Source: Chthonomonadales bacterium (GTDB lineage: Bacteria; Armatimonadota; Chthonomonadetes; Chthonomonadales; CAJBBX01). Taken from it: a stretch of DNA of 64,000 nucleotides. Below the pieces are notes generated by a model. The model saw only the letters and a list, made by a program, of their open reading frames with translations. It had not been told where the DNA came from and did no database searches. This document shows, in pieces, positions 1 through 64,000 of this stretch. The position numbers and the translations under genes are program-made. The DNA lies in NCBI GenBank assembly GCA_013360745.1, contig JABWBA010000008.1, positions 1-64,000 on the forward strand, read 5' to 3'. The first letter of the stretch is position 1, and each line of letters begins with the position of its first letter.

Positions 1-2001
1 CCAAAGGAGACGGGGCTCGCTCCGTCGGACTGGCCTGCCGGTATGCCCTGGCCACCACCATGGCCTCCGGCTGATGGCAACGGCCTCAATCCGTCGTTGC
101 AGAACTACTGGATGGCGATCCATCCGCCTACGATCTTTTTCGGCTTTGCATCCTTAGCCGTACCCTTCTCCTACGCCATCGCGGCGATGCTCTATCGCGC
201 CTATGACGAGTGGGTCGCCCATGTCACACCGTACGTCTTGCTGACCGTTGCCACGCTTGGCGCGGGTCTCTTCGTCGGAGGCTACTGGGCGTACGAAACC
301 CAGGGTTGGCACGGCTTTTGGGCCTGGGATCCGGTGGAAAATGCGTCGCTATTCCCGTGGCTGGGCACTCTGGCGCTGGCTCACGGCCTGGTCGTTCAAC
401 GGAGCCGAGGCGGCATGATCCGCACAAACCTATTCCTGGCGATCGCCTCCTGGCTCCTGTTCGTCTATGGGACGTTCCTGACCCGTTCCGGCGCACTGGC
501 GAACTTCTCGGTTCACGCATTCGGCATGCTGGATAGTCCTGCGCTCAAGCTCCTCGTCGGTATGATCGTCGTCCATGGCCTGCTGGGCGTGGGATTGCTG
601 ATCGTACGCTGGCGGTCGATCAAGGCAAAGCCAGTGTCCGACGCAGTTCTGTCGCGAGATACCGCAATGTGGCTTGCAGTGATGGTCATGTCCGTCGCTG
701 CGGCGATGATCTGCATTGGCACCTCATGGCCGCTTATCTCCCGCTGGCCGTGGTTGCGAGGGATTCCGTTCCTCAAACCGTTTGTCTCGGCCGAAGGCGT
801 TCGCGTCGAAGCGGTCTTCTACAATCGGCTGGGTACGGCGCTCATGATCCCGACGCTGCTGGCTCTCGGCGCTGTCCCGTTCCTGTCCTGGGGGAAAACG
901 GATCCGGAGCGATTCATGCGCCGTCTGATGGCGCCATGGCTTGCTGCGATCGTTGGTGGCGGTCTCATCCTCTGGTTCGTTCTCCACGAGGTAGCGATTG
1001 GATTCCAGGCTGACACACCTCGGGCTGTTACCGTGGCACTGGCCACCCTGGGCTTCTTTGCCGCCATCGCCAACGCCGTCCTGGTCCTGAAACTCATCCG
1101 CAAACAACGGATGACCATGGGCGGATGGTTATCCCATGCAGGGGTCGGCCTTCTGCTGATCGGCACGGTCCTTACGAATGTCTATGAGAAGACCTCTAAC
1201 TACTCGATCGTCGAAGGCCGCGGCCCTGTACGAACGGAATATGGCTATTCGCTGGAGTTCGTCGGCTGGACGCACGAAGGAAAGTCCGATGAGGAAGTCC
1301 TCAAGGCATGGAAACGCTTCGATCATGCCGTCCTGCTGCGCGTGACGCCGAACGGCGCCGGACAACGACCGTATCTGGCCCATGTTGCGGTGTTCAAGTA
1401 CTGGAATGCGAGTAAGGGCGAATGGTCCACGATGACCTGGCCAGACATCCGTAAACAGGCCCACCGCGATATCTATCTAGCGGCGGCTGATGATCCGCGC
1501 CTGGTACGACCGATGGCCACCCTGCGCCCTGGCGAGACCTCGACCGTTGGAGTTCCGGGCCTCGGTCCAACCGGCTATTCGGTCCGATACGACCGCTTTG
1601 TCGGCGGCAGCCACGGTGGATCAATGGCCTCGAGCATGACCGCCGAGATGACGTTGATCACACCGGCGCAAAAAGAGATAAAGATCAATCCGGGCATATC
1701 GTTTGCGGGAGGTGACCCGCAACCGACGAACGTGGCGATCCGTGAGATCGGCGGGGCCGCGATCATCGATGGCGGCATCGACCCGCAAACGAAAGAGCTC
1801 ACGATCGCGCTCGAGTTGCCCGACGCGCCCGCGATCTGGGTCGTACCGATTGCTGCCACCAACAAACCGATGATCAATCTTGTCTGGCTTGGCGTATTAC
1901 TGATCGTCGGAGGGGCGCTGATCGCTATGGTGCGGAGAATCCGCGACCGGGGACAGGTCCGCAGGAATATAGCGTCAAGGGAGGTGGAGGCTAACGCCTG
2001 A
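1..2001 (+). CDS. ccmF: Cytochrome c biogenesis protein CcmF (5' end outside window)
   Basis: Integral membrane component of the system I cytochrome c maturation machinery, which presents heme to apocytochrome c outside the cytoplasmic membrane. The open frame runs to the window edge without a stop, so the gene starts upstream; the first in-window ATG (43) is internal. The early segment DGNGLNPSLQNYWM followed by IHPP is typical of CcmF. The heme-binding WWD-type signature is seen as WHGFWAWDPVENASLFPW (in-window residues about 88-105). Many hydrophobic segments follow, then a soluble extracytoplasmic domain (about residues 385-620) and a last membrane helix before a basic tail. It converges on the ROK gene with only 12 bases between them. 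The family assignment is secure; the missing N-terminus cannot be judged. Confidence 0.93.
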   Translation, partial: PKETGLAPSDWPAGMPWPPPWPPADGNGLNPSLQNYWMAIHPPTIFFGFASLAVPFSYAIAAMLYRAYDEWVAHVTPYVLLTVATLGAGLFVGGYWAYETQGWHGFWAWDPVENASLFPWLGTLALAHGLVVQRSRGGMIRTNLFLAIASWLLFVYGTFLTRSGALANFSVHAFGMLDSPALKLLVGMIVVHGLLGVGLLIVRWRSIKAKPVSDAVLSRDTAMWLAVMVMSVAAAMICIGTSWPLISRWPWLRGIPFLKPFVSAEGVRVEAVFYNRLGTALMIPTLLALGAVPFLSWGKTDPERFMRRLMAPWLAAIVGGGLILWFVLHEVAIGFQADTPRAVTVALATLGFFAAIANAVLVLKLIRKQRMTMGGWLSHAGVGLLLIGTVLTNVYEKTSNYSIVEGRGPVRTEYGYSLEFVGWTHEGKSDEEVLKAWKRFDHAVLLRVTPNGAGQRPYLAHVAVFKYWNASKGEWSTMTWPDIRKQAHRDIYLAAADDPRLVRPMATLRPGETSTVGVPGLGPTGYSVRYDRFVGGSHGGSMASSMTAEMTLITPAQKEIKINPGISFAGGDPQPTNVAIREIGGAAIIDGGIDPQTKELTIALELPDAPAIWVVPIAATNKPMINLVWLGVLLIVGGALIAMVRRIRDRGQVRRNIASREVEANA

Positions 2002-2013
2002 GCGACGAGCCCC

Positions 2014-3030
2014 TTACCCGGGTGAGGTCATGGCAAGAACGCCGCCGCCGACAACCCCTGCGCGGTTTCCAAGCTGGGCTTCTACAATGCGGCAGCTACG
2101 TGCCAGAGAGTGGATCGTATGGCGCCTCATCGAGCGTTCTGCAGCGTCGATGAGTCCGTGCGCTTTTCGAATCTGCCCTCCAAGGATGACCAGCTGTGGA
2201 TTAAAGAAGTTGACGGCGTTGGCGATCCCAATGCCGAGGTAATAGCCGGTCTCTTCCCAGACCTCCCGGGCCGTCTCGTCACCGTCTTCGGCGGCCTGGG
2301 ACACCATCAACGGTGTCAGCGTTGTCTTGTCGCCTGCGATGCGATCCCACAGCGTCGACGCCCGGTTCTTCTCAATCATCCGGAACGCACGCTCAAGGAT
2401 GGCATCGGTACCGCAGTAGGCTTCCATGCAGCCAAGCGTACCGCAACCACACTGACGACCACCCGCGACGATCACATGGTGTCCGATCTCGACAGCGCCT
2501 CCAGAGCTGCCGGTGACGAGTTTGCCGCCCGACACGACTCCGCCTCCGATGCCGGTGCCCAGGGTGAACATCACAATATCGGTCACGCCTTCTGGCTGTA
2601 GATGCGCGAACTCGCCGAGCGCCGCCACGTTCGCATCGTTTCCCGCAACGACAGGCACACCAAGGGCCATGGACAGGGGCTCACAGAACGGCACATCGAG
2701 GAAGATCTGAAACTGACCGTCCACCGTGGCGCCGAAGTTCGGCGACCATATGATCACACCCGTCGCGGGATCGATGTGCCCCGGTACGGCCATACCCACG
2801 GACGCGATATCCGCCATGGTCAGACCCGCTGCGGTCACGGCCTGTACGACCGCATCAACAACCTGCGCTCGCACCCGTTCCGCGCCGTTGCGAGCTTCGG
2901 AGCCGAGGCTTACGATCTCAGCGGCGCTCAGGTCCGACCCTACAACCGCAGCCCGAACGCTCTGACCGCCCAGATCGACACCAACAACATAACGCTCGTG
3001 CGTAGTGGCGCTCGCTGATGTCCCTACCAT
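2014..3030 (-). CDS. ROK family sugar kinase (glucokinase-like)
   Basis: A 338-residue ROK protein, probably a cytoplasmic ATP-dependent glucokinase or related hexose kinase. Visible motifs are the N-terminal phosphate loop VGVDLGGQSVRAAVV (about 16-30), catalytic NDAN (131-134), LGTGIGGG (157-164), the EIGHH segment (181-185) and the zinc-binding CGCGTLGCME (194-203). No DNA-binding domain precedes the kinase fold, so this is an enzyme and not a NagC/XylR-type repressor. The ATG start has a strong ribosome-binding site (AAGGAGAG) about 8 bases upstream. Substrate specificity cannot be read from sequence; glucose is the usual one for this architecture. Glycogen phosphorylase lies nearby but in a separate transcript. 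Confidence 0.85.
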   Translation of the reverse strand: MVGTSASATTHERYVVGVDLGGQSVRAAVVGSDLSAAEIVSLGSEARNGAERVRAQVVDAVVQAVTAAGLTMADIASVGMAVPGHIDPATGVIIWSPNFGATVDGQFQIFLDVPFCEPLSMALGVPVVAGNDANVAALGEFAHLQPEGVTDIVMFTLGTGIGGGVVSGGKLVTGSSGGAVEIGHHVIVAGGRQCGCGTLGCMEAYCGTDAILERAFRMIEKNRASTLWDRIAGDKTTLTPLMVSQAAEDGDETAREVWEETGYYLGIGIANAVNFFNPQLVILGGQIRKAHGLIDAAERSMRRHTIHSLARSCRIVEAQLGNRAGVVGGGVLAMTSPG

Positions 3031-3140
3031 CGATGCTCTCCTTATGATCGGCGTTCTACCGCCTACAGGACCATCCGAACGATCGCCGTCCGGCTCAGTC
3101 CGCTACCGTTCCGTTGGCCTCGTACATCGTGATTGGTCGT

Positions 3141-3169
3141 TTGACAGAGAACACGCGCAGGGGTATACT
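3141..3169 (+). promoter_or_regulatory. Sigma70-type promoter of tRNA-Ala
   Basis: A perfect -35 box TTGACA (3141-3146), a 17-base spacer and TATACT as -10 (3164-3169). The expected transcription start is about 3176, seven bases before the mature tRNA 5' end. Confidence 0.8.
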
Positions 3170-3182
3170 CTCGACCGGTCTG

Positions 3183-3255
3183 GGGGCTGTGGCTCAGCTG
3201 GGAGAGCGCCTCGTTCGCAACGAGGAGGTCGGCGGTTCGAATCCGCCCAGCTCCA
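3183..3255 (+). tRNA. tRNA-Ala (anticodon CGC)
   Basis: All four arms fold. The acceptor GGGGCTG pairs with CAGCTCC (one G-U). The D stem is GCTC/GAGC, the anticodon stem CCTCG/CGAGG with loop TTCGCAA, and the T arm GGCGG-TTCGAAT-CCGCC. The discriminator is A. CCA is not encoded. The anticodon CGC reads GCG. Confidence 0.96.
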
Positions 3256-3284
3256 TCCGATATCCCGTTCGCCCTGCACGCGTC

Positions 3285-5753
3285 TCATTCCCTATCCCAA
3301 CCGTTGACAGGATGCGCAGCCCATATATCATCGGCATATTCGCGAATCGTGCGGTCGCTGGAGAACCCACCCATTCCTGCCACGTTGTGCACGGCGGCCT
3401 CGGTCCACGCATCTGGGTCCGCGTACAGCGCCGCAACCTCATCCTGCGCACGCACATAATCAGAGAAGTCCGCCAGCAGCATGTATTGGTCGCCGTGTTC
3501 CACAAGGCGCTGATACACCCACTGACTCACCCCGCTCCCATCCGGCGACCATCGACCAACCCGAAAGCTCTCCATCACGCGGGCCAGGACGGGATCGGCA
3601 GCTAGAAGCTCATGCGGCCGATGCACACCCCGCACGGCCGTGTCTCTGACCTCCTCCACCGTCAGCCCGAAATGGAAGAACCGCTCAGGACCGACCGCTT
3701 CGCGGATCTCGATATTGGCTCCATCGAGTGTTCCTATCGTCAGCGCGCCGTTCAGCGCCATTTTCATATTGCCTGTCCCGGACGCTTCGGTTCCGGCAAG
3801 GCTAATCTGTTCGCTGAGTTCGGCTGCGGGCATGATGGCTTCCGCGATGGTGACTCGATAGTCCGGCACGAAGACGACTCGGAGAAACTCTGCGGTCCGC
3901 GGATCGTGGTTGACCACAGAGGCGACACTCAGAATCGCTCGTATGGTCTCTTTCGCCGCCACATAACCGATCGCGGCTTTACCCGCGAAGATCGATGTAC
4001 GGGCAATCGGCGGTGTCCAGCCATCCTCCGTAATCCTGATATAGTCCCAGGCGATTCGAAGCACGTTCAGTAACTGGCGTTTATACTCGTGGATACGCTT
4101 GACCTGAACATCGAAGAGCGATCTCGGATCGACGTTCTCACCCGTTTTCTCCGCGATCACTCTGACCAGGCGCTCCTTGTTGCCGCTCTTCACGGTCCGA
4201 AAGGCATCGCGAAACGGACGATCCTTCGCGAACCGGGACAATCCCTGCAGTTGATCCAGGTCCGTGATCCAGCGATCACCCACGGAGTCGCTGATCAACC
4301 GCGCTAGCCCGGGATTCGCGGCCAGCAGCCATCGCCGCGGGGTCACTCCGTTCGTCTTATTACAGAACCGATCGGGCCACATCTCCGCGAAGTCTGGAAA
4401 CAACCGATCGCGAAGCAAGGCGCTGTGCAGGCGCGAGACACCATTGACCCTGTGACACCCGATCACTGCCAGATTCGCCATGCTGATCCGCGTCTCCGAC
4501 CCCGTACGTACGAGCGTCATGCGGTCGACCCGGCCCCCGTCACCAGGCCAGCGCGCATGAACCTGCTCGATGAAACGCCGGTTGATCTCGTAGATGATTA
4601 AGAGGTGCCGCGGGATAATCCGCTCCATCAACGAAACGGGCCAGGTCTCCAGCGCTTCGGACATCAATGTGTGGTTCGTGTAGCTGAACACGCGCTCGGT
4701 AATATGCCAGGCCTGTTCCCAGCCAAGGCCGCGATCGTCAACCAGCAACCGCATCATCTCGGGGATGGCAAGCGTCGGATGCGTATCGTTTAGCTGGATC
4801 GCAACGTAATCGGCAAGATCCCCAAGATCACCGTGCTCTGCTTCGAACCGTCGCACAATATCCCTGATCGCACAGGCAACGAAAAAGTATTCCTGGCGCA
4901 GACGCAGAGCCCTCCCGGCCTCTTCGGCATCGGAAGGATAGAGAACACGGGAGATCGTCTCATCATCGATTCGCTCTTCAACCGCCTTCAGATATCCTCC
5001 GCGATCAAAGGCGGCGAGATCCAGATCCCGAACGGAGTGGGCGGAATATAACCGGAGAAACGAAACGGTCTGGCCGCCATAGCCGACGATTGGGAGATCG
5101 GATGGAACGCCGAGCACAGATCGCCAATCCTTCCATACCGCACGGTACCGCCCCGTCGGCGATGTGTGGTGCTCAATACTTCCACCGATCGGGACCTCGA
5201 CGGCTTCTTCGGGCCGACGAAGAAGCCACGGTGAACCGAAGGCGCGCCAGCTTTCGGGCTGCTCTGCCTGCCGACCGTCGACGATCTCCTGCCGAAACAG
5301 CCCATTCTCGTAGTTGATCCCGTAACCCGTCGCTGCATAACCCTGGGTCGCGAGGGAGTCCAGAAAGCACGCCGCGAGCCGACCGAGACCGCCGTTGCCA
5401 AGGGCCGCATCGGGCTCCAGTTCGAGGAGATCATCGAGTTCCACACCGAGGCGCCGGAGCGTCGTAGCACATAACTCGTAGATACCGAGGTTGCGAAGGT
5501 TGTTGCTGAGAGACCGGCCGATCAAGTACTCGATCGACAGGTAGTAGACACGGCGGGGCTTCGCCGCTCGGAACCGTCTCTCGGTCTCCAGCGCTCCTTC
5601 TGCGAGCAGATCGCGCACGGCCAGGGCAACCGCTTCCAGCATCTGGGCCGGCTTGAGGTCCTCCCATTCTCGTGCAAGCGTGTACCGCACATGACTCCGA
5701 ACTCGTTCCTCAATAAAACGAGCCGTGACTGCGTCAGGAAGACTGACCTGCAT
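3285..5753 (-). CDS. glgP: Glycogen/starch phosphorylase
   Basis: An 822-residue alpha-glucan phosphorylase, the usual length for the GT35 family. It releases glucose-1-phosphate from glycogen in the cytoplasm using pyridoxal phosphate. The phosphorylase core is clear: YLSIEYLIGRSLSNN, then ALGNGGLGRLAACFLDS, and the PLP-lysine signature EASGTGNMKMALNGALT with K664. It follows the citrate synthase gene on the same strand with a 16-base gap, so the two are probably co-transcribed. The 3' end faces tRNA-Ala. No truncation or missing key residue is seen. Distinguishing glycogen from maltodextrin phosphorylase is not possible here. Confidence 0.96.
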   Translation of the reverse strand: MQVSLPDAVTARFIEERVRSHVRYTLAREWEDLKPAQMLEAVALAVRDLLAEGALETERRFRAAKPRRVYYLSIEYLIGRSLSNNLRNLGIYELCATTLRRLGVELDDLLELEPDAALGNGGLGRLAACFLDSLATQGYAATGYGINYENGLFRQEIVDGRQAEQPESWRAFGSPWLLRRPEEAVEVPIGGSIEHHTSPTGRYRAVWKDWRSVLGVPSDLPIVGYGGQTVSFLRLYSAHSVRDLDLAAFDRGGYLKAVEERIDDETISRVLYPSDAEEAGRALRLRQEYFFVACAIRDIVRRFEAEHGDLGDLADYVAIQLNDTHPTLAIPEMMRLLVDDRGLGWEQAWHITERVFSYTNHTLMSEALETWPVSLMERIIPRHLLIIYEINRRFIEQVHARWPGDGGRVDRMTLVRTGSETRISMANLAVIGCHRVNGVSRLHSALLRDRLFPDFAEMWPDRFCNKTNGVTPRRWLLAANPGLARLISDSVGDRWITDLDQLQGLSRFAKDRPFRDAFRTVKSGNKERLVRVIAEKTGENVDPRSLFDVQVKRIHEYKRQLLNVLRIAWDYIRITEDGWTPPIARTSIFAGKAAIGYVAAKETIRAILSVASVVNHDPRTAEFLRVVFVPDYRVTIAEAIMPAAELSEQISLAGTEASGTGNMKMALNGALTIGTLDGANIEIREAVGPERFFHFGLTVEEVRDTAVRGVHRPHELLAADPVLARVMESFRVGRWSPDGSGVSQWVYQRLVEHGDQYMLLADFSDYVRAQDEVAALYADPDAWTEAAVHNVAGMGGFSSDRTIREYADDIWAAHPVNGWDRE

Positions 5754-5769
5754 TGTCTAACCGCTACCT

Positions 5770-6900
5770 TTACCGTTGACTGATGGGAAGATACTCCAGA
5801 TCGACCGGCCCCACATACTCAGCCCGGGGGCGGATGAGCCGGTTGTTGGACCATTGCTCCAGAATGTGCGCGGTCCAGCCTACGACTCGACTAATGGCAA
5901 AGATCGGCGTAAAGAGCTCGACCGGAATACCCATCGCGGAGTAGCATACTCCCGACCATAGGTCTACATTGGGATAGACCTTCGATCGCTCGAGCATCCC
6001 CCGTTCCACTCCTTCTGCGATCTCGTACAGGCGGGTGTCTCCAACGGTAACGGAGGCTGCGCGAGCATACTCCTTGAGGATCAGCGCTCGCGGATCATAC
6101 GTGCGATAGACACGATGGCCGAAACCGGGCACTTTGCGCTTCGCTGCGAGCGATTCGCGAACCCACTCTTCCGCCCGATCCGGAGCGCCGATCTCTTCGA
6201 ACACACGGACGGCCTGCTCGTTGGCGCCGCCGTGCAACGGTCCCTTCAACGCACCGATCGCCGCCGTAACGCTGGAGTACATATCTGAGAGCGTCGCTGC
6301 GACCACGCGGGCCGCAAAGGTAGAAGCGTTCAGCTCGTGATCCGCGTGGAGGATCAACGCTACATCGAAGGTTTTCTCAAGAATGGGGTTCGGAGCCTGG
6401 CCGAGTAGCGTATACAGGAAGTTGTAAGCGATGCTGCGGCCCGGTTTGGGTTGAAGCGGCTCCATTCCGTTGCGCAGCCGCTGATGCGCCGTAACCAGGA
6501 TCGGAATCCGTTCGGTTAGCCGGATCGCCTTGCGTAACGAAGCATCTAGCCCGGTATTCCCGCTGTCCGGATCCCAGTGCCCCAACGATGACACGGCAGT
6601 TCTCAACACCTCCATCGGAGTGGCCGCCCTTGGGAACATCCGGAGGATCATTGCCGTTTCGGCCGGCAGATGCATCGAACCAGTAAAGGTATCCAGGAAC
6701 GCATCGAACTCGACCCGCCCGGGCAAGCGCCCATACCACAGCAGATAGGCAACCTCCTCGAAGGTCGATCCGGCTGCCAGGTCCTTAACGTCGTAGCCGT
6801 AGTAGATCAGACGGCCCCGTTCGCCGTCCACGAAGCAGATTCGACTATCGCCCGCGACAACATCCTCGAGTCCCGCCGTCCGTCCCGCACTCGCCACCAT
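5770..6900 (-). CDS. gltA: Citrate synthase (possibly 2-methylcitrate synthase)
   Basis: A 376-residue type I-like citrate synthase that condenses oxaloacetate with acetyl-CoA. The catalytic region shows LILHADHELNASTFAARV and PGFGHRVYRTYDPRA, carrying the two active-site histidines. The open frame extends upstream to 7362, but that part overlaps tilS on the other strand and has no family similarity. I place the start at the ATG at 6900 (MVASAGRTAGLEDV), preceded by GGGAGG about 12 bases upstream. Citrate and 2-methylcitrate synthases of this size cannot be told apart from sequence alone. No prpB or prpD gene is nearby, so citrate synthase is preferred. Confidence 0.9.
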   Translation of the reverse strand: MVASAGRTAGLEDVVAGDSRICFVDGERGRLIYYGYDVKDLAAGSTFEEVAYLLWYGRLPGRVEFDAFLDTFTGSMHLPAETAMILRMFPRAATPMEVLRTAVSSLGHWDPDSGNTGLDASLRKAIRLTERIPILVTAHQRLRNGMEPLQPKPGRSIAYNFLYTLLGQAPNPILEKTFDVALILHADHELNASTFAARVVAATLSDMYSSVTAAIGALKGPLHGGANEQAVRVFEEIGAPDRAEEWVRESLAAKRKVPGFGHRVYRTYDPRALILKEYARAASVTVGDTRLYEIAEGVERGMLERSKVYPNVDLWSGVCYSAMGIPVELFTPIFAISRVVGWTAHILEQWSNNRLIRPRAEYVGPVDLEYLPISQR

Positions 6901-6931
6901 CCTCTTACCGATCCTCCCAATCACCGCCGGG

Positions 6932-6961
6932 TTGACACACCCGCCCTTACGTCCCGATAAT
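6932..6961 (+). promoter_or_regulatory. Promoter of tilS, predicted leaderless
   Basis: TTGACA (6932-6937), an 18-base spacer and GATAAT (6956-6961). The predicted transcription start falls at about 6968-6970, on or next to the A of the tilS ATG at 6970. The opposite strand reads TATTAT over the same -10 bases, a possible -10 for the divergent citrate synthase gene, although no good -35 goes with it. Confidence 0.65.
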
Positions 6962-6969
6962 ACCCGTTT

Positions 6970-8364
6970 ATGGATAAGCCCTTTCTTGACACCGTCGCCC
7001 ATACCTGCTTGCGCTATGCACTGCTGCCGTCGGGCGGAACTCTGCTGGCGGCAGTATCCGGCGGACAAGACTCGGTAGCCATGCTCCTCGCGCTCCGGGC
7101 GATCGCCGGATCGAACGGTCCCGCGTTGCAGTATGTGCATGTCAACCATTGCCTTCGCGGAACCGATTCGGACCGACAGGCCGCCTATGTCGAGGAGCTC
7201 TGCCACGATCTTGGCATACCCGGCCATACGATCCGCAGAGACGTCATCGAAAGGATCGAACGCACGGGTGAGTCGATTGAGGCGGCCGCGAGGGCGGAGC
7301 GAATGGACGCGATCACCGCCGTCCGTCAGGAGATCGGGGCGTCCGTCGTTGCTCTCGGGCATACCGCTGATGATCGAGTTGAGACGATCCTGATGAACGT
7401 TATTCGGGGCGCCGGTGCGGCGGGCCTCGCGGCCATGCCTGCCCGCCGGGGGCCGATCATCCGACCGTGCATCGAGACTGATCGAGCGATGACCGGCGCC
7501 TTCTGCGCCGAATGCGGCGTGACTCCGTTTTACGACTCATCCAATCGGGATGTCTCCCATCGACGCAACAGGATACGCCATGAGCTGCTCCCCTATCTGG
7601 AGGCGTACCATAACCGCAGCGTCCGGGCCGCCCTTCTCCGACTCGGCGATCTCGCCCGATCGGAGGACGGTTACATGGAGGAGATGACGGAGGCGTTCCT
7701 TCAGGATATTCCGAATGAGCCCGAAGCCTCGATCGACCTCGACCGAACCCGGCTCGCAGCTCTCCATCCAGCGCTGCAACGGAGAGTCGTTCGACGAATC
7801 TACGAACGCGTAACGGGCAACGCTGATGATCTTGGGGCGGCGATGGTCGAGCACGTTGTCCGCGCGATTCGGACCGCAGGCATCCGGCGCACATGGACCA
7901 CACCTTCCGGAGTACGATTTCAGGTGGATCAACGCCTCCAGTGCTTTCGTCCTGTTCAACACGCTGATCGGATCGATGACCCGATCGAGCTCCCCGTCCC
8001 CGGTGAGGTGTTCCATCAGGCGTCGGGGTTGCGCTTCTTCGCGGAACCGTTTCGAGTTGGTACGATACCGTCCGCGCTCGACTCTCATACGCTAGTCCTG
8101 CCTGCAGCGATGGCGGTTCAGCCTCTGGTGATCCGAAGCCCCCGTCCGGGCGACCGGCTCCGTCCGCTAGGACTCCAGGGAAGCAAGAAACTCGGGGATT
8201 GTTGTACCGACCGCCGCATACCCGTAACCGCGCGTCTGCATCTGGCTGTCGTGGCCGACAAGCTCGGCATTCTATGGGTTCCGGGAGTAGTGGCGGATGA
8301 GCGGATTCGCGTTACCAGGACCCCGTGTGACGCAATCCGCGTGCGGTGTTGCCGTAGCATGTAA
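6970..8364 (+). CDS. tilS: tRNA(Ile)-lysidine synthase TilS
   Basis: A 464-residue N-type ATP pyrophosphatase that converts the wobble cytidine of the minor tRNA-Ile (CAU) to lysidine, an essential decoding step. The PP-loop SGGQDS is at residues 30-35. It is followed by the TilS landmarks HVNHCLRG and GHTADDRVETILMN. The length fits TilS with its C-terminal substrate-binding domains. There is no Shine-Dalgarno sequence before the ATG, and the promoter -10 ends only 8 bases upstream, so the message is probably leaderless. The gene is divergent from citrate synthase and followed by ftsH after 64 bases, the common tilS-ftsH order. Confidence 0.94.
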   Translation: MDKPFLDTVAHTCLRYALLPSGGTLLAAVSGGQDSVAMLLALRAIAGSNGPALQYVHVNHCLRGTDSDRQAAYVEELCHDLGIPGHTIRRDVIERIERTGESIEAAARAERMDAITAVRQEIGASVVALGHTADDRVETILMNVIRGAGAAGLAAMPARRGPIIRPCIETDRAMTGAFCAECGVTPFYDSSNRDVSHRRNRIRHELLPYLEAYHNRSVRAALLRLGDLARSEDGYMEEMTEAFLQDIPNEPEASIDLDRTRLAALHPALQRRVVRRIYERVTGNADDLGAAMVEHVVRAIRTAGIRRTWTTPSGVRFQVDQRLQCFRPVQHADRIDDPIELPVPGEVFHQASGLRFFAEPFRVGTIPSALDSHTLVLPAAMAVQPLVIRSPRPGDRLRPLGLQGSKKLGDCCTDRRIPVTARLHLAVVADKLGILWVPGVVADERIRVTRTPCDAIRVRCCRSM

Positions 8365-8428
8365 ACTCCCCGCCGCAAATAGCGTATGTCATACTTAGTA
8401 CGTCGCATCGGCGGCATGTGGAGGCGAA

Positions 8429-10402
8429 GTGGTGAATAACAGGGCGCTCAAGCTCATCCTGACGGTGGCAGGCCTTGCCCTGTTGCTGCTCCTATTCCAA
8501 AAACGGAACCTTGGTGGGTTCAACGAATCCAGGCCGATCCCTTACTCCCTGTTCGTACAGCAGATTACGGATAATAACGTCAGCCGGGGTGAACTATCCC
8601 GCGATTCCTTCAAAGGCGAATACATCCAGCGCCCGCCTGCCCTCGATTCCGATACATTCACGGTAAATCTCCCCCATTCGACGGAGGCCCAAAGTCGACT
8701 TGAGAAGCTGCTTCTCGACCATAAGGTCCCGTTCGAATACTCACGCCCGTGGCTATCTGATTTCACCGCCAGTCTGCTGTTCACCGTTGTCGTACCCCTG
8801 GTTTTCATCGCGTTCCTATGGTTCATCCTTGTCCGTCAGGCTCAGGCGGGCGGCAACCAGGCCATGTCGTTTGGTCGCTCCCGCGCCCGTCGTATGAGCG
8901 ATGCGGTTCCCAAGATCACCTTCGAGGATGTGGCCGGCGTAGACGAGGCCAAGTCCGAACTCGCGGAGATCGTCGAGTTTCTGAGAAACTCCAAGAAGTT
9001 TCAGGCGCTCGGAGCGAAGATACCCAAGGGCGTCCTCCTCCTCGGCCCTCCCGGTTGCGGCAAGACGATGCTGGCGCGGGCGATTGCAGGCGAAGCGGGC
9101 GTGCCGTTCTTTCATATCTCCGGTTCCGACTTCGTCGAGATGTTCGTTGGCGTCGGCGCGAGCCGCGTTCGAGACCTGTTTGAGACCGCCAAAGCGCATC
9201 GACCAGCCCTGATATTCATCGATGAGATTGATGCCGTCGGACGTCAGCGTGGCGCGGGTCTCGGGGGCGGTCACGACGAGCGCGAACAGACGCTCAACCA
9301 GCTGCTGGTCGAGATGGATGGTTTTGACCCGAACTCCGGAGTGATCCTGATCGCCGCGACGAACCGGGCTGACATACTGGATCCCGCTCTGCTGCGCCCC
9401 GGGCGTTTTGACCGACGTGTGGTCGTCGATGCACCGGATGTTCGAGGCCGACGGGCCATTTTCACGGTGCACCTGCGCAACAAACCGATCGAGTTCGGCA
9501 GCGATGAGGGGCGAAAGGAGCGGGCGATCGAGGCGCTCTCTCAGCGAACGCCGGGATTCACCGGCGCCGACATCGCCAATCTCGTCAATGAAGCGGCCCT
9601 TCTGGCGGCTCGAAGGGATAAGCAGATCATCACGATGGCTGAGTTCGATGAATCCATCGACAGAGTTATCATGGGACCCGAACGGCGCAGCCGCGTACTC
9701 ACACCGGAAACACGGCGACGAACGGCTTATCATGAAGCAGGTCATGCGATCGTCGGTGAACTCCTCCCGGAAGCCCATCCGGTGAACAAAGTCAGCATCC
9801 TGCCACGAGGCATGGCTCTTGGTTATACGATCGCGATGCCTACGGAAGATCGATATAGCCAGACGCAAGGGGAGATGGAAGGAAGCATCGCCGTACTCCT
9901 TGCAGGACGCGCCGCAGAGATGATCGTGTTCGGCGATATGGATACGGGCGCGGCTAACGATCTCGATCGGGCTACAGACCTCGCACGGTCCATGGTGTGC
10001 GACTTCGGGATGAGCGAGAAACTGGGTCCCATGCGCCTCGGTCGTCGACACGGCAATCCGTTTCTAGGCCGGGATATCATGGAAGATCGGGACTATTCCG
10101 AAGAAGTGGCCCGGATGATCGACAGCGAGGTCCGCGCCGTCATTGAGCGGAACTACGACCGGGCTCGAGACATACTCGCGGCGAATCAGGAGCGTCTCGA
10201 GAGGATCGTCGCATGCTTGATGGAGCGGGAATCGATTGAGCGTGAGGAGTTCCTTGCGTTGATGGATGGAAGGCCGCTGCCCGATCGGCTGGATTCGGTG
10301 TTGCCGGCCGCGCCGGTCCTGGGCGCGACGACATCTGACGACGCTCGACAGGACGGTATCCAGCCCCATGCGCCACTACGAGAGGCTCCATCCTCAGACT
10401 GA
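8429..10402 (+). CDS. ftsH: ATP-dependent zinc metalloprotease FtsH
   Basis: A membrane-anchored AAA+ protease (657 residues) for quality control of membrane and regulatory proteins. Two N-terminal membrane helices (about 8-24 and 113-135) flank a small periplasmic domain. The AAA module has Walker A GPPGCGKT (206-213) and Walker B FIDEID (263-268), followed by arginine fingers (RPGRFDRR). The zinc site is HEAGH (435-439). The frame begins with two consecutive GTG codons (8429, 8432). The ribosome site GGAGG at 8420-8424 is better spaced for the second, so the true start may be 8432. No other start fits. Confidence 0.97.
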
Positions 10403-10447
10403 CGGATCCCATAGAGATCGTCTCGACCTTCCTGTTCGTCGGATTAG

Positions 10448-11965
10448 TCAGGAGGACAGCGTCTCGGGCAAGCGCTCCCGCGATCGTTGCAGCACCTCCG
10501 CGTGGAGGCTGTTCCCGGCTGCATCCATCGTGACGATGGCCGGGAAATCGACGACCCGCAGATGCCACATGGCCTCGGGAACCCCGAGCTCTTCCAGGAG
10601 ATCCACTCCCTCGACTCCCGTCACGGTGGACGCATAATAGGCTGCGGCGCCTCCGATCGCGTTCAGATAGACACCTCCGACCTCCTGCAGCGCCGCCAGC
10701 GTCTTGGCGCCCATGCCCCCTTTCCCAGCGACCGCGCGAGCGCCGGTCCTGCGGAGCACCTCGGCCTGATATGGCTCTTCCCGAATGGAGGTGGTCGGTC
10801 CAGCCGACCTGACGAGCCACTGTCCGTCGGCGTCTTTGATGACGACAGGCCCGCAATGATAGATCAACCCGCCCGTCAGCGGTACAGGTGGGGCTTCGGT
10901 CATGAGGCGTTTGTGGAGACCATCACGTCCGGTATGGACGACGCCCGTAACGAGCGCCAGGTCGCCGACCCGCAGAGAGCGAACCGTCGCTTCGTCGAGC
11001 GGGGTGGTGATCCGCTTAACACTCCTCTCGGGAAGGCGTGAGGGATCATCGCCCAGATTCGCCGGAGCCTCATCTCGGAACATCCACTCGGCGATCGCTC
11101 CTGACGCGGGGTCGAGACGCACTCCAATGCGCCGGTAGGCCCAGCAGTTATAGGCGATAGACACAAAGAAGCTCGCGGGGATCCGATTCAACGCCCCGAT
11201 TTTGCAGCCGAGCAGCGTAACCCGACCGCCGAAACCCATCGCCCCGATGCCCAGTGCATCCGCGTGCTCCATGACGCGCTGCTCAAGATCGGCGAGGCGA
11301 GGATCTGGATTGATATCCTCCGCGTCGCGCAACAGCTGGCGTTTCGCTTCCGCATAGCCTTCTGCGCGATCGCTGCCAATACAGGCTCCGAGGAATCCGG
11401 CGCTGCATCCATGCCCCTGTGCCTGATGTACCGCATGGATCAGGCATTTGTACACGCCATCGAGATCCCGATCGGCCCGGCCAAGCTCGGGCAGCTCGCA
11501 CGGGAGGGAATACTGCGCATTCTGGTTCTCACAACCGCCCCCCTTGAGGAGGAGCATGATCTCTATCGTATCCGACTCGGCCTGCTCGTAATGGATCACC
11601 GGTGTTCCCGGCCCGATATTGAACCCGGCGTTCTTGCCCGTGATGCTGTCCACCGAGTTGGGACGCAGCGCACCCATTCGGGTTGCGGTGGCCACTGCCT
11701 CATGGATGGCAGCCGTCAGGTAACGCTGATCGGTCCCCCGCGGCGCCTGAACCCAGAAGGTCAGCATCCCGGTGTCCTGGCAGATGGGGGCCCGCTGGTT
11801 CCTCGCCATATCGATGTTCTTGCTGATGATGCCGACGGCACGACCGGAAAGCGTGCTGGCATCCTCTCTCTCGCGCCAGCGCGCAATCACCCGCCGAATA
11901 TCCGACGGCATGTTGGTAGAGGCCTCGATGATGAAGTTCAACAGAGAGGCGTCAAGATCGTGCAT
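10448..11965 (-). CDS. Class I (iron-sulfur) fumarate hydratase, fused alpha and beta domains
   Basis: A 505-residue [4Fe-4S] hydratase of the FumA/FumB type that interconverts fumarate and malate. The N-terminal half (to about 285) is the alpha domain with PICQDTGMLTFW and GMGAK-like cluster ligands. The C-terminal half is the swivelling beta domain (TTPLDEATVRSLRVGD, then VVDFPAIVTMDAAGNSLH). The two parts form one chain, as in FumA, and are not separate subunits. The start ATG has AAGGATAG upstream, which overlaps the stop codon of the preceding gene and suggests translational coupling. Tartrate dehydratase belongs to the same superfamily, but the single-chain form favours fumarase. Confidence 0.88.
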   Translation of the reverse strand: MHDLDASLLNFIIEASTNMPSDIRRVIARWREREDASTLSGRAVGIISKNIDMARNQRAPICQDTGMLTFWVQAPRGTDQRYLTAAIHEAVATATRMGALRPNSVDSITGKNAGFNIGPGTPVIHYEQAESDTIEIMLLLKGGGCENQNAQYSLPCELPELGRADRDLDGVYKCLIHAVHQAQGHGCSAGFLGACIGSDRAEGYAEAKRQLLRDAEDINPDPRLADLEQRVMEHADALGIGAMGFGGRVTLLGCKIGALNRIPASFFVSIAYNCWAYRRIGVRLDPASGAIAEWMFRDEAPANLGDDPSRLPERSVKRITTPLDEATVRSLRVGDLALVTGVVHTGRDGLHKRLMTEAPPVPLTGGLIYHCGPVVIKDADGQWLVRSAGPTTSIREEPYQAEVLRRTGARAVAGKGGMGAKTLAALQEVGGVYLNAIGGAAAYYASTVTGVEGVDLLEELGVPEAMWHLRVVDFPAIVTMDAAGNSLHAEVLQRSRERLPETLSS

Positions 11966-11970
11966 CGTAT

Positions 11971-13053
11971 CTATCCTTTCTGCTCTCGAGCAGCGATGAT
12001 ATCCAGGATCGCGCGCGCCGTGCGCGTCGATCCTTCTCCATCCACCAGAGTCCGCCCCGCCGCCGACATCGCGATCATCGTATCCGGATCGGAGAGGAGA
12101 TCGTCGACAGCCGCACCGATCGCTGACTCCGATACGGCAGAGCCCAGTCCCAGATTCCGCATCGCACCTGCGGCCTCGAACTGAACGGCAAGCTCATGCT
12201 GATGATCGATCGGCTGACACACTGCGAGCGCCGGCGTTCCCGTGCAACAAGCTTCGTGCATCGTCATCCCTCCGGCAACGATCGCCACATCGGCGACCAG
12301 GAACGCATCCCGAAGGCTGGGCAGACCGCGTGACAGTCGCGATTCCCACGGCGCCCCGGATAGCGAGGCGCGCAGGTCCTCGACGTGCCGAAACGCTTGT
12401 CCGAAGACGAACTCCACGATCCGGACCTGCTTCGCGCGTTTCAGGCCTCGGGCGATCTTTACAATAAGTCGCGCTGCGTCTACCCCGCCGACACTGACGA
12501 CGACCCGCCCCGAACCGATCGAAAACGTCCTCGGCAGAGGCATCGGTTCCCGGTAGTCGTCCTGGAGGGTGGCGTAGGCAAAACCTTCATACAGCCGAAT
12601 CTCAGGCGGAAGCCGCTCCGGATACGGCTCCCGGATGAGTACATTGATCAAACCATCGGCTCCAACACGGCCGGCGCCCCGATCGTCGAAGCTGATGACG
12701 ACAGGTCCGTTGCGGCGGATCCGTTCCAGTGCACCGATGGGCGTATCGAGCATGTCGACGATCACCGCATCGAACGTTGGGAGATCTACAGCTGCGGCGA
12801 GATAATCCGGCTCGAACAGCGGCTTCCCTCCGTCCCCCATCACCCCGCCCACCGTTGCTGTGCGCAGACCTGCACCGCTGAGGGTCTCGGCAACATCGGG
12901 ATCGTCGTTCACAACCAGGGTCGCATCCACCGACGCAAGGCAGCGCAAGCGATCGAGCACCCGTTGGGCGCGCAGAATATGACCAGAGCCGACCGCCTGG
13001 CCTCCATCGGCTCGATAGAGGATCTTCAGCGAGGGAGCGTCACCACCGGACAT
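11971..13053 (-). CDS. PseG-like nucleotide-sugar hydrolase / GT-B fold protein
   Basis: A 360-residue protein resembling PseG, the UDP-sugar hydrolase of pseudaminic acid synthesis. It begins with the family signature YRADGGQAVGSGHILRAQRV and ends with the GT28-like nucleotide-sugar site (VAGGMTMHEACCTGTPALAV). No other pse or neu genes are in the window, so the real substrate is unknown. The start is uncertain: the ATG at 13053 immediately precedes the conserved N-terminus. A GTG at 13065 or an ATG at 13128 are alternatives, the latter nearly abutting the divergent hemW start. The stop lies 5 bases before the fumarase start, so the two genes share a transcript. That partnership has no obvious metabolic reason. 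Confidence 0.65.
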   Translation of the reverse strand: MSGGDAPSLKILYRADGGQAVGSGHILRAQRVLDRLRCLASVDATLVVNDDPDVAETLSGAGLRTATVGGVMGDGGKPLFEPDYLAAAVDLPTFDAVIVDMLDTPIGALERIRRNGPVVISFDDRGAGRVGADGLINVLIREPYPERLPPEIRLYEGFAYATLQDDYREPMPLPRTFSIGSGRVVVSVGGVDAARLIVKIARGLKRAKQVRIVEFVFGQAFRHVEDLRASLSGAPWESRLSRGLPSLRDAFLVADVAIVAGGMTMHEACCTGTPALAVCQPIDHQHELAVQFEAAGAMRNLGLGSAVSESAIGAAVDDLLSDPDTMIAMSAAGRTLVDGEGSTRTARAILDIIAAREQKG

Positions 13054-13149
13054 ACGATCATACACAGGACCATCCGAGTATACCTGTCGCGACCGTCGAG
13101 CTTCCGAGGTCGCGCGATGCGGTTCCATGGTTGCGGGTACCTTGTCATC

Positions 13150-14316
13150 ATGACTGAACTGTCCGTATACGTCCACATCCCCTACTGCGCAAAACGGTGT
13201 ACATATTGCGATTTCGCGACCTTCACCCATCGGGAGCATGAAGAGGAGGCGTATGTTGCAGCGGTATGTCAACAGATCGACGAGTGCCCCTATTCGACCC
13301 GCCCGGTTCGCTCCGTCTATATCGGCGGCGGCACCCCGACGCATGTTACGCCAGCGGGACTCTGCTCGATCTTGAATCGCCTTCGCGACCGTTTTCCATT
13401 CACTCCGGACGCTGAGATCTCCCTGGAAGCGAACCCGGCGAGCGCCGATGGGCCACGCTTCGAGCAACTTTTGGCTGCCGGCTATAACCGGATCTCGTTC
13501 GGAGTCCAATCGTTCAACGACGACAGCCTTCGCCTTCTCGGCCGGCTCCACTCCTCGAACGACGCCATCGATGCGATCCGTACCGCGCGCGCCGCCGGTT
13601 TCACCAATATCAGCCTGGACATGATGTTCGCATTACCGCGTCAGACGATCCGAGCCTGGACCGCCGATCTCGATACCGCGTTGGATACCGGCGTCGACCA
13701 CATCTCGGCGTACAGCCTGATTCTGGAGGCCGGGACGCCCCTCACTGCCCGTGTACGCAGAGGACTCCTACCGGAGCCCGATGACGCGGCTGCGGCAGAG
13801 ATGATGATGCAAGCGCATCGCATCCTATCCGGTCACGGCTTCGATCATTACGAGATCGCCAACTACGCAAAGCCCGGCTTTCGGTGCCGTCACAATATCG
13901 TTTACTGGACCAACGGCGAGTACCTTGGATTTGGTTCTGCAGCCGCTTCGTATGTTAACGGCTGTCGCGCCACGGCCGTGCGGGACTCGAGCGAGTTCAT
14001 CCGTCGCGTTCAGCTCGGTCAGTCGGTGATCGCCGCAGAGGAACGACTGCCGCGAGCCGAGGCCGTCGCCGAAACGATCATGCTGGGGATTCGGTTGCTC
14101 GATGGCGTCGATATCGAGCATATCGAGGAGCGATACGCCGTCCGCCTAACGGATGTTCTGGCGCCGGTTACCACACGATTGCAGCAACGAGGACTGCTTC
14201 GCGTCAGCGGCCCGCAGATCCAACTAACCGAACAAGGCATGCTTCTTGCCGACACCGTAGCCGCCGAACTGATGGCATGCGTGGAGATAAGCCTCAGAGC
14301 GGATTCGAACCGCTGA
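13150..14316 (+). CDS. hemW: Radical SAM protein HemW (coproporphyrinogen oxidase-like)
   Basis: A 388-residue radical SAM enzyme of the HemN/HemW group. The cluster motif CAKRCTYCDF is at residues 15-24 (CxxxCxxC). It is followed by YIGGGTPT and EISLEANP, typical of HemW, a heme chaperone, and not of true HemN. The open frame extends far upstream, but the protein family begins at the ATG at 13150. The last eight codons and the stop lie inside the tRNA-Thr gene on the opposite strand, so the C-terminus (SLRADSNR) is antisense to the tRNA 3' half. Confidence 0.88.
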   Translation: MTELSVYVHIPYCAKRCTYCDFATFTHREHEEEAYVAAVCQQIDECPYSTRPVRSVYIGGGTPTHVTPAGLCSILNRLRDRFPFTPDAEISLEANPASADGPRFEQLLAAGYNRISFGVQSFNDDSLRLLGRLHSSNDAIDAIRTARAAGFTNISLDMMFALPRQTIRAWTADLDTALDTGVDHISAYSLILEAGTPLTARVRRGLLPEPDDAAAAEMMMQAHRILSGHGFDHYEIANYAKPGFRCRHNIVYWTNGEYLGFGSAAASYVNGCRATAVRDSSEFIRRVQLGQSVIAAEERLPRAEAVAETIMLGIRLLDGVDIEHIEERYAVRLTDVLAPVTTRLQQRGLLRVSGPQIQLTEQGMLLADTVAAELMACVEISLRADSNR

Positions 14317-14363
14317 CCTTCGCTTTACAAGAGCGTTGCTCTACCGAGCTGAGCTACTGAGGC
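14290..14363 (-). tRNA. tRNA-Thr (anticodon TGT)
   Basis: The acceptor GCCTCAG pairs fully with CTGAGGC. The D arm is GCTC/GAGC and the anticodon loop CTTGTAA, giving TGT. The T arm is AGCGG-TTCGAAT-CCGCT. The anticodon stem has one A-A mismatch at its outer pair (27-43). CCA is not encoded. The 3' half overlaps the end of hemW on the other strand. Confidence 0.94.
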
Positions 14364-14372
14364 GCGAGACCG

Positions 14373-14381
14373 ATTCTAGCA
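14373..14381 (-). promoter_or_regulatory. Possible extended -10 promoter of tRNA-Thr
   Basis: TGCTAGAAT read on the minus strand is an extended -10 (TGnTATAAT-like), with the predicted start about 3 bases before the tRNA. Its TAG is also the stop codon of the upstream sigH-like gene. No convincing -35 is seen, so read-through from sigH is an alternative. Confidence 0.35.
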
Positions 14382-15029
14382 GAGTGTAAGGTCCTCGCGA
14401 GCCACCTGAAGCATCTGGATCTTCCGTTTGACCCGCTGAAGCGCGTTATCGATGCTCTTGGTGCCGCATCGGAGCTGCTCGGACATCTCCCGGTAGGACC
14501 GCCCCTCGAGGTAGCAATCCAGCACCGCGGCTTCGAGGACCGAGAGAGCGTTGCGCACGTCCCGGTAAAACTCCGCCCGATCCCGACTCTGGATCACGTG
14601 CACCGCCGGATCGAGGACCCGTTCATCGGGCAGCGTATCGACCAGCGGCGTCTCCGCCTCGGCATCTGCGGAGTTGCCATGGAGTGATATATAAAGATTC
14701 AGCGGTGCATGTTTGTGTCGCGTGGCGCCTTTTACGGCAGTGATGATCTGACGGGTAACGCAGAGGTCGGCAAACGCACGGAATCTGGCGAGGCGGTCGG
14801 TGCGATAATCCCGGATTGCCTTAAAAAGACCGATCATCCCTTCCTGTATTACATCATCGGTATCGGCGCCAGCAAGGAAATAGGTCCTGGCTTTGCTCTC
14901 AACAAGATGCTTGTACTTCGACATCAAGTAGTCTACGGCGGCCGAATGACCGGCCCTCGCGTAGAGAACGACTTCCTCATCCGTCATCAACGGATACCGC
15001 GAGGCAAGGTCATGACAGCACGTCACCAT
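14376..15029 (-). CDS. sigH: SigH-like RNA polymerase sigma factor
   Basis: A 217-residue sigma-70 family factor resembling the SigH (Spo0H) group of Firmicutes and related phyla. Region 2 shows TDDVIQEGMIGLFKAIRDY (about 57-75). Region 4 has LEAAVLDCYLEGRSYREMS with a helix-turn-helix (GTKSIDNALQRVKRKI). The frame is open upstream, but the start is fixed by the ATG at 15029 with AGGAG 8 bases before it and a consensus promoter at 15108-15136. In spore formers SigH drives early post-exponential genes. No sporulation gene is seen here, so the role is unknown, perhaps stationary phase or competence. Confidence 0.82.
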   Translation of the reverse strand: MVTCCHDLASRYPLMTDEEVVLYARAGHSAAVDYLMSKYKHLVESKARTYFLAGADTDDVIQEGMIGLFKAIRDYRTDRLARFRAFADLCVTRQIITAVKGATRHKHAPLNLYISLHGNSADAEAETPLVDTLPDERVLDPAVHVIQSRDRAEFYRDVRNALSVLEAAVLDCYLEGRSYREMSEQLRCGTKSIDNALQRVKRKIQMLQVAREDLTLC

Positions 15030-15107
15030 GCTATGGCTCCTGGTGTTCGTGGAAGGCGTTCTTGGGTTGCACACAGCATCGTTTGCATTCCGCCTTACTG
15101 TGGTCTT

Positions 15108-15136
15108 ACTATAGTCGACGGATAGGCGAATGTCAA
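15108..15136 (-). promoter_or_regulatory. Consensus promoter of the sigH-like gene
   Basis: Minus-strand TTGACA (15136-15131), a 17-base spacer and TATAGT (15113-15108). Transcription should begin near 15101, giving a leader of about 70 bases. Confidence 0.75.
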
Positions 15137-15144
15137 GCCCTAAC

Positions 15145-15215
15145 CGTGCTCTTCGAGCACGATTAGCCGTGATTCTGCCCCGTGCTCCCGGCAGGATGAA
15201 CCGTGGAGCACGGGG
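15145..15215. repeat. Two inverted repeats sharing the half-site GTGCTC/GAGCAC
   Basis: The first repeat is CGTGCTC-TTC-GAGCACG (15145-15161). The second is CCCCGTGCTCC (15178-15188) and GGAGCACGGGG (15205-15215), a perfect 11-base arm with a 16-base loop. Each arm can pair with arms of the other repeat, so as RNA the structures are mutually exclusive. The site lies between divergent genes, 8 bases upstream of the sigH -35 box and 26 bases before the isomerase-like start. It could be a DNA operator or a leader structure. There is no T-run, so it is not an ordinary terminator. Confidence 0.6.
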
Positions 15216-15241
15216 AATAGGGGACATGGGTACGATCATCC

Positions 15242-16666
15242 ATGAATCATCGCGTTCGCGTCGGTCTTTTCGCCATCGGCTTGGACACCTACTGGCCTCA
15301 GTTCGCTGGACTGCGGGAGCGGCTCGATGCGCATCGACAGGCCATCGCGGAAGGTCTGAAGCGGGCGGGCGCGGATGTCGTCGACGGCGGTATGGTGGAC
15401 AGCGTCGAACAGGCTCGAGCGACGGCCGCCACATTCCGTCGGGAGGACATCGAGATCATTTTCCTGTATGTGTCCACCTACGCGCTGAGTTCGACCGTGT
15501 TGCCCGTCGTTCAGAAAGCCGGTGTCCCCGTCGTTGTCCTGAACCTGCAGCCCGTGCGCGCGATGGATTATGATGCGTTCAATGCGCTCGGCGATCGGGG
15601 TCTGATGACTGGAGAGTGGCTCGCCCATTGTCAGGCCTGCGCGGCGCCGGAGATCGCCTCTGTATTTAACCGCGCCGGTATTCCCTACCATCTAGTGACC
15701 GGTACGCTGGACGATCAAGAGGCGTGGCAGGAGATCGCCGCGTGGGTGGCCGCGGCGCAAGTGCGTGTAGGGATGCGGGAGAACAGGGTCGGCGTATTGG
15801 GGCACTACTACTGCGGTATGCTCGACGTCTACAGCGACATGACCCAGCAGGCAGCCGTGTTTGGCTGCCACTTCGAACTGCTGGAAATGTGCGAACTGAA
15901 GGAGCACAGGGATGCCGTGACCGATGATCGCATCCGGGAAAAGCTTCGCGGATTCCACGATGAGTTCGAGGTCGCACGCGAGTGTTCTGAGACTGAACTG
16001 ATCCGCGCCGCACGCACTTCGTGTGGCCTCGATGATCTGGTTGCCGCCCACAACCTCGGCAGCCTTGCATATTACTACGAAGGCCAACCCGGCAATCCTT
16101 ACGAGGACATCGTCACTTCTGTCATCGCGGGCAACTCGTTGCTCACAGCCCATGGGATTCCGGTGGCCGGCGAATGCGAGATTAAGAACGTCCAGGCGAT
16201 GAAGATCCTGGACCTGTTCGGAGCGGGCGGGTCGTTTTCGGAGCTCTATCTGATGGACTTCGATGATGATGTCGTCTTCCTCGGTCACGATGGACCAGGC
16301 CACATGGCGATTGCGGATGGTCCGGTGAAGCTGGTGCCGCTACCGGTCTACCATGGGAAGCCCGGGCAGGGGCTCTCGATCGAAATGCGCGTGAAGCACG
16401 GCCCGGTTACGCTCCTCTCCGTCGTTCAACACGGTGACGGTTCGCTGAGTCTGCTGACAGCCGAAGGTGAAGCCGTACCCGGCCCTATCCTGCACATCGG
16501 TAACACCAACAGTCGGTATCGGTTCACGATCGGAGCCAGAGCCTTCGTCAACTCGTGGAGCGCTGCCGGACCTGCCCACCATTGCGCGATCGGCCTCGGG
16601 CATATCGGCGAGAAAATCGACAAGCTCGCATCCCTACTGCAGATCCGTTGTCAGCGTATCTGTTGA
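15242..16666 (+). CDS. L-arabinose/L-fucose isomerase-like protein
   Basis: A 474-residue protein of the arabinose/fucose isomerase fold. The N-terminal half is the Rossmann-like sugar-binding part (about 5-170). The C-terminal end shows the AraA-like barrel with PLPVYHGKPGQGLSIEM and a terminal GPAHHCAIGLGHIGEKIDKL. It probably interconverts an aldose and a ketose in the cytoplasm with a divalent metal. It is too divergent to name the sugar, and no araB, araD or sugar transporter gene is adjacent. There is no Shine-Dalgarno sequence close to the ATG. The repeats at 15145-15215 lie in its putative leader. Confidence 0.78.
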   Translation: MNHRVRVGLFAIGLDTYWPQFAGLRERLDAHRQAIAEGLKRAGADVVDGGMVDSVEQARATAATFRREDIEIIFLYVSTYALSSTVLPVVQKAGVPVVVLNLQPVRAMDYDAFNALGDRGLMTGEWLAHCQACAAPEIASVFNRAGIPYHLVTGTLDDQEAWQEIAAWVAAAQVRVGMRENRVGVLGHYYCGMLDVYSDMTQQAAVFGCHFELLEMCELKEHRDAVTDDRIREKLRGFHDEFEVARECSETELIRAARTSCGLDDLVAAHNLGSLAYYYEGQPGNPYEDIVTSVIAGNSLLTAHGIPVAGECEIKNVQAMKILDLFGAGGSFSELYLMDFDDDVVFLGHDGPGHMAIADGPVKLVPLPVYHGKPGQGLSIEMRVKHGPVTLLSVVQHGDGSLSLLTAEGEAVPGPILHIGNTNSRYRFTIGARAFVNSWSAAGPAHHCAIGLGHIGEKIDKLASLLQIRCQRIC

Positions 16667-16909
16667 TCACTCTCGTGCGCCAGGTTGTATGCCGCATGGG
16701 GCCTATCCTCCGCCCGTGCGGTGCGGAGGCTCCCGGGATTACGGATTCGGTTCGGTGGGCGCGACGGCTCCGTCTCATAGCTTCTGTGAATGCGATTAGC
16801 GCGGTCTGTGGTAGCGTGCTATCGGCTCGGGGAAGCCACCATTCTCTCATCCGGGGCCTGCACGCTGCCGATCGCCCGGAGCGCGCCCTGTCGGGCGTCG
16901 TGGAGCGTA

Positions 16910-18220
16910 ATGACCACCGCATCTCCTGCTGAAGCCCTTCTCATCAGAAGTCATCCGTTGGATGTCCTGCAATCCGTTGATCTGGTCCCGTCGCTCTATC
17001 TCCGTACGGTGTCGATCATCGATGGACCTGCAAACGACGAAGAGCGACACCTCGAAGACAGGTATGCGGCATTCGTGCTCACCGGCGTAGAAGCTGTACA
17101 GCAGATTCTTGCGATCCATGAGAAGCTGGTCGCCGATGGTCTATCGGCGCTGACCATTAAGGGCGGCGCGCATCTCCTAACCCAGGGTGCGCGATGGTTA
17201 GCCCGTCACCTGAGCGATATTGATCTCGTCGTCCGACCTGCGGATCTGGAGGCAGCGATGGCAGCGCTGAAATCGCTCGGATACCACCCCGAGCCGTGGA
17301 ACAGTCCCGCGGATACGCTCCTGATGGCCTCGGAGGGTCCCGGCCTGCGCATGCTGCACCCACACGCTCACGCGGTGGACCTGCAGACCCGGATTCCTGG
17401 CGCGCGATCGCGAGCGGCAGCAATGGAGCAGGTTTGGACGCAGGCGATTCCGCTAGTCCGAGCCGCAGCCGATAGCGGATCAGCCGACCGACGCCAGGCC
17501 GGCATCCATACGCCTTCCCAACTCCACGAGATCCTGCTGGCGTGCATCCACTATACCGTCCATTTGCAGCCGCCCTTGATCACATCGCCGAAATGGCTGA
17601 CCGACATTCTGCTCATGCTCCACTTTGCCAGATCCGCCGAACCGCCGGCGCTCCTCGACGTCGTAACCGGCGCCTCCTTCACCGATAAGTTATCCCGTAT
17701 ACGACCCGAGGAGCTAGTCTGGCCGTTTCGGCATCCGCCGGGCGGCGCTGAACGCGATCGCCGGAATGAATCTGCTCCAGCCGTACCGCCATGGAGCTGG
17801 GATCTGTTCTGGGAGACGGCACGCGCCTGGGGGTCGGAAGATCGCGCCGCTGTCACGTGCGCCACGTTGAACGCGTACTGGTCGGCGAGCATTGGCGGAG
17901 TGCCGGCCGGGGCCGATCCCGTGCCATTCGAGCGTGCCATGGCCCCGGAACGTGCCGAAACGATCGGCGCCAGAGCGCATCTCCTCTCGGCATATGGCGA
18001 GAGGATCGGCCGCCTCCGCGCACTGCCGACGACGTCCGAACGGCTTAGCTACCTGGTCTCGCTCGCGATACCCGCCCCTGAAAATATCCGGCGACGCTAT
18101 CAGGTGCCGCCTGCGCGACCTCTGTCCCTCTATTACTGTCGCCACGTTCTGCTGACCGTGTACAAAATCCTCCGCAGCATGGTGGATCTTGTGCTCGTTC
18201 ACATTCTCCGCAGGCGGTGA
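16910..18220 (+). CDS. Nucleotidyltransferase family protein (PF14907-like)
   Basis: A 436-residue protein that looks like the uncharacterised nucleotidyltransferase family PF14907. The signature is LTIKGGAHLL, then RHLSDIDLVVRPADLEAAM (about residues 77-120), where the DID acidic pair matches the metal site of the polymerase-beta superfamily. The rest is mostly helical. The start ATG at 16910 follows GGAG at 16902-16905. Family members occur near surface-polysaccharide or peptide-modification genes, but the substrate is unknown. Here it is alone between the isomerase-like gene and the convergent glycosidase. The 243-base gap before it holds only a 7-base hairpin (16707-16729) without a T-run. 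Confidence 0.6.
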   Translation: MTTASPAEALLIRSHPLDVLQSVDLVPSLYLRTVSIIDGPANDEERHLEDRYAAFVLTGVEAVQQILAIHEKLVADGLSALTIKGGAHLLTQGARWLARHLSDIDLVVRPADLEAAMAALKSLGYHPEPWNSPADTLLMASEGPGLRMLHPHAHAVDLQTRIPGARSRAAAMEQVWTQAIPLVRAAADSGSADRRQAGIHTPSQLHEILLACIHYTVHLQPPLITSPKWLTDILLMLHFARSAEPPALLDVVTGASFTDKLSRIRPEELVWPFRHPPGGAERDRRNESAPAVPPWSWDLFWETARAWGSEDRAAVTCATLNAYWSASIGGVPAGADPVPFERAMAPERAETIGARAHLLSAYGERIGRLRALPTTSERLSYLVSLAIPAPENIRRRYQVPPARPLSLYYCRHVLLTVYKILRSMVDLVLVHILRRR

Positions 18221-18239
18221 TCGATCGGGTCGTGGATCC

Positions 18240-21200
18240 CTAGCGTGCGAAGCGGCCCCTCTCGGGCAGGCCGATCTCGAAGACGAGCCGTTCACCCTCG
18301 GTACCGTAATACCCTCCCCAGCCGACGCTAACGGAGGCGATCGCGGACCAGTCCAGAGGGCCTGCGGGCCCTCTGGAGAAGGCCGCATGGGCGAATCGCG
18401 ATCGCGCCAGCAGGACTTCGTACTCTCCAGCATCCGATAGTCGATATCCCGTATTGCTGACGTATTGAACGCCACGGGAATCGGTGAGGATGACGAGCAG
18501 CTCCGGGGCTCCCGGCTGGGCTGATGGGATCCGTATCTGCAACCTGACATAATCCAGTCCGCTGAAGTCGATCGGAGCGTCGGTTCGGAAATGAGCGAAG
18601 AGGTAGGTGTCGACACCGCTCTTATTGATATCGCCTGCAACCTCCCAGCGCGCGTTCGCGGCGCCTGCGGCAGGCTCGATCAAGCGGCAAGCGCCTCGTA
18701 CGAACTCGCCTGCGCCGGTGTCCGTTAGACGGAGCGGCAGCGGCGACGCCTCCATACGAGGGGCAGTAAGCCCGGCCTCCAGGGAAAGATGAGGTCGGCG
18801 CGCGCTCTTGAACCGCAGGAACGCGCCCGAATACGGCTCCAGCTCGACCCGAACCGGACGATCCCCGTCTATGGGCTCATGCGTCCCCGTACGCGGATTC
18901 CATAGTTCGCCCGGACCTTCGCCGCGAAGCGTCACTGGTCCAGACCATGGTTCCGGCCCATCGTTGATCATGAAGTAGACATCATGCTCTTCGATACGCC
19001 GATGGGTCACGCGGATCGGCCCCTCGGCCTCGTCCAATGTTACATCGGGCTCAAGGATCGAACCCAGGAGTACAGGCAGCACCGCCTCCGCGCCGTCCGG
19101 GATGAAGGCGGCGAGACCCTGGCCATACCGGCGTACGCGGAGATTGGATCCTTCTCCAAGGATCCCGCGCCATCGCTGCACTAGCGCCGCCGACGGGAAC
19201 TCTCGCTCGGAGTTGGACGGAGCGTTTCCCATCGCAATCACAACGCCGCCGGTACGGACCAGCTTCTCCAGTTGGTCCCACGCTGCCGCCGGCAACGTAT
19301 CCGCCTTCGGAAGGATGACGATCCGGCGCGGGAGGCGCCCCATCGTCAGGATCCCGTTCTCCACCTTTCCTTCGATGATCGCCCGACTGTCGATATAGGT
19401 GAAGTCGTTGCGGCTAGAAAAGAGCAGATCGGATACGGTGCGAAACGACCGCTCCACCCGGAGCGCTTCAACGGCATCGGAGGTCATATGACGCGAAGGA
19501 ACGAAACGCGTCCATACGCTCTCGACAGGATACAGCACCGCGATGTCGGCGACCTGGTACCCACCCCTGAGCATGGTGCAGATCCGGCCGACGTACTCGT
19601 TGAGGCGGATCAGGGCGGCGTCGTCCAGGTCGCGAAACGAGTAGTAGCTAGTGATGGTGTTGATGCCGGACAGAACCAGTCTGTTGCAGGTACCGCGTAT
19701 CTCGGCCTCCGTTACGATCCGCAGCGGCGTGGTATCGCCGCGTCGACGCCACACCTGGACGTGATCCGAGGTTTCGCTCATGGTTACCGCATGGCCTTCG
19801 AGATCCGCGACGCTCCCGATCATCCGAGCTATGTACCACGGCACGGCGGCTGGGATGCTGGTCAGACAGTCGATACTCGGCGCGGATAACTGGCGTACGC
19901 ATGCGAAGAAGTCGCCGTACAGGGGAACGTGCGCCGTTAGAGGTTCTTCGAAGAGGAGATGACCGCCCGATAGAATGCCGTGGCGATCGCACCAGCGTCG
20001 GATCTGACCGAAATAGCGATCCGATACCAGCTCGGCCACGGTCTTCCAGAAGTCGTACCGTACACGGGCCGCCTGAGGCCCGCGCCCGCTCACCAGGCGC
20101 GGCAGTTTCGGCCTCAGGTCATAGCCACGGCGCTGCCGGAACTCGGCCTCCAGATCGGGCGCCCACGGCAGCGTTCCGTAGGGCATTCGGCTCAGATAGA
20201 GACTCATGAGCGACGGCTCATCCGTGAACGTGCTGACGAAGCGTTTACCGAGAGCGCCGCCCAGATGCTTCGCGTACGCGTCATGGGTGAGCTCAAGGAA
20301 GCGCGCCGTCGGCTCCGCCATCATCAGGTTCACATAGGGTGTATGTTCCGAGAGATTGTGCGCTGCGTGGGTGCCTTCGTAGATCTCGCCTTCGGTAATG
20401 ATCATCGCGTGCCAGCGCCCAGGAGGCGGTGTCCAGCGAACCTGTCCCCCGGCGATAGCCAGCTGAACACCCGCAGAGACATCGAGATCCCCGTCTGTCT
20501 CTGGATAGGCGTGGGCAAGGAGCACGATCCCCGGCGGCGCCTGCAGCTGCACCGGTTCGCCCGATGTTAATGCCAGGCTGACCATCAGCCCCCTCGCGCG
20601 CCACTCGGGATGATCCTGCAGCGTGAGCCCACCTGCGAGGCCTGACGGATAGCCCTTCTCATCGTAGAGCCACTGCGACATTCCGGCCTTTTGCGCTTCT
20701 CGAGTGCCTCGGAGAAAGGCCTTCCACTTCGATGGGCTGATGAGATAATCCGTGAAAGAAACGTTGCTGACAACCCCGCCGAAACCCTGCCCGGCAAGCC
20801 CTCGGATCAGAACGTCCTGCTGTTGCGGTTCGTCGGGCCAGTTATGGATGATCTTCAGGATACGGGCATCAGCCGGCGGTTGGTCAAATCGGTCGGCCAG
20901 CGGCCTGTTCGAAGCGGGCAGGCGTATCCGACCAAAAAGGAAGTCCTCCGGCACAAGTCCTACGTTCGGTCCCATAATCCCTCCCGGACCACCGCCGTCT
21001 GTCACCTTTACGGCGATGGTATTCACTTCGCCATACGTGACCGCGCCGGCTGGCAGCCTGTATACCCGCTGAACAAGAACGGCTTGCGGACGAGTGATCG
21101 GCGTTTCGCCGACCTTACGCCCATTGATGAACACACGATCCGCGTCATCGACGCTGCCGAGGACGAGCACAAGGCGCTTCTTCGACCACGCAGATGGCAG

Positions 21201-21563
21201 TCGGAACCGGGTCCGGTACCACGCGACGCCGTCGTAGTCCCTGTTGCCGGGCTGATCACGACCGACCACGCTCTGGGACTCCCATGAACCAGGCACCGAG
21301 ATGCCTTTCCAACTTGCGTCCTCATAGTCGGGCCGGTGCATCCCGACGGCCTCGCCTTGATCCCGAGGATCGATCGTAAAGCGCCAGATCCCCTTCAGAT
21401 TGCCCAGGGTGAGGGAGAGCTCCGGAGTGCTGGTTTGGACTGCACCGCCGCTGCGATGGGATGCCATCCAGACGGATGCCGTCAGGATCCCGGTCAGCAG
21501 GGCCAGACCTGGTCGTATGGAAGACCGCATCGTGTGCGGGCGGATCCCGTTGTATGGGGTCAT
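18240..21563 (-). CDS. Large secreted glycoside hydrolase (GH106-like)
   Basis: An 1107-residue exported glycosidase. A signal sequence lies at about residues 12-40 (basic start, hydrophobic core). A jelly-roll/GH2-type sugar-binding domain follows (about 45-200; WKGISVPGSWE, VAWYRTRF). The central barrel has WLYDEKGYPSGLAGG (298-312), FTDEPS (446-451) and GGHLLFEE (533-540), motifs like those of GH106 alpha-L-rhamnosidases and relatives. A beta-sandwich tail follows. The ATG at 21563 forms an ATGA overlap with the stop of the membrane protein upstream and has AGGATGG 8 bases before it; I prefer it to the longer start at 21572. Rhamnose specificity is a guess; the exact GH family needs a profile search. 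Confidence 0.7.
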   Translation of the reverse strand: MTPYNGIRPHTMRSSIRPGLALLTGILTASVWMASHRSGGAVQTSTPELSLTLGNLKGIWRFTIDPRDQGEAVGMHRPDYEDASWKGISVPGSWESQSVVGRDQPGNRDYDGVAWYRTRFRLPSAWSKKRLVLVLGSVDDADRVFINGRKVGETPITRPQAVLVQRVYRLPAGAVTYGEVNTIAVKVTDGGGPGGIMGPNVGLVPEDFLFGRIRLPASNRPLADRFDQPPADARILKIIHNWPDEPQQQDVLIRGLAGQGFGGVVSNVSFTDYLISPSKWKAFLRGTREAQKAGMSQWLYDEKGYPSGLAGGLTLQDHPEWRARGLMVSLALTSGEPVQLQAPPGIVLLAHAYPETDGDLDVSAGVQLAIAGGQVRWTPPPGRWHAMIITEGEIYEGTHAAHNLSEHTPYVNLMMAEPTARFLELTHDAYAKHLGGALGKRFVSTFTDEPSLMSLYLSRMPYGTLPWAPDLEAEFRQRRGYDLRPKLPRLVSGRGPQAARVRYDFWKTVAELVSDRYFGQIRRWCDRHGILSGGHLLFEEPLTAHVPLYGDFFACVRQLSAPSIDCLTSIPAAVPWYIARMIGSVADLEGHAVTMSETSDHVQVWRRRGDTTPLRIVTEAEIRGTCNRLVLSGINTITSYYSFRDLDDAALIRLNEYVGRICTMLRGGYQVADIAVLYPVESVWTRFVPSRHMTSDAVEALRVERSFRTVSDLLFSSRNDFTYIDSRAIIEGKVENGILTMGRLPRRIVILPKADTLPAAAWDQLEKLVRTGGVVIAMGNAPSNSEREFPSAALVQRWRGILGEGSNLRVRRYGQGLAAFIPDGAEAVLPVLLGSILEPDVTLDEAEGPIRVTHRRIEEHDVYFMINDGPEPWSGPVTLRGEGPGELWNPRTGTHEPIDGDRPVRVELEPYSGAFLRFKSARRPHLSLEAGLTAPRMEASPLPLRLTDTGAGEFVRGACRLIEPAAGAANARWEVAGDINKSGVDTYLFAHFRTDAPIDFSGLDYVRLQIRIPSAQPGAPELLVILTDSRGVQYVSNTGYRLSDAGEYEVLLARSRFAHAAFSRGPAGPLDWSAIASVSVGWGGYYGTEGERLVFEIGLPERGRFAR

Positions 21564-23500
21564 TGTAACCATCCTGCGCGATTGTAGAAGGAGACACTGT
21601 AGGTAACGGTCTGGGTTAGCATGGAATAGGAGGACCAGATCAGCTCCGCCGTGAACTCACCGAGGATCACGCCGATGGCAGCGATCCTGAGCCGCTCGAA
21701 ACCCCGGAGGCCGTAGTAGCGTTGAACGCCGAGTTTCATGATGAGCGCGATGAGCAGCCCGAACCAGCAGTAGTCGATGCCGAAGTTCATCGATAGCGCA
21801 TAACCGACCGGATGCAGCAGAAATCCCGGATATTGAAAGCGTACTGCATCGAGAAGCAATACGACAGCGAAGCCCGTCAGCATCGCCAGCGGCGCGGCAG
21901 GCCCTCCGGACTGCGGCTTTTCGGAAATGCTCCGTACCGCTGCGCTCGGCTCGCCCCATGCGGGCTGTGCGCCGTGGATGTATCCCCGCATTGTATGCGC
22001 CAACTGCCCAGCCACGGTTCCAGCAATAACGGCGATGGCGAGGATAGCGAACACAAGTCGCGGGGAGATCCTCCCCCGTCGTCCCAGCATCATCCCTTCG
22101 AGCTGATAGGGCATGGGATGAGTACGATGGATCCGATTGGTGACGAAGAACAGATGATAGAGCTGCACATTGGCGGACTCAGAGAGCCCGCCGAATCCGC
22201 CGACTCCCAGCAGAACCTGATGCGGTCCTAGAAACGCCATTTCATGGATCGGAGGACCCAGCTGAGCGCGGATCCTCGTCAGCACGACGCTGAACACGAG
22301 AAACAGCAGAACGTAACAGAGAACAAGCCACGCAGGCAGACCCACGACTACGCCAAGCGCAGCCAGGGCGCACAGACAACATACGAGACCGATCATAGCA
22401 TGTCGCGGACGTAGATCGTCGCCATCGAAGGCGGTGCCGTGGCGAATATGCCTCCACAACTCTGCGAGATAACCTTTCGACGTTACGATCGCCCCAATGA
22501 ACAGAGCGATCACCGCGCCCCAGGTCTGCTCACTGAAGTACGGCGCCGCGGGAACCAACCATCCGCCCCCAAAGACCCCCTGTTCATATCCGTACAACTC
22601 CATACCGACTTGCAGCGCTTTACGGACCGCGAAGAAGAAAATCGCAGAAAACAGCAGATCCGACGGCATAAAGAGGCCGATAGCCGCCATGAAAGGGAAT
22701 ATCCCAATGGACGTCCAGCCCAGAGCGGTAAAGGGCGACCCAGCCGTGCTCGGCAGCACATCAGCCAGTCGCCCCACCAGAAACCGGACGTTGATCGACG
22801 GTACCGAAGGGAATAGAAACGCCATGCCGTTGGCGATATCGATCGCGAAGATCACCAGCATCGGACCCCATAGATACGGGCTGCGCCAGGCCGCGTTTGT
22901 GGGAGTGGTCAGCAGAACCGGGACCTGCAGCATGGGGAAGGCCAGTTTCTCCCGTCGCGTCCAGAGTTCGCGCATCAGCGCATTGATGCAGAGCATCGCT
23001 CCGCACAAGAGGCCGAACAACAACGTCCATGCAGCCAACGGTTTGGCCCATATTGGAAGGGCCGCCGCTAACGTCGCGAGGCCGAAGCCTCCGCGCCGAT
23101 AGTTCTCCAGATCGGCAGCGTTCGTAAGATAGAACCACGCGGGCAAATGGGGCAGTACGTGCTCACGATCCCACGGATTTCGTTCGGAGAACAACGCGTA
23201 ATGCGCGATATAGGGTGCGTTGAAGTAGGTCCATTCGGCGCACATCGCATTGGCCATCGATAGGAAGATGTAGGTAACAGTCAACTCGGCCGATGAATAC
23301 GCGACCGACGGCAGCCACCGGCGCAGAGCCACATTGATCGCGGCGAGAACGATCAGCGCGCATACAGGCGGAAACAGGAGCGAGGAGATGATATCGCTGA
23401 GGATCTCGGCCGACCAATAGGCGGTAAATGGCAGGAAGACCAACCCGGTGATCAGCGCGCGGCCGGTACGAATGCGTCCAATGGAGGCCTCACGTGCCAT
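21560..23500 (-). CDS. Polytopic membrane protein, DUF6785-like
   Basis: A 646-residue protein with about a dozen hydrophobic segments spread over the whole length and no soluble domain. It resembles DUF6785 proteins of Planctomycetota and Armatimonadota, whose function is unknown. The N-terminus has FLPFTAYWSAEILSD. A conserved-looking loop EWTYFNAPYIAHYALF sits near residue 90, and GPPIHEMAFLGPHQ near 420. Because the coupled downstream gene encodes a secreted glycosidase, a role in sugar or oligosaccharide transport is possible; this is inference only. A short hairpin (ATACGG/CCGTAT) lies in the 38-base gap after kdsB. No Shine-Dalgarno sequence is obvious. Confidence 0.6.
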   Translation of the reverse strand: MAREASIGRIRTGRALITGLVFLPFTAYWSAEILSDIISSLLFPPVCALIVLAAINVALRRWLPSVAYSSAELTVTYIFLSMANAMCAEWTYFNAPYIAHYALFSERNPWDREHVLPHLPAWFYLTNAADLENYRRGGFGLATLAAALPIWAKPLAAWTLLFGLLCGAMLCINALMRELWTRREKLAFPMLQVPVLLTTPTNAAWRSPYLWGPMLVIFAIDIANGMAFLFPSVPSINVRFLVGRLADVLPSTAGSPFTALGWTSIGIFPFMAAIGLFMPSDLLFSAIFFFAVRKALQVGMELYGYEQGVFGGGWLVPAAPYFSEQTWGAVIALFIGAIVTSKGYLAELWRHIRHGTAFDGDDLRPRHAMIGLVCCLCALAALGVVVGLPAWLVLCYVLLFLVFSVVLTRIRAQLGPPIHEMAFLGPHQVLLGVGGFGGLSESANVQLYHLFFVTNRIHRTHPMPYQLEGMMLGRRGRISPRLVFAILAIAVIAGTVAGQLAHTMRGYIHGAQPAWGEPSAAVRSISEKPQSGGPAAPLAMLTGFAVVLLLDAVRFQYPGFLLHPVGYALSMNFGIDYCWFGLLIALIMKLGVQRYYGLRGFERLRIAAIGVILGEFTAELIWSSYSMLTQTVTYSVSFYNRAGWLQ

Positions 23501-23538
23501 GCGCCAGTGTTCTATACGGGAACGGCCGTATCCTCCAG

Positions 23539-24291
23539 TTATGCCGACTTGGCGCCGGTCTCCCTGATGATACGACGAACGATTTCGAGATCCTCTGGCG
23601 TGTCGACGGAGAGGGGCGCGTTGGGCACCTCAACCATCTGGATCTCGACCCCGTTCTCAAGCGCGCGCAGCTGCTCCAGCATCTCCGTCTGTTCGAGCGG
23701 CGTCGGCGCCATCTGGCTATAGCGAATCAGAAACTCCCGCCTGTAGGCGTACAGGCCGATATGCTGCATTGTGGGAGCCGCCGGCGCCTCTGTCCTCGCG
23801 AACGGGAGTCGGGCGCGGGAGAAATAGAGCGCCGATCCATCGGACCGACACACGACCTTGACGGTCGCAGGGTTGTCCAGCTGATCCTCGGGGCATCGAG
23901 CCATCAGCGAGGTCATCAAACGATCCGGGTTATCCCGCAGCGGACGGACGGCGGCATCGATCGATGACGGGTCCAGTAGCGGCTCATCCCCCTGGATATT
24001 CACGATGATATCGGCTGCGAGATCCTGGACGGCCTCCGCCAGCCGATCCGTTCCAGATCGGTGACGATCGGAGGTCATGATCGGGGTGCAGCCGAAGGAT
24101 AACGCGGCATCACGGATCTCCAGGTCGGGCGTCGCAACGAACACCGCATCAAGAAGCTCCGCCGCACGCGCGCGCTCCCAGACTCGCTGCAGCATTGGGA
24201 CCCCGACGATGTCCACCAGAGGCTTGCCGGGTAGACGCGTCGCGGCCATCCTTGCCGGGATGATCCCGATCGATCGAACGGGCTGCATCAT
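23539..24291 (-). CDS. kdsB: 3-deoxy-manno-octulosonate cytidylyltransferase
   Basis: A 250-residue enzyme that activates Kdo as CMP-Kdo for transfer to lipid A in the cytoplasm. The N-terminal nucleotide-binding signature IIPARMAATRLPGKPL is diagnostic of KdsB. NIQGDEPLL (about 96-104) and QHIGLYAYRREFL (near 190) are the other conserved blocks. The start has GGAGAGGAG just upstream; a second ATG one codon later is equally possible. It is the last clear lipid A/Kdo gene of the cluster, 25 bases after lpxL. KdsA, KdsC and KdsD are not in the window. Confidence 0.94.
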   Translation of the reverse strand: MMQPVRSIGIIPARMAATRLPGKPLVDIVGVPMLQRVWERARAAELLDAVFVATPDLEIRDAALSFGCTPIMTSDRHRSGTDRLAEAVQDLAADIIVNIQGDEPLLDPSSIDAAVRPLRDNPDRLMTSLMARCPEDQLDNPATVKVVCRSDGSALYFSRARLPFARTEAPAAPTMQHIGLYAYRREFLIRYSQMAPTPLEQTEMLEQLRALENGVEIQMVEVPNAPLSVDTPEDLEIVRRIIRETGAKSA

Positions 24292-24316
24292 GGACTCCTC
24301 TCCTCTCGAGTCACCA

Positions 24317-25246
24317 TCAAGCGGGCACGGCAGGACCTTCCTCCGGCAACGGGTTCTTCGGTGACGATCGCCAGCGATTATGACACCAGAACCATTGCTC
24401 GGGATGACGTCGAATCAGCCCCTCGAGATACGCATTGATCTCGGAGGTGATCCGGAGCACCTCCTCATCCTCGGGTCGGTTCTTATCGGGAGTGATGATG
24501 CCGCCCAGCGCTATCCGATATCGAGTTGCTCCACGTTCACACACTCCGACGATAATCGGAGTTCCTGTTTTCAACGCTAGACGTGCCGGTCCGGAAACGG
24601 TACCCGTCGGTCTCCCGAAAAACGGGACAATGACGTCGGTCGCATTCTGGTCGGCGAGCAATGCGACGAACCCACCGCCCCTCAATGCCCGAAGCAGGGC
24701 GCGCGCCGCCTGATCTGTCCGGACCATGTCGATCCCGTTGCGCCGTCGCAGGCTGTTCATTAACTCCGTGGTGCGAACATCTCGCGCGGCGCGATAGACG
24801 ACGACCACCTGACGGTGGTAGGTTGCGATATAGCGAAGCGCCAGATCGAAGCAACCGTGATGAGCGCTGACGAAGATCGCGCCGCCGGCTTGATCGAAAA
24901 CGGCCCTGACCGATGCAGCGTCGTGAGCGGTCACCTCGGTGGCGTCTTCCACTTCCGCCTCGGACATATGAGCAACCTTGATCGTTTCCACGGCGATCAT
25001 GCCAAGGTTCTCGAAGGATTTCCTCGCTATCTGCCTGCGTTGCGATGGTGTGAGTGTCGATCCATAGGCGAGCCGCAGGTTCCGATCGGCTATCTCACGA
25101 CGTCGACGCGCCAATGCCCACATCATGCGTCCGAGCAGCGCACCCAGACGCCTGGTCGTAGAGATTGAGAGATGCGGTACGGCGAACACGGCTAGACGCA
25201 GCGCAAGATAACCGACGGCGCGCCCAAGCGTCTTGAGGAACTTCAC
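24317..25246 (-). CDS. lpxL: Late acyltransferase of lipid A (LpxL/HtrB family)
   Basis: A 309-residue inner-membrane acyltransferase that adds a secondary acyl chain to Kdo2-lipid IVA. The catalytic block is VSAHHGCFDLALRYIA (the HX4D-type motif), followed by VVYRAARD and later FFGRPTGTVSGPARLA. An N-terminal hydrophobic segment fits membrane anchoring. The gene starts within the lpxK stop (ATGA overlap, 25243-25246). It is the only lpxL/lpxM-type gene here, so the lipid A may carry a single secondary chain unless another copy lies elsewhere. Confidence 0.9.
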   Translation of the reverse strand: MKFLKTLGRAVGYLALRLAVFAVPHLSISTTRRLGALLGRMMWALARRRREIADRNLRLAYGSTLTPSQRRQIARKSFENLGMIAVETIKVAHMSEAEVEDATEVTAHDAASVRAVFDQAGGAIFVSAHHGCFDLALRYIATYHRQVVVVYRAARDVRTTELMNSLRRRNGIDMVRTDQAARALLRALRGGGFVALLADQNATDVIVPFFGRPTGTVSGPARLALKTGTPIIVGVCERGATRYRIALGGIITPDKNRPEDEEVLRITSEINAYLEGLIRRHPEQWFWCHNRWRSSPKNPLPEEGPAVPA

Positions 25247-26394
25247 GGATGACGACTCCGCACCGCACGGTCAATGAGCCCGAGCAGCATCGCCATATCG
25301 TCGACGACCAGCTCCGCATCCAGAGCCCAGATGGGCAGGAAACCTGATGGCTCCGGCAGCTTTACGGCGTCTTTCGCGCTGATCACGATCGCTGTCAGAC
25401 CGTCCCGTTTCCCGTGGACCTGCATGTCCTCGAGCTGACTCCTCGAGGGTGCGACGTGATCCGACAATCGGACCGAATGGACAATCTGGGCCCCGAGGCC
25501 GGCGACTGTCCGTTCAAACGATTCCGGATCGCCCAGACCGCAGAGCGTGCCGACTCGTTGGCCTACGAGCGCTGAAAGCGGTACCGTACCTCCATTGCGA
25601 ACGTCCATCAGTCCCCTGGTAACATACCTGGCTCGCGTGGTGGGCATCGAACGCGGCACGCGACTAAGGTCAGCGCTTCGAAGCTCATCGTCCTGACCGG
25701 TAACGACCACACAGGACGCTCGTTTGATATGGTCGACCGGTTCCCGTAGAACTCCGGCCGGCAGGGCGCGTCCGTTGCCGAAGGGACGGGAGGCCGAGAG
25801 AAGGACGATTTCCACGTCCCGGTGCAGCTGATAGTACTGCATGCCATCGTCCAGCAACACAACGTCCGGTTTGGCGATCTCGATTGCGAGTCGTCCGGTC
25901 TGTCGCCGATCCTTGCCTACGATTACCGTCGCCCCTGGGAGCGATTGTGCGATGAGATAGGGCTCATCCCCGGCGTCCTGGACATCGGCCACGAGACCGG
26001 ACGATGTCGATACCGTTGTTACGGATCGCTCCGAGCGGCTTCGATAGCCCCGGCTCAACACGGCAACCCGGTACCCGCCGGCAAGGAGGGCACGCCCCAG
26101 CGCGATGGTGAGGCCCGTCTTGCCGGTACCGCCTGAGGTCATATTGCCGATGCTAACAACACAGGACGGCAGCTGAGCTCGTTGGCGCCATCCCAACGTG
26201 TAGAGCATCAGATAGGCCCTCAAGCCGAGCGTATACAGGAGCGCCGCCGGGGCAAGCGCACAGACGATCGACTTCGCCCATAGCTCGGCAGGTTTCCCTT
26301 CCAGCGCTGGAAGCAAGCCCTGTAGTATCCTGGCGCCCGGCCGGAGTTTCGATCCAGTGTGCGGCAGCGGCACCGATATCGCCCATGATATCAT
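25243..26394 (-). CDS. lpxK: Tetraacyldisaccharide 4'-kinase
   Basis: A 383-residue membrane-associated kinase that phosphorylates the 4' position of the lipid A disaccharide. The P-loop GNMTSGGTGKTGLTIALG is at about residues 84-101, after a hydrophobic N-terminal helix (LYTLGLRAYLMLYTL). LSRGYRSRS and the Walker-B-like DVVLLDDGMQYYQLHRD follow, as expected for LpxK. Two starts are possible: 26400, and 26394, which makes an ATGA overlap with the waaA stop. I chose the latter because this cluster uses ATGA joints repeatedly. Neither has a clear Shine-Dalgarno sequence, consistent with coupling. Confidence 0.93.
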   Translation of the reverse strand: MISWAISVPLPHTGSKLRPGARILQGLLPALEGKPAELWAKSIVCALAPAALLYTLGLRAYLMLYTLGWRQRAQLPSCVVSIGNMTSGGTGKTGLTIALGRALLAGGYRVAVLSRGYRSRSERSVTTVSTSSGLVADVQDAGDEPYLIAQSLPGATVIVGKDRRQTGRLAIEIAKPDVVLLDDGMQYYQLHRDVEIVLLSASRPFGNGRALPAGVLREPVDHIKRASCVVVTGQDDELRSADLSRVPRSMPTTRARYVTRGLMDVRNGGTVPLSALVGQRVGTLCGLGDPESFERTVAGLGAQIVHSVRLSDHVAPSRSQLEDMQVHGKRDGLTAIVISAKDAVKLPEPSGFLPIWALDAELVVDDMAMLLGLIDRAVRSRHP

Positions 26395-27713
26395 GAGCAT
26401 TTCGCTGTTCCCGGATTCGGTTTATATTTGGCGAGATGCTCGGCGCACCGTGCCGCGGCGCCTCGATTGGCTCGCATCAGCGCAAGACCGGCCATCCTGA
26501 TATGCTCCAGTTGGGCATGATCCTTCGTAAGCGTGACGAGGCGGCCGGCGAGGTCACGGCTGTTCTCGACCTTGAAGACAACACCAGCGGCGTGCGCCTG
26601 GTCCATCACATCACGGAAGTTGCCGATATGGGGTCCATGGAGGACCGGCTTGCCTTGCGCGATGGGTTGAAGCGGGTTCTGGCCTCCTCCCGGAGCTAGA
26701 AGGCTATTGCCAACATAAGCAACATCAGCAAGCGCATACACCCGTGAAAGCTCGCCAAAGGTATCGAGAACCAGCGCGCGGGTCGAGCCTGATCCCGAAA
26801 GCTGGCTGCGGAGTCGCGGCTCAAGCCCGGCTGCCCGCATCCCGGATGCTACCTCATCTGCACGATCCGTATGGCGTGGCGCATGGATGATCACGAGATT
26901 GGGCAATGATTGCCGGGCCAGCTGATGGGCGGCCCAGAGAATCCTCTCCTCGCTGATGGTCCGTGTGCTCCCAATCACCCAGACCGGTGCGTCGGTATCG
27001 ATCCCAAACTCGCGGCGGAGGTCTCGGGCTTCCTCGGCGGTGAGCGGCTCCGGGGCTTGATCGAACTTCACGTTGCCAACGACAGTGACGCGCTCCGTAT
27101 CGGCGCCAAGCTCACGAAATCGTTCTGCATCCCGTTCTGACTGCGCCAGGATCGCATCGTAACTCCGAACGGTCTCCGCAAGCAGCCACCGCACCGTACG
27201 GTATCGGGGGAAGCTTCGGTCCGAGATACGGGCATTAATCAGGACCGAGGGTGTATGGGTTAAGGTCAGAGCGCGCAGGAGGTTCGGCCACATCTCCGTT
27301 TCGACGCCGACGAAGAGCCGCGCCCCGATATGCCCGACAGTACGGCGTGCGAGGGGCGCTAGATCGAACGGCAGGAACGCCGCGGCCCGAATACCCTTCC
27401 CCACCAGCGCCTCCGCGACCTCGCGCCCGCCAGGCGTGATTGTTGTCATGACGATATCGCACTCTGGATCTCGCTCCAGAAGAGCGTTCATGACCGGCGT
27501 TGCGGCCATCACCTCGCCAACGGAGGCAGCATGAAACCACATCGGCGGCACGCTGCCGGGCCGCATGGTCTCAGGCAACTCGCCCCAGCGTTCGGACCAT
27601 CCGACGCGCGACTTGCCCTTCATAACCCTCCATGCGAGATACGAGGCCAGTACAGGTGAACCGGCAAGAAGCGCCGCGTTATAGAGCGCGACTCTGAGAC
27701 TGGGCCCCTTCAT
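26391..27713 (-). CDS. waaA: 3-deoxy-D-manno-octulosonic acid transferase (Kdo transferase)
   Basis: A 440-residue GT30 glycosyltransferase that attaches Kdo from CMP-Kdo to lipid IVA at the cytoplasmic face. An N-terminal hydrophobic anchor is followed by WFHAASVGEV. The family signature is VETEMWPNLLRAL with VLINARISDRSFPRY, and the nucleotide-binding half has GGGQNPLQPIAQGKPVLHGP. The start overlaps the stop of the DUF374 gene (ATGA at 27710-27713), and its own stop overlaps lpxK. Whether it adds one or two Kdo residues cannot be read from sequence. Confidence 0.94.
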   Translation of the reverse strand: MKGPSLRVALYNAALLAGSPVLASYLAWRVMKGKSRVGWSERWGELPETMRPGSVPPMWFHAASVGEVMAATPVMNALLERDPECDIVMTTITPGGREVAEALVGKGIRAAAFLPFDLAPLARRTVGHIGARLFVGVETEMWPNLLRALTLTHTPSVLINARISDRSFPRYRTVRWLLAETVRSYDAILAQSERDAERFRELGADTERVTVVGNVKFDQAPEPLTAEEARDLRREFGIDTDAPVWVIGSTRTISEERILWAAHQLARQSLPNLVIIHAPRHTDRADEVASGMRAAGLEPRLRSQLSGSGSTRALVLDTFGELSRVYALADVAYVGNSLLAPGGGQNPLQPIAQGKPVLHGPHIGNFRDVMDQAHAAGVVFKVENSRDLAGRLVTLTKDHAQLEHIRMAGLALMRANRGAAARCAEHLAKYKPNPGTAKCS

Positions 27714-28414
27714 TCCTCAAGAGGCCAGTGACGAGGGTACGAGTAGCCCAGCATCTCCTCGGCACGCTTCTCGCACCGGTTCAGCGATAAAGTCAGATCT
27801 CGGCCGATCCGGTCCATCTCATCTCGCTTCACACCCTCCGGCACGGTGATGGGGTCGCCGACGACCCACGTGACGCGAGCGAACGGGAGCGGGAGCATGT
27901 AGCGGTCCCACGATCGTACGAGAAAGCGAGGTCTCGCGCTGATCCCCACCGGCACAATCGGAACGCCCGATTTCTCCGCCAGCAGTAAGGTGCCTCCCTG
28001 CACCTCGTGGCTGGGCCCGCGAGGCCCATCGGGCGTCAACGCCAACACCCCACCATCGCGTAGAATCCGGGCGAGTCGGAGCGTAGCTCGCAATCCTCCC
28101 CGGCTCGTCGATCCTCGGACGGTGTTGAAGCCGAATCGGGTAAAGATCCCGTTCTGCATTTCACCATCTCGAGAAAGAGAGATCAAAGCCCAGTAGCCCC
28201 GATGCCTCAGTACGTTGGCAGGGATCAATGTCCGTCCATGCCATGTGACCAGAATAGCGCCGCGATTCGCAGCAAGGATTCCATCCATCACGGCCTTATT
28301 GACGAACTGGATCCGGATGGTTGCGCCGATGAACCGTGCAATCGCCCAGATGATTAGGGCCAGGGCTTTCGTCCGCCATGAAGGCGACGGTACGGATTCC
28401 GAGTCCCGAGCCAT
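27710..28414 (-). CDS. DUF374 family lysophospholipid acyltransferase-like protein
   Basis: A 234-residue membrane-associated protein of the DUF374 branch of glycerolipid acyltransferases. The HX4D-like motif is WHGRTLIPAN (near residue 58). The typical block TPDGPRGPSHEVQGGTLLLAE follows with its PDGPRG signature, then GVPIVPVG. DUF374 genes are often next to waaA and msbA, and the family is thought to act in outer-membrane lipid assembly, but its reaction is not established. It lies 2 bases after msbA and overlaps waaA. Confidence 0.82.
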   Translation of the reverse strand: MARDSESVPSPSWRTKALALIIWAIARFIGATIRIQFVNKAVMDGILAANRGAILVTWHGRTLIPANVLRHRGYWALISLSRDGEMQNGIFTRFGFNTVRGSTSRGGLRATLRLARILRDGGVLALTPDGPRGPSHEVQGGTLLLAEKSGVPIVPVGISARPRFLVRSWDRYMLPLPFARVTWVVGDPITVPEGVKRDEMDRIGRDLTLSLNRCEKRAEEMLGYSYPRHWPLEE

Positions 28415-28416
28415 CC

Positions 28417-30219
28417 CTAACCGACCTGATCGGGTCTGAACTGCCGCGCGTACAGATGTGCGTACAGACCGTTCTCCGCCAGGAGGCCGGCATGGGTGCC
28501 GCTCTCCACGATGCGACCATGATCCAGAACCAGGATTCGATCCGCGCCCAGAATCGTGGAGAGACGGTGCGCGATGACGATCGTCGTCCTTCCCTTCATC
28601 AGCTTCTCAAGGGCTTCCTGCACCAGCGCCTCGGACGAGGCATCCAATGATGATGTCGCTTCGTCTAAAATGAGCAGCCTCGGATCCATGAGAATGGCTC
28701 GTGCGATCGCGATTCGCTGTCTCTCGCCGCCGGACAGACGCACGCCGCGCTCCCCCACCACGGTGTCAAATCGATCGGGCATGCCGTCGATGAAGTAGGC
28801 GTTGGCAGAGTAGGCGGCCCGCTCGATCTCGGCATCGCTCGCGTCTCGCCGGCCGTAGGCGATATTGTCCCGCAAGGCGCCGGCGAACAGCCAGGTCTCC
28901 TGCGGTACGATGCCGATCTGACGACGGAGAGTATCGAGCCGGACATCCCGGACGTCGATCCCATCGATCAAGATCCGTCCCTGGGTGACATCGTAGAACC
29001 GGGGGATAAGATCGACGAGCGTGCTTTTCCCCGCTCCACTATGCCCAACCAGCGCCACAACTTCGCCCGGCTCCACGTCGAAGTCGATCCCCTCCAGAAC
29101 GGCCGGCCCATCGCCATATCGAAAGCCGACGTTTTCGAAGCGGACTCTCCCATGCAGTCTTGGCATGGCGACCGCATCGGGTCGTTCCTGCACCTCGCTC
29201 CGCTGATCCAGAACCTCATTGAAGATGCGCTGCGCGGCAGCCAGGGCCTGTTGGCGGGTTGTGTTGATGCTGCCCAGATCCCCGACGGCGCGCGCCAGTG
29301 TCTGCAACACGACGACGAACATCCCGAGACCCCCGAGCGTCATGTTGCTCTCGCGAGGCAGCCCCATATGCTCCAGCTGGGCGTTTCGTATCACTTCGTT
29401 ACCCGCCAGGAAGATCACCAGGGCGATGCCGAACGCGCCGAGGAACTCGATGATCGGTCGGAGTCGTGCACTCTGTCGAACGCCCTTGATCACGGCGTCC
29501 AGCGTCTGTTCGTTCTCGGTCGAGAACCGTTGGATCTCGTGATTCTCCGTCGCGAAGGACTTGATGATGCGGATCCCGGCCAGGGTCTCCTCGGCTATGG
29601 CGCTGATGTCCGCCAGCCGGAGCTGGACGAGGTCCGATATCTTCCGAATCCGCTTCCCGATCCGCGAGATCGTATAGCCCATCAACGGGACGACGAATAC
29701 CGCAACGAGCGTGAGCCGCCAGCTCGTGTAGAACAGCAGGGAGAAACTCGCGACGATCTGGAGCGGAGCTGCGACTATGTCCCGAATGGTCATCGTCGCA
29801 TTCTGTATTACGGGTAGGTCACCCGTAATCGTCGACATGATCGAGCCGGTTCTGCGCTTGTTGTAGAACGACAGGGATAACGACTGGAGGTGGTTGTAGA
29901 TCTCTTGTCGCAGTCTCGTAGCCACGTGTTGAGCCGCAAGCGACAGGAAGTAGGTCTGGCCGTATGCCAGGAGTCCTTTGATGATAAAGACCCCGACGAC
30001 AACGAGGCAGACGAGGTTCAACTGCGTTACCTGTGCGTCGGTCATCGCGTCGACAGTCAGTTTGATCCCCACATTGATGGCGGTGGTCAACGCCGCAACG
30101 CCGGCTGAGCAGAACAGTCCGGCTATGATGGTTCGCCTGTGGGGATGGAGGTAGGCGAGCAGGCGACGTTCGGTAGTCTTCGCCTGTCGCCGGTCGTCCG
30201 GGTCCAGCGTGGTTGCCAT
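28417..30219 (-). CDS. msbA: ABC transporter, lipid A flippase MsbA-like
   Basis: A 600-residue half-transporter with six membrane helices and a C-terminal ATPase. It probably flips lipid A-core across the inner membrane, as its place between lpxB and waaA suggests. The ATPase shows Walker A GHSGAGKST, the signature LSGGERQRIAIARA, Walker B LLILDEATSSLD and the H-loop IAHRLS. The start is uncertain: ATG codons at 30264, 30243 and 30219 are all in frame, the first two inside the lpxB coding end. I chose 30219 because the family-like sequence begins just after it. Other exporters of the same architecture cannot be fully excluded. Confidence 0.9.
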   Translation of the reverse strand: MATTLDPDDRRQAKTTERRLLAYLHPHRRTIIAGLFCSAGVAALTTAINVGIKLTVDAMTDAQVTQLNLVCLVVVGVFIIKGLLAYGQTYFLSLAAQHVATRLRQEIYNHLQSLSLSFYNKRRTGSIMSTITGDLPVIQNATMTIRDIVAAPLQIVASFSLLFYTSWRLTLVAVFVVPLMGYTISRIGKRIRKISDLVQLRLADISAIAEETLAGIRIIKSFATENHEIQRFSTENEQTLDAVIKGVRQSARLRPIIEFLGAFGIALVIFLAGNEVIRNAQLEHMGLPRESNMTLGGLGMFVVVLQTLARAVGDLGSINTTRQQALAAAQRIFNEVLDQRSEVQERPDAVAMPRLHGRVRFENVGFRYGDGPAVLEGIDFDVEPGEVVALVGHSGAGKSTLVDLIPRFYDVTQGRILIDGIDVRDVRLDTLRRQIGIVPQETWLFAGALRDNIAYGRRDASDAEIERAAYSANAYFIDGMPDRFDTVVGERGVRLSGGERQRIAIARAILMDPRLLILDEATSSLDASSEALVQEALEKLMKGRTTIVIAHRLSTILGADRILVLDHGRIVESGTHAGLLAENGLYAHLYARQFRPDQVG

Positions 30220-30229
30220 GCCGTTGACG

Positions 30230-31474
30230 TTATACCTTCCCATCAGAAGAGCCGCCGGCTCCATCGAGCATCGCCATCACCATGTCGGCGGTCCTCCGGG
30301 TTGCTCCCGGAGATCCAAGCGATTCGCGGACCCTGGACAACTGCTCACGCATCGTCCCGGCCCTATCGGGATCCTGAAGAAGCGCAAGGAGGTGATGCGC
30401 CATCGCTTCGGGCGTTGCATCCCGGGCTATCAGCTCGGGCACGATCGTTTCCTGGGCGATGATATTCGGCAGACTGATGTACTTCAACCGTGATAAACCT
30501 CGTACTATATACTCCGCGTACATCAGCAGGGAGCCCCGATACAGGACGACCATCGGCATCCCAAGGATCGCGGCTTCCAGCGTCGCGGTTCCAGAACAGA
30601 CTAACCCGGCCTGAGCGTGGCGGAGCAGCTCGTGCGTATAACCCTGGATGCTGCCAGCGATGGGCTGCCCCATCCCATCCCGCAATCCCAGTAGAGGTCT
30701 GGCCAGCTTCTCAACTCGTTCACAATCGGTACCCGGTGCCAGGGCGATGATGAACCGGAGCCCGGGCATCGTGCGGTGTACCAGGACGGCAGCTCGGGCT
30801 ATCGCCGGTACATTCTCACGGAGTTCAGCCGATCTGCTGCCTGGCAAAAGCGCGACGAGGCCATTTCCCGGCGAAAGACCGGCCTCCTTGAGGAGAGTAC
30901 CCTCATCACAGCGATCGGTGATAAGATCGAGTATGGGATGTCCTACAAACTCAGGATCAGCGCCAGCCGCAGCCAATCGGTCAGAAGACCAGGGAAACTG
31001 AGTGGCGATACGGTCCGTGATCCGGGCGAGGCGGCAGGGCAACGGTCCATCGCGCCGCCAACTCCCAGGGGGTAGATAGTAGAGAACGCGCAGGCCCAAC
31101 TCTCGACAGCGCCGCGCCATCGGCACGTTGAAGGCGCCAAAATCGATCGGCACGACCAGATCCGGCCGGCGTCGTTGGAGCTCCCGACAGAGTGCAGGGT
31201 AGACGCGAAAGCGGAGTTTCGGTATGACCCGCAAGGCGTTGAACACCCCGATGGCGGCGCTGTCTCGGCTATCTGCGACGATCTGCACCCCTGCGGCGTG
31301 CATGCGCGCTCCACCAAGGCCCCAGATCGACAGGTTGGGATCCCGCCGGCGCAACACCGTCGCGAGCATCGCACCGTAGGCGTCTCCGGATGCTTCGCCT
31401 GCGAGGATAGCTACGGAACGACCAGGTCGTCTCGACGCGGATGCATGCGAGTCCTCAGTCTCTCCGACGCTCAT
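30230..31474 (-). CDS. lpxB: Lipid-A-disaccharide synthase
   Basis: A 414-residue GT19 enzyme that joins UDP-2,3-diacylglucosamine and lipid X into the lipid A disaccharide. Family landmarks are ILAGEASGDAYGAML near the N-terminus, then VVPIDFGAFNVPMAR, YYLPPGSWRR, EFVGHPILD and LLPGSRSAELRENVP. Canonical LpxB has YVSPSVWAWR where this protein has YYLPPGSWRR, a small divergence. The frame opens with a GTG at 31495, but the ATG at 31474 has GAGGGA directly before it and overlaps the end of lpxA by 20 bases, so I use it. Confidence 0.92.
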   Translation of the reverse strand: MSVGETEDSHASASRRPGRSVAILAGEASGDAYGAMLATVLRRRDPNLSIWGLGGARMHAAGVQIVADSRDSAAIGVFNALRVIPKLRFRVYPALCRELQRRRPDLVVPIDFGAFNVPMARRCRELGLRVLYYLPPGSWRRDGPLPCRLARITDRIATQFPWSSDRLAAAGADPEFVGHPILDLITDRCDEGTLLKEAGLSPGNGLVALLPGSRSAELRENVPAIARAAVLVHRTMPGLRFIIALAPGTDCERVEKLARPLLGLRDGMGQPIAGSIQGYTHELLRHAQAGLVCSGTATLEAAILGMPMVVLYRGSLLMYAEYIVRGLSRLKYISLPNIIAQETIVPELIARDATPEAMAHHLLALLQDPDRAGTMREQLSRVRESLGSPGATRRTADMVMAMLDGAGGSSDGKV

Positions 31475-32255
31475 TCCCTCGACCGGCGTTACCACTCTGT
31501 GTACCGCGCATAAACGTAACCAGATACTCGAGTTCCTCGTTCGTCTCGATCTCGTCTTCGATCCGGGCGATCGCCTGAGAGTGATTGAGGTCAGACCGAT
31601 ATAGGAGCTTGTACGCCTGACGCAGCGCGGTGCGTGAGGCAGGGGGAACCCCCGATCGACGCAATCCGATCACGTTCAGATCGATGACGCGCGCTGGAAC
31701 TCCGTCGGATAGCATAAACGGCGGCACGTCCTGATTAACCTTGCTCAATCCTCCGAGCATGGCGAGCTTGCCGATCCTGCAATACTGATGAACGCCGACC
31801 ATTCCGCCGAATACGGTGTTGTCTTCTACGGTGACATGCCCTGAAAGGCCGACATAGCTGGCGACCGTGTTGCCGTTACCGATCTCGCAGTTGTGACCGA
31901 CGTGCGCATAGGCCATGAACATATTGTCTTGGCCAATGCGCGTGGCGATACCTTCGCCGACGGCTCGGTGGAGGGTTACGCACTCACGGACGACGTTACT
32001 ATCGCCGAGGATGAGCAGACTTTTCTCACCCTTGAACTTATGGTCCTGTGGTGTGCCGCCGAGTACCGCTCCCGGATAGATCGTGCATTTGCGTCCGAGC
32101 CGGGTGCCGGGAAGAATGCATACATGGGAGATCAGCTCGGTACCTTCGCCGATATGCACATCATCGTCAATGACGCAATAGGGACCTACGACCACGGTAT
32201 CGGCAAGATAGGAGCCTGGATGGACTACGGCTGACGGATGGATATTGACAGCCAT
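31455..32255 (-). CDS. lpxA: UDP-N-acetylglucosamine O-acyltransferase
   Basis: A 266-residue left-handed beta-helix enzyme catalysing the first step of lipid A synthesis, using a 3-hydroxyacyl-ACP donor. Hexapeptide repeats run from residue 5 to about 185. The diagnostic GGTPQDHKFKGEKSLLILG is followed by the catalytic region AYAHVGHNCEIGNG. A helical C-terminal domain closes it. It starts 3 bases after fabZ ends, consistent with shared use of hydroxyacyl-ACP. Confidence 0.96.
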   Translation of the reverse strand: MAVNIHPSAVVHPGSYLADTVVVGPYCVIDDDVHIGEGTELISHVCILPGTRLGRKCTIYPGAVLGGTPQDHKFKGEKSLLILGDSNVVRECVTLHRAVGEGIATRIGQDNMFMAYAHVGHNCEIGNGNTVASYVGLSGHVTVEDNTVFGGMVGVHQYCRIGKLAMLGGLSKVNQDVPPFMLSDGVPARVIDLNVIGLRRSGVPPASRTALRQAYKLLYRSDLNHSQAIARIEDEIETNEELEYLVTFMRGTQSGNAGRGNERRRD

Positions 32256-32258
32256 CCG

Positions 32259-32720
32259 TTACTGCTCCTCCTGCAGGCCGGTTTCGGCAGGTCGGGGATC
32301 GAGCAGCATAAAGTGCATCTCCGCCTCAGCGACGATTTCGCCTTCTACACGCCCTTCGAGGGTAACCTTGCCAACCCGATTGCGAAAGTAGGAGACAAGT
32401 ACCTCGGTAATGAGCGCATCACCGGGTACCACAGGGCGTCTGAAGCGAACGTTATCGATGCGGGCGATCACCGGTATCGCGTTGCGATACTCGGGCACGG
32501 AGAGCATGAGGACCCCGCCCACCTGCGCCATTGCCTCGATGATCAACACGCCCGGCATGATCGCCTGGGCGGGGAAGTGCCCGTTGAAGAAGTCCTCGTT
32601 AATCGTCACGTTTTTCAGGCCGAGAGCCCGTTTTCCGGGTTCGATCTCCAGGATTCGATCGACGAGCAGCATCGGGAAACGGTGCGGTAAGCACGCCCGG
32701 ATTTGCTCGATATCCAGCAT
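32259..32720 (-). CDS. fabZ: 3-hydroxyacyl-ACP dehydratase
   Basis: A 153-residue hot-dog-fold dehydratase of fatty acid elongation. The active-site segment is NGHFPAQAIMPGVLIIEAMAQ-like, with the catalytic His and Glu in place; the usual second proline after the GHFP box is alanine. PHRFPMLLVDRI at the N-terminus is typical of FabZ. A strong ribosome site (AAAGGAG) precedes the ATG. LpxC and FabZ are separate proteins here, unlike the fused form of Bacteroidota. The 72 bases between lpxC and fabZ show no promoter I can recognise. Confidence 0.95.
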   Translation of the reverse strand: MLDIEQIRACLPHRFPMLLVDRILEIEPGKRALGLKNVTINEDFFNGHFPAQAIMPGVLIIEAMAQVGGVLMLSVPEYRNAIPVIARIDNVRFRRPVVPGDALITEVLVSYFRNRVGKVTLEGRVEGEIVAEAEMHFMLLDPRPAETGLQEEQ

Positions 32721-32792
32721 GTTGGTATCTCCTTTACGCCCCGACTTCCGACGCGGTGGCCGCAGGCTCGCACTTCGTGTTGATCAACCGCT

Positions 32793-33713
32793 TCATGTCC
32801 GAACCCCCTCGAGGCGCTGGGACACACGGTCGATCGGGATCTCGGAACCGGCGCCTGCAGAGAGCCGTCGCGTCAGCAATCCGTTGATCCGATGCCCTGG
32901 CCGGACCGCGATGACTTCAGCACGAAGAGGACGCCCCAGGACAAAGAGATCACCGATCAAATCGACAACCTTGTGCCGCAGGCACTCATCATGATACCGA
33001 AGACTACGCGAATACCCGTTGCGGCTAATGAGAAGCGCATTATCGAGAGTGGCGCCCCTGGCAAGCCCCTGGGCGCTGAGCGCCTCAATCTCGTCCTCAA
33101 ATCCGAAGGTTCTCGCTGGAGCGAGTTGATCGCGAAATGTCGCAGGGGTGATGACGAAGTCGCCGGTCTGAGTTCCGAGGAGCGGATGATCAAAGTGGGT
33201 CACACATCGGATCCGTAGTCTATCGGCGGGCGCGGCTACCACGCAGGACGCGCCATCCACAACCGCAACCGGCCCATGGAGCTTCACAACGGTGCGAAGG
33301 ACATCATGAACGATGATCCCGCTGTCGTCAAGGAGTTCCATCCATGGTCGAGCGCTGCCGTCCAGAATCGGAACTTCATCACCGTCCACCTCGATGATGA
33401 CATTATCGACTTCGGCAGCATGGAGGGCAGCCAGAAGGTGTTCCACGGTATCGAGTCGCGACTCGCCCATACGAAGGGACGTACAACGCTGCGTAGCGCA
33501 GAGCGCGCCCGGCGCCAACCGGGTTTCCATGTCCTTCCTGCGGAAGACGATACCAGTATCAGGGTCCGCTGGATACAGAGAGATGTGGACGCTGTTCCCG
33601 GAGTGAAGGCCGACCCCTGAACAGCGCACCGGCGTCCTGACTGTCGTCTGCATTCCGTCGCTGCATGCGTACGATATCCCCGGTTCTGGCTCCGCAACGT
33701 AGTCCGAGATCAT
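32793..33713 (-). CDS. lpxC: UDP-3-O-acyl-N-acetylglucosamine deacetylase
   Basis: A 306-residue zinc deacetylase, the committed step of lipid A synthesis. Motifs are [23 protein letters not shown] (zinc His and catalytic Glu), ARTFGFEDE and [18 protein letters not shown] with GHRING near the end, which supply the remaining ligands. The ATG at 33713 overlaps the lpxD stop (ATGA) and gives about 20 extra residues before the usual N-terminus. The ATG at 33653 (MQTTVRTPV) is the alternative and looks more like other LpxC starts. The family itself is not in doubt. Confidence 0.95.
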
Positions 33714-34825
33714 GCTAAAGGCTCATCGGCCAGAGGTTCGGAGCGTATCCGACCTAACATGGAATCGAGTTCGGCGACTCGCTCACGGAGGCGCTCCATC
33801 TCCTGGACCAGCTCTCGTACCTGGCGGACGGTCGATGGGCCCTGTACCACGGCGGCCTCCTGCCTGAGACGCTCGCGATGTGGCATGGCGGGCGATCCGG
33901 ACACCACCGATCCGGGATCGACATCGCCCCAGGCGCCGGTTCGACCGAGCAGAATCGCACCATCGCCTATCTTGACATGATCTTTTACGCCAACCTGGCC
34001 GGCCATGGTAACCCGCTGGCCGATGGAAGCGCTACCGGCGATCCCGACGAGCGCTGCGATGACGGTATCCGGCCCGATACGGACGTTATGGGCGATCTGA
34101 ACAAGGTTATCGATCTTCGTCCGAGCGCCGATCACCGTACTTCCTGTCTTTCCGCGATCTACGGTGACATTGGCGCCGATTTCCACATCGTCCTCCAGGA
34201 CGACATTGCCCAGGTGCGGAACCTTCTGGAGCGTCTCACCCATTCGGACGAACCCGAACCCATCAGAGCCGATGACGGCTCCCGCATGCACGATAACCCG
34301 ATCACCGAGGACTGTGGACGGGTAGAGAACGACGTTAGGATAGATGACACAGTCCGATCCGATGACGGTATCATCGCCAATGACGCAGCCGCTGAATAGA
34401 ACCGTACCTTCGCCGACGGATACTCGATCGCCGACCGTCACACCAGCCGCGATAGACGCCGTCGGCGCGATCGTCACGCCTTTCCCGACGATTGCGTGAT
34501 GATGGATCCCTATTGGATGGGTAGGCGCATTCGAGAATAGACCGAGGATACTCGTAAACGCCGCTCGCGGGTTTTCCACGCGGATTAGAGGCTTGTCCGG
34601 CGATACCGCGTCAAGAAACGCTACGACGGCGGACGCGCGCGAACGCCCCGCTGCCGTCAGGTATTTCGGGCTTTCCGCAAAGACCACATCCCCGATCTCT
34701 GCCTCCTGAATGGAAGCGACGCCAACGATCGGCACTCGGCCATCTCCGGACACTGCGCCGTGGACAGCGTTGGCCAGTTCATCGACCGTCAACTGACGCT
34801 TAACCGGGCGATCACGGACTACCAT
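33710..34825 (-). CDS. lpxD: UDP-3-O-acylglucosamine N-acyltransferase
   Basis: A 371-residue beta-helix acyltransferase that adds the N-linked hydroxyacyl chain. An N-terminal uridine-binding domain (about 10-105, with the FAESPKYL region) is followed by long hexapeptide repeats. The LpxD signature [15 protein letters not shown] and the catalytic [12 protein letters not shown] segment are present. A C-terminal helix of about 35 residues ([18 protein letters not shown]) ends it. The start follows GGAAGGTAGG, which overlaps the stop of the lipoprotein gene upstream. Confidence 0.96.
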
Positions 34826-34831
34826 AGGAAC

Positions 34832-35938
34832 CTACCTTCCATCCGCAGGACGAGCCGGAGGGTCGAATGCCGTTGAGCCGTAGCGTGCGACTAAGCGACG
34901 AGCGACGTCCGCAGTATGATCGGCTAATCCGGGACGGCGCTTGTAATGAATCTCCCATCCCAACTCCGATCCGATATCGGTCACGCTGGCTTTGACTTCA
35001 TTCCGTATGGCGCGCAGCATTACGTCGCCTAGCGAAGCCAGGGCATCCGCGGGGAGCGATATCATAGAGCGTGGGTCAGCAGTGTTCGGCGACTGCCCGG
35101 CCGGACGGTGGTCGAACACTGGCCGCGCCTCCGAGATCGGATCCATCGGTGGGAGTTCCTGCGTAGCGCCGTGGATACGCTCTCGATAGAGCGCGATGGT
35201 GCGAGCGATCTCCGCAGCTCGTTCAGCCACTCGTATTTCGCGTCGTCGAGTTCGGGTTGCCTCGATGGTTTCGATCGCCTCCCGAGCAGCCTGAATCTCT
35301 TCGATCCGGATGGCGGCGATGGCCTGATCCCGTTCCCGCTCCAGCCGCCTTTTTTCGGCCCTGGCCTCGTCCAGAGCTGTCTTGACGGCCTCCGGAGGAC
35401 CGGCTACCGGTGATCCTATTTGTGTTCCCAGGGCGATCAGTCGCAGCTCGACATCGCGAAGTCGCGTCCGGTACGAAGAATCAATCGTACGTTGCCTGGC
35501 TACGATCTGTTCGTCGGCTTTGCGGAGAATCTCTACGCGTTCAGCTTCGACGGCCGCCTGATCCTGCCGTTGTTCACGGTGTACAGCCTGCTCGGCGAAG
35601 CGGGCCGTCTGGCGTTCGATATCGAGGAATCGATCGGATGCTTGCTCGCTGTCGTGCTGGGCAGCCGGCCGAGCCGCCATGGTCGGCAGTATGTACGGTA
35701 TCAACGGAGCCATGCCACGCTGCGACGTTGTATGGTCCGTGGTACGACGAGTCGGCACAACCCCGGAGCTCGGGTCGAGGGATCTCGTCCGCATTAGCGT
35801 CAGGCCGACGGCCGGGTGCAGCGGCATCAGTCGATCCAGTGACACATATACCGGTACGGGGCCGGTTCGGCGATCTCCAGCGCAACCAGAAAGCGCGGCC
35901 GTTAACAACACTGGAGCCAGTAGGGATCGTCGCACCAA
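34832..35938 (-). CDS. Coiled-coil lipoprotein, possibly Skp-like
   Basis: A 368-residue protein that I cannot assign to a named family. It has a lipoprotein signal peptide with lipobox LSGC (cysteine 19), then a short strand-like segment PVYVSLDRLMPLHP. Two long charged helices follow (about 95-170 and 183-255), separated by a Gly/Pro turn (GTQIGSPVAGPP), and a less structured tail. A strand followed by a helical hairpin is the plan of Skp/OmpH, and the gene follows skp by 9 bases and precedes lpxD by 6. I infer a membrane-anchored periplasmic chaperone or spacer; this is not shown by any catalytic motif. Confidence 0.6.
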   Translation of the reverse strand: MVRRSLLAPVLLTAALSGCAGDRRTGPVPVYVSLDRLMPLHPAVGLTLMRTRSLDPSSGVVPTRRTTDHTTSQRGMAPLIPYILPTMAARPAAQHDSEQASDRFLDIERQTARFAEQAVHREQRQDQAAVEAERVEILRKADEQIVARQRTIDSSYRTRLRDVELRLIALGTQIGSPVAGPPEAVKTALDEARAEKRRLERERDQAIAAIRIEEIQAAREAIETIEATRTRRREIRVAERAAEIARTIALYRERIHGATQELPPMDPISEARPVFDHRPAGQSPNTADPRSMISLPADALASLGDVMLRAIRNEVKASVTDIGSELGWEIHYKRRPGLADHTADVARRLVARYGSTAFDPPARPADGR

Positions 35939-35947
35939 TGAGGCGTC

Positions 35948-36613
35948 CTATTTGGCGTTCAGGTCCTTGATGACCTCGTCCGATATATCAACGCCAGCGT
36001 AGACGGCAACCTGCACATCGAAGACGATCGCGAGGCCCTTCTTCTCTGCAACTTTCTTGACCGAGGCGCGAAACGCTTTGGTTAACTGTTCTTGATTGGC
36101 CATACCGAAGTCACGAAGGGCGGCGTCTTCTTCGTCCCGCACCTGTGCGATCGTCTGTTCTGCACGGTTCCGTGCTGCATCGGCATCCCTCAACCTCTGC
36201 CTGTCGGCATCGGTGAGGTCCTTATCGGGCTTCTGCATCAGCGCCGCGATCTCGCCCGTAAGACGGATACCCTTGTCGGTGAGCTCTTTCGCTCTGGCCG
36301 TATCGGCGGCGGTCCGACTGGCGGGCGCCTTGGCCTCAATCGCATCGAGTTCCTTATGCTCCTCAGGAGACAGATACGGCATGTTGACCCAGCGCTGGAC
36401 CCTTGCGTTCGCCCGTCCCTGGCGAGCTGTGAGTTCTGTCTGCGCGACCTGCATCGCCTTATACTCTTTGGTGACCCGCTGGACATCAACCGTGGCAAAC
36501 GCCGATCCGCCCGCCGATTTTGAACCCTGCCCCAGGGCGTTGACCGCCACAAACACACACGCCACAGCGCCGGCCAGGACCGCCAGTCGCCAGGGCGTCA
36601 AGGACTTCACCAT
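35948..36613 (-). CDS. skp: Periplasmic chaperone Skp/OmpH-like
   Basis: A 221-residue exported protein with a hydrophobic signal (about 8-28) and the OmpH opening strand FATVDVQRVTKEYKAMQ. Long charged alpha-helical arms follow, then a closing segment with GLAIVFDVQVAVYAGVDIS that matches the C-terminal strand of Skp (VVYAxxxVDIT-like). In other bacteria Skp carries unfolded outer-membrane proteins to the Bam complex. The start at 36613 has GGAGGA 7 bases before it, and a promoter lies at 36645-36673. It is longer than E. coli Skp (161 residues), with an insertion in the arm region. Confidence 0.85.
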   Translation of the reverse strand: MVKSLTPWRLAVLAGAVACVFVAVNALGQGSKSAGGSAFATVDVQRVTKEYKAMQVAQTELTARQGRANARVQRWVNMPYLSPEEHKELDAIEAKAPASRTAADTARAKELTDKGIRLTGEIAALMQKPDKDLTDADRQRLRDADAARNRAEQTIAQVRDEEDAALRDFGMANQEQLTKAFRASVKKVAEKKGLAIVFDVQVAVYAGVDISDEVIKDLNAK

Positions 36614-36644
36614 ACTCGTATCCTCCATTCCGAAAGGCCCGGCC

Positions 36645-36673
36645 ATTATAGCACCGGCGCCATGAACCTAGAA
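36645..36673 (-). promoter_or_regulatory. Internal promoter of the skp-lpx segment
   Basis: On the minus strand TTCTAG (36673-36668), a 17-base spacer, then TATAAT (36650-36645) with the extended -10 TGC directly before it. The -35 is weak, but a perfect extended -10 usually compensates. Its TAG is the bamA stop codon. Transcription would begin near 36638, 25 bases before skp. Confidence 0.7.
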
Positions 36674-38500
36674 CACATGCCCGATGCTGAAATGGGTGCG
36701 AGCCCCCTCGCTGCCGAAGCCCTGGTCGATCCGGATCGGGCCGATAGGCGTCACTACGCGCAGACCAAGGCCGAAGCCAACGGCAAGGTTGAAACCGTCA
36801 TGCTGGACAAGGTTTGAAAATCGCACGCCGGAGTACGGACCGCCCCACGCATCACCAGCGTCGAGGAAGAGCACACCCGTGAGGCTCTGAGCCAGCGGAG
36901 CGCGCAACTCGGCGGAAGCCAGGATCATCTGCTTGCCCCAGAAACGATCTTCTCTGTATCCCCGCAGCGTCTCTGCGCCGCCGACGAAGAACTGCTCGAA
37001 GAATGGGGCCGTACCCCCGACTATTCCTCCTGAGAGGCGGAAGGCCAGTACATTCCGACGGTCTTTGGCGTTTTTCCTTGGGCCGCCCAGGCTCAGGTAT
37101 CGGCGGGCATCAACCTGGAGTTTCTGGAAGTTCACGGTTCCAGTGACCGGGCTCGAGCCGCTCCCGGCCACAACGGGCTTCAGATCGGCCATCCCAATAT
37201 CCAGGCTATAGACCTCGAAGCCGCCGGAGCTCGGATCAAGGTCCAGATCTCTCGTATTATGGGTCACACGGCCGCTAGCGACCATGATCGGCCCCTTTTG
37301 CAGGGCTGCGGCGTCGGAAGGACTCAGATTCAGGGTCGGAAGGTTCACATCGTCGAATCTCAGGCCGATCGAACCTCGATAGACATCGCGGAACGGGCGG
37401 CTAAGCGTGATCTGAGCGCCACGGTGCATTTCGTAATAATCGTCACGGCCTCCGGTTGGCGTACCACCTGTACCTGACAGGCTCTGGGCGAATCGGTAGA
37501 CCGTCTTGTCGTAGATACTCGCCGAAAGGGATGTGTTCCGGCTATCGAGCCATGGCTCGGTAAATCCGAGCTCGAAGCTGTTCCGGTTGGCGAGGCCGCC
37601 AGTGTCCCAGCGAAGGCTGATTCCCTGCCCCCGGCCCATCAAGTTGCTCTCGACGATCTCGGCCCCACCGACGAGACTGTTCCGGCTGCTATAGCCGAGG
37701 AAGACGGATACGTTGCCGGTCCGTTTTTCCTCTAGATTGAGCGTAATGTCAACCAGGCCCGGCGTCTTGGGCACGATCGCCGGGGAAACGTCACCGAAGA
37801 GATTCGTGTTGAAGATGCGATAATAGTCGCGCTCAAAGACCGTAGCGTTATAGTACTCCCCCTTTCGCAGGCGCATCTCCCGGGTTACGACCCACGGCCG
37901 TGTCTTGTGGAGGCCGGTGATCTTCACTTCGTCTACCTTGGCCACCACAATCGGAATCTCAAGGATGCCGTTGGGCATCGAGAGATCGCCCGAGACTATT
38001 GCTAGATAGCCTTTAGATCGATAGTACTCCTGGATGGCTGTCGCATCGGCCCGTAGAATCGCGAGGTTGAGGACCAGTCCTTCTTTCGTCTGCATCAAAT
38101 CTCGGATCACTTTGGCTGGGACCGGACCCGTACCGGTGATATTGATCCCTTTGACGATGTCGTTCTCTTCGACTTCTATCGTCACCTCAGCGCCAGCCGC
38201 TGTTACGACCGCGACGATCTTGACAGCCTCCTCGGGATCATCGACACGGTTGGCCCCAAAGAGCTGGGTCGCCAGCAACCTGCGCTTAGCCTCATCGAGT
38301 TTCTGCTGGTTAACCGTCTCTCCGACTTTGAGACCCGAAGACGCAATAACCGTTTCGGAGTTCAGGTTGGTGTTACCCTTCACCGTGATCGCGGCGATGA
38401 CCGGATCTGCTCCCTGTCCCAGGGCCGCCGAGGCCGTCCAACCGATCGCCGCCATCACGCCAAGAATCGTGATCCCCATCCTGGGCAGTTGATATTTCAT
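36668..38500 (-). CDS. bamA: Outer-membrane protein assembly factor BamA
   Basis: A 610-residue Omp85 protein that inserts beta-barrel proteins into the outer membrane. It has a signal peptide (1-29, ending near ALGQG) and about three POTRA domains (about 30-265), fewer than the five of E. coli, as seen in some deep-branching diderms. A C-terminal 16-strand barrel follows, with ETLRGYREDRF in place of the VRGF loop-6 motif and a terminal phenylalanine (SIGHVF), the usual outer-membrane signal. The frame is open to 38752, but the ATG at 38500 with AGGAGGAG upstream starts the signal peptide. Confidence 0.93.
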   Translation of the reverse strand: MKYQLPRMGITILGVMAAIGWTASAALGQGADPVIAAITVKGNTNLNSETVIASSGLKVGETVNQQKLDEAKRRLLATQLFGANRVDDPEEAVKIVAVVTAAGAEVTIEVEENDIVKGINITGTGPVPAKVIRDLMQTKEGLVLNLAILRADATAIQEYYRSKGYLAIVSGDLSMPNGILEIPIVVAKVDEVKITGLHKTRPWVVTREMRLRKGEYYNATVFERDYYRIFNTNLFGDVSPAIVPKTPGLVDITLNLEEKRTGNVSVFLGYSSRNSLVGGAEIVESNLMGRGQGISLRWDTGGLANRNSFELGFTEPWLDSRNTSLSASIYDKTVYRFAQSLSGTGGTPTGGRDDYYEMHRGAQITLSRPFRDVYRGSIGLRFDDVNLPTLNLSPSDAAALQKGPIMVASGRVTHNTRDLDLDPSSGGFEVYSLDIGMADLKPVVAGSGSSPVTGTVNFQKLQVDARRYLSLGGPRKNAKDRRNVLAFRLSGGIVGGTAPFFEQFFVGGAETLRGYREDRFWGKQMILASAELRAPLAQSLTGVLFLDAGDAWGGPYSGVRFSNLVQHDGFNLAVGFGLGLRVVTPIGPIRIDQGFGSEGARTHFSIGHVF

Positions 38501-38552
38501 CAAGTAGAGCGCTCCTCCTACCGTGTTCACCCGTAACTCCTCGGATCTACGG

Positions 38553-39134
38553 TTAGTCATGATGTCCGCTGTAATACGGCCCGAGCCGGCGCCTGAGCAT
38601 CGCTCGAGCCCGTGACAATCGGGTCTTAACATTGTCCAGCGATATCCCCGTCGCGTCAGCAATCTCATTGTACGACAAGTCATGGAGTTCCCGAAGGACG
38701 ACCACCTCCCGGTAGTCGGGAGGGAGCGCCTCGATCGCCGCCATGATCTCATCCTTCAGCTCCGTCCGCTCTGCCAGCGTATGCGGAGCCTTTGTTTCAT
38801 CGGGTATCTCGCGCCCTCCAGCTCCGGCCTCGGCCCCGGGCGGAGGTTCATCCAGTGATACCGTCCGACCTATATCGGGCCTGCGGCGCCGTCGGAGGCG
38901 ATTTCGGCTCTGATTCAGCGCGATCTGATACAGCCATGTATAAACGTTCGCATCACCACGGAACTTGTGATAACTGCGATACGCGTTGATAAAGGTCTCC
39001 TGCGTAACATCCGCAGCCTCGTCATAATCGCCGAGTATCCGGTAGATGACGTTGAAGATCGGCTTTTCGTACCGAGCCACCAGGGCATCGAAGGTTCGAG
39101 GCGCATCGCTATCATCGAGCGGCCGACTAGGCAT
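38553..39134 (-). CDS. ECF sigma factor (RpoE/SigW type)
   Basis: A 193-residue two-domain extracytoplasmic-function sigma factor. Region 2 has DEAADVTQETFINAYRSY, and region 4 has LPPDYREVVVLRELHDLSY with a helix-turn-helix (YNEIADATGISLDNVKTRL). An acidic linker joins them. It sits between tamB and bamA, so control of outer-membrane assembly genes is a reasonable inference. No anti-sigma factor gene is adjacent, which is unusual for this group. I found no convincing ECF-type promoter in the gaps on either side. Confidence 0.88.
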   Translation of the reverse strand: MPSRPLDDSDAPRTFDALVARYEKPIFNVIYRILGDYDEAADVTQETFINAYRSYHKFRGDANVYTWLYQIALNQSRNRLRRRRRPDIGRTVSLDEPPPGAEAGAGGREIPDETKAPHTLAERTELKDEIMAAIEALPPDYREVVVLRELHDLSYNEIADATGISLDNVKTRLSRARAMLRRRLGPYYSGHHD

Positions 39135-39286
39135 CGATCCGTCCGCTTACCCCGAACCCCGACGGCAAACGGACTCGTGTGCCGACTAAGTGATCCCTGA
39201 CAGCGGTCTCCCTGGGCTCTACGAGGAGATAGCGACGCCAGGGCAGCGCCGTCATTCGGAAGCTCTTGATGGACGCACCCATGCAT

Positions 39287-42200
39287 TCAGAAACTATAGA
39301 CTCCTTCGAGCAGATATGCGTTCGCCTGTCGATCATCCAGACTCCAGGATAGGCGAAACCCGCTGCTCAGCCGCGCGCTGAGTCGGAACTCCCACTCACC
39401 CTGCTCTGCCATCATTTTATCGGCGCCCGATATCCTCCGCCAATAGCTCGCTTCGAACGGACCTATGAGGTTACGGGAGAGTCGCAGTACGAACGCTCCC
39501 GCGCGACTGTAGTCCATCGAGAACTCATCGAGCCCCAGTGATCTGCCCAACCCCAACCGATCCATCACATCCGGCAGCAGAGCTCCGCCAAGGTAGTCCA
39601 TCGCCTGTCCGATCAGGGCCGTTCCCGTATCTCCTCGTGGATTGAACACGGCTTCGATTGCAGATTGGCCGCCGAGAAGCGCGGTGACTTTTTGGGCAAG
39701 TCCCGCCTGGCTGAGGGCAAGATCCGGTGGATCGGCGCGGAAGCTGAGACGCAGACGGCTGTCCGTGCTGTTCTCTCCGGATGTATCGGCGGTGAGCAGA
39801 GGGCCTTGTGCATCGACGGTCACCCTGTATCGTCTCGTAGCTCCGGTAACGGACCGAGCCGTCATTCGTGCTGATGCCCTCAAATCGACGGCAACCTCCA
39901 GCCCTGCAGCCGCAGGGCTGGCGATCCCCGCCGCCGGATATCTCAGGTCAACCCTCCCGCCAGGGGCGATCGTGAACCGGGCCGTCGGAAATGAGAGTGT
40001 ACCCGCGCTGATGTAGTTCGATCCGGTCAGTCGCGGCTGGCTTAACGAGCCCGTTAGCCGGATCGGGGCGCCGCTTCTAGTCGCCATTGTGGCGTCGAGC
40101 CTGCTGTTGGTTACGCGTACATTGGGTCCGACGTTTGCCGAAAGATCGAAGGTCGGATCGATGATGCCTGGCCCGAAGGAACGCTGGAGCAAGGCTTCGG
40201 TTGCCGGCATCCGAACGGTGGTATCCCGTAACGCCACGGTACCGGCGATGTGGGGCGACAGGACGGCTCCCGTTATGGAGAGATCAACGCCGTTGACGCC
40301 GGGTCCTCCGCTGAGCATGCCGACTAATCGGCCGGTGGCGAAACCGGGGATGGGGGCCTCATCGAAGGTGAGGCTATTCGCGGTGATGCGCAGACCGTCC
40401 GAGTCCTCGCCAGTCTGAACGATCGGCAACGAACCGATGACATAGATACCACCGCTTGGTATTACGGTATCACCGTCGGCCCGTATCAGCTGGGCCATCG
40501 GTGCGTCGGAACTGGACGGTTTCAGGCCGACCTTCCCGTCCTGGATGGTGGCAACCATGTCTACATTACCGAGCCCGGTACGTAAACGACCGAATCGCAC
40601 ACGATCGGCGACGAGTCGGAGCTGTCCGTGAACGTCAATCGCCTTTGGATCGTCAAGTTCACCGGTGGCCAGCAGCCGGTAAGCATCGAGCGATCCGCTG
40701 ATCGTTACCTGCCCACCGGCCTTTCCGGTCGCAACCATACCGGACTGCGGCGCCAACGCTGTAATCGTCTCCAGCGACTGCTCAGGCAACCGGAGTTCGA
40801 TCTCAGCCCTCGCGTTCTCGGGTATATAGGGAGCCTCCCAGTGGAAGGGCATCGTCCCGTTGGCGTGTAACTCAACCGGCGTCCCTACGTAGGACGCACC
40901 AGTCCGCGATGCAATCGTCACAGCCACATCCGGAATCCGCAACTCCCCTTCCATGATGGTTGCCCCGATCACGCGAATACCCGGTAAGACGAAGGCGGGA
41001 CCCGAACCCGCGCCCGTATCTTGCTGCTCGAGCAGCACATCGCGAGCAGATGCATCAAGCCTAATGATCGGAGCCTCGGGCGATCCGCTAATCTCGGCAT
41101 TGACGGAATCGATGGCCCCCTTTAGCGCCCCGAAACGACTGGTTGGAGCCAACCACCGGGTTACCAGACCCAGATCGATTCCGCTAGCCGCAAGGGTCCC
41201 GCCGATCTCTTCGCCGTATTGGAGGAATCCCGAACCGTTGACCGCCATGTCGCCCGATATACCCGTAAGGTTCCGTATGTCAAGCCGATCCCTGGTCGAC
41301 GCAAGTTCCAGTGTAAACTGCTCCACGGGCACATCGCCAATCCTGAGGCTGGAGCTGGCTGCGTCGGCATAGACCTGGATATCCCGATCGCGGAGCTGCA
41401 TGGTATATCGAGACGCAAGCGACCCTTCGATAGGAGTTAACGCGGCCACGATCTGCCGGGACGGATCGGACGTGCCGCCTCGACGTGCGATCGGCATGCG
41501 TGACAAGGCGCGACGGATCGCACCGATCGACACATCGTCTGCGGTCCCGGACAGTGTTCCCTGGCGAGTATCAATATCGTATGTGAGATTCTCAAGCGCA
41601 AGGCGACCCGTTGCGCCCTCGATCCGGAACCGCGATCCCGCCTCGACGCTCTCCCCACCCGTGATGCGGTGTCCATCCAATCTCAGTCCTAGCTGTAGGG
41701 AACCAAGAGGTTCGTCGTTCAGGGTCAGCTCCGTCGTGTTCACGGCGGCAGAACCACGAAGCGTTGGCGCCTCTCCTACGACCACTCGTCCTTCGGTTTC
41801 GATATCGACTGCCACCGAACCTGCAACATCGGCGTAATCCTTCCACAGCGAACCCAGCGGCTCCAGCGGCACTCCGGCAGCTCTGACCGACAGCCTCGTC
41901 TGTCCATCGAATGAGTACGCGCCGTGTACCCGAACCTCGCCACCATAGAGATCGGCGCTCGCATCGGAGAGCTCGATGCCGTAGATGCCGTCCGATGGTT
42001 TCGCGTTCGCCGATGCGCGCACCGCAGAGAGATGGAGTTCGTCCAACCACAGGTCGTCGCAGCGAGCGTCGATATCAGCGATCGAAGGCGAAGATGCAGG
42101 ACCGTTGACGAGGGCCGAGGCCGAAGCCAATCCGATCACATCGCTCTGAAGGTCCAGCCGCCGCGCTAGCAGACCCAGCTCGAGTTGCTTCGCATCGGCG

Positions 42201-44344
42201 GATAGAGTCAGCCACGGACGGTCAAAGGGACGACGCAGAAGACCGTGCGCCGTAAGAACACTGGGCCAACGCACCACCTCCGCGTCGACCGCGATCGAAC
42301 GGGGCTGGCCCTGCACAAAGGCGGTCGCGTAGTCGACGTCCCAATCTTCATACTTCAGGCCATACCCATACAGAACGCCTTCCAGGGTCGGCGAGCTCCA
42401 ATCTCCGGAAATGCGCCCATCGCGAAGGTCAATGATTCCGGAGAGATCCTCGCGGTCCGGGCGGATGCTTAAAGCAGCTAGCCGCTGTAGCGGCAATCCG
42501 TCCGCCTCCAACCGAATATCCACACTGCCGCGACGAAGATCGACGGCGCCCTGTGCCACACAGACCGCATCGCCGTCCAGAAGGAGCGCGCGGTCGACCG
42601 TGAGCGCCGCACCGTCGAGTTGCGCTCGCACCTCCAATCGATCTGCCTCAATATTGTCGTATTTTGGCTTATATACTTGTACTATAAGATCGCCGCGTTG
42701 TGACGAAGGATCGCGGCTCATCCGTAGCCGCGCATCGGCCGACAGGCGTCCAGATACCTCGGCGCCGCCGGCAGCTGGCGCCATCAGGCCGGTATCGCGA
42801 AGGATTCCGTGCATTTCCGCAACCCGGACGCCACGCGCCTGCAGTACCCCATCGAACCTGCGATCGGCTGCCGTGTGATAGGCGCCATTCACATAGACCG
42901 TCCCGCCAGCGACAACGGCATCGCCCTGCAGGTAGGCCCGATCGCCGATCAGACGTCCCGCCAGGCGGACGCGCTGGAACTCGGCGCCGCGCATCGCGAT
43001 GCTCGGTGTTCGCCCAACAAACTGGACACGGGGTGCATCGACTGTGCCGGTTAGGTCCGCGCGGATCAACGCGGGCTCGACGACACGCAATCCGTTCACG
43101 AGTTGGCCGCGTCCTCTCAGCTCGACCGTTCCGGATAATGCAACCCTGTTGCGGACCTTGCGGACGGTGATCTGGCCAGCGGCGCGACCGTCCATCTCCA
43201 CCAATACGGCCCGTATCCGATCCGCTACGGTACGGGGCGCTGCACGATCGAGGTCCCTGAGGCGGGCTCCCGATGTCGACAATGCGATTGCGTACCCGGA
43301 GTCCTTGCCGGCCCTCCATTGACCCCGCAGCCGTATCGGAACGCGGCCGACCTCACCCTCTGCAGCATAGACAACCCGCTCGTCAGCGATCTGAACGGTT
43401 ACGCGCCTCGCCAGCGCCGGTTGTGGAGACCATGGAATACGTCCTCGCACATTTTGGATCTCGGCTTCCGCTGACCAACGCGATCGCCGCAATGCAGTCG
43501 CTCGATCGTTGAAATCCCACGCGAGCATCCCTGTGCCGCTGATCTGACCCGACCTGATCCGAACGCCGTTCGGCGACAACACTCTGTTGATCCACATTGG
43601 AAGGGTCGCGTCTTTTAGTGTCGCACCTAAGGTGAGATATGCAGGAGAGCTCTCCCAGCGCCCATAGACCGACACACGTCCACGGTCCGGGTCGCCGAAC
43701 GCTCCCGAGCCGATCCAGGAGATATCGCCTCGATTCTCGAACTGGATGCGTGCGGTGAGATCTCGGAGCTGGGTTTGTATGGGCGGCTCGTCGCTACGAC
43801 GCCCCCGAAGAAGAGCGTGGTCCGCGTAACGGATCGCTCCATCATCGAGCGACAACGACCCGATCCATCGACGGCCGGGCGGCCCTTCGGACTTCGGCAG
43901 CATCTTGACCCAGTTCAGCGTACCATCCGGCTCGCGTATCAGGGTTCCCCGAAGACCGGTGATCCGAACGTTCGATAACAAAGGCAAATCATCGCGCCCC
44001 CATCGATTCAGAATCCCGGAATCGAAGGGCGCTTCGATACGCTTCGCCGAAAGTACCTTCGATCGATCCTCCTGCGCCGCGTAGGGCACGGTCTCGATGG
44101 TAACCGCTGATAGCGAGATGCCGGTTGATCGGATCGTACAGTCCCCGATAGAGACCGAAGCGCGTAAATACCGTGAGGCCTCGGTCGACAGGACACGCCC
44201 CAGCAGAGCCTCAGAAGCGTTCCAGTACCGTCGAACTGCCGCCGTACCGATCATCAGGATCATCGCGACCGGCAGCAGATGCAGCGCCCAGATAACCAGA
44301 TGCGAGGGGATCGTTGAGGATCTCGAAATCACGCGTCTGCTCAT
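39287..44344 (-). CDS. tamB: TamB-like translocation and assembly module protein
   Basis: A 1685-residue AsmA/TamB-superfamily protein. An N-terminal membrane helix (about 14-40) anchors it in the inner membrane. A very long stretch of repeating beta-strand segments follows, with the DUF490 (TamB C-terminal) domain at about 1330-1685 (LTGSLSQPRLTGSNYISAG, then LRLSFRADPPDLALSQAGL). It ends in phenylalanine (LEGVYSF). TamB-like proteins form hydrophobic grooves that bridge the envelope and are linked to outer-membrane protein assembly and lipid transport. It lies upstream of the ECF sigma factor and bamA, matching tamB-bamA clusters of other diderms, and follows lipA by 35 bases. Confidence 0.9.
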   Translation of the reverse strand: MSRRVISRSSTIPSHLVIWALHLLPVAMILMIGTAAVRRYWNASEALLGRVLSTEASRYLRASVSIGDCTIRSTGISLSAVTIETVPYAAQEDRSKVLSAKRIEAPFDSGILNRWGRDDLPLLSNVRITGLRGTLIREPDGTLNWVKMLPKSEGPPGRRWIGSLSLDDGAIRYADHALLRGRRSDEPPIQTQLRDLTARIQFENRGDISWIGSGAFGDPDRGRVSVYGRWESSPAYLTLGATLKDATLPMWINRVLSPNGVRIRSGQISGTGMLAWDFNDRATALRRSRWSAEAEIQNVRGRIPWSPQPALARRVTVQIADERVVYAAEGEVGRVPIRLRGQWRAGKDSGYAIALSTSGARLRDLDRAAPRTVADRIRAVLVEMDGRAAGQITVRKVRNRVALSGTVELRGRGQLVNGLRVVEPALIRADLTGTVDAPRVQFVGRTPSIAMRGAEFQRVRLAGRLIGDRAYLQGDAVVAGGTVYVNGAYHTAADRRFDGVLQARGVRVAEMHGILRDTGLMAPAAGGAEVSGRLSADARLRMSRDPSSQRGDLIVQVYKPKYDNIEADRLEVRAQLDGAALTVDRALLLDGDAVCVAQGAVDLRRGSVDIRLEADGLPLQRLAALSIRPDREDLSGIIDLRDGRISGDWSSPTLEGVLYGYGLKYEDWDVDYATAFVQGQPRSIAVDAEVVRWPSVLTAHGLLRRPFDRPWLTLSADAKQLELGLLARRLDLQSDVIGLASASALVNGPASSPSIADIDARCDDLWLDELHLSAVRASANAKPSDGIYGIELSDASADLYGGEVRVHGAYSFDGQTRLSVRAAGVPLEPLGSLWKDYADVAGSVAVDIETEGRVVVGEAPTLRGSAAVNTTELTLNDEPLGSLQLGLRLDGHRITGGESVEAGSRFRIEGATGRLALENLTYDIDTRQGTLSGTADDVSIGAIRRALSRMPIARRGGTSDPSRQIVAALTPIEGSLASRYTMQLRDRDIQVYADAASSSLRIGDVPVEQFTLELASTRDRLDIRNLTGISGDMAVNGSGFLQYGEEIGGTLAASGIDLGLVTRWLAPTSRFGALKGAIDSVNAEISGSPEAPIIRLDASARDVLLEQQDTGAGSGPAFVLPGIRVIGATIMEGELRIPDVAVTIASRTGASYVGTPVELHANGTMPFHWEAPYIPENARAEIELRLPEQSLETITALAPQSGMVATGKAGGQVTISGSLDAYRLLATGELDDPKAIDVHGQLRLVADRVRFGRLRTGLGNVDMVATIQDGKVGLKPSSSDAPMAQLIRADGDTVIPSGGIYVIGSLPIVQTGEDSDGLRITANSLTFDEAPIPGFATGRLVGMLSGGPGVNGVDLSITGAVLSPHIAGTVALRDTTVRMPATEALLQRSFGPGIIDPTFDLSANVGPNVRVTNSRLDATMATRSGAPIRLTGSLSQPRLTGSNYISAGTLSFPTARFTIAPGGRVDLRYPAAGIASPAAAGLEVAVDLRASARMTARSVTGATRRYRVTVDAQGPLLTADTSGENSTDSRLRLSFRADPPDLALSQAGLAQKVTALLGGQSAIEAVFNPRGDTGTALIGQAMDYLGGALLPDVMDRLGLGRSLGLDEFSMDYSRAGAFVLRLSRNLIGPFEASYWRRISGADKMMAEQGEWEFRLSARLSSGFRLSWSLDDRQANAYLLEGVYSF

Positions 44345-44379
44345 CGGGACAGCGTGCCGTTCAAACGAGATCCGGACGC

Positions 44380-45261
44380 CTAATCTGAGCGCGACGCGAG
44401 GGCCGGGCGCACGCGCGGTGAGAACTGCTCGGCATGGTAACTGCTCCGAGTGAAGGGGGAGCTCGATACATGCCTGAAGCCGATCGACCGGGCCGCCTCC
44501 GCGTATTCCTCGAATCGGTCTGGATGGATGTACTCAACGACCGGAAGATGACGCATCGTTGGCCTGAGGTACTGGCCGATCGTGACGATCTCAACCTGCG
44601 CGGCGCGAAGGTCTTCGAGAGTTTGAATAACCTCGGCTCGCTCTTCGCCCAAGCCGACCATCAGGCCGGACTTGGTGACGAGGTCAGGATTGAGCTGTCG
44701 AACGGTACGGAGCACATCGAGACTGCGCTGGTAGCGACCTTGCGGGCGGACAGTCAGGGTGAGTCGATCGACTGTCTCGATATTATGGTTAAAGATATCG
44801 GGCTTTTCCTGTACTACGATGTCGATCAGATCCGCCCGCCCCGCGAAGTCCGGCGTGAGAACCTCCACGCCTGCCGATGGCATCAACTGATGAAGGTAAC
44901 GTATCGTAGCCGCAAAATGCCCCGCCCCCTTATCCGGGAGATCATCCCGCGTCACCGACGTTACTACGACATGGCGCAATCCCATGGAACGAGCGGTCTG
45001 TGCGACGCGTTCCGGCTCGTTCAGATCGGGGGGATTCGGCTTACCGACCTTGATGGCGCAGAAACCGCAGTTCCTCGTGCAAATGTCCCCGAGGATCATG
45101 AACGTAGCAGTTCTTCGAGACCAACATTCGCCCAGATTCGGGCAGCGAGCGCTCTCACAGACCGTATGCAGTTGCGCTGACCGCACCATCCGTTCCACCT
45201 CTGCAACGGTGGCTGGACTGGATACGCGCTTGGTAAGCCATGCTGGCAGACGACCGTTCAC
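44380..45261 (-). CDS. lipA: Lipoyl synthase
   Basis: A 293-residue radical SAM enzyme that inserts two sulfurs into protein-bound octanoyl groups. Both cluster motifs are present: the auxiliary CESARCPNLGEC and the radical SAM CTRNCGFCAI. The C-terminal RSSYHAEQ carries the final serine ligand (RSSY). The frame opens at 45315, but a GTG at 45261 has AGGAG 7 bases before it and lies just downstream of a predicted transcription start (about 45279), so I take it as the start. LipB is not adjacent. Confidence 0.94.
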   Translation of the reverse strand: MNGRLPAWLTKRVSSPATVAEVERMVRSAQLHTVCESARCPNLGECWSRRTATFMILGDICTRNCGFCAIKVGKPNPPDLNEPERVAQTARSMGLRHVVVTSVTRDDLPDKGAGHFAATIRYLHQLMPSAGVEVLTPDFAGRADLIDIVVQEKPDIFNHNIETVDRLTLTVRPQGRYQRSLDVLRTVRQLNPDLVTKSGLMVGLGEERAEVIQTLEDLRAAQVEIVTIGQYLRPTMRHLPVVEYIHPDRFEEYAEAARSIGFRHVSSSPFTRSSYHAEQFSPRVRPALASRSD

Positions 45262-45286
45262 ATTCACTCTCCTCGCTTGTCCCATT

Positions 45287-45315
45287 AGCGTACCGAATCG
45301 GGACGCGAAGGTCAA
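45287..45315 (-). promoter_or_regulatory. Promoter of lipA
   Basis: Minus-strand TTGACC (45315-45310), a 17-base spacer and TACGCT (45292-45287). The start would be near 45279, which excludes the upstream ATG candidates of lipA and supports the GTG at 45261. Confidence 0.55.
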
Positions 45316-45326
45316 TCAATCCCGCG

Positions 45327-45356
45327 TTGACGGCATACGAACGTACCACGCATAAT
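45327..45356 (+). promoter_or_regulatory. Promoter of the dehydrogenase-hpnCDE operon
   Basis: TTGACG (45327-45332), an 18-base spacer and CATAAT (45351-45356). It is back to back with the lipA promoter. Confidence 0.6.
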
Positions 45357-45419
45357 GCCCGTGTGATACGCGACGCGCGGGGCTCTAAGGCAGCCCTTCC
45401 ACCCAATCCCGAGACGACG

Positions 45420-46466
45420 ATGCGCGCCGCAGTCTACCGCGGCGGACGTGAACTCCTGATAGAACGGATTCCTATCCCGACGATCAATCCGGATGAGATA
45501 CTGCTCCGGGTTGTGCGTTGCGGCGTATGCCCAACCGATCTCAAGAAGCTCGGATCTGATCCGCCTGTGTCGCCCCGTGTCTTCGGCCACGAGCTCGCCG
45601 GCGTAGTGGCGCAAACCGGCACGGAAGTCGTCGATTGGCAGGTGGGCGATCGGCTTGTCGTGCTGCATCACGCCCCGTGCGGAACATGCCATTACTGCCG
45701 TCACGGGTCGAGCGCTCAATGCCCCGAGTACCGTAAGACCGGGCTCACCGCTGGTTTCGAGCCCGCCGGTGGAGGCTTCGCCGAGTATGTCCGGGTGGGC
45801 GCCCACGTGCTTAACCATGCCAGTGTACGGCTGAGCGATCCGACGTCCTTCGATGTCGCGGCTCTGATCGAGCCGATGTCGACCGTGGTCAAAGCGATTT
45901 CCCGCCTCCGTATCGCCGCCGATAGCGTCGTCATCGTGATCGGACAGGGGCCGACAGGGCTGATGTTCACCGGGCTTCTCTCCCTGCAGGGCGTGCGCGT
46001 ACGGACCGTCGAACCGAATCGAGGCCGCCGCGAGACATCCCAAACCTTCGGGGCGTCGGAAGCGTTCCCGTCGGTCGATGATCTGGTCTCCGCAGCGCAA
46101 CGGGCCGGCGATGCCGGAAGTCGCGGCGCGGACGCGGTCGTTGTGACCGCGTCGTCGGCAACGGCGATTGCCCAGGCATGTCAGCTGGTACGCGCTGGGG
46201 GTCAGGCGCTGTTGTTCGGCTCGACCCATCCCGGCTCCTCGGTTCCCATTGAGCCCTCGATGATCTGCGCCAGGGAGATCGATATCATCGGCAGTTACGG
46301 CACGGACGTCCGCTTGCTCGATGAGACAGCCTCGGTTCTCTTTGCCTCACTCCGTCCGTGGTCGCGGCTGATATCCCATGTGCTGCCTCTGGAATCAATA
46401 AACTACGCTCTCGAGCTGGCTCGGAATCCGGAAAGCGGTGCGCTCAAGGTGCTCGTGGCGCCATGA
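45420..46466 (+). CDS. Zinc-dependent alcohol/polyol dehydrogenase (MDR family), first copy
   Basis: A 348-residue medium-chain dehydrogenase. Catalytic zinc ligands are in CGVCPTDLK and GHELAG. The structural zinc loop is complete (CGTCHYCRHGSSAQC). The NAD(P)-binding Rossmann part has VIGQGPTGLM. It resembles sorbitol/threonine dehydrogenase-type enzymes, but the substrate cannot be named. The ATG at 45420 begins the family-like sequence. It is the first gene of a five-gene operon ending in squalene genes, and its stop overlaps the next start (ATGA). Confidence 0.82.
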   Translation: MRAAVYRGGRELLIERIPIPTINPDEILLRVVRCGVCPTDLKKLGSDPPVSPRVFGHELAGVVAQTGTEVVDWQVGDRLVVLHHAPCGTCHYCRHGSSAQCPEYRKTGLTAGFEPAGGGFAEYVRVGAHVLNHASVRLSDPTSFDVAALIEPMSTVVKAISRLRIAADSVVIVIGQGPTGLMFTGLLSLQGVRVRTVEPNRGRRETSQTFGASEAFPSVDDLVSAAQRAGDAGSRGADAVVVTASSATAIAQACQLVRAGGQALLFGSTHPGSSVPIEPSMICAREIDIIGSYGTDVRLLDETASVLFASLRPWSRLISHVLPLESINYALELARNPESGALKVLVAP

Positions 46467-47527
46467 CGATGCTCGCTGCGGTTCTCTATGGTCCGCGTGA
46501 CCTCCGCGTCGAACAGCTGCCCGTTCCCGAGCCGGGCGCCGGCGAGGTACGCCTCCGCATCGCTGCGGCATCCACCTGCGGCACCGATGTGAAGGTCTGG
46601 AGACGCGGCTACCATCAGAATATGATCCGCCCGCCGGCTGTGTTGGGCCACGAATGCGCCGGCGTCATCGATGCCGTAGGAGCGGGGGCAGCGGGATGGA
46701 GTCCCGGAACGCCCGTCGTCGCGGCGAACTCCGCTCCTTGTACGCGCTGCTACTATTGCGCCAAGCGGCTGTATTCGCAATGTGAGACGCTGACGTATAT
46801 GAACGGCGCTTATGCAGAGTACGTGATCGTGCCCGAATCGATCGTGCGGATGAACCTGCTCCCCCTTCCAATCGGTCTGGATCCCCGATTTGCGACCCTG
46901 ACGGAACCCCTGGCATGCGTCGTGCACGGGCTGCAACGCTGCCCTGTGGCTTCCGGGGATGAGGTTGTCGTCCTTGGCAGCGGACCGATCGGTCTGTTCT
47001 TCGTCCGGTTGTGTGTGCTGGCGGGCGCGACGGTGACGGCGCTGGGCCGCAACGCAGGCCGTCTTGAGACCGCGACACGCCTCGGCGCGACCAGAGTCAT
47101 CGAGGGTGACGCTTCGGATACTGGATTGCAGCAGCAGGCACGGGCGACGGCCAACGGCGGACGTGGCTTCGACGTCGTGATCGAGTGCATCGGCGTCCCG
47201 GCCGCATGGAACGCAGCGGTGACGCTGGCGCGGCGGCGAGGACTCGTGCATCTCTTTGGCGGTTGTCCCCGAGACACCTCGGTCGAGCTGGCGACTGAAC
47301 GCATCCACTACGATGAGCTGAGTATCACCGGCACATACCACCATACGCCTGAGGCGATCCGCGAAGCCCTCGATTTGATCGCGACAGGCCGTATCGTCCC
47401 GTCCGAGTTCTTGTCCGGATCGATCGGCATCGACGACCTGCCGAAGGCGCTGGCGGACCTGAGCGAGGGAGCTCCGTTCATCAAGCTATCCGTCCTCCCG
47501 CCTAACGCAAGGCTGAGCGGAGGGTAG
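46463..47527 (+). CDS. Zinc-dependent alcohol/polyol dehydrogenase (MDR family), second copy
   Basis: A 354-residue paralogue-like MDR enzyme with catalytic-zinc CGTDVKVW and GHECAG, structural-zinc loop CTRCYYCAKRLYSQC and dinucleotide motif VLGSGPIGLFF. It starts in the stop of the first dehydrogenase and ends 5 bases before hpnC, so the two dehydrogenases and hpnC are translationally linked. The sequence differs enough from the first copy to suggest a different substrate or a heteromeric partner. No function in hopanoid or squalene synthesis is known for this pairing. Confidence 0.82.
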   Translation: MTMLAAVLYGPRDLRVEQLPVPEPGAGEVRLRIAAASTCGTDVKVWRRGYHQNMIRPPAVLGHECAGVIDAVGAGAAGWSPGTPVVAANSAPCTRCYYCAKRLYSQCETLTYMNGAYAEYVIVPESIVRMNLLPLPIGLDPRFATLTEPLACVVHGLQRCPVASGDEVVVLGSGPIGLFFVRLCVLAGATVTALGRNAGRLETATRLGATRVIEGDASDTGLQQQARATANGGRGFDVVIECIGVPAAWNAAVTLARRRGLVHLFGGCPRDTSVELATERIHYDELSITGTYHHTPEAIREALDLIATGRIVPSEFLSGSIGIDDLPKALADLSEGAPFIKLSVLPPNARLSGG

Positions 47528-47532
47528 GTCCG

Positions 47533-48447
47533 GTGGCCAGTACGCCTCCTATCGCCGGAACGCCGTGGGCGGCCGATCGACCGTATACGCTTCAGGAGGC
47601 GATGGCCTATTGTCGCAAACTGGCCACCAGCCATTACGAGAACTTCCTTGTGACGTCGTTGTTTACACCGAAGCAGTTGCGGCCTCACTTCCATTCGGTC
47701 TATGCCTTCTGCCGCATCGCCGATGATCTGGCGGATGAGACGGGTGATCCCGATCGATCCCTGTCCCTCCTGGATTGGTGGGAGGATCAGTTGCGTCGTG
47801 CCTACGAGGGCCGTCCTGAACATCCGGCTATGATCGCGCTAGAAGCGACAAACAACGCCTTCGGGATTCCGATGAGCCCCTATCTGGATCTTCTTCACGC
47901 ATTCCGACAGGATCAGGTAACGACGCGTTACGCGACCTATCATGATCTCCTCGACTACTGCGCCCACTCCGCAAATCCCGTTGGCCGCCTCACGCTTCAT
48001 CTGTTCTCTCATACCGACAGCCATCGCCGCGCGCTCTCCGATGCGATCTGTACCGGCCTCCAGCTGGCGAACTTCTGGCAGGATCTGGCCCGAGATGCTG
48101 CGATCGGCAGGGTCTACCTGCCCGAGAACGACATGGCGGAGTACGGTGTGCGCCGGGAGGACCTTCTGGCCGGCCGTCATACCCCGGAACTGGAAGCCCT
48201 GTTGACCCTGCAATGTTCACGTGCAGCGGAGCTGTTCGATCACGGATCAGCTCTGGTCGATTCCCTCAACGGCAAGGCCCGGCTGTGCGTCGCGATGTTC
48301 GTTGCTGGTGGACGGGAGATCCTCCAGATGATCGCGGACCAGCGTTACGACGTCCTCACCCGTCGGCCCGCGATTCCGCGAACGCGACAGCTGCGCCTCC
48401 TCGCATCAACGTGGCTCCGATCGCTCGCGGGAAGGCCATCGACATGA
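47533..48447 (+). CDS. hpnC: Hydroxysqualene synthase HpnC
   Basis: A 304-residue squalene/phytoene-synthase-fold protein. In the HpnCDE route it converts presqualene diphosphate to hydroxysqualene. The opening SHYENFLVTSLFTPKQLR is HpnC-like. The first Asp-rich motif is CRIADDLADE and the second is NFWQDLARD. The start codon is GTG at 47533 with GGAGGG about 9 bases upstream, overlapping the end of the previous gene. Its stop overlaps hpnD (ATGA). Confidence 0.9.
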   Translation: MASTPPIAGTPWAADRPYTLQEAMAYCRKLATSHYENFLVTSLFTPKQLRPHFHSVYAFCRIADDLADETGDPDRSLSLLDWWEDQLRRAYEGRPEHPAMIALEATNNAFGIPMSPYLDLLHAFRQDQVTTRYATYHDLLDYCAHSANPVGRLTLHLFSHTDSHRRALSDAICTGLQLANFWQDLARDAAIGRVYLPENDMAEYGVRREDLLAGRHTPELEALLTLQCSRAAELFDHGSALVDSLNGKARLCVAMFVAGGREILQMIADQRYDVLTRRPAIPRTRQLRLLASTWLRSLAGRPST

Positions 48448-49343
48448 CGGAGGCTGCGGTCCGGCGCTCCTATACATATTGCACGGAGTTGACGCGCGTT
48501 CAGGCGGCCAACTTCTATCAGGGATTCCGCCTGTTGCCGAAGGATAAGCGAGACGGACTCTGCGCTATCTACGCGTTCATGCGGATTATTGATGATGTAA
48601 CCGATACACCATCGATCTGCGACGAGGAAGACGGGACGAGCGACCGATCCGAGTTGCTCGACGACTGGAGTCGTACGGTCAGCGCCATCTATCGCGATGC
48701 GCTCGGTCGCCATCCCATCCTGCCGGCCCTGCACCACACCGTACATCGGTACGCGATACCCGAGGCGCATCTGCAAACCGTGATCCAGGGCGTCGCCACG
48801 GATCTGCACACCCGTCGGTACCCCACGTTCGCGGAGTTGGAAACATATTGCTATCAAGTAGCCGGTGTTGTGGGCTTGATCTGCCTCCATATCTGGGGCT
48901 GCGAGGATCTCGACGCCTCCACTCCCTTAGCTATCTCCTGCGGCACGGCTTTTCAACTTACGAACATACTCCGGGATGTGCGCGAAGACGCGGACCGGAA
49001 CCGTATCTACCTCCCGTTGGAGGATCTGAACGCCTACGGCATTCCTGAGGACGAGTTCATTCGGGGCCGTGACTCGGAACGGATCGGCCGGTTGCTCGCC
49101 ATGGAAGCCGCTCGAGCGGAGTCGTATTTCGCTTCAAGCAGACCGCTTCTCGAGATGGTGGACATCGACAGCCGCGGCGCCTTCGCGGCGATGTACGGGG
49201 TGTACCGGACGCTCCTTCGGCGCATCGGCGCCGATCCGATCCGCATTCTGACCAACAGGATTTCGTTGAGCGCCGCCGAGAAACTCCAGATCGTCCGCGA
49301 TTCGCTCCTGTTCGCGAGAACCGGCCGCTTGACAACGGACTGA
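48444..49343 (+). CDS. hpnD: Presqualene diphosphate synthase HpnD
   Basis: A 299-residue squalene/phytoene synthase family member that condenses two farnesyl diphosphates to presqualene diphosphate. It has SYTYCTELTR and NFYQGFRLLP at the N-terminus, MRIIDDVTD as the first Asp-rich motif and TNILRDVREDADRNRIYLP as the second. The ATG at 48444 lies in the hpnC stop and has GGAAGG 8 bases upstream; the longer frame is rejected because it overlaps hpnC. Confidence 0.91.
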   Translation: MTEAAVRRSYTYCTELTRVQAANFYQGFRLLPKDKRDGLCAIYAFMRIIDDVTDTPSICDEEDGTSDRSELLDDWSRTVSAIYRDALGRHPILPALHHTVHRYAIPEAHLQTVIQGVATDLHTRRYPTFAELETYCYQVAGVVGLICLHIWGCEDLDASTPLAISCGTAFQLTNILRDVREDADRNRIYLPLEDLNAYGIPEDEFIRGRDSERIGRLLAMEAARAESYFASSRPLLEMVDIDSRGAFAAMYGVYRTLLRRIGADPIRILTNRISLSAAEKLQIVRDSLLFARTGRLTTD

Positions 49344-49348
49344 CCGGT

Positions 49349-50710
49349 TTGAATGCGGCCGGTGTGTTCGATGTCATCGTCGTAGGCGGAGGCGTCTCGG
49401 GCATCACCGCGGCCGTCCGACTCTCCGCTGCAGGACGCCGCGTTATGCTCCTTGAGAAGCGAGCGTACCTCGGTGGTCGCGCTTCCTCGTTTCTCGATCA
49501 ACACACCCACACGCTGATCGACCACTCCCAGCATGTGATGCTGGAATGCTGCACTGAGTTCGACACGCTGCTGCGAGCCCTGAACGTCTCCCATCACATC
49601 CGTTATCTGGACCAGATCCGCTATCTTCTGCCCGACGGCTCACAAGCCGCGTTATCCGCCTGTGCGCTTCCCGTGCCCTATCACCTGCTTCCCTCCCTGC
49701 TGATGATGCGTGGCCTGGGCATGCGGGATATCCTGTCGGTGAACCGTCTCCTGAAAGCGGCCAGATCCAGCTTGGACCTCGCAGAAGCCGGCAGCGCTGG
49801 AGGAAACGAGGAATCCACCTTCGACGATCTCTGCCGCCAGGCCCGGCTCACCCCATCGGCGCGTCGGATAATCGTCGAGCCGCTGATCTTCTCAGCCTGC
49901 AATGCGCCGATCGAGGAGGTGAGCGCGAAATACGGTGCGATGGCGATCTCCGACGGCATCATGGCGGGCCGTCGTGCCTACCGGATTGGGGTGCCGAGGG
50001 TGCCGCTGGCCGAGCTCTTCACTGATCCGACGATCGAACTCCTGCGAAGGAACGGTTCGGACGCCAGGCTCCAGACTAATGTGGTATCCATGGAGCGCAC
50101 AGGTCCGGGCGTACGCGTCCGGGACATCGCCGGTCGGAGCTGGGCTGCGAACGCCTGCGTACTGGCGCTGCCCTACGGCCGTTTGGTGCGTCTGGCCCCG
50201 GACCGTGTGCTGACGAGCCAGCAAGCGTCTGTAGCTGAGCGTCTTGTCCCGTCGCCTATCGTCGCCGCCCACCTGTGGTTCGACGAGGACCTTCGCCTAC
50301 CGGAGGCAACCTGTCTGCCCGGACGCGCGACCCATTGGATCTTCCATCGCACCTGCGCGCCGAATGCGCACTGTGCGGCGGGCAGCTACATAACTACGGT
50401 AACCAGCGGCGATCGATCTCTTGCATCGCTGTCGGGATCAAGGATCCTCGAGATCGTGCTGCGTGATCTCCAGGCTGCGCTCGGAACTACGATGTCGATT
50501 CGGCCGGTCCACCATCGCGTGGTGCGCGAGCGTAGCGCGACCTTCGTCCCTGCGCCCGGTGTTGATCGCTTTCGGCCTGCGGTCCACACCCGATACCCCG
50601 AGTTCGTCGTCGCCGGGGATTGGACGGATACTGGCTGGCCCGCCACGATGGAAGGGGCCGCCCGAAGCGGACGATCCGCCGCGGCAGCGCTTCTCGCCTC
50701 GCTTCGATAA
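49349..50710 (+). CDS. hpnE: Hydroxysqualene dehydroxylase HpnE
   Basis: A 453-residue FAD-dependent amine-oxidase-fold protein that reduces hydroxysqualene to squalene. The dinucleotide motif VVGGGVSGITAAVRLSAAG is at about 11-29, followed by GGRASSF. The C-terminal FAD-contact region is VVAGDWTDTGWPATMEGAARSG. The start codon is TTG at 49349, 5 bases after hpnD; a GTG at 49364 is an alternative, and neither has a clear ribosome site. No squalene-hopene cyclase follows, so the product could feed hopanoids or other terpenoids elsewhere. Confidence 0.91.
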   Translation: MNAAGVFDVIVVGGGVSGITAAVRLSAAGRRVMLLEKRAYLGGRASSFLDQHTHTLIDHSQHVMLECCTEFDTLLRALNVSHHIRYLDQIRYLLPDGSQAALSACALPVPYHLLPSLLMMRGLGMRDILSVNRLLKAARSSLDLAEAGSAGGNEESTFDDLCRQARLTPSARRIIVEPLIFSACNAPIEEVSAKYGAMAISDGIMAGRRAYRIGVPRVPLAELFTDPTIELLRRNGSDARLQTNVVSMERTGPGVRVRDIAGRSWAANACVLALPYGRLVRLAPDRVLTSQQASVAERLVPSPIVAAHLWFDEDLRLPEATCLPGRATHWIFHRTCAPNAHCAAGSYITTVTSGDRSLASLSGSRILEIVLRDLQAALGTTMSIRPVHHRVVRERSATFVPAPGVDRFRPAVHTRYPEFVVAGDWTDTGWPATMEGAARSGRSAAAALLASLR

Positions 50711-50775
50711 CACCTCTCGTTCATCCACGCTGCCGGAAACCAAAGTACACCCATGCGCGTATACTATTACAGATA

Positions 50776-50796
50776 CTTGCTATGAGCACACTCAAG
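50776..50796. promoter_or_regulatory. HAIR-like HspR operator upstream of clpB
   Basis: CTTGCTA, 7 bases, then ACTCAAG. The right half matches the HspR-binding HAIR consensus (CTTGAGT-N7-ACTCAAG) perfectly and the left half at four of seven bases with correct spacing. It lies 55 bases before the clpB start and just after a TATACT box (50760-50765) that could be a -10 element, though no good -35 is seen. No hspR gene is in the window. Confidence 0.5.
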
Positions 50797-50851
50797 CAAT
50801 CTAAGCGAGAGACACAGTATATCGTAGCCGGATAGGAGAGCGAAGCGGATC

Positions 50852-53533
50852 ATGGATGCCAATCAGTTCACAGAGAAATCGCAAGAGGCTCTGGCCACAG
50901 CGCAATCGATCGCGGGCAGCATGAACCACGTCGAAGTCGACGTTGAGCACCTCGTGATCGCGTTGCTGGGACAACCGGATGGCATCGTGTCCCGGCTTCT
51001 GGCACGAATGGACGTCGACACCTCCGGTCTTGTGTCCCGCCTGGAGAGCGAGATGAGACGGCGCCCAGCCGTCAGCGGGCCAGGCACGGAACCCGGCAAG
51101 GTCTATGTCTCCAAGCGGATGGGCAAGCTGTTTGCTCAGGCGGAATCGGAAGCGCGCCGACTGAAAGACGATTACATCAGCGTCGAGCATCTCTTCCTCG
51201 CCTCGATCGATGAAGCAGGCCGGACGCCCCTCGGTCAGATCCTGCGAGAAGCGGGGATAACGAGAGATCGATTTCTCGAAGCGCTCGTTAGCGTGCGGGG
51301 CAACCAGCGTATCACCAGTCCGACACCCGAGCAGACCTATGAGGCGCTTGAGAAATATGGTCGTGATCTCGTGGCGGCGGCCCGAGAGGGCAAGCTGGAT
51401 CCGGTGATCGGACGCGATTCGGAGATCCGTCGGGTCGTTCGCATTCTGCTGAGGAAAACGAAGAATAATCCGGTCTTGATTGGCGAACCGGGCGTTGGCA
51501 AGACCGCCATCGTAGAGGGTCTTGCTCAAAGAATCGTCCAGGGCGATGTGCCCGAGGGCTTGCGTGATAAGTCGCTGTTCGCCCTGGATATGGGCGCGCT
51601 GATCGCAGGAGCCAAATACCGAGGGGAGTTCGAGGAGCGGCTCAAGGCCGTCCTGAACGAGATCAAGCAGAGCGACGGACGCATATTGCTGTTCATCGAT
51701 GAGCTCCACACCATCGTCGGCGCCGGCAAAACCGAAGGCTCCATGGATGCGGGCAACATGCTCAAGCCGATGCTCGCCCGAGGTGAGCTCCATTGCATCG
51801 GCGCAACGACTCTCGATGAGTATCGACAGCATCTGGAAAAGGACGCGGCGCTCGAACGCCGCTTCCAGCCCGTCGTGGTCGAGGCTCCGACTGTGGAGGA
51901 TACGATCTCGATCCTACGGGGACTTCGCGAGCGGTTCGAACTCCACCATGGCGTGCATATCCAGGACAACGCGATCGTCGCTGCCGCGACACTGAGCAAC
52001 CGGTACATCTCCGATCGGTTCCTGCCGGATAAGGCGATCGACCTTGTCGATGAGGCCTGCGCAATGATCCGCGCGGAGATGGACTCCATGCCGGCAGAAC
52101 TCGACGAGCTGACGCGCCGAACGATGCAGCTCGAAATCGAGGAACAAGCGCTCAAGGATGAGAAGGACCGGGCCGGTCAAGAGCGCCTGGAGGATCTGCG
52201 CAAGGAGCTGGCCGAGATAAGAGAGCGCGCCGGCGCCATGCGAGCGCAATGGCAGAGCGAAAAGGAGATGCTCAAGCGGTCTCAGACGATGCGGGAAGAG
52301 ATCGAACAGGCGCGACGCGATCTGGAACAGGCCGAACGTGACTGGGACTTGAACCGGGCGGCCGAACTCCGACACGGACGGTTGCCTACGCTGGAGAAGG
52401 GGCTGGCAGAGGCCGAAGCGGCCGTCCGCTCCTCTGCTGCGGGCGATCGACTCCTCCGCGAGGAGGTTACCGATGAGGAAATCGCCGAGATCGTCTCACG
52501 CTGGACGGGGGTGCCGGTTACGCGGCTTGTAGAGGGTGAGCGGGAGAAGATCCTCCGGTTGGATGAGGAACTCCATAGGAGGGTGATCGGTCAGGACGAG
52601 GCGGTGACGCTGGTCGCCGATGCGGTCATCAGAGCGAGGGCCGGTATCAAGGATCCTCGCAGACCGATCGGTTCGTTCATCTTTCTGGGCCCTACGGGTG
52701 TTGGAAAAACCGAGCTGGCCCGTGCGCTCGCGGAAGCGCTGTTCGACAGCGAAGAGCACATGATCCGCATCGACATGTCGGAATACATGGAGAAGCATAC
52801 GGTCAGCCGCCTGATCGGGGCCCCTCCGGGGTACATCGGCTATGACGAGGGAGGACAGCTCACCGAGGCGGTCCGCCGACATCCTTATGCGGTTCTCCTG
52901 TTCGACGAGTTTGAGAAGGCGCACGGCGACGTGTCCAACGTCCTGCTGCAGCTGCTCGATGACGGGCGCCTGACCGACGCTCAGGGAAGGACCGTGGACT
53001 TCAAGAACACGATCATTATCATGACCAGCAATATCGGTTCCGCTCAGTTGACTGGCGGCATCACGCACGACGGTGAAATCCGAGAACAAACCCGCCAGCG
53101 TGTCATGGAGGAGCTCCGTGCCCATTGTCGACCGGAGTTTCTAAACCGGGTGGACGAGGTTGTCCTCTTCAAGCCGCTGACGCTGAGCGAGATCGAACAG
53201 ATCGTCGTACTGCAGGTGGACATCCTGCAGAAACGACTGAAGGAGCGCGATATCACGGTGGAGGTTACGCCCGATGCCATAGCGCTCCTGGCACGAAAGG
53301 GATACGACCCGATATACGGCGCTCGGCCGTTGAAACGATTGATCCAGCGCACCCTCGAGACGCGTATTGGGCGGGCGTTGATCGCAGGCGATATCCCGGA
53401 CCATGCGACGGTAATCGTGGACGATGTGGCCGGTGAGATTACCGTCACCACCACTCACCGCTCGGCCTCGAACTCATCGGACGATGAGACCGAGACCGCG
53501 CCTAACGATGATGCTATCCACGTGTCGTTCTGA
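50852..53533 (+). CDS. clpB: Protein disaggregase ClpB
   Basis: An 893-residue Hsp100 ATPase that rescues aggregated proteins with DnaK. Two Clp_N repeats (1-150) precede NBD1 with Walker A GEPGVGKT (211-218). The coiled-coil M domain follows (about 410-530), which marks ClpB and excludes ClpA and ClpC. NBD2 has GPTGVGKT (613-620). A ribosome site (AGGAGAG) lies about 14 bases upstream of the ATG. Two small heat-shock genes follow on the same strand, and a HAIR-like site precedes it, so heat induction is likely. Confidence 0.96.
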
Positions 53534-53562
53534 CGACAGGAACCAAAAGGAGAACACCAACG

Positions 53563-54018
53563 ATGACCACCTGGAATCCATGGAGAGAGATCGAAGCCCT
53601 GCGCCGGGAGCTGTTCCGGGCGACAGGATCGCCTGGCAGCAGAATCCCCCGCGCAAGCTCGGTGGCGTTTCTGCCGGGAAGAGCTGCACGGGCTTACCCG
53701 CTGACCAACGTCAGCGAGGACGGCGATACGATCTACGTTCAGGCCCTCGCACCCGGCCTGGATCCGGACAAGCTGGAGCTGACGGTCCTCGGCACCACGC
53801 TGACCATCTCCGGGGAAAAGCCGAAGACCGAAGGGATCACGGCTGATGCCTACCACAGGACCGAGCGATCCGCCGGGCGTTTCGTCCGGTCAATCGAACT
53901 TCCGACGCAGGTCGAGGCAGATAACGTCACAGCCCGTTATGTGAACGGCCTGCTCCACATCCGGCTCCCACGAGCCGCGGCGGCCCGACCGAGACAGGTC
54001 TCGGTCTCGGTTGGATGA
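53563..54018 (+). CDS. Hsp20 small heat-shock protein, first copy
   Basis: A 151-residue alpha-crystallin-domain chaperone. The N-terminus MTTWNPWREIEALRREL is typical of bacterial Hsp20. The domain runs from about 45 to 145, with GLLHIRLPRA near the end in place of the common GVLxIxxPK. It holds unfolding proteins for ClpB/DnaK. AAGGAG lies 10 bases before the ATG, 29 bases after clpB. Confidence 0.92.
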   Translation: MTTWNPWREIEALRRELFRATGSPGSRIPRASSVAFLPGRAARAYPLTNVSEDGDTIYVQALAPGLDPDKLELTVLGTTLTISGEKPKTEGITADAYHRTERSAGRFVRSIELPTQVEADNVTARYVNGLLHIRLPRAAAARPRQVSVSVG

Positions 54019-54032
54019 GAGGAGATAGAACA

Positions 54033-54449
54033 ATGGCAGAGAAGACTGTTGCGAATCCGATCGCAGAAGAGGAAACCCAGGTAGAGGCTGCAGTACCGAC
54101 TCGCGAAACGACCCGCGAAGGTGAACGGTTCCTCCCGCCTCCGGTTGATATCTACGAAACCGCCGATGGGCTGGTTGTCCTTGCGGACCTTCCCGGCGTC
54201 ACGGCGGATCGGCTGACCGTGAACGTCAAGGACGGTATCCTCACCATCGAGGGCCGATCCGAGTGCACCATGGAAGGGACGCCGGTCTATCAGGAGTTCG
54301 AGCTGCCCCATTTCTTCCGGCAGTTTGAGCTCGCGGACTCGGTCGACTCGGGGGCGATATCCGCCAGTTTGCGCCACGGCGTTCTGAGTCTGACGCTCCC
54401 GAAAGCGGAAGCCGCCAAGCCCCGATCCATCAAGGTTGACGTCGGCTAA
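54033..54449 (+). CDS. Hsp20 small heat-shock protein, second copy
   Basis: A 138-residue alpha-crystallin-domain protein with VDIYETADGLVVLADLPGV and GVLSLTLPKAEAAKP. Its Ala/Glu/Thr-rich N-terminal arm differs from that of the first copy, so the two may form mixed oligomers. The ATG at 54033 with AGGAG 9 bases upstream is preferred over 54015, which overlaps the previous stop. Confidence 0.91.
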   Translation: MAEKTVANPIAEEETQVEAAVPTRETTREGERFLPPPVDIYETADGLVVLADLPGVTADRLTVNVKDGILTIEGRSECTMEGTPVYQEFELPHFFRQFELADSVDSGAISASLRHGVLSLTLPKAEAAKPRSIKVDVG

Positions 54450-54458
54450 GCAATAGGT

Positions 54459-55490
54459 TCAGCAGTCCTCGTCGGTATCGGCGAGGACTGCTTTGCCTGC
54501 CACCTCCTCAAACAGGACACGCACATCCTCAATCGTCGTTACCTGCATCAACCTGCTGCGAGCGTGCGATGCCCCGTGAGCCCCGCGAATATACTGCGGA
54601 AGTTGTCCGCGCAAATGGATCACGGCATTCCGCTCTCCCATCGTCTCTGCCAGCGCCGTCACATGGCGTATCGCCATCGCCGTCCGCTCCGATATAGTCG
54701 GCCTTCGAGGCGGCGGCGTTCCCGTCAGCGCCGCGGCGACCTCGCCGAGGAGCCACGGATTGCCGATCGCCGCGCGACCGATCATCACTCCATCGCACCC
54801 GGTCTCTCGCACCATTCGCAGAGCATCCTCCGGCGATTTGATGTCGCCGTTGCCGATGACCGGTACGGTGAGGCGCCCCTTCATCTCGGCGATCCATCGC
54901 CAATCGGCCGAGCCAGAGAACCCCTGAATCGCAGTACGCGCATGCAGGGTAAACCCCACCACCCCTCGTCGCTCCATCTCGCGCGCGAGATCAGGCGCGG
55001 TGAGCTCGACCGAAGTCCAACCCGCCCTGAGCTTTACCGTCACCGGCGTCGACACCGCGGATACCACGGCGTCAACGACCTTGAGCGCGCTATCCCGATC
55101 CCGAAGTAGAGCCGCGCCAGCGCCCTGCCGACAGACTTTGGGAACCCAGCACCCCATGTTGATATCAATAATGTCGGCGCCGCGAAGCGCCACCTCACGC
55201 GCGGCGGACGCCATCAAGCCGGGGTCGGAGCCAAAAAGCTGCACGGATAGCGGGCGCTCATCGGCCTGCCACGACAGCATCCGTTCCGTTCTTGCACCGG
55301 CATACCGCATCGCCATACTGCTGATCTGCTCGGTGCACACCAGCCCGACACCGCCCAGCGAACGGCACAGCCGTCGAAACGGAGAGTTGGTCACGGCGGC
55401 CATGGGCGCGAGCACGACAGGCGGATCGATCGTCACTCGGCCAAGCGAGAACGGCCCCGAGGCTTGATGGGTGGCGTACCCGGTCGTCAT
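54459..55490 (-). CDS. dusB: tRNA-dihydrouridine synthase (DusB-like)
   Basis: A 343-residue flavoenzyme that reduces specific uridines in the tRNA D-loop. It has [19 protein letters not shown] (FMN barrel entry), [19 protein letters not shown] and the phosphate site [15 protein letters not shown] with [13 protein letters not shown]. The catalytic cysteine region usually reads NMGCPVxKV; here the proline is tryptophan (NMGCWVPKV), but the cysteine is kept. The frame opens upstream into the guaB end; the ATG at 55490 is the likely start, 37 bases after guaB. Confidence 0.92.
54461..54492 (+). terminator. Hairpin terminator after the hsp20 genes
   Basis: AGCAGTCCTCG (54461-54471) and CGAGGACTGCT (54482-54492) form a perfect 11-base stem followed by a very short T-run. 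It lies 11 bases after the second hsp20 stop and overlaps the 3' end of the convergent dusB gene. The weak T-run lowers confidence. Confidence 0.55.
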
Positions 55491-55527
55491 CGTTCGAGCC
55501 CGTCGGTATCGGTGCGGACGCGGCCCG

Positions 55528-57018
55528 TCACCGATCGATGATGTGGTCGCTTCGCCCAGGATCCGAGGAGTAGTTGGGCGGCTCCTTCGTAATCCACACA
55601 TCGTGGACGTGGCTCTCCCGAAGGCTCGCGCCTGTGATTCGGATGAAGTGGGCTCGCTCCTGCAGTTCGTTGATCGTTCGGGCTCCAAGATAGCCCATGC
55701 CTGATCGGACGCCGCCCGCCATCTGGTGGATCACTTCCGAAACGGGGCCTTTGTACGGCACACGACCTTCGACGCCCTCGGGCACGAACCGCGCATTGGG
55801 CTCCTGCGAATACCGATCGCTCGATCCCTCCCGCATAGCGGCCTCGGAGCCCATGCCGCGATAGTCCTTGAAGGCTCGCCCCTGGTACAGGATCACCTCG
55901 CCGGGAGCCTCTTCGGTTCCCGCGAGCATGTTGCCAAGCATCACCGCCGCCGCTCCGGCCGCCAGAGCCTTGGTGGCATCGCCTGAGAATCGGATGCCGC
56001 CGTCGGCTATGACGGTTGCTCCACGTTTTCTTGCCTCCAACGCACATTCGAGGACCGCCGTGAACTGCGGCACGCCAACGCCGGAGACCACGCGCGTCGT
56101 GCAGATGCTGCCCGCTCCCAAACCCACGCGAACCGAGTCCGAGCCGGCGTCCGTCAGCGCCTGGACCGCCTCGACGGTCGCGGCGTTGCCTCCGATAACG
56201 ATGAGGTCCGGGAAGTTCGCCTTGAGTGCAGCCACCGCATCCAGAACGCCGGTCGAGTGGCCGTGCGCCGCATCGATCACGACGAAGTCCACACCAGCGT
56301 CCCGCAGCTGTCCCGCTCGTGCCACCGGATCGCGAAGAGGACCCAGCGCCGCACCGACCCGCAGGCGTCCCCTTTCATCCTTGGTGGCGTTCGGATGCTC
56401 GCGTACCTTTTGAATATCCTTGATCGTGATCAGGCCGAGCAGACGGAAATCCCGATCTACGATCGGCAGCTTCTCGATCCGATGCTCCTGCAGAATATCC
56501 TGCGCCTGCTCGAGAGTAGTCCCCTCCGGTGCGGTGAACAGACGTTCCCTCGGGGTCATCAACTCGTGGATTCGCCGGTTGTAGTTTGTTTCGAACCGAA
56601 TATCCCGGTTCGTCAGAATGCCGACGAGAACGCCGCCTGCCTGGGTTACCGGTACGCCAGAGATGTGGTACCTCTCCATAATCTCCAGCGCATCCCCGAT
56701 GCTCTCATTTGGCGACAAGGAGATCGGGTTCACGATGATCCCGTGCTCCGATCGCTTCACCTTGTCGACTTCAGCGGCCTGGGCCTCCACCGACTGGTTT
56801 CGATGGATCACCCCTACGCCGCCGTCGCGCGCGATGGCAATCGCCATCCTCGAGCCCGTAACACGGTCCATCGGTGACGACAGGACGGGAATGGCGAGTT
56901 CGATGCCGGGAGCAATCGTCGTCCGCGTATCAGCCTCGCTCGGGTTGATGCTCGACTGTTGGGGCATGAGCAGAACATCATCGAAGCTCAATCCCTCTTT
57001 GATGGCGGCTCCGCCCAT
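55528..57018 (-). CDS. guaB: IMP dehydrogenase
   Basis: A 496-residue enzyme that oxidises IMP to XMP, the first committed step to GTP. The barrel starts with TFDDVLL-like [10 protein letters not shown]. Two CBS domains are inserted (about 95-205). The catalytic cysteine loop is [17 protein letters not shown], followed by the flap (YRGMGS) segment and [17 protein letters not shown] precedes the ATG, and a near-consensus promoter is at 57049-57077. The C-terminus carries about 15 extra polar residues. Confidence 0.96.
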
Positions 57019-57048
57019 GCGTATACGCTCCTCGTTTTGGATTCAACC

Positions 57049-57077
57049 ATTGTACCGACGCGACGCCTCGTTGTCAA
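57049..57077 (-). promoter_or_regulatory. Promoter of guaB
   Basis: Minus-strand TTGACA (57077-57072), a 17-base spacer and TACAAT (57054-57049), with a start expected near 57042 and a leader of about 24 bases. Confidence 0.8.
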
Positions 57078-57082
57078 ACGAG
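57067..57082. promoter_or_regulatory. Inverted repeat over the guaB -35 box
   Basis: CTCGTT-GTCA-AACGAG, a perfect 6-base inverted repeat whose centre is the guaB -35 element. It is placed where a repressor would block the promoter and is also upstream of the divergent oxidoreductase gene. The regulator is unknown. Confidence 0.35.
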
Positions 57083-57147
57083 CTGCAGGAGGATTCAGCA
57101 GAGCCGTGTCGAACCAGCGTACCATCGCACTGATCGGAGGTCCAATC

Positions 57148-58179
57148 ATGGGTGAACTTGGAGTTGGAATACTGGGCGCCGGATGGGTATCCACCGAGCA
57201 TATTAAGGCCTATGCTCTGAACCCTCATACGCGCGTGGTCGGCGTGACCGGCAGAACCGCAGAGAGCGCACGAGCGCGGCTTGTCGAAACAGGCATCACC
57301 GATGCCCGTGTCTATGCTTCCTACGAGGAGATGCTGGCCGATCCCGCCATCCATGCCATTTCCATATGCACCCCGCCGCACCTCCATCCTGCTAACGTCG
57401 TAGCCGGGGCCGCTGCAGGCAAGCACATGCTGATCGAGAAAGCCGCTGCGAACACCCCGGAGGACCTCAACCGCATGCTGGCTGCGGTCCAAAAGGCGGG
57501 TGTGAAGACGGTCGTTAGCTTCGTCCTCCACTGGAATCCAGGGTTCCTTCTCATCAAACGGTTGCTGGAGCAAGGGGCGATTGGCGACATCTTTTATGCC
57601 GAGGTTGACTACTGGCACAACATCGGCCCTCAGTACAAGCAGTACGCGTGGAATATCAAACGGGAGATCGCCGGCAGCGCCCTGTTATCCGCGGGAATCC
57701 ACGCCGTCGATGCCATTCGCTGGTTCACGCGCGATGAGGTCGTTGAGGTGAGCGCTTATAGCAACCGGCGGAACGCTGAATATGAGTACGACACCAACAT
57801 CGTCGGCATCCTAAAGTTCGCCGGCGGCGCCATTGGAAAGGTATCGACAAGCTTCGATGTTCAGAGTCCGTACGCGTTCAATATCGATCTTCTGGGCACG
57901 GCGGGCACGATCCGGGACAATCGAATCTTCGCAAGGGAGTACTTCACCGGTCAGACGGACTGGGCCGAGGTGCCCACGATACGCCCCGATAGCGGCGATG
58001 TTGCCCATCACCCCTTCGAAGGCGAGATCAACCACTTCGTCGATTGCATTCTCACCGACGCCGAATCGAGCCTGAATCTCGCCGACGCCGCCCGAACGCA
58101 TCGCATCTGCTATGCGATGGATCGCTCAGCCGAGACGGGATCGCCGGTGCGGCTCGATCTCTACGGCCCCTTGCCATAG
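57148..58179 (+). CDS. Gfo/Idh/MocA family oxidoreductase
   Basis: A 343-residue NAD(P)-dependent dehydrogenase. The N-terminal Rossmann motif is VGILGAGWVSTEHIKAYAL. The family EKP motif is altered to EKAAANTPED (residue about 100), so the usual proline after the catalytic lysine is alanine. The C-terminal half is the substrate domain, with HWNPGF, SALLSAGIHAVDAIRWF and GEINHFVDCI. Substrates in this family are mostly sugars, inositols or their acids; none can be named. GGAGG lies 7 bases before the ATG at 57148; the upstream part of the frame is antisense to guaB and rejected. Confidence 0.88.
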   Translation: MGELGVGILGAGWVSTEHIKAYALNPHTRVVGVTGRTAESARARLVETGITDARVYASYEEMLADPAIHAISICTPPHLHPANVVAGAAAGKHMLIEKAAANTPEDLNRMLAAVQKAGVKTVVSFVLHWNPGFLLIKRLLEQGAIGDIFYAEVDYWHNIGPQYKQYAWNIKREIAGSALLSAGIHAVDAIRWFTRDEVVEVSAYSNRRNAEYEYDTNIVGILKFAGGAIGKVSTSFDVQSPYAFNIDLLGTAGTIRDNRIFAREYFTGQTDWAEVPTIRPDSGDVAHHPFEGEINHFVDCILTDAESSLNLADAARTHRICYAMDRSAETGSPVRLDLYGPLP

Positions 58180-58263
58180 TCCAAACGGAGGTAATGGGCC
58201 TACCGATCGGGTACAATAGCGTCCGTTTCGGGGGATAACGCGCATCCCGGAAACGGCTCGTCC

Positions 58264-58334
58264 GCGGGAGTAGCTTAATGGTAAAGCTCCTGCCTTCCAA
58301 GCAGGTGACGCGAGTTCGATTCTCGTCTCCCGCT
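58264..58334 (+). tRNA. tRNA-Gly (anticodon TCC)
   Basis: The acceptor GCGGGAG pairs with CTCCCGC. The D arm is GCTT/AAGC, the anticodon stem CCTGC/GCAGG with loop CTTCCAA, and the T arm is CGAG-TTCGATT-CTCG plus one G-U. Discriminator T, no encoded CCA. A TACAAT box at 58212-58217 could be its -10, but no -35 is clear. Confidence 0.96.
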
Positions 58335-58349
58335 TCCGCATTGGACGGA

Positions 58350-58478
58350 GGCCGTACAGCCCGCGCCTATTAGCACAGAGCCATCCTGAGCCGTAATCGT
58401 CGATGCCGTCGGGTTGGTCATAGGATGCGAATGAGCGCTCTGATCTGTGTGGCACTCTGCAGGGACGGTTGTACGGCC
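58350..58478 (+). ncRNA. Structured element between tRNA genes, candidate small RNA
   Basis: This 129-base stretch is closed by a 12-base stem (58350-58361 with 58467-58478, one G-U). Inside it are CACAGA/TCTGTG (58374-58379, 58444-58449) and CATCCT/AGGATG (58382-58387, 58422-58427), properly nested to give a rod with large internal loops. It does not match the SRP RNA, tmRNA or RNase P signatures I know. A 6S-like RNA is conceivable but unproven. The 3' arm overlaps the predicted -35 of the next tRNA promoter, so a DNA-level role is the alternative. Confidence 0.35.
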
Positions 58479-58498
58479 CGGTTCGGTTAGGGTATCTT
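58469..58498 (+). promoter_or_regulatory. Promoter of tRNA-Arg and tRNA-His
   Basis: TTGTAC (58469-58474), an 18-base spacer and TATCTT (58493-58498), with a start about 8 bases before tRNA-Arg. Confidence 0.5.
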
Positions 58499-58512
58499 GT
58501 AGGTCGCGCCTT

Positions 58513-58585
58513 GCCTCCGTAGCTCAGTGGATAGAGCAGCTGCCTTCTAAGCAGCGGGCCGCAGGTTCGATCCCTGCCGGGGGCG
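58513..58585 (+). tRNA. tRNA-Arg (anticodon TCT)
   Basis: The acceptor GCCTCCG pairs with CGGGGGC (one G-U). The anticodon stem is GCTGC/GCAGC with loop CTTCTAA, and the T arm is GCAGG-TTCGATC-CCTGC. Discriminator G, usual for this isoacceptor. No encoded CCA. Confidence 0.96.
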
Positions 58586-58593
58586 CGTGATGC

Positions 58594-58668
58594 GGCGGCT
58601 GTAGCTCAGCAGGTTAGAGTGCCAGGTTGTGGCCCTGGAGGCCGTGGGTTCAAGTCCCATCAGCCGCC
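58594..58668 (+). tRNA. tRNA-His (anticodon GTG)
   Basis: The acceptor GCGGCTG pairs with CAGCCGC, with an additional G at -1 opposite C73 as required for histidine identity. The anticodon stem is CCAGG/CCTGG with loop TTGTGGC, and the T arm is GTGGG-TTCAAGT-CCCAT. It lies 8 bases after tRNA-Arg, so they share a transcript. Confidence 0.95.
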
Positions 58669-58765
58669 CGTTCTTTCGAGACACCGCTTGGCCATACAAG
58701 GTCGATTCGTGACGCTGCCGAGTTGCTGATCGGTGTCCGCCAGCCGAGCCCGTGTAACCTACCGT

Positions 58766-59965
58766 ATGGACCTCCGGGATATCCACCTTCTCCTTGCCCG
58801 CTCCTTCGCCGAGAACCGTCTTCGCGCGGGCCTGACCGTGATCGGCGTTGTGATCGGCGTAGGCTCGGTCCTGCTGCTCGTCGCCATCGGCGCCGGCGTT
58901 CGCGAAGATATCACCCGACAGGTCGATAAGCTCGGTTCCAATGTCGCGATCATCGTACCCGGCAAGCTCTCCAGCACCGGTCAGCCCGATGGCATGTCGA
59001 TGCTGGGCATCTCCAGCCTGACGGTCAAAGATGTGGACGATCTGAGCAGGATCGCCGGTGTCCGCGCCGCGATACCTATCTCCTTCGTCACCGGGAGTGT
59101 CGAGACGGGAAACGAAAGCCACGCGGCCATGGTGCTCGGGGCGGATCACCGAATGGCGTCCGTCGGGACCAACCGGATCGCCCGCGGTCGTTTCTACCGG
59201 GGCACGGAGGACTCAGAGCGTGTCTGCGTGCTCGGCGCGGAGATCGGCGATGAGCTGGTCGGCAAGAAGCGACTGGCTGGACGAACGATCAGTGTTCGCG
59301 GGGTGCCGTTCCGGATCGTCGGCATCCTCGCCAGAGACGAAGAGAGCGCCTTCGCGCAGGTGAGTTTCGCGCGTGCGGTCTATATCCCGTGGCAAGCGTC
59401 TCGAACGGCGTTCAACGGCGCACAGATCAATAGAATCATCGTCCAGACGGATTATCAGACCGATCCCGACACGATAGCGGGCAGCCTTCAGCGCGTGCTG
59501 TTGCGGAACCACGGCCGCGAGGACTTCGGCGTACTTACCTACCGGAAGTTACTCGGCGCAATCTATCATGTGTTCAATATCGTGACGGCTCTGATCATCG
59601 GCATCTCCGCGATATCGCTCCTCGTCGCGGGCATCGGCATCATGAATGTGATGCTGGTTACGGTCACCGAGAGAACCCGCGAAATCGGCATCAGGATGGC
59701 GATGGGAGCTCGTCGATCGGATATCTTCTCGCAGTTTCTTGCCGAGGCGATCGCCCTTTCTCTCACCGGAGGCGTACTGGGCGTCGCTCTGGCATTCGGG
59801 GTCAGTCGTATCGTCGATGTGATGACCACGCTCCACCCGATCATCACACCCGGGGCCATTCTGCTCGCATTCGGGGTATGCGTCATCGTCGGCATCGTCT
59901 TCGGGACGGCTCCCGCCGTGCGGGCGTCACGCCTCAGCCCGGTCGACGCGCTCCGGTTCGAATAG
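58766..59965 (+). CDS. ABC transporter permease, MacB/FtsX type
   Basis: A 399-residue membrane protein with the MacB plan. The first membrane helix is at about 20-42 (RAGLTVIGVVIGVGSVLLL), then a periplasmic domain to about 275, then three helices in the FtsX-like C-terminal part containing GIGIMNVMLVTVTERTREIG and RIAMGA-like RMAMGARRSD. Such permeases work with a separate LolD/MacB-type ATPase and usually a membrane-fusion protein. Neither is adjacent: a tRNA lies upstream and the convergent fusion gene begins 3 bases downstream. The ATG at 58766 begins the family-like sequence but has no Shine-Dalgarno sequence; a GTG at 58733 is possible. Confidence 0.82.
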   Translation: MDLRDIHLLLARSFAENRLRAGLTVIGVVIGVGSVLLLVAIGAGVREDITRQVDKLGSNVAIIVPGKLSSTGQPDGMSMLGISSLTVKDVDDLSRIAGVRAAIPISFVTGSVETGNESHAAMVLGADHRMASVGTNRIARGRFYRGTEDSERVCVLGAEIGDELVGKKRLAGRTISVRGVPFRIVGILARDEESAFAQVSFARAVYIPWQASRTAFNGAQINRIIVQTDYQTDPDTIAGSLQRVLLRNHGREDFGVLTYRKLLGAIYHVFNIVTALIIGISAISLLVAGIGIMNVMLVTVTERTREIGIRMAMGARRSDIFSQFLAEAIALSLTGGVLGVALAFGVSRIVDVMTTLHPIITPGAILLAFGVCVIVGIVFGTAPAVRASRLSPVDALRFE

Positions 59966-59968
59966 CCG

Positions 59969-62900
59969 TCAGGGCTGCAGGGCGGCTTTGAGCGCGTCTC
60001 GGGCCGCCGGCGCCGCTATTCTGAAACCAGTATTCTCTCCCTCGACGACGACCCCAATGGCGTATTCCGGGAGCTCGTACGGCGCATACCCTACGAACCA
60101 CGCGTATCGTCGATCTGGGTTACGTGCAGATCGGATCACCGCAGTCCGGCCAGCTACCGTAATCGGCAGCGACTGAAAGATCTCCTCGAGCGGTCCATCA
60201 GTGATCGACTCCCGCAACGCGCGCCGTATCCGCTCGTACAGAGCCTTTCCTTCGTAGGTCAACCGTGCGTGGCCCGGTGGGAAGATAAAGCGTTCCGACG
60301 GGCGCCCGTTGCCAAACCGAAGCTCGGCAAGAAAGCTAGGATATTCCGGGGCAATATTGATCGATAGCTGGTAGATGAAATTCGTCATCTTCATCGGCGT
60401 GATGAGCGGAAACGACTCGCCGGTCGCGATATCCATCAGTCGTTCGGCCATTTCGTCGACCGTTGGCATAGCCTTCGGATTCGATATATCACTGAGGTAA
60501 TCCAGCAGCCTCTCAAGGTCCGTGTGTCGCAGCAACTCGGCAAAGTAGACATTACACCCGACCTTCAGAGCTCGCTCCAGGCCGATGCGTCCGTGGGGCG
60601 GATCTGAGGGATCATCTTCGACCGACGGCGCCGTATACGTCCGTCCCTGATAGGTCCAGCGCAACGGCCCGGTGGCGTGGCGGCAAATCGCTTCAAAGCT
60701 CGGAACTTCCTCGGGCAGATTGATCGCAATAGCGAACTTGAAGAGGGAGCCGGGTGGATATCGGACCGAGGTCGCTCGATCGACCACGGGCAGGCCATCC
60801 ATTCGGCGCGGATCGGTCGGGTCGGCCAGAACGGCTCTGTTTGGATCTGCGCTCGGCGTTGTGATCGCGGCGAGCGGATTCCCGGTGGCCGTATCCAGGA
60901 TCATCATGGCGGCAGGACGGACGTTCCGTTCGATGGTCACGTGCTTGAGCAATACCGCATACGCTTTTCGCTGCAGGTTGGCGTCCAGAGCCAGCACGAC
61001 ATCGCCGCCTTTGATCCGCCGGCCGGCGAATCGGGCTGGCAGGTTCCTTCGTCGATAGGCAGGCACAAGTTCCGCATAGCCGGAAAAGCCCCTCAGGTGC
61101 TCGTTGTATTCCCGTTCCATGCCGGAGATCGGCCCGATGTCGGCAAGCCAGCACCCGATCAAGGCCGCTGCGGCAGGACCCAGAGGATAGTAGCGGCCAG
61201 CACGATAGTATCGCTGAGCCAGGGCCGGATTGCCGGGCAAAGCGGCGCTGATTTCCCGAAGGCGAGACGTAGCGAGAACCTGATCTCCCAGCTCGTAAAT
61301 GGAACCCCGTTCGATGGTTGATGCGAAGCGGACGAGCCGAGGGTTGGCGATGGTTCGAACGGCCCGCCCCCCCTCGGTGAGGGTGAGAGTATGGCCTGCG
61401 TTGTCGTCGCCGCGCTCCGCCTGCAGCCACCACATCCGAGTTCCCAGCCCTCCGATCAGGAGCGCCACAACGGCGTAGGTTAGCGCTGCAACCCGCAGAC
61501 GGTAGCTTCGACGCTCGAACCCGCCAAGCCCCCGGTCTGCCGTCCGATCGAGACCGAGCGTCAGACCAATGGCGCTGAACCAGGCGATCTGCGCAACACG
61601 CGTGAAGTCCGCAAACGGGAGCGGGACAATGGCCTGAGGACCCACGCCCGCGACGCTGGCGCAGGCGAACGCCGTCCAGGCCGACAGGACACAACCAATC
61701 CCGATCAGGATCCATCGCGATCCGTCCGCGCTAGTCCGAACCGACAGCCGATGAACGCGCCAGATCAGCAGCGCGTACAAGAGCAGCGTCATCACAGATC
61801 CGATGACGCCGAGATCCTCGCCGATGGTCGCCAAGAGCCGGCTCTGCCCGACCTCACTGAGCCCGAGCCCGGCGCCCCAGAAGCCGCCAGAGCCGAACGC
61901 CCAGAAATCCTCTGCCAGCCGGTTCGGAGAACTGATGCCTCTGGACCACGGTGACTGGAAGGCCATGAGCGATGCTCGTCCATCCGGCATGAGGCCCGCT
62001 AGAAGGGCTACACCGATGAAGCTGAGGGCGCCGCCAAGCGCGGCCTTCCAGCCCATGCCCGTACCGAGCCAGATGAGGCACGCGCCAGACAGTCCCGTTA
62101 CCAAACCGATACCCGGATTTCTCGTGCAGACCACCGAGATCACGGCTAACGCGAGTGGGATCCAGAGCTCCGTCTCTCTGATCCCCACTCGCACCACTGT
62201 CCGCGGCGGTTGGGCCGTTGGATTCGCGCTATCCAACGCCGGTGGCCGCAACGATCGAAGATAGGGAACGAGCACGCCCAGCGCCGCGAACGGACCGAGC
62301 CATGACAATCCAGGCGCTCCAACCCGGCGTCCGCCGTCCAGAACGAGGGCCGCGACGGCCCATAGGAGGAATACACCGGGTCCTGTGAAGCGAACCAGAC
62401 GCACCAGGAAAGAGGGCATCGGATAGGTCGATCTGCGTCCCGGGATACGACTGAATACCAGCAACGAAAGAACGCCCAGCCCGACGCCCCACAGGAACGC
62501 ACCCGCTGTCGGGGCGTCCCGCAGCGGGTCACCCGCAGCGAGGCGGACAAGGAATCCGAACGTTGTTAGAAGCCAAACCAGCATCAGCAGAACGGGTCTG
62601 TCGGTCGCGTGTTGTGGCGCATACCGACAGGAAAGCCAGACGAACGCGAGGAACAGCAGCAGATAGAGCGCGTTATAGCCAAACGCTGTGCTCGGAGATC
62701 GTACGATCGCAATCTGGTGCAGGCGACGCACTCGATCGGCCGACAGTACCGGTATCCGTTCGATATCCGCAGTGCCCTGAAAGGTCCGATCGGCCTTCGA
62801 CTCACGCGCTTCGATGAGACGGCTGGCCAGCGCCAACGGAATATCGAGCCCGATTTCGAGCTCGCCTGGCTCTGCTCTCAATAGACTGTCCGGCTGTCTC

Positions 62901-63271
62901 CGAGTGCGAGCGATGATGTCATGAAATCGTTCGGACAGCACAGGAGTCGCTGCCACTCGCTCCAGAGACGGGTATCCGCCGAGCCGTTGACGCTCGAGGA
63001 CGAGGCGATCGGCCAGAGCCGGATCGATCCGGAGCGCCAGCGCGAGCTTATCGGGGTCGACACGATTCATGTTGATCGTGTCAGCGGGGACGGTTAGCGG
63101 GATTCGAGCGAGGGAAGCAAGGACAGCCCCAATGGCGGCTACGACAGCAACGAGCGCAAACGTCCGCGGAGCGCGTTTCCGCGCGCGAGCTGGGACATCC
63201 TGCGCATGATCCGTCACTGCCTCGGCCACAACTACGATTATACAACGGTGGCTATCAGGATGCCAATACAC
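59969..63271 (-). CDS. Three-part fusion: helix-hairpin-helix, SEDS (FtsW/RodA) and class B PBP domains
   Basis: An 1100-residue membrane protein. A membrane helix (about 38-58) is followed by two ComEA-like helix-hairpin-helix units (about 65-122 and 138-190; INMNRVDPDKLALAL). A SEDS domain with about ten helices follows (197-570; GSGGFWGAGLGLS and IGEDLGVIG). Then come a further membrane helix (592-612), a PBP dimerisation region (RGSIYELGDQVLATS) and a transpeptidase domain (about 765-1098). SxxK is intact (S842, K845). SxN is GCN (905-907) and KTG is RTA (1042-1044). The SEDS catalytic aspartate position holds serine (S477). The ATG at 63271 has AGGA upstream; GTG codons at 63229 and 63217 are alternatives. 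SEDS and PBP are usually separate proteins. Confidence 0.85.
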   Translation of the reverse strand: MYWHPDSHRCIIVVVAEAVTDHAQDVPARARKRAPRTFALVAVVAAIGAVLASLARIPLTVPADTINMNRVDPDKLALALRIDPALADRLVLERQRLGGYPSLERVAATPVLSERFHDIIARTRRQPDSLLRAEPGELEIGLDIPLALASRLIEARESKADRTFQGTADIERIPVLSADRVRRLHQIAIVRSPSTAFGYNALYLLLFLAFVWLSCRYAPQHATDRPVLLMLVWLLTTFGFLVRLAAGDPLRDAPTAGAFLWGVGLGVLSLLVFSRIPGRRSTYPMPSFLVRLVRFTGPGVFLLWAVAALVLDGGRRVGAPGLSWLGPFAALGVLVPYLRSLRPPALDSANPTAQPPRTVVRVGIRETELWIPLALAVISVVCTRNPGIGLVTGLSGACLIWLGTGMGWKAALGGALSFIGVALLAGLMPDGRASLMAFQSPWSRGISSPNRLAEDFWAFGSGGFWGAGLGLSEVGQSRLLATIGEDLGVIGSVMTLLLYALLIWRVHRLSVRTSADGSRWILIGIGCVLSAWTAFACASVAGVGPQAIVPLPFADFTRVAQIAWFSAIGLTLGLDRTADRGLGGFERRSYRLRVAALTYAVVALLIGGLGTRMWWLQAERGDDNAGHTLTLTEGGRAVRTIANPRLVRFASTIERGSIYELGDQVLATSRLREISAALPGNPALAQRYYRAGRYYPLGPAAAALIGCWLADIGPISGMEREYNEHLRGFSGYAELVPAYRRRNLPARFAGRRIKGGDVVLALDANLQRKAYAVLLKHVTIERNVRPAAMMILDTATGNPLAAITTPSADPNRAVLADPTDPRRMDGLPVVDRATSVRYPPGSLFKFAIAINLPEEVPSFEAICRHATGPLRWTYQGRTYTAPSVEDDPSDPPHGRIGLERALKVGCNVYFAELLRHTDLERLLDYLSDISNPKAMPTVDEMAERLMDIATGESFPLITPMKMTNFIYQLSINIAPEYPSFLAELRFGNGRPSERFIFPPGHARLTYEGKALYERIRRALRESITDGPLEEIFQSLPITVAGRTAVIRSARNPDRRYAWFVGYAPYELPEYAIGVVVEGENTGFRIAAPAARDALKAALQP
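63237..63266 (-). promoter_or_regulatory. Possible promoter near the start of the fusion gene
   Basis: Minus-strand TTGGCA (63266-63261), an 18-base spacer and TATAAT (63242-63237). It lies inside the longest reading frame, so it is either chance or evidence that translation begins at a GTG at 63229 or 63217. Confidence 0.35.
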
Positions 63272-63343
63272 ATCCTTACAGGCCGAGGACCTGTCCGGGA
63301 TGCATCAGATGCGGTACGGATGAAACACAGAGGTGCGCGCCCG

Positions 63344-63586
63344 CTAACCTCGATTCATCGTCACAGCCACGAGTATGCTGGCGACAAAGAAGCCGATGCT
63401 GATATATCGGGTCATCTCGTTCAGCCGGTCCTCGAATCCGGGCTTACCTTTGAAGGTACTCGTAGCCTTGCCGCCAATGGTTCCGCCCAGCCCTTCGCTC
63501 TTGGTCTGCTGAATCGCGACCACGAAGATAAGCCCGACGGCAAGCGCTACCTGAACCACACTAAGAATGATATGCAGAACCTGCAA
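63344..63586 (-). CDS. secG: Preprotein translocase subunit SecG
   Basis: An 80-residue protein with two membrane helices (about 4-25 and 59-77) joined by the glycine-rich cytoplasmic loop typical of SecG (SEGLGGTIGGKATSTFKGKP). It supports SecYEG-dependent export. It lies between tatA and the fusion gene on the same strand, with gaps of 50 and 72 bases. Confidence 0.93.
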   Translation of the reverse strand: MQVLHIILSVVQVALAVGLIFVVAIQQTKSEGLGGTIGGKATSTFKGKPGFEDRLNEMTRYISIGFFVASILVAVTMNRG

Positions 63587-63636
63587 CGAGTTATTCTCCT
63601 ATTGTATGAAGCGGTCGTAGGGAGGCGCGAATAAGG

Positions 63637-63843
63637 TTACTCTTTATCGCCGCTCGACTTCGATGCGGCCGGCCGCTCATCAGCCTTATCGTCTTCGTTC
63701 AATCCCTTCTTGAACTCCCGCATGCCGGAACCCAATCCCCGCATCAACTCGGGAATACGGCTTCCGCCGAAGAGGAGGAGAACGATGATCAATACGATGA
63801 GCCATTGCTGAGGGCTTTCGAACATCGCGATGTTGTCTAGCAT
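63637..63843 (-). CDS. tatA: Sec-independent (twin-arginine) translocase subunit TatA
   Basis: A 68-residue TatA/E protein with one N-terminal membrane helix (about 12-26), the hinge FGGSRIPELMRGLGSG, an amphipathic helix and an acidic/lysine-rich tail. AAGGAG lies 10 bases before the ATG. The usual FGxxKLP reads FGGSRIP. No tatC is in the window, although a partial gene lies directly upstream. Confidence 0.92.
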   Translation of the reverse strand: MLDNIAMFESPQQWLIVLIIVLLLFGGSRIPELMRGLGSGMREFKKGLNEDDKADERPAASKSSGDKE

Positions 63844-63876
63844 GCCACTATACTCCTTTTGGTCGCTCTCTCCGCA

Positions 63877-64000
63877 TCACGCTCCATCCTTCGCCGCTGG
63901 ATGATCGGCCGGTCCCCCACCGGTTCCACCGTGTCCAGGCGTACCGGCAAGGGTGTAGTCAGCAAGATCCATTCCCGATACCGCCACGGATTGGTTAGCG
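63877..64000 (-). CDS. 3' end of an unidentified gene
   Basis: The last 40 codons of a minus-strand frame that enters from the right window edge and stops at 63877, 33 bases before tatA. The visible part ends in a Gly/His/Pro-rich, polar tail (TPGHGGTGGGPADHP). It has coding character but no domain, so no function is offered. Confidence 0.5.
   Translation of the reverse strand, partial: ANQSVAVSGMDLADYTLAGTPGHGGTGGGPADHPAAKDGA

Follow-up and report, generated by a model that had tools for sequence, protein, structure and literature searches.

A fused SEDS-class B PBP with eroded active sites and a conserved pedestal is a probable pseudo-synthase

In the window, the 64,000-nucleotide stretch of bacterial DNA analysed here, one gene encodes a 1100-residue chain that carries helix-hairpin-helix (HhH) units, a SEDS domain and a class B penicillin-binding protein (bPBP). 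Our analysis indicates that this protein is probably a SEDS-bPBP pseudo-synthase, kept because its pedestal and membrane core serve a structural or regulatory purpose. By pedestal we mean the bPBP domain that does not bind penicillin and through which the bPBP is coupled to its SEDS partner and to regulators. The fusion is a phylum-wide single-chain synthase of the HhH-SEDS-PbpA type that was ancestrally intact, and it is not in itself the oddity; what sets the window copy apart, judging from the sequences compared, appears to be a lineage-specific decay of the active sites with the pedestal preserved. An earlier note on this DNA had proposed an inactive or repurposed synthase. That proposal gains support from the loss of the catalytic aspartate and of the SEDS cavity motifs, the erosion of the transpeptidase motifs and the presence of separate synthases in the same genome, and it is refined here by the finding that the fusion is not confined to this genome.

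Results

The fusion ORF occupies positions 59969-63271 on the reverse strand, as do all parts of the protein given below, and runs for 1100 codons from a putative GTG start without an internal stop. The three-part composition described in the earlier note was borne out by the ORF and by Pfam, with the HhH part recognised through orthologues and the structure model. AlphaFold2, given 38 and 28 orthologues as input, modelled the fusion with pLDDT 84 and pTM 0.79 (pTM 0.84 for residues 1-630), in the order transmembrane helix TM-A, two HhH units forming helical repeats at residues 73-187, TM-B, SEDS bundle, PBP membrane helix, pedestal and transpeptidase. The first ~26 residues were modelled with low confidence, and the start codon is uncertain.

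The N-terminal helix TM-A (residues 26-56, 63104..63196; model and sequence) is preceded by basic residues, and the N terminus is therefore probably cytoplasmic. It is followed by the tandem HhH region (residues 64-187, 62711..63082; alignment, Pfam matches of orthologues and models) and by TM-B, a second extra transmembrane helix (residues 193-217, 62621..62695; alignment and model) that precedes the canonical SEDS TM1. Alignment with the FtsW of the same genome put TM1 beyond TM-B, at about residue 226, so that TM-A and TM-B are both extra helices and flank the HhH region; this placement, together with the basic residues before TM-A, suggests that the region is extracytoplasmic. The SEDS domain (residues 224-577, 61541..62602; Pfam and models) scored 53.3 bits against PF01098 (cut-off 26.4), with a match over residues 373-574 that covers no more than the C-terminal 60% of the profile; orthologues with an intact SEDS domain scored 165.9-214.5 bits. 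The remainder of the chain comprises the PBP membrane anchor helix (residues 585-619, 61415..61519; model), the pedestal (residues 629-745, 61037..61387; near-invariant columns) and the transpeptidase domain (residues 746-1098, 59978..61036; Pfam, columns and structure match), which scored 54.1 bits against PF00905 over residues 788-1094. The PBP_dimer profile reached only 12.6 bits in the window protein, and PBP_dimer_2 ("PBP A dimerisation") was sub-threshold in the orthologues.

Of the 151 genomes searched from the phylum, presumably Armatimonadota, at least 44, spread over many families, carry a single-ORF orthologue of about 820-1260 aa that covers both halves (counted from the protein-search table). 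The order PfkB-TatA-SecG-fusion on one strand is shared by the window and the genomes G002, G004, G005, G007, G010 and G015, and this synteny supports the orthology of the fusion. The anchor gene secG lies directly upstream (63344..63586, reverse strand), and a convergent gene for a MacB/FtsX-type permease (58733..59965, forward strand) is also a neighbour in G002, G007 and G010. The domain order, the SecG synteny and the TM-A/TM-B frame of the phylum fusion are all present in the window copy. A single-sequence scan of genome contigs found no relative; a profile scan of the contigs matched mostly two-gene RodA-PbpA pairs, together with at least eight single-ORF fusions, in other phyla. Among the matches listed, the single-ORF SEDS-bPBP fusions occur in Acidobacteriota and Lachnospiraceae, and the two-gene pairs come from Clostridia and Actinobacteria and in several cases lie beside FHA/PP2C/kinase genes. 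The window also contains BamA- and TamB-like genes, which indicate a diderm envelope.

Motif columns were read from an alignment with 30-50 orthologues. The catalytic aspartate of SEDS and the SxxK, SxN and KTG motifs of the PBP are kept in every orthologue with data, those of other phyla included, except for five sequences from three genera. In the window protein (genus g1, genome G000), S477 (61841..61843) stands at the position of the SEDS aspartate in ECL4, SxxK is intact as SLFK (residues 842-845, 60737..60748), SxN has become GCN (residues 905-907, 60551..60559) and KTG has become RTA (residues 1042-1044, 60140..60148); the alignment thus agrees with the motif assignments of the earlier note. 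The aspartate is also lost in two species of the sister genus, g8, and it is present in all other orthologues with data. In g8, SxxK reads GPFK, so that the PBP nucleophile is gone, and KTG reads KAA or KSA. The two g6 species keep the SEDS aspartate and carry NAFE/NAIE, SCK/SCR and KIA in the transpeptidase.

We defined 93 near-invariant columns in 37 intact orthologues. The window protein keeps 18/36 of these columns in SEDS, 15/16 in the linker and pedestal and 24/38 in the transpeptidase, three further columns falling in gaps of its sequence, and the corresponding counts are 19-20/36, 16/16 and 22-23/38 for g8 and 32/36, 14-15/16 and 19-20/38 for g6. Fisher tests gave p = 0.004 (window) and p = 0.0004 (g8) for the pedestal against the rest, and p = 0.0008 for SEDS against the transpeptidase in g6, values that serve as guides, given some dependence among columns and the shared ancestry of the window and two g8 sequences (the trio). 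The pedestal is the most identical region among the trio (41% of columns). Clade-specific newly conserved positions are few (54/1061) and form no strong cluster.

In the rpoB tree, the window groups with g8, followed by g7 and then by g5, g4 and g3, with g6 and f2 outside. Intact genera thus separate g6 from g1 and g8, which implies independent decay events. In contrast, g6 and the trio group together in the tree of the fusion gene (96/93), and the AU test mildly rejects the two species-tree groupings tested (p = 0.039 and 0.011). We favour independent decay in g6 and in g1 plus g8, because both branches are long and the losses, compared residue for residue, are not the same, although the gene tree does not prove it.

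A G-h-G hairpin is typical of the DNA-binding HhH of the ComEA type, and the earlier note had pointed to an unexplained input from the HhH units, known for DNA binding in ComEA. The HhH region of the window protein scored below the cut-offs of PF12836 (14.2 bits, cut-off 27) and PF03934 (17.6 bits, cut-off 24.2), and PF12836 (HHH_3) was above its cut-off in the orthologues L009, L012, L013, L023 and L032 (27.5-47.6 bits). The GxG hairpin is absent from the HhH of the window protein, which has LRID/LDIP at the hairpins, and in the orthologues shown in the alignment the first HhH has an LxIDxxLA-like sequence and no GIG-type hairpin. Furthermore, the module is missing from the L024 and f6 copies, although their fusions are intact. 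A DNA-input or DNA-sensing role for the HhH module was therefore set aside as unsupported.

FhaA is a regulator associated with RodA-PbpA in Actinobacteria. Of the 16 genomes that were at least 90% complete and had an intact fusion, 15 carried an FhaA_N domain, G003 being the exception; the domain was absent from all nine genomes of that completeness whose fusion was degenerate or missing (Fisher, 5e-6). This association is suggestive, since the 25 genomes represent only about three lineages of change. No FhaA_N was found in the window genome. In family f8, genes for FhaA, a PP2C phosphatase and a Ser/Thr kinase come after the fusion. These patterns suggest that the intact fusion is tied to an FHA/kinase-controlled wall pathway, and that decay of the fusion followed loss of the FHA/kinase control, or the reverse. 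Separate wall-synthesis genes, to which the earlier note had pointed as a check, are present in the window genome (3.32 Mb, 127 contigs, 97% complete): it encodes FtsW, RodA, FtsI, PBP2 and a PBP1A-like protein with their motifs kept, including the catalytic aspartate in FtsW (RQTDFLF) and RodA (NTDYVLA).

Discussion

Our results can be accommodated as follows. The window protein is the orthologue of the phylum-wide chain composed of an HhH module, a SEDS glycan polymerase and a PbpA-type class B PBP. The common ancestor of the window genus and g8 lost the SEDS active site, and its transpeptidase motifs started to erode, while the membrane core, the pedestal above all, stayed conserved. The protein would now be non-catalytic and fold as a SEDS-bPBP shell. 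Such a shell may dock through its pedestal, transmembrane helices and HhH region to RodA-PBP2, FtsW-FtsI or their activators, and the docked shell might act as a scaffold, modulator or competitor of wall synthesis. Docking seems the most economical use for the preserved pedestal and membrane core; the chain itself would have no live site to activate, save possibly a crippled transpeptidase.

Class B PBPs can act as activators without catalysis, as SpoVD of C. difficile and PBP2b of B. subtilis do, and a catalytically dead bPBP can still support its SEDS partner (PMC12713402). Within RodA-PBP2, conformational motion is the means by which the PBP activates RodA, and the PBP2 pedestal is a binding site for MreC (PMC10257715). 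A g6-type protein thus makes ready sense as a polymerase that carries its own activator. The full form of our proposal holds that the window protein is a non-catalytic pseudo-synthase with both sites dead and the pedestal under selection, that it regulates or scaffolds wall synthesis and derives from a fused FhaA/kinase-linked synthase, and that g6 represents a separate state in which a dead transpeptidase is an allosteric activator of a live SEDS domain. We put this combination forward tentatively, with a chance somewhat short of even; conservation of the pedestal may reflect no more than the needs of folding.

The chief rival explanation is that the window protein is a decaying relic. This third SEDS-bPBP synthase would have become dispensable after the loss of FhaA, and the window copy would represent a late stage on the way to clean loss, functionless but harmless. 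Clean loss is indeed seen in genus g7 and family f2, where the fusion is missing from the same syntenic spot beside an intact PfkB-TatA-SecG block and the complete genomes have two SEDS genes instead of three. The fusion of the trio has changed at 4.2-5.1 times the rate of rpoB, compared with a median of 1.85 for intact pairs, and its constraint has therefore been relaxed. The absence of FhaA from the degenerate or absent class (0/9 versus 15/16) and the full set of other synthases also fit a relic. However, three species that diverged deeply all keep a full-length frame. The window sequence is ~2.6 substitutions per site from the two g8 species, a divergence at which random codons would give ~32 stops; selection therefore maintains the frame, and such survival is not expected of a pure relic. 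In addition, the trio retains 34-45% identity over the whole chain, and the pedestal is specifically spared. In the g6 pair, dN/dS is 0.23 for the dead transpeptidase and 0.14 for SEDS (0.10-0.19 in intact pairs), and this value for the dead domain, together with the intact frame, indicates that selection still acts on the fusion. This selection appears weakest on catalysis and strongest on the pedestal. We thus regard a relic as rather unlikely, and prefer the retained pseudo-synthase.

It is improbable that the window protein is still an enzyme, which would use another acidic SEDS residue, a transpeptidase with SLFK/RTA motifs, or both, with altered specificity such as a reduced beta-lactam affinity. 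Since S842, K845 and N907 remain, the PBP could be acylated, and the model predicts that the SEDS and transpeptidase folds are both retained. The modelled SEDS part matched RodA/FtsW structures with TM-scores of 0.65-0.72 normalised by target (0.69-0.71 for 8tj3_B, 6pl5_A and 8bh1_A), and the PBP part matched P. aeruginosa PBP2 and M. tuberculosis PBPA with TM-scores of about 0.73-0.77. On the other hand, the SEDS residues altered besides the aspartate include QPxE/K in ECL2, D(L/M)G in ECL3, R434 and W438 in ECL4 and G548/G557 in ECL5. In E. coli FtsW, alanine at the catalytic aspartate abolishes function and leaves FtsI and substrate binding (PMC8765783), and the sister genus g8 has also lost the PBP nucleophile. 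An artefact of assembly, which the earlier note had considered, or of binning can be set aside, and so can a wrong reading frame: although the window genome is a 127-contig assembly, the same ORF, order and neighbours recur in dozens of independent genomes, and the aspartate is lost in two further species (g8).

Tests of whether the structural role of bPBPs can be separated from catalysis have relied mostly on engineered mutants. The fusion family offers a natural separation-of-function series within a single polypeptide: intact copies, the g6 copies with only the polymerase left, and the window and g8 copies, in which both halves are eroded. With the pedestal kept while the active sites decay, the structural and catalytic roles of a bPBP become directly testable against each other. 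Furthermore, a phylum-wide HhH-SEDS-PbpA fusion that in its intact form tracks FhaA extends the actinobacterial RodA-PbpA-PstP-PknB theme of wall control to a diderm phylum.

Our literature search found no description of an HhH-SEDS-PBP protein or of a phylum-wide fusion. Natural SEDS-PBP fusions have already been mentioned, with reference to the Rhodococcus RHA1 genome (PMC10449877), and a SEDS-PBP fusion alone is therefore not new. Compared by domain order and catalytic residues, these natural fusions resemble the phylum fusion in being a single ORF with SEDS followed by bPBP; unlike the window protein, the fusions found in other phyla, at least eight, keep the catalytic residues. The HhH of ComEA and GspK (PF12836, PF03934) shares with the fusion the repeat pattern NxNxAxxxxLxxxLxIDxxLAxxIxxxR...GxF, whereas the HhH of the fusion lacks the DNA-binding GxG hairpin and sits in a membrane synthase. 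E. coli RodA-PBP2 (8tj3), P. aeruginosa FtsW-FtsI (8bh1) and T. thermophilus 6pl5 have the same SEDS fold as the fusion. RodA-PBP2 and FtsW-FtsI also share with it an architecture coupled through the pedestal; in contrast to the window fusion, they are active, consist of separate chains and have no HhH.

The actinobacterial RodA-PbpA system provides a further comparison. PDB profile searches with the fusion family ranked 4mnr and 3un7 (M. tuberculosis PBPA) first, and in Actinobacteria the fhaA/fhaB-pstP-pknA/pknB genes accompany RodA and PbpA (PMC6554272). The fusion differs from this system in that a single polypeptide unites both enzymes with an HhH module and two additional transmembrane helices, and the window copy differs in that it has lost catalytic residues, has no genomic FhaA and adjoins SecG. 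Nevertheless, the PBP half of the fusion is PbpA-like (M. tuberculosis PBPA, 3un7/3upo), and the f8 locus contains the same kinds of genes, FhaA, PP2C and Ser/Thr kinase, as the actinobacterial cluster.

Discussion

Alignment with orthologues revealed that the two orthologous fusions of genus g6 (L014 and L015) retain the catalytic aspartate of the SEDS domain, and that the transpeptidase motifs SxxK, SxN and KTG read NAFE/NAIE, SCK/SCR and KIA, respectively. Judged by these sequences, both proteins are predicted to be transpeptidase-dead, constituting natural polymerase-only variants. Among the matches listed, single-ORF SEDS–PBP fusions were also found in Lachnospiraceae and Acidobacteriota (L083, L084, L085, L099, L146; L076, L077, L115), and the catalytic residues are intact in all eight.

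The architecture of the fusion varies. Family f6 fusions (L034, L037 and relatives) lack the HhH module and have a long stem branch (1.3). In genome G081, two adjacent ORFs of 433 and 470 aa, not one, hold the SEDS and PBP halves (L053:1079–4048).

At 36668–44344 in the window, the gene for a 1685-aa TamB-like protein adjoins a BamA-like (POTRA–Omp85) gene, indicating a diderm envelope.

At two loci (L062:5805–13313 and L075:3112–10392), the fusion is followed by FhaA (FhaA_N and FHA), a PP2C phosphatase and a Ser/Thr kinase. This gene set is similar in style to the actinobacterial wall-control cluster, but occurs in another phylum.
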